Made by a program: the position numbers and the translations under genes | The notes under the pieces: generated by a model | What the model saw: only the letters and a program-made list of their open reading frames with translations | Told to the model about the DNA's origin: nothing | The model's database searches: none | NCBI GenBank assembly: GCA_003662715.1 | Contig: QMYO01000107.1 | Span: 1-6,199 of the forward strand | Length of the DNA: 6,199 bases | Source of the DNA: Candidatus Bathyarchaeota archaeon | GTDB lineage: Archaea > Thermoproteota > Bathyarchaeia > Bathyarchaeales > Bathyarchaeaceae | Direction: 5' to 3' | Shown here: positions 1 through 6,199 of the stretch, piece after piece | Layout of the letters: every line of letters starts with the position of its first letter | Numbering within the stretch: the stretch's first letter is position 1

Positions 1-802
1 CTCCTACGTCTTTGAATTCTGCAAGTATTTTAGCTGCTTCAATCCTATGCTTAGCTGCTTCCGGGTGCGGCCTATACTTTGCGAACAGCGGTAGTTTACC
101 TTTAAACTTAATTGGCAGAACCCTTCTTAGGAAACCGAATTCTCCCTTGAGAAACTCAACTAGGGGGCCCCAGTGGGGTGGGTGTACGTCCCATAGGAAT
201 GAGAAGTAGTATGTTCCCTCCTCCGCAACCACTGTTGCTAGGTCTGTCATTCTCCTTTGGCCTATGGTGTCCCCGTAGTATGCTGCATCCAGGACCTCCG
301 GTAGGCTGGCATGCCATTTGCTTTTTACCATGGAGTGTGCTCTTTCCCAAAGCTGAATAACCACCTTGGCCGGTCCGCGGTCCTGCCATTCCCTTTTCTT
401 CTTTATCCAAACCTTATTCGCTAACTCGTCCCTTAGTCCTTCGGCCGTAGTGTTACCGATAATTCTTATGAATGGTTCCTTTAGGAAGAAAACGTTGGCA
501 TCGTGGACGACATCTCTAATGTACCTCATTAAAGTGCCTTTACCGGTCCGAGTATCTCCGATGAGAACTGCGAAAATAGTTGCCGGAGGCAACCTGTAGT
601 CGATCAGGTACATTTTGCTTGCAGCGTTTAAGAGTAAAGCACCTGCCACCTTAACTGCGAAAACATTGTTCCTAAACATGTCAGGTGACATTAGCTCAAC
701 ATATTTCAGCCAGTGATACATAAAACCCCCAGGTATGAAGGGTTCTAGGGTTAGTTGCGCAGATTTTAAATCCTTCTTCTCCCCCTTTCTCCTATGAGGC
801 AT
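1..802 (-). CDS. P-loop ATPase, possibly primase-helicase/DUF3987-like (3' end outside window)
   Basis: A single open frame of 267 codons runs off the left edge, so the C-terminus is missing. The ATG at 802 is preceded 8 nt upstream by GGAGGG (811-816), and an in-frame TAG lies 16 codons further upstream, so the start is well supported. A Walker A loop, GDTRTGKGT, is at residues 82-90 after a hydrophobic strand (IFAVLI). Later come a strand ending in an acidic residue (VVIQLWERAH, 147-156), a possible Walker B/E, and GFLRRVLPI (223-231), which recalls the arginine-bearing region of DUF3987/primase-helicase ATPases. The order (RLPP before the P-loop, a GNTTAEGL segment, late GFLRR) fits that group, but the family call is from memory of patterns. 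The role is inferred as a DNA-dependent motor in replication. It lies 45 nt after the AbrB-like gene and is probably co-transcribed with it. No break or intron is apparent in this frame. Confidence 0.8.
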   Translation of the reverse strand, partial: MPHRRKGEKKDLKSAQLTLEPFIPGGFMYHWLKYVELMSPDMFRNNVFAVKVAGALLLNAASKMYLIDYRLPPATIFAVLIGDTRTGKGTLMRYIRDVVHDANVFFLKEPFIRIIGNTTAEGLRDELANKVWIKKKREWQDRGPAKVVIQLWERAHSMVKSKWHASLPEVLDAAYYGDTIGQRRMTDLATVVAEEGTYYFSFLWDVHPPHWGPLVEFLKGEFGFLRRVLPIKFKGKLPLFAKYRPHPEAAKHRIEAAKILAEFKDVG

Positions 803-847
803 GTTTCTGACCCTCCGGATGATGTGGAGACCCCAAAATGAGCTCAG

Positions 848-979
848 CTATGATTGAACTTCCAGAACAACCTTGTAAGTCCTGGACTTGTCTATGAGAG
901 GCTTAAGCTCCTTAGGGATCTTTATAATGTAGCGGTTGTTAGACTTCCAAATCTTAGCCGTAAACACTATTCTATCCAT
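848..979 (-). CDS. Small AbrB/SpoVT-like DNA-binding protein (43 aa)
   Basis: The 43-residue product begins MDRIVFTAKIWKSNNRYIIK and continues IPKELKPLIDK, then a strand-rich tail (TYKVVLEVQS). The pattern AKxWKSNNxYxIxIPKEL resembles the swapped-hairpin AbrB/SpoVT fold common as tiny regulators in Crenarchaeota, which bind DNA as dimers; this is family resemblance, not proof. The frame is open to an ATG at 1030, but that ATG lies in a TATA-like element, so the internal ATG at 979 is preferred. GGGTG (989-993) sits 9 nt before it. The gene has its own probable promoter and precedes the P-loop ATPase gene by 45 nt, suggesting a two-gene unit in which it could be a regulator. It could instead be an unrelated small basic protein. 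Confidence 0.7.
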   Translation of the reverse strand: MDRIVFTAKIWKSNNRYIIKIPKELKPLIDKSRTYKVVLEVQS

Positions 980-1019
980 AATGGAAAACACCCAGTCACT
1001 ATAGGATACACTGCGGAAA

Positions 1020-1027
1020 TATATAAA
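1020..1027 (-). promoter_or_regulatory. TATA box for the AbrB-like/ATPase unit
   Basis: TTTATATA on the minus strand, centred about 44 nt before the ATG at 979. A transcription start about 26 nt downstream of the centre would be near 998, giving a leader of about 18 nt that carries GGGTG. A second A/T-rich stretch (ATTATATAGTATAATA, near 1055-1072) lies further upstream and could act instead. Confidence 0.5.
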
Positions 1028-1073
1028 CATATAGGCAGATGAACTGGCCAGAGCAGTATTATACTATATAATG

Positions 1074-2672
1074 TTATTTTAACAATATGTCTTTTATCTG
1101 CCATTTAGGTTCAGTACTATATATTTTCCTCCTCCTCATGGCGTGGTCTTCAAAATACCTGATGTGATCCCATACATCGATGACAATGCCGTACTTCTTG
1201 TTGGCCCACGGCCTAGTTATCCTACCAACCCTCTGCAGTGCTCTCGTACTTGACTTTCCCCCGCCAGCCAGGATTAAGGTCCGGAGGGCCGGGAGGTCCA
1301 ACCCTTCATGCGGGGGCCATGGAAGCCCTGTCCGCAAGGGTTGTACATATGATTCCATCTATTTTGGCCCCCCGGACCAGGTTAAATATCATTGCTCTTA
1401 TGTCTGGGTCTACTTGCCCGTAAAGGAACGCTACTTTCAATCCTAGCTTCCTGCATTCTTTCTCTATTAGTTCTCCATGCTTGATTTCCTTAACTAGGAT
1501 CATGAATGGTTTCGGAGACTTATATGCTATTCTTGCTATTAGCTGGTTTCTCACCGGATCCTGGAAAACAGCTTTCTTAACCTTATTAAATAACCATGGG
1601 CCTCCCCGTTTACCCTCGAAATCCTTGGCGTACTTGGGGAAGTAATGTGCGAAATAGATTTTGACAGGAACAAGATAGCCTTTCTCTATTAGTTCGCTAC
1701 TAAGAATCCTCCTTGGAACCATATCCCCATAGCATGCATAGATATCAAGGTGAGCCGGGAGCCTGGGAGCTAGGTCCCAGACTCCTCTCGGCCATCATCG
1801 CGCCAAGGTGTAGCTGAAAGTGCTAGTCTTAAAGCGTTAGGGTTGGCCATTGAAGTATACCATACTGTCCGTGCTGGTACATGTTGGCATTCATCCATTA
1901 TAACTAGGTCTGCTTTCCTATAGGTCTCATATAGCTTTAGCTTGTCTTCGACATCGGTTTCTTCGAGTAGATGCCTTACTTCCTCGTCAAGGCTCTCTTC
2001 AGGGTATTCGTATGCCTCATATGTTCTTATAGCCCGGTAAAGTGTTTGAACAGTACAGCACACTACGTTTCTATCTATTTGGAAGTAGTCTTTGTTGACT
2101 AGTCCCGCTTCTTCACCGTACTTCTTAAATCTCTGTTTTGCTTGAATCAGCAGGTCCGTGTTTAGTGATAGGAAAAATGTTTTACGCGGCTTAAGGACCT
2201 TATGTAGTGCTACAGCTACTTCAGTTTTGCCACTTCTGGCCTGCCCGGGGGTGTTTATAGGTAAACTTTCCCCCCTAGGCAGGTTTCCAGTGCATGCTTG
2301 GAGTGTTGCTGCTCCTTGGAATTCTAGTTGCTTAAGTATCGATATTAGTGCTTCAAGCTGGTATTTACGTAGAAACTTTGCCTCGTAAAGATCATAGTCT
2401 AACTCCCTATATTTAGCTTCAACACGCCCCATTTTCAGGTTTTCAGCTATCCTCTTAACCCTAACGGTTAGGCCTCTGAAGGTTGTGAAGCTTAGTCTTG
2501 AAGGGTTAAACCAGTACCGTCGTATCATAATGTACTCGTATGCTTTAATGTCAGGGTTCCACTTCTTAAGCTCATATGCGAAGTACTTATTCGAAAACAT
2601 CTTTAGCGCTTCATACTTGGCCAGGTCATCTAGGAAAACTGTAACATAGTTTCCGTGGAAAACTGCCTTCAC
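1074..2672 (-). CDS. XPB/Ssl2-like SF2 helicase interrupted by three BHB mRNA introns
   Basis: Proposed exons are 2672-2285, 2233-1787, 1751-1330 and 1307-1074: 1491 nt in total, 496 residues plus TAA. Unspliced, the gene is three pieces in different frames. Spliced, it is a complete SF2 helicase. RKYQLEA at 102-108 precedes motif I (CTGSGKT, 127-133). Motif II is DECQ (243-246), motif III LSATPWRDDG (268-277), motif V TTLADEGLDLP (415-425) and motif VI QRVGRITRP (444-452). This set resembles the XPB/Ssl2/COG1061 group of dsDNA translocases; the N-terminal 100 residues may be a DNA-recognition domain. The start is a GTG at 2672 overlapping the upstream stop as GTGA, with GGGTGG just before it, the same ribosome site and near-identical spacing as the upstream gene. 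An alternative GTG at 2681 has no good ribosome site. It is probably a replication or recombination helicase. A decayed pseudogene is the alternative, but three independent exact repairs argue strongly against it. Confidence 0.9.
1308..1329 (-). other. BHB mRNA intron 3 (22 nt) in helicase motif V
   Basis: This is the most canonical of the three. The outer helix is 8 bp, CAACCCTT (1343-1336) with AAGGGTTG (1306-1299). The central helix is GCGG (1335-1332) with CCGC (1313-1310). Bulges are ACA (1331-1329) and ATG (1309-1307). The inner helix is GGGC (1328-1325) with GCCC (1317-1314), closing a 7-nt loop. Cutting after the second bulge nucleotides joins GCGGAC to GAAGGG and gives TTLADEGLDLP, an exact SF2 motif V. 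Unspliced RNA hits a TGA at 1308-1306. At 22 nt it is very short for an intron. Confidence 0.92.
1752..1786 (-). other. BHB mRNA intron 2 (35 nt) after helicase motif III
   Basis: The central helix is GCCG (1792-1789) with CGGC (1757-1754). The 5' bulge is AGA (1788-1786) and the 3' bulge TCA (1753-1751). An 11-bp inner helix, GGAGTCTGGGA (1785-1775) with TCCCAGGCTCC (1768-1758), has one G-U wobble and closes a 6-nt loop. Cutting after the second nucleotide of each bulge joins CGAG to ACCTTGAT and gives SATPWRDDGRDLDIYACYGD, a smooth motif III continuation. Unspliced RNA meets an in-frame TAG at 1772-1770 inside the loop. The outer helix is weak. Confidence 0.9.
2234..2284 (-). other. BHB mRNA intron 1 (51 nt) in helicase motif I
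   Basis: The minus-strand RNA has a 4-bp central helix, CTGG (2290-2287) with CCAG (2239-2236). The 5' bulge is AAA (2286-2284) and the 3' bulge AAG (2235-2233). The inner helix is CCTGCC (2283-2278) with GGCAGG (2245-2240), extended after a small internal loop by GGGGG/CCCCC. Cutting after the second nucleotide of each bulge joins GGAA to GTGGC. This removes 17 in-frame residues that split the P-loop and restores CTGSGKT. The outer helix is weak (TGCA against TGGCA with one bulged G). The reading frame stays open if unspliced, so a frame check alone would miss this intron. Confidence 0.87.
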
Positions 2673-2893
2673 GTCTTCCACCCTGCTTTCTTAATGTATT
2701 TTTCGAAGCACATGAATGTTCTATGGTTCCAAACGGGTTCGTAAAGTCTGCACTCCCAAATTGACTTTGGAGCCTCGGAAGGTGACATTACTTCTCCTGT
2801 TCTATGGCATTTAATAACGTATCCGCTTCCTCCATGTTTCCTTATTACTTCGCAGAAGTAGCAACTGTAGCATAGTTTAGGTGTTTTAGGCAT
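2669..2893 (-). CDS. Cys-rich putative zinc-binding protein (74 aa)
   Basis: The ATG at 2893 follows GGGTGG (2903-2898) and a TATA box. The product has cysteines at 8, 11, 14, 29, 48 and 62, including CYSCYFC near the N-terminus and a KCHRTG segment. This suggests one or two metal sites, with zinc or an iron-sulfur cluster both possible. I do not recognise the family. It is the first gene of the leftward unit, and its TGA overlaps the helicase GTG start as GTGA, so the two are very probably translationally coupled. A role as helicase partner or DNA/RNA-binding factor is inference from position only. Confidence 0.75.
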   Translation of the reverse strand: MPKTPKLCYSCYFCEVIRKHGGSGYVIKCHRTGEVMSPSEAPKSIWECRLYEPVWNHRTFMCFEKYIKKAGWKT

Positions 2894-2927
2894 GTTTCCA
2901 CCCGAGTATAGTATATACAGTATATAA

Positions 2928-2935
2928 TATATAAA
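2928..2935 (-). promoter_or_regulatory. TATA box for the leftward zinc-protein/helicase unit
   Basis: TTTATATA on the minus strand, centred about 38 nt before the ATG at 2893. A start about 26 nt downstream would be near 2905, leaving a short leader that just includes the GGGTGG ribosome site. Confidence 0.6.
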
Positions 2936-2941
2936 GTATAG

Positions 2942-2980
2942 GGTAGAGAGTGCGGCAGAAAAAATATAAGGTAGAAAGTG
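2942..2980 (+). repeat. Direct repeat GGTAGAnAGTG in the divergent promoter region
   Basis: GGTAGAGAGTG at 2942-2952 and GGTAGAAAGTG at 2970-2980 match at 10 of 11 positions, 28 nt apart. Each follows a TATA-like stretch. They may be operator copies or the trace of a duplicated promoter; which is not decidable from sequence. Confidence 0.45.
2959..2970 (+). promoter_or_regulatory. TATA box for the rightward SSB/Cas4/RecA unit
   Basis: The A/T-rich element AAAAAATATAAG lies about 40 nt before the ATG at 3005. A start about 26 nt downstream, near 2991, would give a short leader with GGAGGT at 2995-3000. A second candidate, ATATATAAAG near 2928-2937, overlaps the TATA box of the opposite strand and would give a longer leader. 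The two divergent promoters share about 110 nt and could be controlled together. Confidence 0.55.
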
Positions 2981-3004
2981 TGTACCGGTTTCTCGGAGGT
3001 AACT

Positions 3005-3529
3005 ATGTCTGAGAAGGGAATGGAAAAGCTAATAAGAACACTAATGAGGTTCGGCATGTCCAGGGAGGATGCTGAAAAGTATGCTCAAAGATATTTTCAA
3101 GCTTTAAACGAGGCTCAAAGAGTTAGTAAGGATAAGCTCGAGGAAATTAAGAGGTTTGCCTTGAAAACCCTGCCTCACAGCGAGGACTTTAGGGTTAAGT
3201 ATGATAAGTACGATGTTATAATAGTTCAAGTTCCAGCAGTACCTCAAGTGAAAAGGACTTCAAGCGGAAACTACAAGATTGGCCTACTGTGGCCAGGCGC
3301 TAAGGGATCTATTGGGGGACCATGGATTTCAGCTTTCTTCTCAAGTAAAGAAGAAGCAGATAAAGTTGCTAGTAGGCCCGGTGACTTCTTCCTCTTGATT
3401 GGTAAGGTTAGGACCAGAGAGTATATGGGTGGGCCAACGTACAGTATTAACGTTGCCGGATTGATTGAGCTTGGTGAAGAAGAGGTTCCTGAAGAGGTTT
3501 TCGGTGAAGAAGGTTTTGCGGAGGAGTAG
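3005..3529 (+). CDS. SSB-like ssDNA-binding protein (OB-fold candidate, acidic tail)
   Basis: The 174-residue product starts at the ATG at 3005, 4 nt after a perfect GGAGGT; the in-frame ATG at 2978 lacks a ribosome site. An N-terminal helical part (1-55) is followed by a strand-rich region (about 68-156), including DFFLLIGKVRTREYMGGPTY and SINVAGLIEL, which looks like an OB-fold. The last 20 residues are strongly acidic (EEEVPEEVFGEE), as in many SSB-type proteins, where such tails recruit partners. The likely role is coating ssDNA during replication or recombination. It heads the rightward unit and ends 4 nt before the Cas4-like gene. The assignment rests on shape and context, not a diagnostic motif. 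Confidence 0.72.
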   Translation: MSEKGMEKLIRTLMRFGMSREDAEKYAQRYFQALNEAQRVSKDKLEEIKRFALKTLPHSEDFRVKYDKYDVIIVQVPAVPQVKRTSSGNYKIGLLWPGAKGSIGGPWISAFFSSKEEADKVASRPGDFFLLIGKVRTREYMGGPTYSINVAGLIELGEEEVPEEVFGEEGFAEE

Positions 3530-3533
3530 CTGA

Positions 3534-4178
3534 ATGGAAGCATCTATTGACGAGCTTAGGAGGAAGATTAGGCAAGCATTCATAATGTTCGATGTTAAGC
3601 CAAGGAACCCGTATGAAATCTATGTTACTGAAGCGGTCGGATGCCTTAGAAGAGCTTTTTTCAACATAAAGTTCAACGCCAACCCTGTTCTCGAATCAGC
3701 TGATGTAATAATGGGTAAGCTTGTGCATTTAGCGTTGCCTAAGGTTCTCAAGGACATTGTTAATGCGGAGTTCGAGGTTCCTCTTGGATACAATATTTCC
3801 GGCCCATGGGTTCTAAGTGGACGTGCAGACGCTATGGACGCTGACATGGTTTACGAGTTCAAGTTCTCTTCACCGTACAGCGATGCTAAGCCAATATATT
3901 TTATGCAGGCAAACGCCTACGCTGTCATGGCTGAGAGGCCGATGTTCGCCCTGGTTATTATCGATAAGAAGACCTTCGACGTGGACATTATGGTTTCCGA
4001 AGCGGATGTTAAAGGGTTTAACGCTGTTGTTGAAAGAGCTAAAACAATAATATCGTGTGTTGAGAGAAACGAGGTACCTCCCGGGCCCGACTATGATTGG
4101 CAATGTAAGAACTGCCCTTACGCATTAATTTGTGTGGAGGGTAAGAAATGGATAGGTCAGAAACCTCTAAAACCATAG
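3534..4178 (+). CDS. Cas4-like PD-(D/E)XK nuclease with [4Fe-4S] cysteines
   Basis: The 214-residue product has the Cas4/RecB-nuclease signature: a conserved His (MGKLVHLAL, H65), Asp (SGRADAMD, D99), the E-x-K pair (VYEFKFS, E108 and K110) and a downstream Gln (FMQANAY, Q125). One N-terminal cysteine (C37) and three C-terminal cysteines (C191, C194, C200 in QCKNCPYALIC) match the four iron-sulfur ligands of Cas4. The family cuts or resects DNA ends; in viruses and plasmids such proteins are thought to act in replication or recombination. No cas1 or cas2 is nearby, so CRISPR adaptation is not indicated. GAGGAG at 3521-3526 is the ribosome site, inside the SSB-like gene's end. The 3' end overlaps the membrane-protein gene by 31 nt. 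Confidence 0.88.
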   Translation: MEASIDELRRKIRQAFIMFDVKPRNPYEIYVTEAVGCLRRAFFNIKFNANPVLESADVIMGKLVHLALPKVLKDIVNAEFEVPLGYNISGPWVLSGRADAMDADMVYEFKFSSPYSDAKPIYFMQANAYAVMAERPMFALVIIDKKTFDVDIMVSEADVKGFNAVVERAKTIISCVERNEVPPGPDYDWQCKNCPYALICVEGKKWIGQKPLKP

Positions 4179-4354
4179 GGTGGCTGGTTTACTGGTTGGG
4201 TTTAACGTTGCTAGGTGTTTCTCTTTCAATCTACCTGCTACGTTCAGGTAATCCAGTTAAGGTGGGGCTAGGGTTTTTAACGATGATTTTAGTGGTTGCT
4301 TCAATGTCTTTCACTGCATACTTCCTTCATAAGCTTTTAAGGAGGGGGAAATAA
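4148..4354 (+). CDS. Small two-helix membrane protein (68 aa)
   Basis: The start ATG follows GGAGGG, 8 nt upstream inside the 3' end of the Cas4-like gene, in another frame. Two hydrophobic segments, about residues 10-32 (TIGWLVYWLGLTLLGVSLSI and onward) and 39-60 (VGLGFLTMILVVASMSFTAY and onward), are separated by a short polar turn (RSGNPVK). A basic tail (HKLLRRGK) suggests both ends face the cytoplasm. No family is recognised. It sits between nuclease and RecA-like genes, and its stop abuts the next ATG directly. A membrane anchor for the replication complex is possible but speculative. Confidence 0.75.
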   Translation: MDRSETSKTIGWLVYWLGLTLLGVSLSIYLLRSGNPVKVGLGFLTMILVVASMSFTAYFLHKLLRRGK

Positions 4355-5062
4355 ATGTCTGAAAAAACAATTGTTGAAATGGTTAAGGAGAAGGGGAAGG
4401 AAAGAGAGAAGAAGAGGATCAGCGAAATTGTTAGGAAAATACATGCGATTGTAGGATATGATACATTCCAGGTGTTTGGACCTACAGGTTCAGGGAAGAC
4501 GAGTTTTGCACTATGGTTGGCCCATGAGTTCGCAAATTCCGGACTTAAAGTATGGTATCTTGATACCGAAAGGAATCTAAGTAAGCCTCCGGAGCATGAG
4601 AACATAGAGTACATTTACACGCCAGTTTTCGACGAAATATACAACTACGTTAGGAACCTGCCTAAGGCGCATCTTTACATTATAGACTCTATCGGTATAC
4701 CTGTTTTAGCGGCCTATGCTGAGTCAACCATGTATGAGAAAGGCACTATGCTCCTGAAAATGGTTACCATGGCCAACTACTTGAAAATAGCAACATACAA
4801 GAACAAAGCTATGGCATTAATAACAAACCAGCCAGTAAGCCCCTATGGTAAAAAGGAAGTTACTGAGGAGGATCTAAGGCCTCTAGGTAGCAAGGCGCTG
4901 TTCTTAAGTAAGGAAATATGGAGAACATGGATTATTGAGACTAGTCCAAGCAGAACCATGTGCGAGATCAGAACATGGAGATCCAGGAGGTATGGTAGAG
5001 GAAAGAAGCTCTTCAGAATAGAAATAACAGACCATGGGGTTAAGGTAACTCCGCTAATATAG
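4355..5062 (+). CDS. RecA/RadA-like ATPase (RadB-type, 235 aa)
   Basis: A RecA-fold core is clear: Walker A GPTGSGKT (42-49), VWYLDTE (66-72) with E72 in the place of the catalytic glutamate, Walker B LYIID (107-111) and the ALITNQP segment (154-160) typical of RecA/RadA. GSKALFLSKEIWRT and the end RIEITDHGV match the C-terminal strands of RadA-type cores. A charged N-terminal 30 residues replaces the helix-hairpin-helix domain of full RadA, so it is closer in size to RadB or KaiC-like paralogues. Likely roles are strand exchange, or regulating recombination with the SSB-like and Cas4-like partners encoded just upstream. GGAGGGGG lies a few nt before the ATG, and the start abuts the upstream stop. 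Confidence 0.88.
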   Translation: MSEKTIVEMVKEKGKEREKKRISEIVRKIHAIVGYDTFQVFGPTGSGKTSFALWLAHEFANSGLKVWYLDTERNLSKPPEHENIEYIYTPVFDEIYNYVRNLPKAHLYIIDSIGIPVLAAYAESTMYEKGTMLLKMVTMANYLKIATYKNKAMALITNQPVSPYGKKEVTEEDLRPLGSKALFLSKEIWRTWIIETSPSRTMCEIRTWRSRRYGRGKKLFRIEITDHGVKVTPLI

Positions 5063-5075
5063 CTTTAAGTTCAAT

Positions 5076-5091
5076 CCTCTTTTTTCTATTT
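5076..5091 (+). terminator. T-rich terminator candidate after the RecA-like gene
   Basis: The pyrimidine run CCTCTTTTTTCTATTT begins 14 nt after the stop. Archaeal termination often uses such T-tracts without a hairpin. It separates the recombination unit from the next promoter. Confidence 0.5.
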
Positions 5092-5100
5092 CCCGGTAGG

Positions 5101-5108
5101 TTTAAATA
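5101..5108 (+). promoter_or_regulatory. TATA box for the right-hand small-gene unit
   Basis: TTTAAATA is centred about 55 nt before the ATG at 5160. Transcription would start near 5130 and give a leader of about 30 nt. It is flanked by TAGGT on the left and ACCTA on the right, a short inverted repeat that could bind a regulator. The next four genes follow with short gaps and lack clear promoters, suggesting one operon. Confidence 0.6.
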
Positions 5109-5159
5109 GGGGTTCTACCTAGGTTATACTTGAGAAAAACCTTCCCGGGGGTGAGATCC

Positions 5160-5405
5160 ATGTCCCAGGTTTCTGAAACTAAACTTGACATGAAAGAATT
5201 AATCGGTAAAGCTATTGTTAGAGCAACTTCACATCATTTCGTACATGTTAAGAACATTTTGGCGGTAAATGTTCTTAAATACAGCGATTGCATAACCGTT
5301 GAAATATATCTTAAAGGATCCCCAATATATGTGGGTGTTGATTTCGACAAGGATGGCAAAATTAAGAACTCATATGTAGGATGGATAAATTCAAAAGAAG
5401 CATAA
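5160..5405 (+). CDS. Hypothetical small protein (81 aa)
   Basis: The ATG at 5160 follows GGGGGTGA, a good ribosome site. The in-frame TTG at 5130 is at the expected transcription start and is rejected as the start. The product has an N-terminal helix (about 8-22) and then strands (ITVEIYL, PIYVGVDFD, YVGWI), suggesting a small alpha/beta or beta-sheet fold. I do not recognise it. It is the first gene of the right-hand operon. Confidence 0.65.
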   Translation: MSQVSETKLDMKELIGKAIVRATSHHFVHVKNILAVNVLKYSDCITVEIYLKGSPIYVGVDFDKDGKIKNSYVGWINSKEA

Positions 5406-5420
5406 TGGAGGTGTTGGGTT

Positions 5421-5582
5421 GTGAGGGTAAAATTAACTATTGAAATATGTTTTGAAGGGGAATACATAAACCCGGTTAAATTGTCTCGAGAAATCTACGA
5501 GAAACTTAGTGTTGATTTAGCGACATTTTTCAAGGATATTCCTGTAAAGAGGATAAAAAGCATTAAATGGGAGGTGGAGTAG
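5421..5582 (+). CDS. Hypothetical small protein, GTG start (53 aa)
   Basis: GTG at 5421 is preceded by GGAGGTG (5407-5413) with 7 nt spacing. The frame runs to TAG at 5580-5582, filling the gap between two other genes. The product starts as a strand (VRVKLTIEICFEG) followed by a helix (NPVKLSREIYEKL) and a basic end (PVKRIKSIKWEVE). No family is recognised. Support comes from the strong ribosome site and tight operon spacing; the stop is 1 nt before the next ATG. Confidence 0.65.
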   Translation: MRVKLTIEICFEGEYINPVKLSREIYEKLSVDLATFFKDIPVKRIKSIKWEVE

Positions 5583-5583
5583 G

Positions 5584-5907
5584 ATGAAGGGTAAGGCTCC
5601 TATTTCTGCTTTAGAGAAAGAATATGAGGAGGTTCTAGAGGAATATAAGCAACACATCATCAAATTCATTAGGAGAACATGGAAGATCAATAGAAAGCTG
5701 AGGAGGCTAATTAGAAGCACTGACTTCAGAAAGCAACCAGAGAAAATATGCGATGTTCTCGACAGGTTCTTCGCTGTTTTCGCAAAGCTAGGCGATGAAG
5801 TTGATGCTTTAATGGATGCTTGCAGGTACGGTGAATTCTACAAGGAAGACATACTAAACTTCCTACTACCCGACGAAGAAATAATAGAAGAAATAAAGAA
5901 AGCATAA
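5584..5907 (+). CDS. Hypothetical charged helical protein (107 aa)
   Basis: The ATG at 5584 follows GGAGGTGG within the end of the preceding gene. The product is almost entirely predicted helix and highly charged: LEKEYEEVLEEYKQHI (about 10-25), a basic stretch (RRTWKINRKLRRLIR, 30-44) and a C-terminal acidic helix (LPDEEIIEEIKKA). The heptad-like charge pattern suggests a coiled coil or helical bundle, perhaps binding nucleic acid through the basic stretch. The family is unknown. Confidence 0.7.
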   Translation: MKGKAPISALEKEYEEVLEEYKQHIIKFIRRTWKINRKLRRLIRSTDFRKQPEKICDVLDRFFAVFAKLGDEVDALMDACRYGEFYKEDILNFLLPDEEIIEEIKKA

Positions 5908-5921
5908 TGGAGGTGTAGGTA

Positions 5922-6122
5922 ATGGACTATTGTTCAAGGTGTAGGCAGAAGAGTGTTGAAAGAAGTGAGATAGTAATAGACGGTTATGTTAGCTACATGT
6001 ATAGGTGCACTATCTGCGGTTACACCTACTGGACATTACCAGTACCATTACTGGGGAAGAAGCTTAATAAGGAGGAGATAAGGCAAGTAATAAAGAAACT
6101 CATAAAAATGTTCGGTGATTAA
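5922..6122 (+). CDS. Zinc-ribbon protein (66 aa)
   Basis: Two CxxC pairs, CSRC (4-7) and CTIC followed by GYTYW (29-32 onward), are separated by strands. This is a classic zinc ribbon, often a DNA- or RNA-polymerase- or translation-associated module. A basic C-terminal helix (NKEEIRQVIKKLIKMF) follows. GGAGGTG lies about 6 nt before the ATG. The specific partner is unknown. Confidence 0.75.
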   Translation: MDYCSRCRQKSVERSEIVIDGYVSYMYRCTICGYTYWTLPVPLLGKKLNKEEIRQVIKKLIKMFGD

Positions 6123-6124
6123 CC

Positions 6125-6199
6125 ATGTATCCTCCTTTCTCCCATGAGGATGCGGTTCAGTTTCTTGAGGAGGCTAATGAGCTTAGGGAGGCTTTTAGC
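6125..6199 (+). CDS. Start of a hypothetical gene (partial, 25 codons)
   Basis: ATG at 6125 is preceded by GGTGAT at the end of the zinc-ribbon gene and opens a frame to the window's right edge (MYPPFSHEDAVQFLEEANEL then REAFS). The visible part is an acidic helix. It is too short to classify. Confidence 0.6.
   Translation, partial: MYPPFSHEDAVQFLEEANELREAFS

What the first reader, a model, noticed from the sequence alone, without database searches (positions are those of the whole stretch)
1074..2672. One helicase gene in a mobile element carries three archaeal BHB mRNA introns
The helicase reads as three pieces in different frames. Three BHB structures with 3-nt bulges and 4-bp central helices sit exactly at the breaks. 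Applying the single standard rule (cut after the second nucleotide of each bulge) removes 51, 35 and 22 nt and yields a 496-residue frame with all SF2 motifs intact. Chance decay would not place correct BHB folds at all three sites. BHB introns in protein-coding genes are established mainly for cbf5 in Crenarchaeota; three in one gene of a putative virus or plasmid would be new as far as I know.
Basis: partly seen in the sequence, partly recalled or inferred. Interest (0 to 1): 0.96.

Follow-up and report, generated by a model that had tools for sequence, protein, structure and literature searches.

The report
Three tRNA-type introns in one helicase
A helicase gene on what is likely an archaeal virus is interrupted by three short inserts, absent from its unbroken relatives, that would be cut out of the messenger RNA the way archaea cut introns out of tRNA, and because other relatives carry an intein and a likely homing-endonuclease intron at the same motifs, such introns probably arrive as mobile DNA.

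Summary
On the minus strand (2672-1074) an SF2 helicase is interrupted by inserts of 51, 35 and 22 nt. Each sits in a bulge-helix-bulge (BHB) fold with a 4-bp central helix and 3-nt bulges. By pairing score they are the top three of 561,108 placements on both strands. They fall where an unbroken 495-aa relative (P0002) has nothing. The same scanner puts its best site at the cbf5 intron place in 4 of 12 control loci. Splicing itself is not shown.

Relatives add a larger finding. Inserts or frame breaks recur at the same motifs (Walker A, DExH, SAT-PW, motif V) and are absent from close kin. A relative 97% identical over the first exon carries an intein at the intron-1 site (P0022). P0017 runs at motif V into a LAGLIDADG endonuclease, after the same five residues that begin a 14-residue insert in P0055. 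I read the window's introns as BHB mini-introns, likely remnants of homing introns in a protein-coding gene. DNA of intron-bearing relatives was out of reach. New variant of a known kind (cbf5 introns).

The parts
2285..2672 (-). exon 1 of the helicase (GTG start; N-terminal part into Walker A)
   Evidence: 97% identical over 129 aa to P0022; no stop; P0001 starts here
2234..2284 (-). intron 1, 51 nt, in frame, inside Walker A; BHB with C helix CUGG:CCAG, bulges AAA/AAG, inner stem CCUGCC:GGCAGG
   Evidence: absent from P0002; an intein sits here in P0022
1787..2233 (-). exon 2 (helicase domain 1 after Walker A, up to SAT-PW-RDDG)
   Evidence: Pfam ResIII 6.3e-13; 78% identical to P0002, 93% to P0006 over 136 aa
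1752..1786 (-). intron 2, 35 nt, just after the SAT-PW-RDDG motif; C helix GCCG:CGGC, bulges AGA/UCA, 11-bp inner stem
   Evidence: absent from P0002 and P0006
1330..1751 (-). exon 3 (start of helicase domain 2 up to motif V)
   Evidence: PHROG DNA helicases; 94% identical to P0006
1308..1329 (-). intron 3, 22 nt, inside motif V (LAD^EGLD); C helix GCGG:CCGC, bulges ACA/AUG, 8-bp outer and 5-bp inner helix
   Evidence: absent from P0002 and P0006; frames of P0003 and P0022 break at the same place
1074..1307 (-). exon 4 (motifs V-VI, C-terminus, stop)
   Evidence: PHROG 9690 DNA helicase 3.9e-15; 97% identical to P0006

Best explanation
The helicase gene at 2672-1074 (minus strand) is interrupted by three inserts of 51, 35 and 22 nt, each predicted to fold into a bulge-helix-bulge, that are likely cut from the mRNA by the host's tRNA-splicing endonuclease and sealed by its RNA ligase, as in the archaeal cbf5 gene. 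Shown here: position, base-pairing geometry, absence from close relatives, and uninterrupted coding in every piece. Inferred: transcription, cutting, ligation, and translation of the spliced message. For origin I commit to homing (about 0.55): the inserts are probably shrunken descendants of endonuclease-coding BHB introns that invade the most conserved motif codons of this helicase family. They stay because only an insert that is still removed leaves a working helicase.
For: The three inserts have the best BHB scores of 561,108 placements in the window (anatomy) and fold accordingly. They fall where P0002 and other relatives run through. Four relatives in genome assemblies (L066, L067, L096, L097) show all four motifs in one DNA frame. 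The same scanner's best site is the cbf5 intron place in 4 of 12 loci. P0006, 93-97% identical over pieces 2-4, lacks introns 2 and 3, so their presence is recent. For homing: P0022 has an intein at the intron-1 site. P0017 has LAGLIDADG_3 and Hom_end domains soon after LADE-IAVGG, and P0055 has a 14-residue in-frame insert starting IAVGG at that place. The endonuclease's best genome match lies inside a 16S rRNA gene. Identity of P0022 to the window is 90-100% next to the two insertion sites and 50-74% between them.
Against: No RNA evidence. Outer helices of introns 1 and 2 are 2 and 1 bp. A good BHB score alone is not rare (202 placements in fetched loci). The strict scanner found the cbf5 intron place in only 4 of 12 loci. 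No DNA of intron-bearing relatives could be fetched, so P0017's insert has no seen 3' end and no seen BHB. In 1 of 6 relatives' in-frame inserts (P0021, first site) no strict BHB is possible under any synonymous coding. The window's inserts code no endonuclease. Only 1 of 4 genome loci matching P0017's endonuclease holds an rRNA gene, the endonuclease had no relative below 1e-8 among 418 candidates, and Hom_end is a family I recall mainly from inteins. Mosaic identities could come from chimeric assembly.
Confidence: 0.85

Rival explanations
1. The gene is a decaying pseudogene with random indels, and the folds are chance.
For: Two of three inserts break the frame; the protein database holds the window's gene as a 300-aa fragment (P0001).
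Against: All four pieces are free of inner stops and 93-97% identical to P0006 where it covers them; the three best-scoring BHBs of the window sit on the three breaks; inserts recur at the same motifs in other relatives.
Confidence: 0.04
2. The ribosome hops over the gaps (translational bypassing as in phage T4 gene 60) instead of RNA splicing.
For: Gap sizes (22-51 nt) and hairpins resemble bypassing elements (recalled; bypassing papers were seen only in a search listing).
Against: Take-off and landing codons match at 0 of 3 sites; BHB geometry is met at 3 of 3.
Confidence: 0.02
3. The introns are real BHB introns, but arose like cbf5 introns by an unknown route and have no homing ancestry; the intein and the endonuclease at the same motifs are separate events.
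For: Nothing in the 22-51 nt inserts resembles an endonuclease; conserved motifs attract every kind of homing element independently; P0017 is known only as a protein, and only 1 of 4 genome matches of its endonuclease is in an rRNA locus.
Against: P0055 (14-residue insert), P0008 (short tail) and P0017 (endonuclease) begin with nearly the same residues after LADE (IAVGG, IAAGG, IAVGG); the intron-1 site coincides with an intein's.
Confidence: 0.35
4. Intron 1 is a tolerated in-frame peptide insert and only introns 2 and 3 are spliced.
For: 51 nt, in frame, no stop; outer helix only 2 bp.
Against: It puts 17 residues inside Walker A, where 9 of 9 relatives that span the motif have none; its BHB has the third-best score of the window.
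Confidence: 0.04

Closest known systems
cbf5 mRNA introns of Crenarchaeota (Watanabe 2002, only cited; Yokobori 2009, PMC2738675, passages read)
   Same: BHB, 16-44 bp there against 22-51 nt here, disrupting a catalytic codon of a protein gene, presence varies between close relatives; found by the same scanner in 4 of 12 control loci
   Different: three in one gene, in a virus-like element, at several motifs, and with intein and endonuclease inserts at the same places in relatives
Endonuclease-coding BHB introns of archaeal rRNA genes
   Same: LAGLIDADG endonuclease; P0017's best genome match lies inside a 16S rRNA gene of G156, the genome of L012, titled Pyrobaculum oguniense TE7
   Different: the host gene here codes for protein; the window's copies have no endonuclease; 25-27% identity only
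Putative 12-bp introns in an archaeal virus genome (Peng et al., as told in PMC2738675, passage read; SIRV1 recalled)
   Same: short inserts in protein genes of an archaeal virus
   Different: 12 bp, splicing not demonstrated, and that text says the inserts may be tolerated unspliced; no BHB comparison made here
Helicase inteins (for example MCM inteins of haloarchaea, PMC10643990, start of abstract in a listing only)
   Same: conserved codons of a helicase as homing sites; P0022 has an intein at the intron-1 site
   Different: removed from protein, not from RNA; far longer

Membership tests
archaeal BHB intron (cbf5 type) | 4-bp central helix flanked by 3-nt bulges on opposite strands, cut after second bulge nucleotide | tested here: met
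   3 of 3; folds, where intron 2's minimum-energy fold pairs into its 3' bulge
archaeal BHB intron (cbf5 type) | intronless relatives match the flanks without the insert | tested here: met
   P0002, P0004, P0007, P0012; L066, L067, L096, L097 at DNA level
archaeal BHB intron (cbf5 type) | outer helix | tested here: inconclusive
   8 bp in intron 3, 2 and 1 bp in introns 1 and 2; relaxed forms are described as substrates of some archaeal endonucleases (PMC12397907, passages)
archaeal BHB intron (cbf5 type) | removed from RNA in the cell | not testable with these tools
   no RNA data
archaeal BHB intron (cbf5 type) | host encodes splicing endonuclease | not testable with these tools
   host unknown; no genome held
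homing intron | encodes a homing endonuclease | tested here: not met
   window inserts are 22-51 nt; relative P0017 has one
intein | in-frame Hint domain | tested here: not met
   the window's inserts are at most 17 codons; met in relative P0022 (PF14890 5.2e-19)
group I intron | match to Rfam models | tested here: not met
   no Rfam match at gathering threshold in the window
translational bypassing element | matching take-off and landing codons | tested here: not met
   0 of 3

The most novel reading that the evidence does not exclude
This viral helicase family is a hot spot where homing BHB introns invade a protein-coding gene: a full intron still coding its LAGLIDADG endonuclease (P0017), mini-introns that are its deletion remnants (window, P0055, P0021, P0003, and P0005 and P0008 by their tails), and inteins (P0022, P0011) trade places at the same catalytic codons. 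It would be the missing link that Yokobori et al. asked for: an endonuclease-coding BHB intron in a protein gene.
Probability: 0.55. Interest if true: 0.9.

Novelty: new variant of a known kind. Interest (0 to 1): 0.83.

Why it matters
In the passages read, introns known to be spliced from archaeal protein-gene messages came down to cbf5 and one 5' leader in Haloferax (PMC7714728). Three in one viral gene would show that archaeal viruses use the host tRNA-splicing enzymes for their own messages. Full-length, shrunken and intein forms at the same codons would make the origin of the tiny archaeal mRNA introns, an open question stated in PMC2738675, directly testable. It would also mean that such viral genes are being stored in databases as fragments, as P0001 is.

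Tried and rejected
DNA of relatives: five scans of IMG/VR (with helicase queries, with the Sak4-like neighbour) and one protein scan of genome contigs gave no relative by tblastn. Genome searches gave no intron-bearing relative: 5 of 7 genomes matched at 1e-3 (by score cellular helicases), 0 of 40 at 1e-25, 55 of 398 at 1e-12, of which 3 genomes at 1e-50 or better, 5 of 229 at 1e-23. Named phages: no DNA match, 18 lipothrix-type records at protein level. Plasmids: distant bacterial helicases in the 20 of 1026 records listed. Neighbours 2-802 and 3005-3526: no named phage relative. Endonuclease: 4 of 300 genomes, one of those four loci with an rRNA gene, none below 1e-8 among 418 candidates. 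Bypassing, group I intron, intein and pseudogene readings were tested and set aside.

Papers: PMC2738675, PMC7714728, PMC12397907, PMC4090602 and PMC6125680 were seen as passages; all others only in search listings. That BHB introns in a viral helicase, or an endonuclease-coding BHB intron in a protein gene, were not found in print rests on searches of open-access papers, most hits judged by title and start of abstract; the original papers on the 12-bp viral introns and on cbf5 (2002) were not read.

Full report
What was checked. The window (6199 nt, 43% GC) holds a divergent gene set. On the minus strand lie a P-loop protein, a 60-aa ORF, the helicase and a 74-aa Cys-rich ORF. On the plus strand lie a 174-aa protein, a Cas4-like nuclease (Pfam Cas_Cas4 2.3e-5; PHROG 1706 6.2e-23), a Sak4-like ATPase (PHROG 124, 4.9e-7) and small ORFs. 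The only named-phage matches of the Cas4-like protein are 15 Sulfolobus virus records, the ATPase matches Methanocaldococcus fervens tailed virus 1, and the helicase matches 18 lipothrix-type records at about 25% identity. No whole genome is held. An archaeal virus or plasmid is likely; its host is not known.

The three inserts. A scan of both strands for the BHB rule (4-bp central helix, 3-nt bulges on opposite strands, inner stem of at least 3 bp, cut after the second bulge nucleotide, insert 15-60 nt) gave pairing scores of 45, 43 and 34 for introns 3, 2 and 1, ranks 1 to 3 of 280,554 minus-strand placements. The fourth had 28, the best of 280,554 plus-strand placements 28, and the best of 60 dinucleotide shuffles of the helicase region 33 (anatomy). 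Folding shows the same central helices and inner stems; in intron 2 the minimum-energy fold pairs into the 3' bulge while the centroid does not. Introns are 57-69% GC against 41-48% in the pieces. Against: by plain helix length, with inserts up to 119 nt, intron 1 is 4th on the minus strand and some plus-strand sites are longer. In the 102 fetched archaeal loci (one under 1000 bases skipped), by bases mostly rRNA surroundings rich in natural stems, 202 placements (overlapping ones counted apart) reach 34 in 1,161,544 strand-bases, about 4 per million placements (my division). So the score alone is not decisive; the coincidence with the homology-defined breaks is.

Homology. Searched with the naturally open frame (insert 1 left in), 14 proteins came back, one of them the window's own. 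P0002 (495 aa) matches the four pieces at 59, 78, 68 and 78% identity with nothing at the three insert sites. P0006, from a metagenome-assembled archaeon its source names GB-1867-005, is 93, 94 and 97% identical over pieces 2-4 and lacks introns 2 and 3, so these inserts were gained or lost recently; its frame starts after Walker A and says nothing on intron 1. Five relatives in genome assemblies (42-48% identity) have one open frame over the match; in four of them all four motifs were read in a single frame (in the fifth the pattern found three).

Positive control. In 12 loci with a TruB/Cbf5 gene from 12 Thermoproteota genomes, the best-scoring BHB cuts between GHGGTL (or GHAGTL) and the following PKVTGVLP-like stretch in 4 (L103 36 nt, L109 22 nt, L111 32 nt, L114 25 nt; scores 39, 35, 36, 41); in 8 of 12 it does not. 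That the cbf5 intron disrupts the catalytic codon is from PMC2738675 (passage). The window's introns are of the same make.

The family as an insertion hot spot. A profile search gave 417 proteins at 1e-15 among 8000 scored candidates, 120 of them listed; sites were read by script in 27 proteins. Motif I: the window's 51 nt; an intein in P0022 (Intein_splicing 5.2e-19); P0011 begins MVHN-SGKT, a typical intein end (recalled motif). Motif II: P0010 leaves the family sequence right after DE. Motif III: P0003 and P0005 have 10- and 11-residue inserts within WRDD; P0021 has one of 11 there and one of 39 residues at or within a codon of the window's intron-2 place. Motif V: the window, P0003 and P0022 break after LAD; P0005, P0008, P0017, P0021 and P0055 depart after LADE. 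P0008 breaks there while its kin P0020 (97-98% identical over the two segments before the site, 85% over the first) does not.

Protein-level BHB test. For in-frame inserts I asked whether synonymous codons allow a BHB at the site, against 2000 residue shuffles. P0021 motif V: 1 of 2000 shuffles reach the observed score; P0021 second site 6; P0055 motif V 38; P0005 45; P0003 88; P0021 first site cannot form one; the window's intron 1 as positive control 25. Bases were treated as independent within codons, so the test is generous and each result alone is weak.

The endonuclease. P0017 (778 aa) continues after LADE with IAVGG and then a helix-turn-helix and LAGLIDADG endonuclease (PF14528 5.5e-12, PF05204 2.2e-8) to its end; no intein splicing domain was listed at E 0.01, and the residue after the site in relatives is Gly, which could not serve as the +1 residue of an intein (established intein chemistry, recalled). 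PF05204 is, as I recall, best known from inteins, which counts the other way. P0055 has IAVGG plus nine more residues and then returns to the family sequence. Among 300 genomes 4 match the endonuclease. The best (27%, 1.1e-11) lies at 1504-2037 of L099, inside an SSU rRNA match that spans 2195 nt for a 1478-nt model, in the genome of L012, Pyrobaculum oguniense TE7; the other three loci show no rRNA. Its best PDB match is 2dch, 'putative homing endonuclease', 2.4e-6 (recalled as an archaeal rRNA-intron enzyme).

Mosaics. Between P0022 and the window identity is 125 of 132 in piece 1, 54 of 60 in the first 60 residues of piece 2, 44 of 88 in its rest, 78 of the first 105 in piece 3, and 35 of 35 in its last residues before the intron-3 site. 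P0055 and P0015 go from 73% before to 99% after motif V; P0016 and P0015 fall from 92% before Walker A to 70% after it. This resembles co-conversion of flanks by homing; chimeric assembly is not excluded.

Mechanism. Host endonuclease cuts both bulges, RNA ligase seals, the helicase is translated: likely but untested. Origin: homing introns of rRNA type entering conserved codons of a viral helicase, then losing the endonuclease: inferred, about 0.55.

Known status. PMC7714728 (2020, passages) says that one additional BHB intron besides tRNA and rRNA had been reported, in cbf5 mRNA, and adds one in a Haloferax 5' leader. PMC2738675 (passages) suggests cbf5 introns may be deletion derivatives of endonuclease introns and asks for an intron with coding sequence as proof, and mentions putative 12-bp introns in an archaeal virus. 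The present case would extend both.

Noticed in passing
P0017 (778 aa, JGI contig of 2825 nt): Helicase relative running into a LAGLIDADG endonuclease at motif V; possibly an endonuclease-coding BHB intron in a protein gene.
   Followed up: partly
P0021 (563 aa): One open frame with three in-frame inserts (within WRDD, near GRD, after LADE): a second candidate gene with three BHB introns, though one of the three fails the strict BHB test.
   Followed up: partly
P0022 against the window, P0016 and P0055 against P0015: Abrupt changes of identity at or near the insertion sites, like co-conversion tracts or chimeric assembly.
   Followed up: partly
L103, L109, L111, L114: BHB introns of 36, 22, 32 and 25 nt at the cbf5 catalytic site in four Thermoproteota genomes.
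   Followed up: yes
window 5248-5278: Perfect 12-bp inverted repeat with 7-nt loop inside the small ORF 5130-5405.
   Followed up: no
window 2-802, minus strand: P-loop protein with a GDTRTGKGT stretch, no clear family (best Pfam E 0.089) and no named phage relative.
   Followed up: no
window 3534-4178: Cas4-like nuclease whose named-phage matches are Sulfolobus spindle-shaped viruses and kin.
   Followed up: partly
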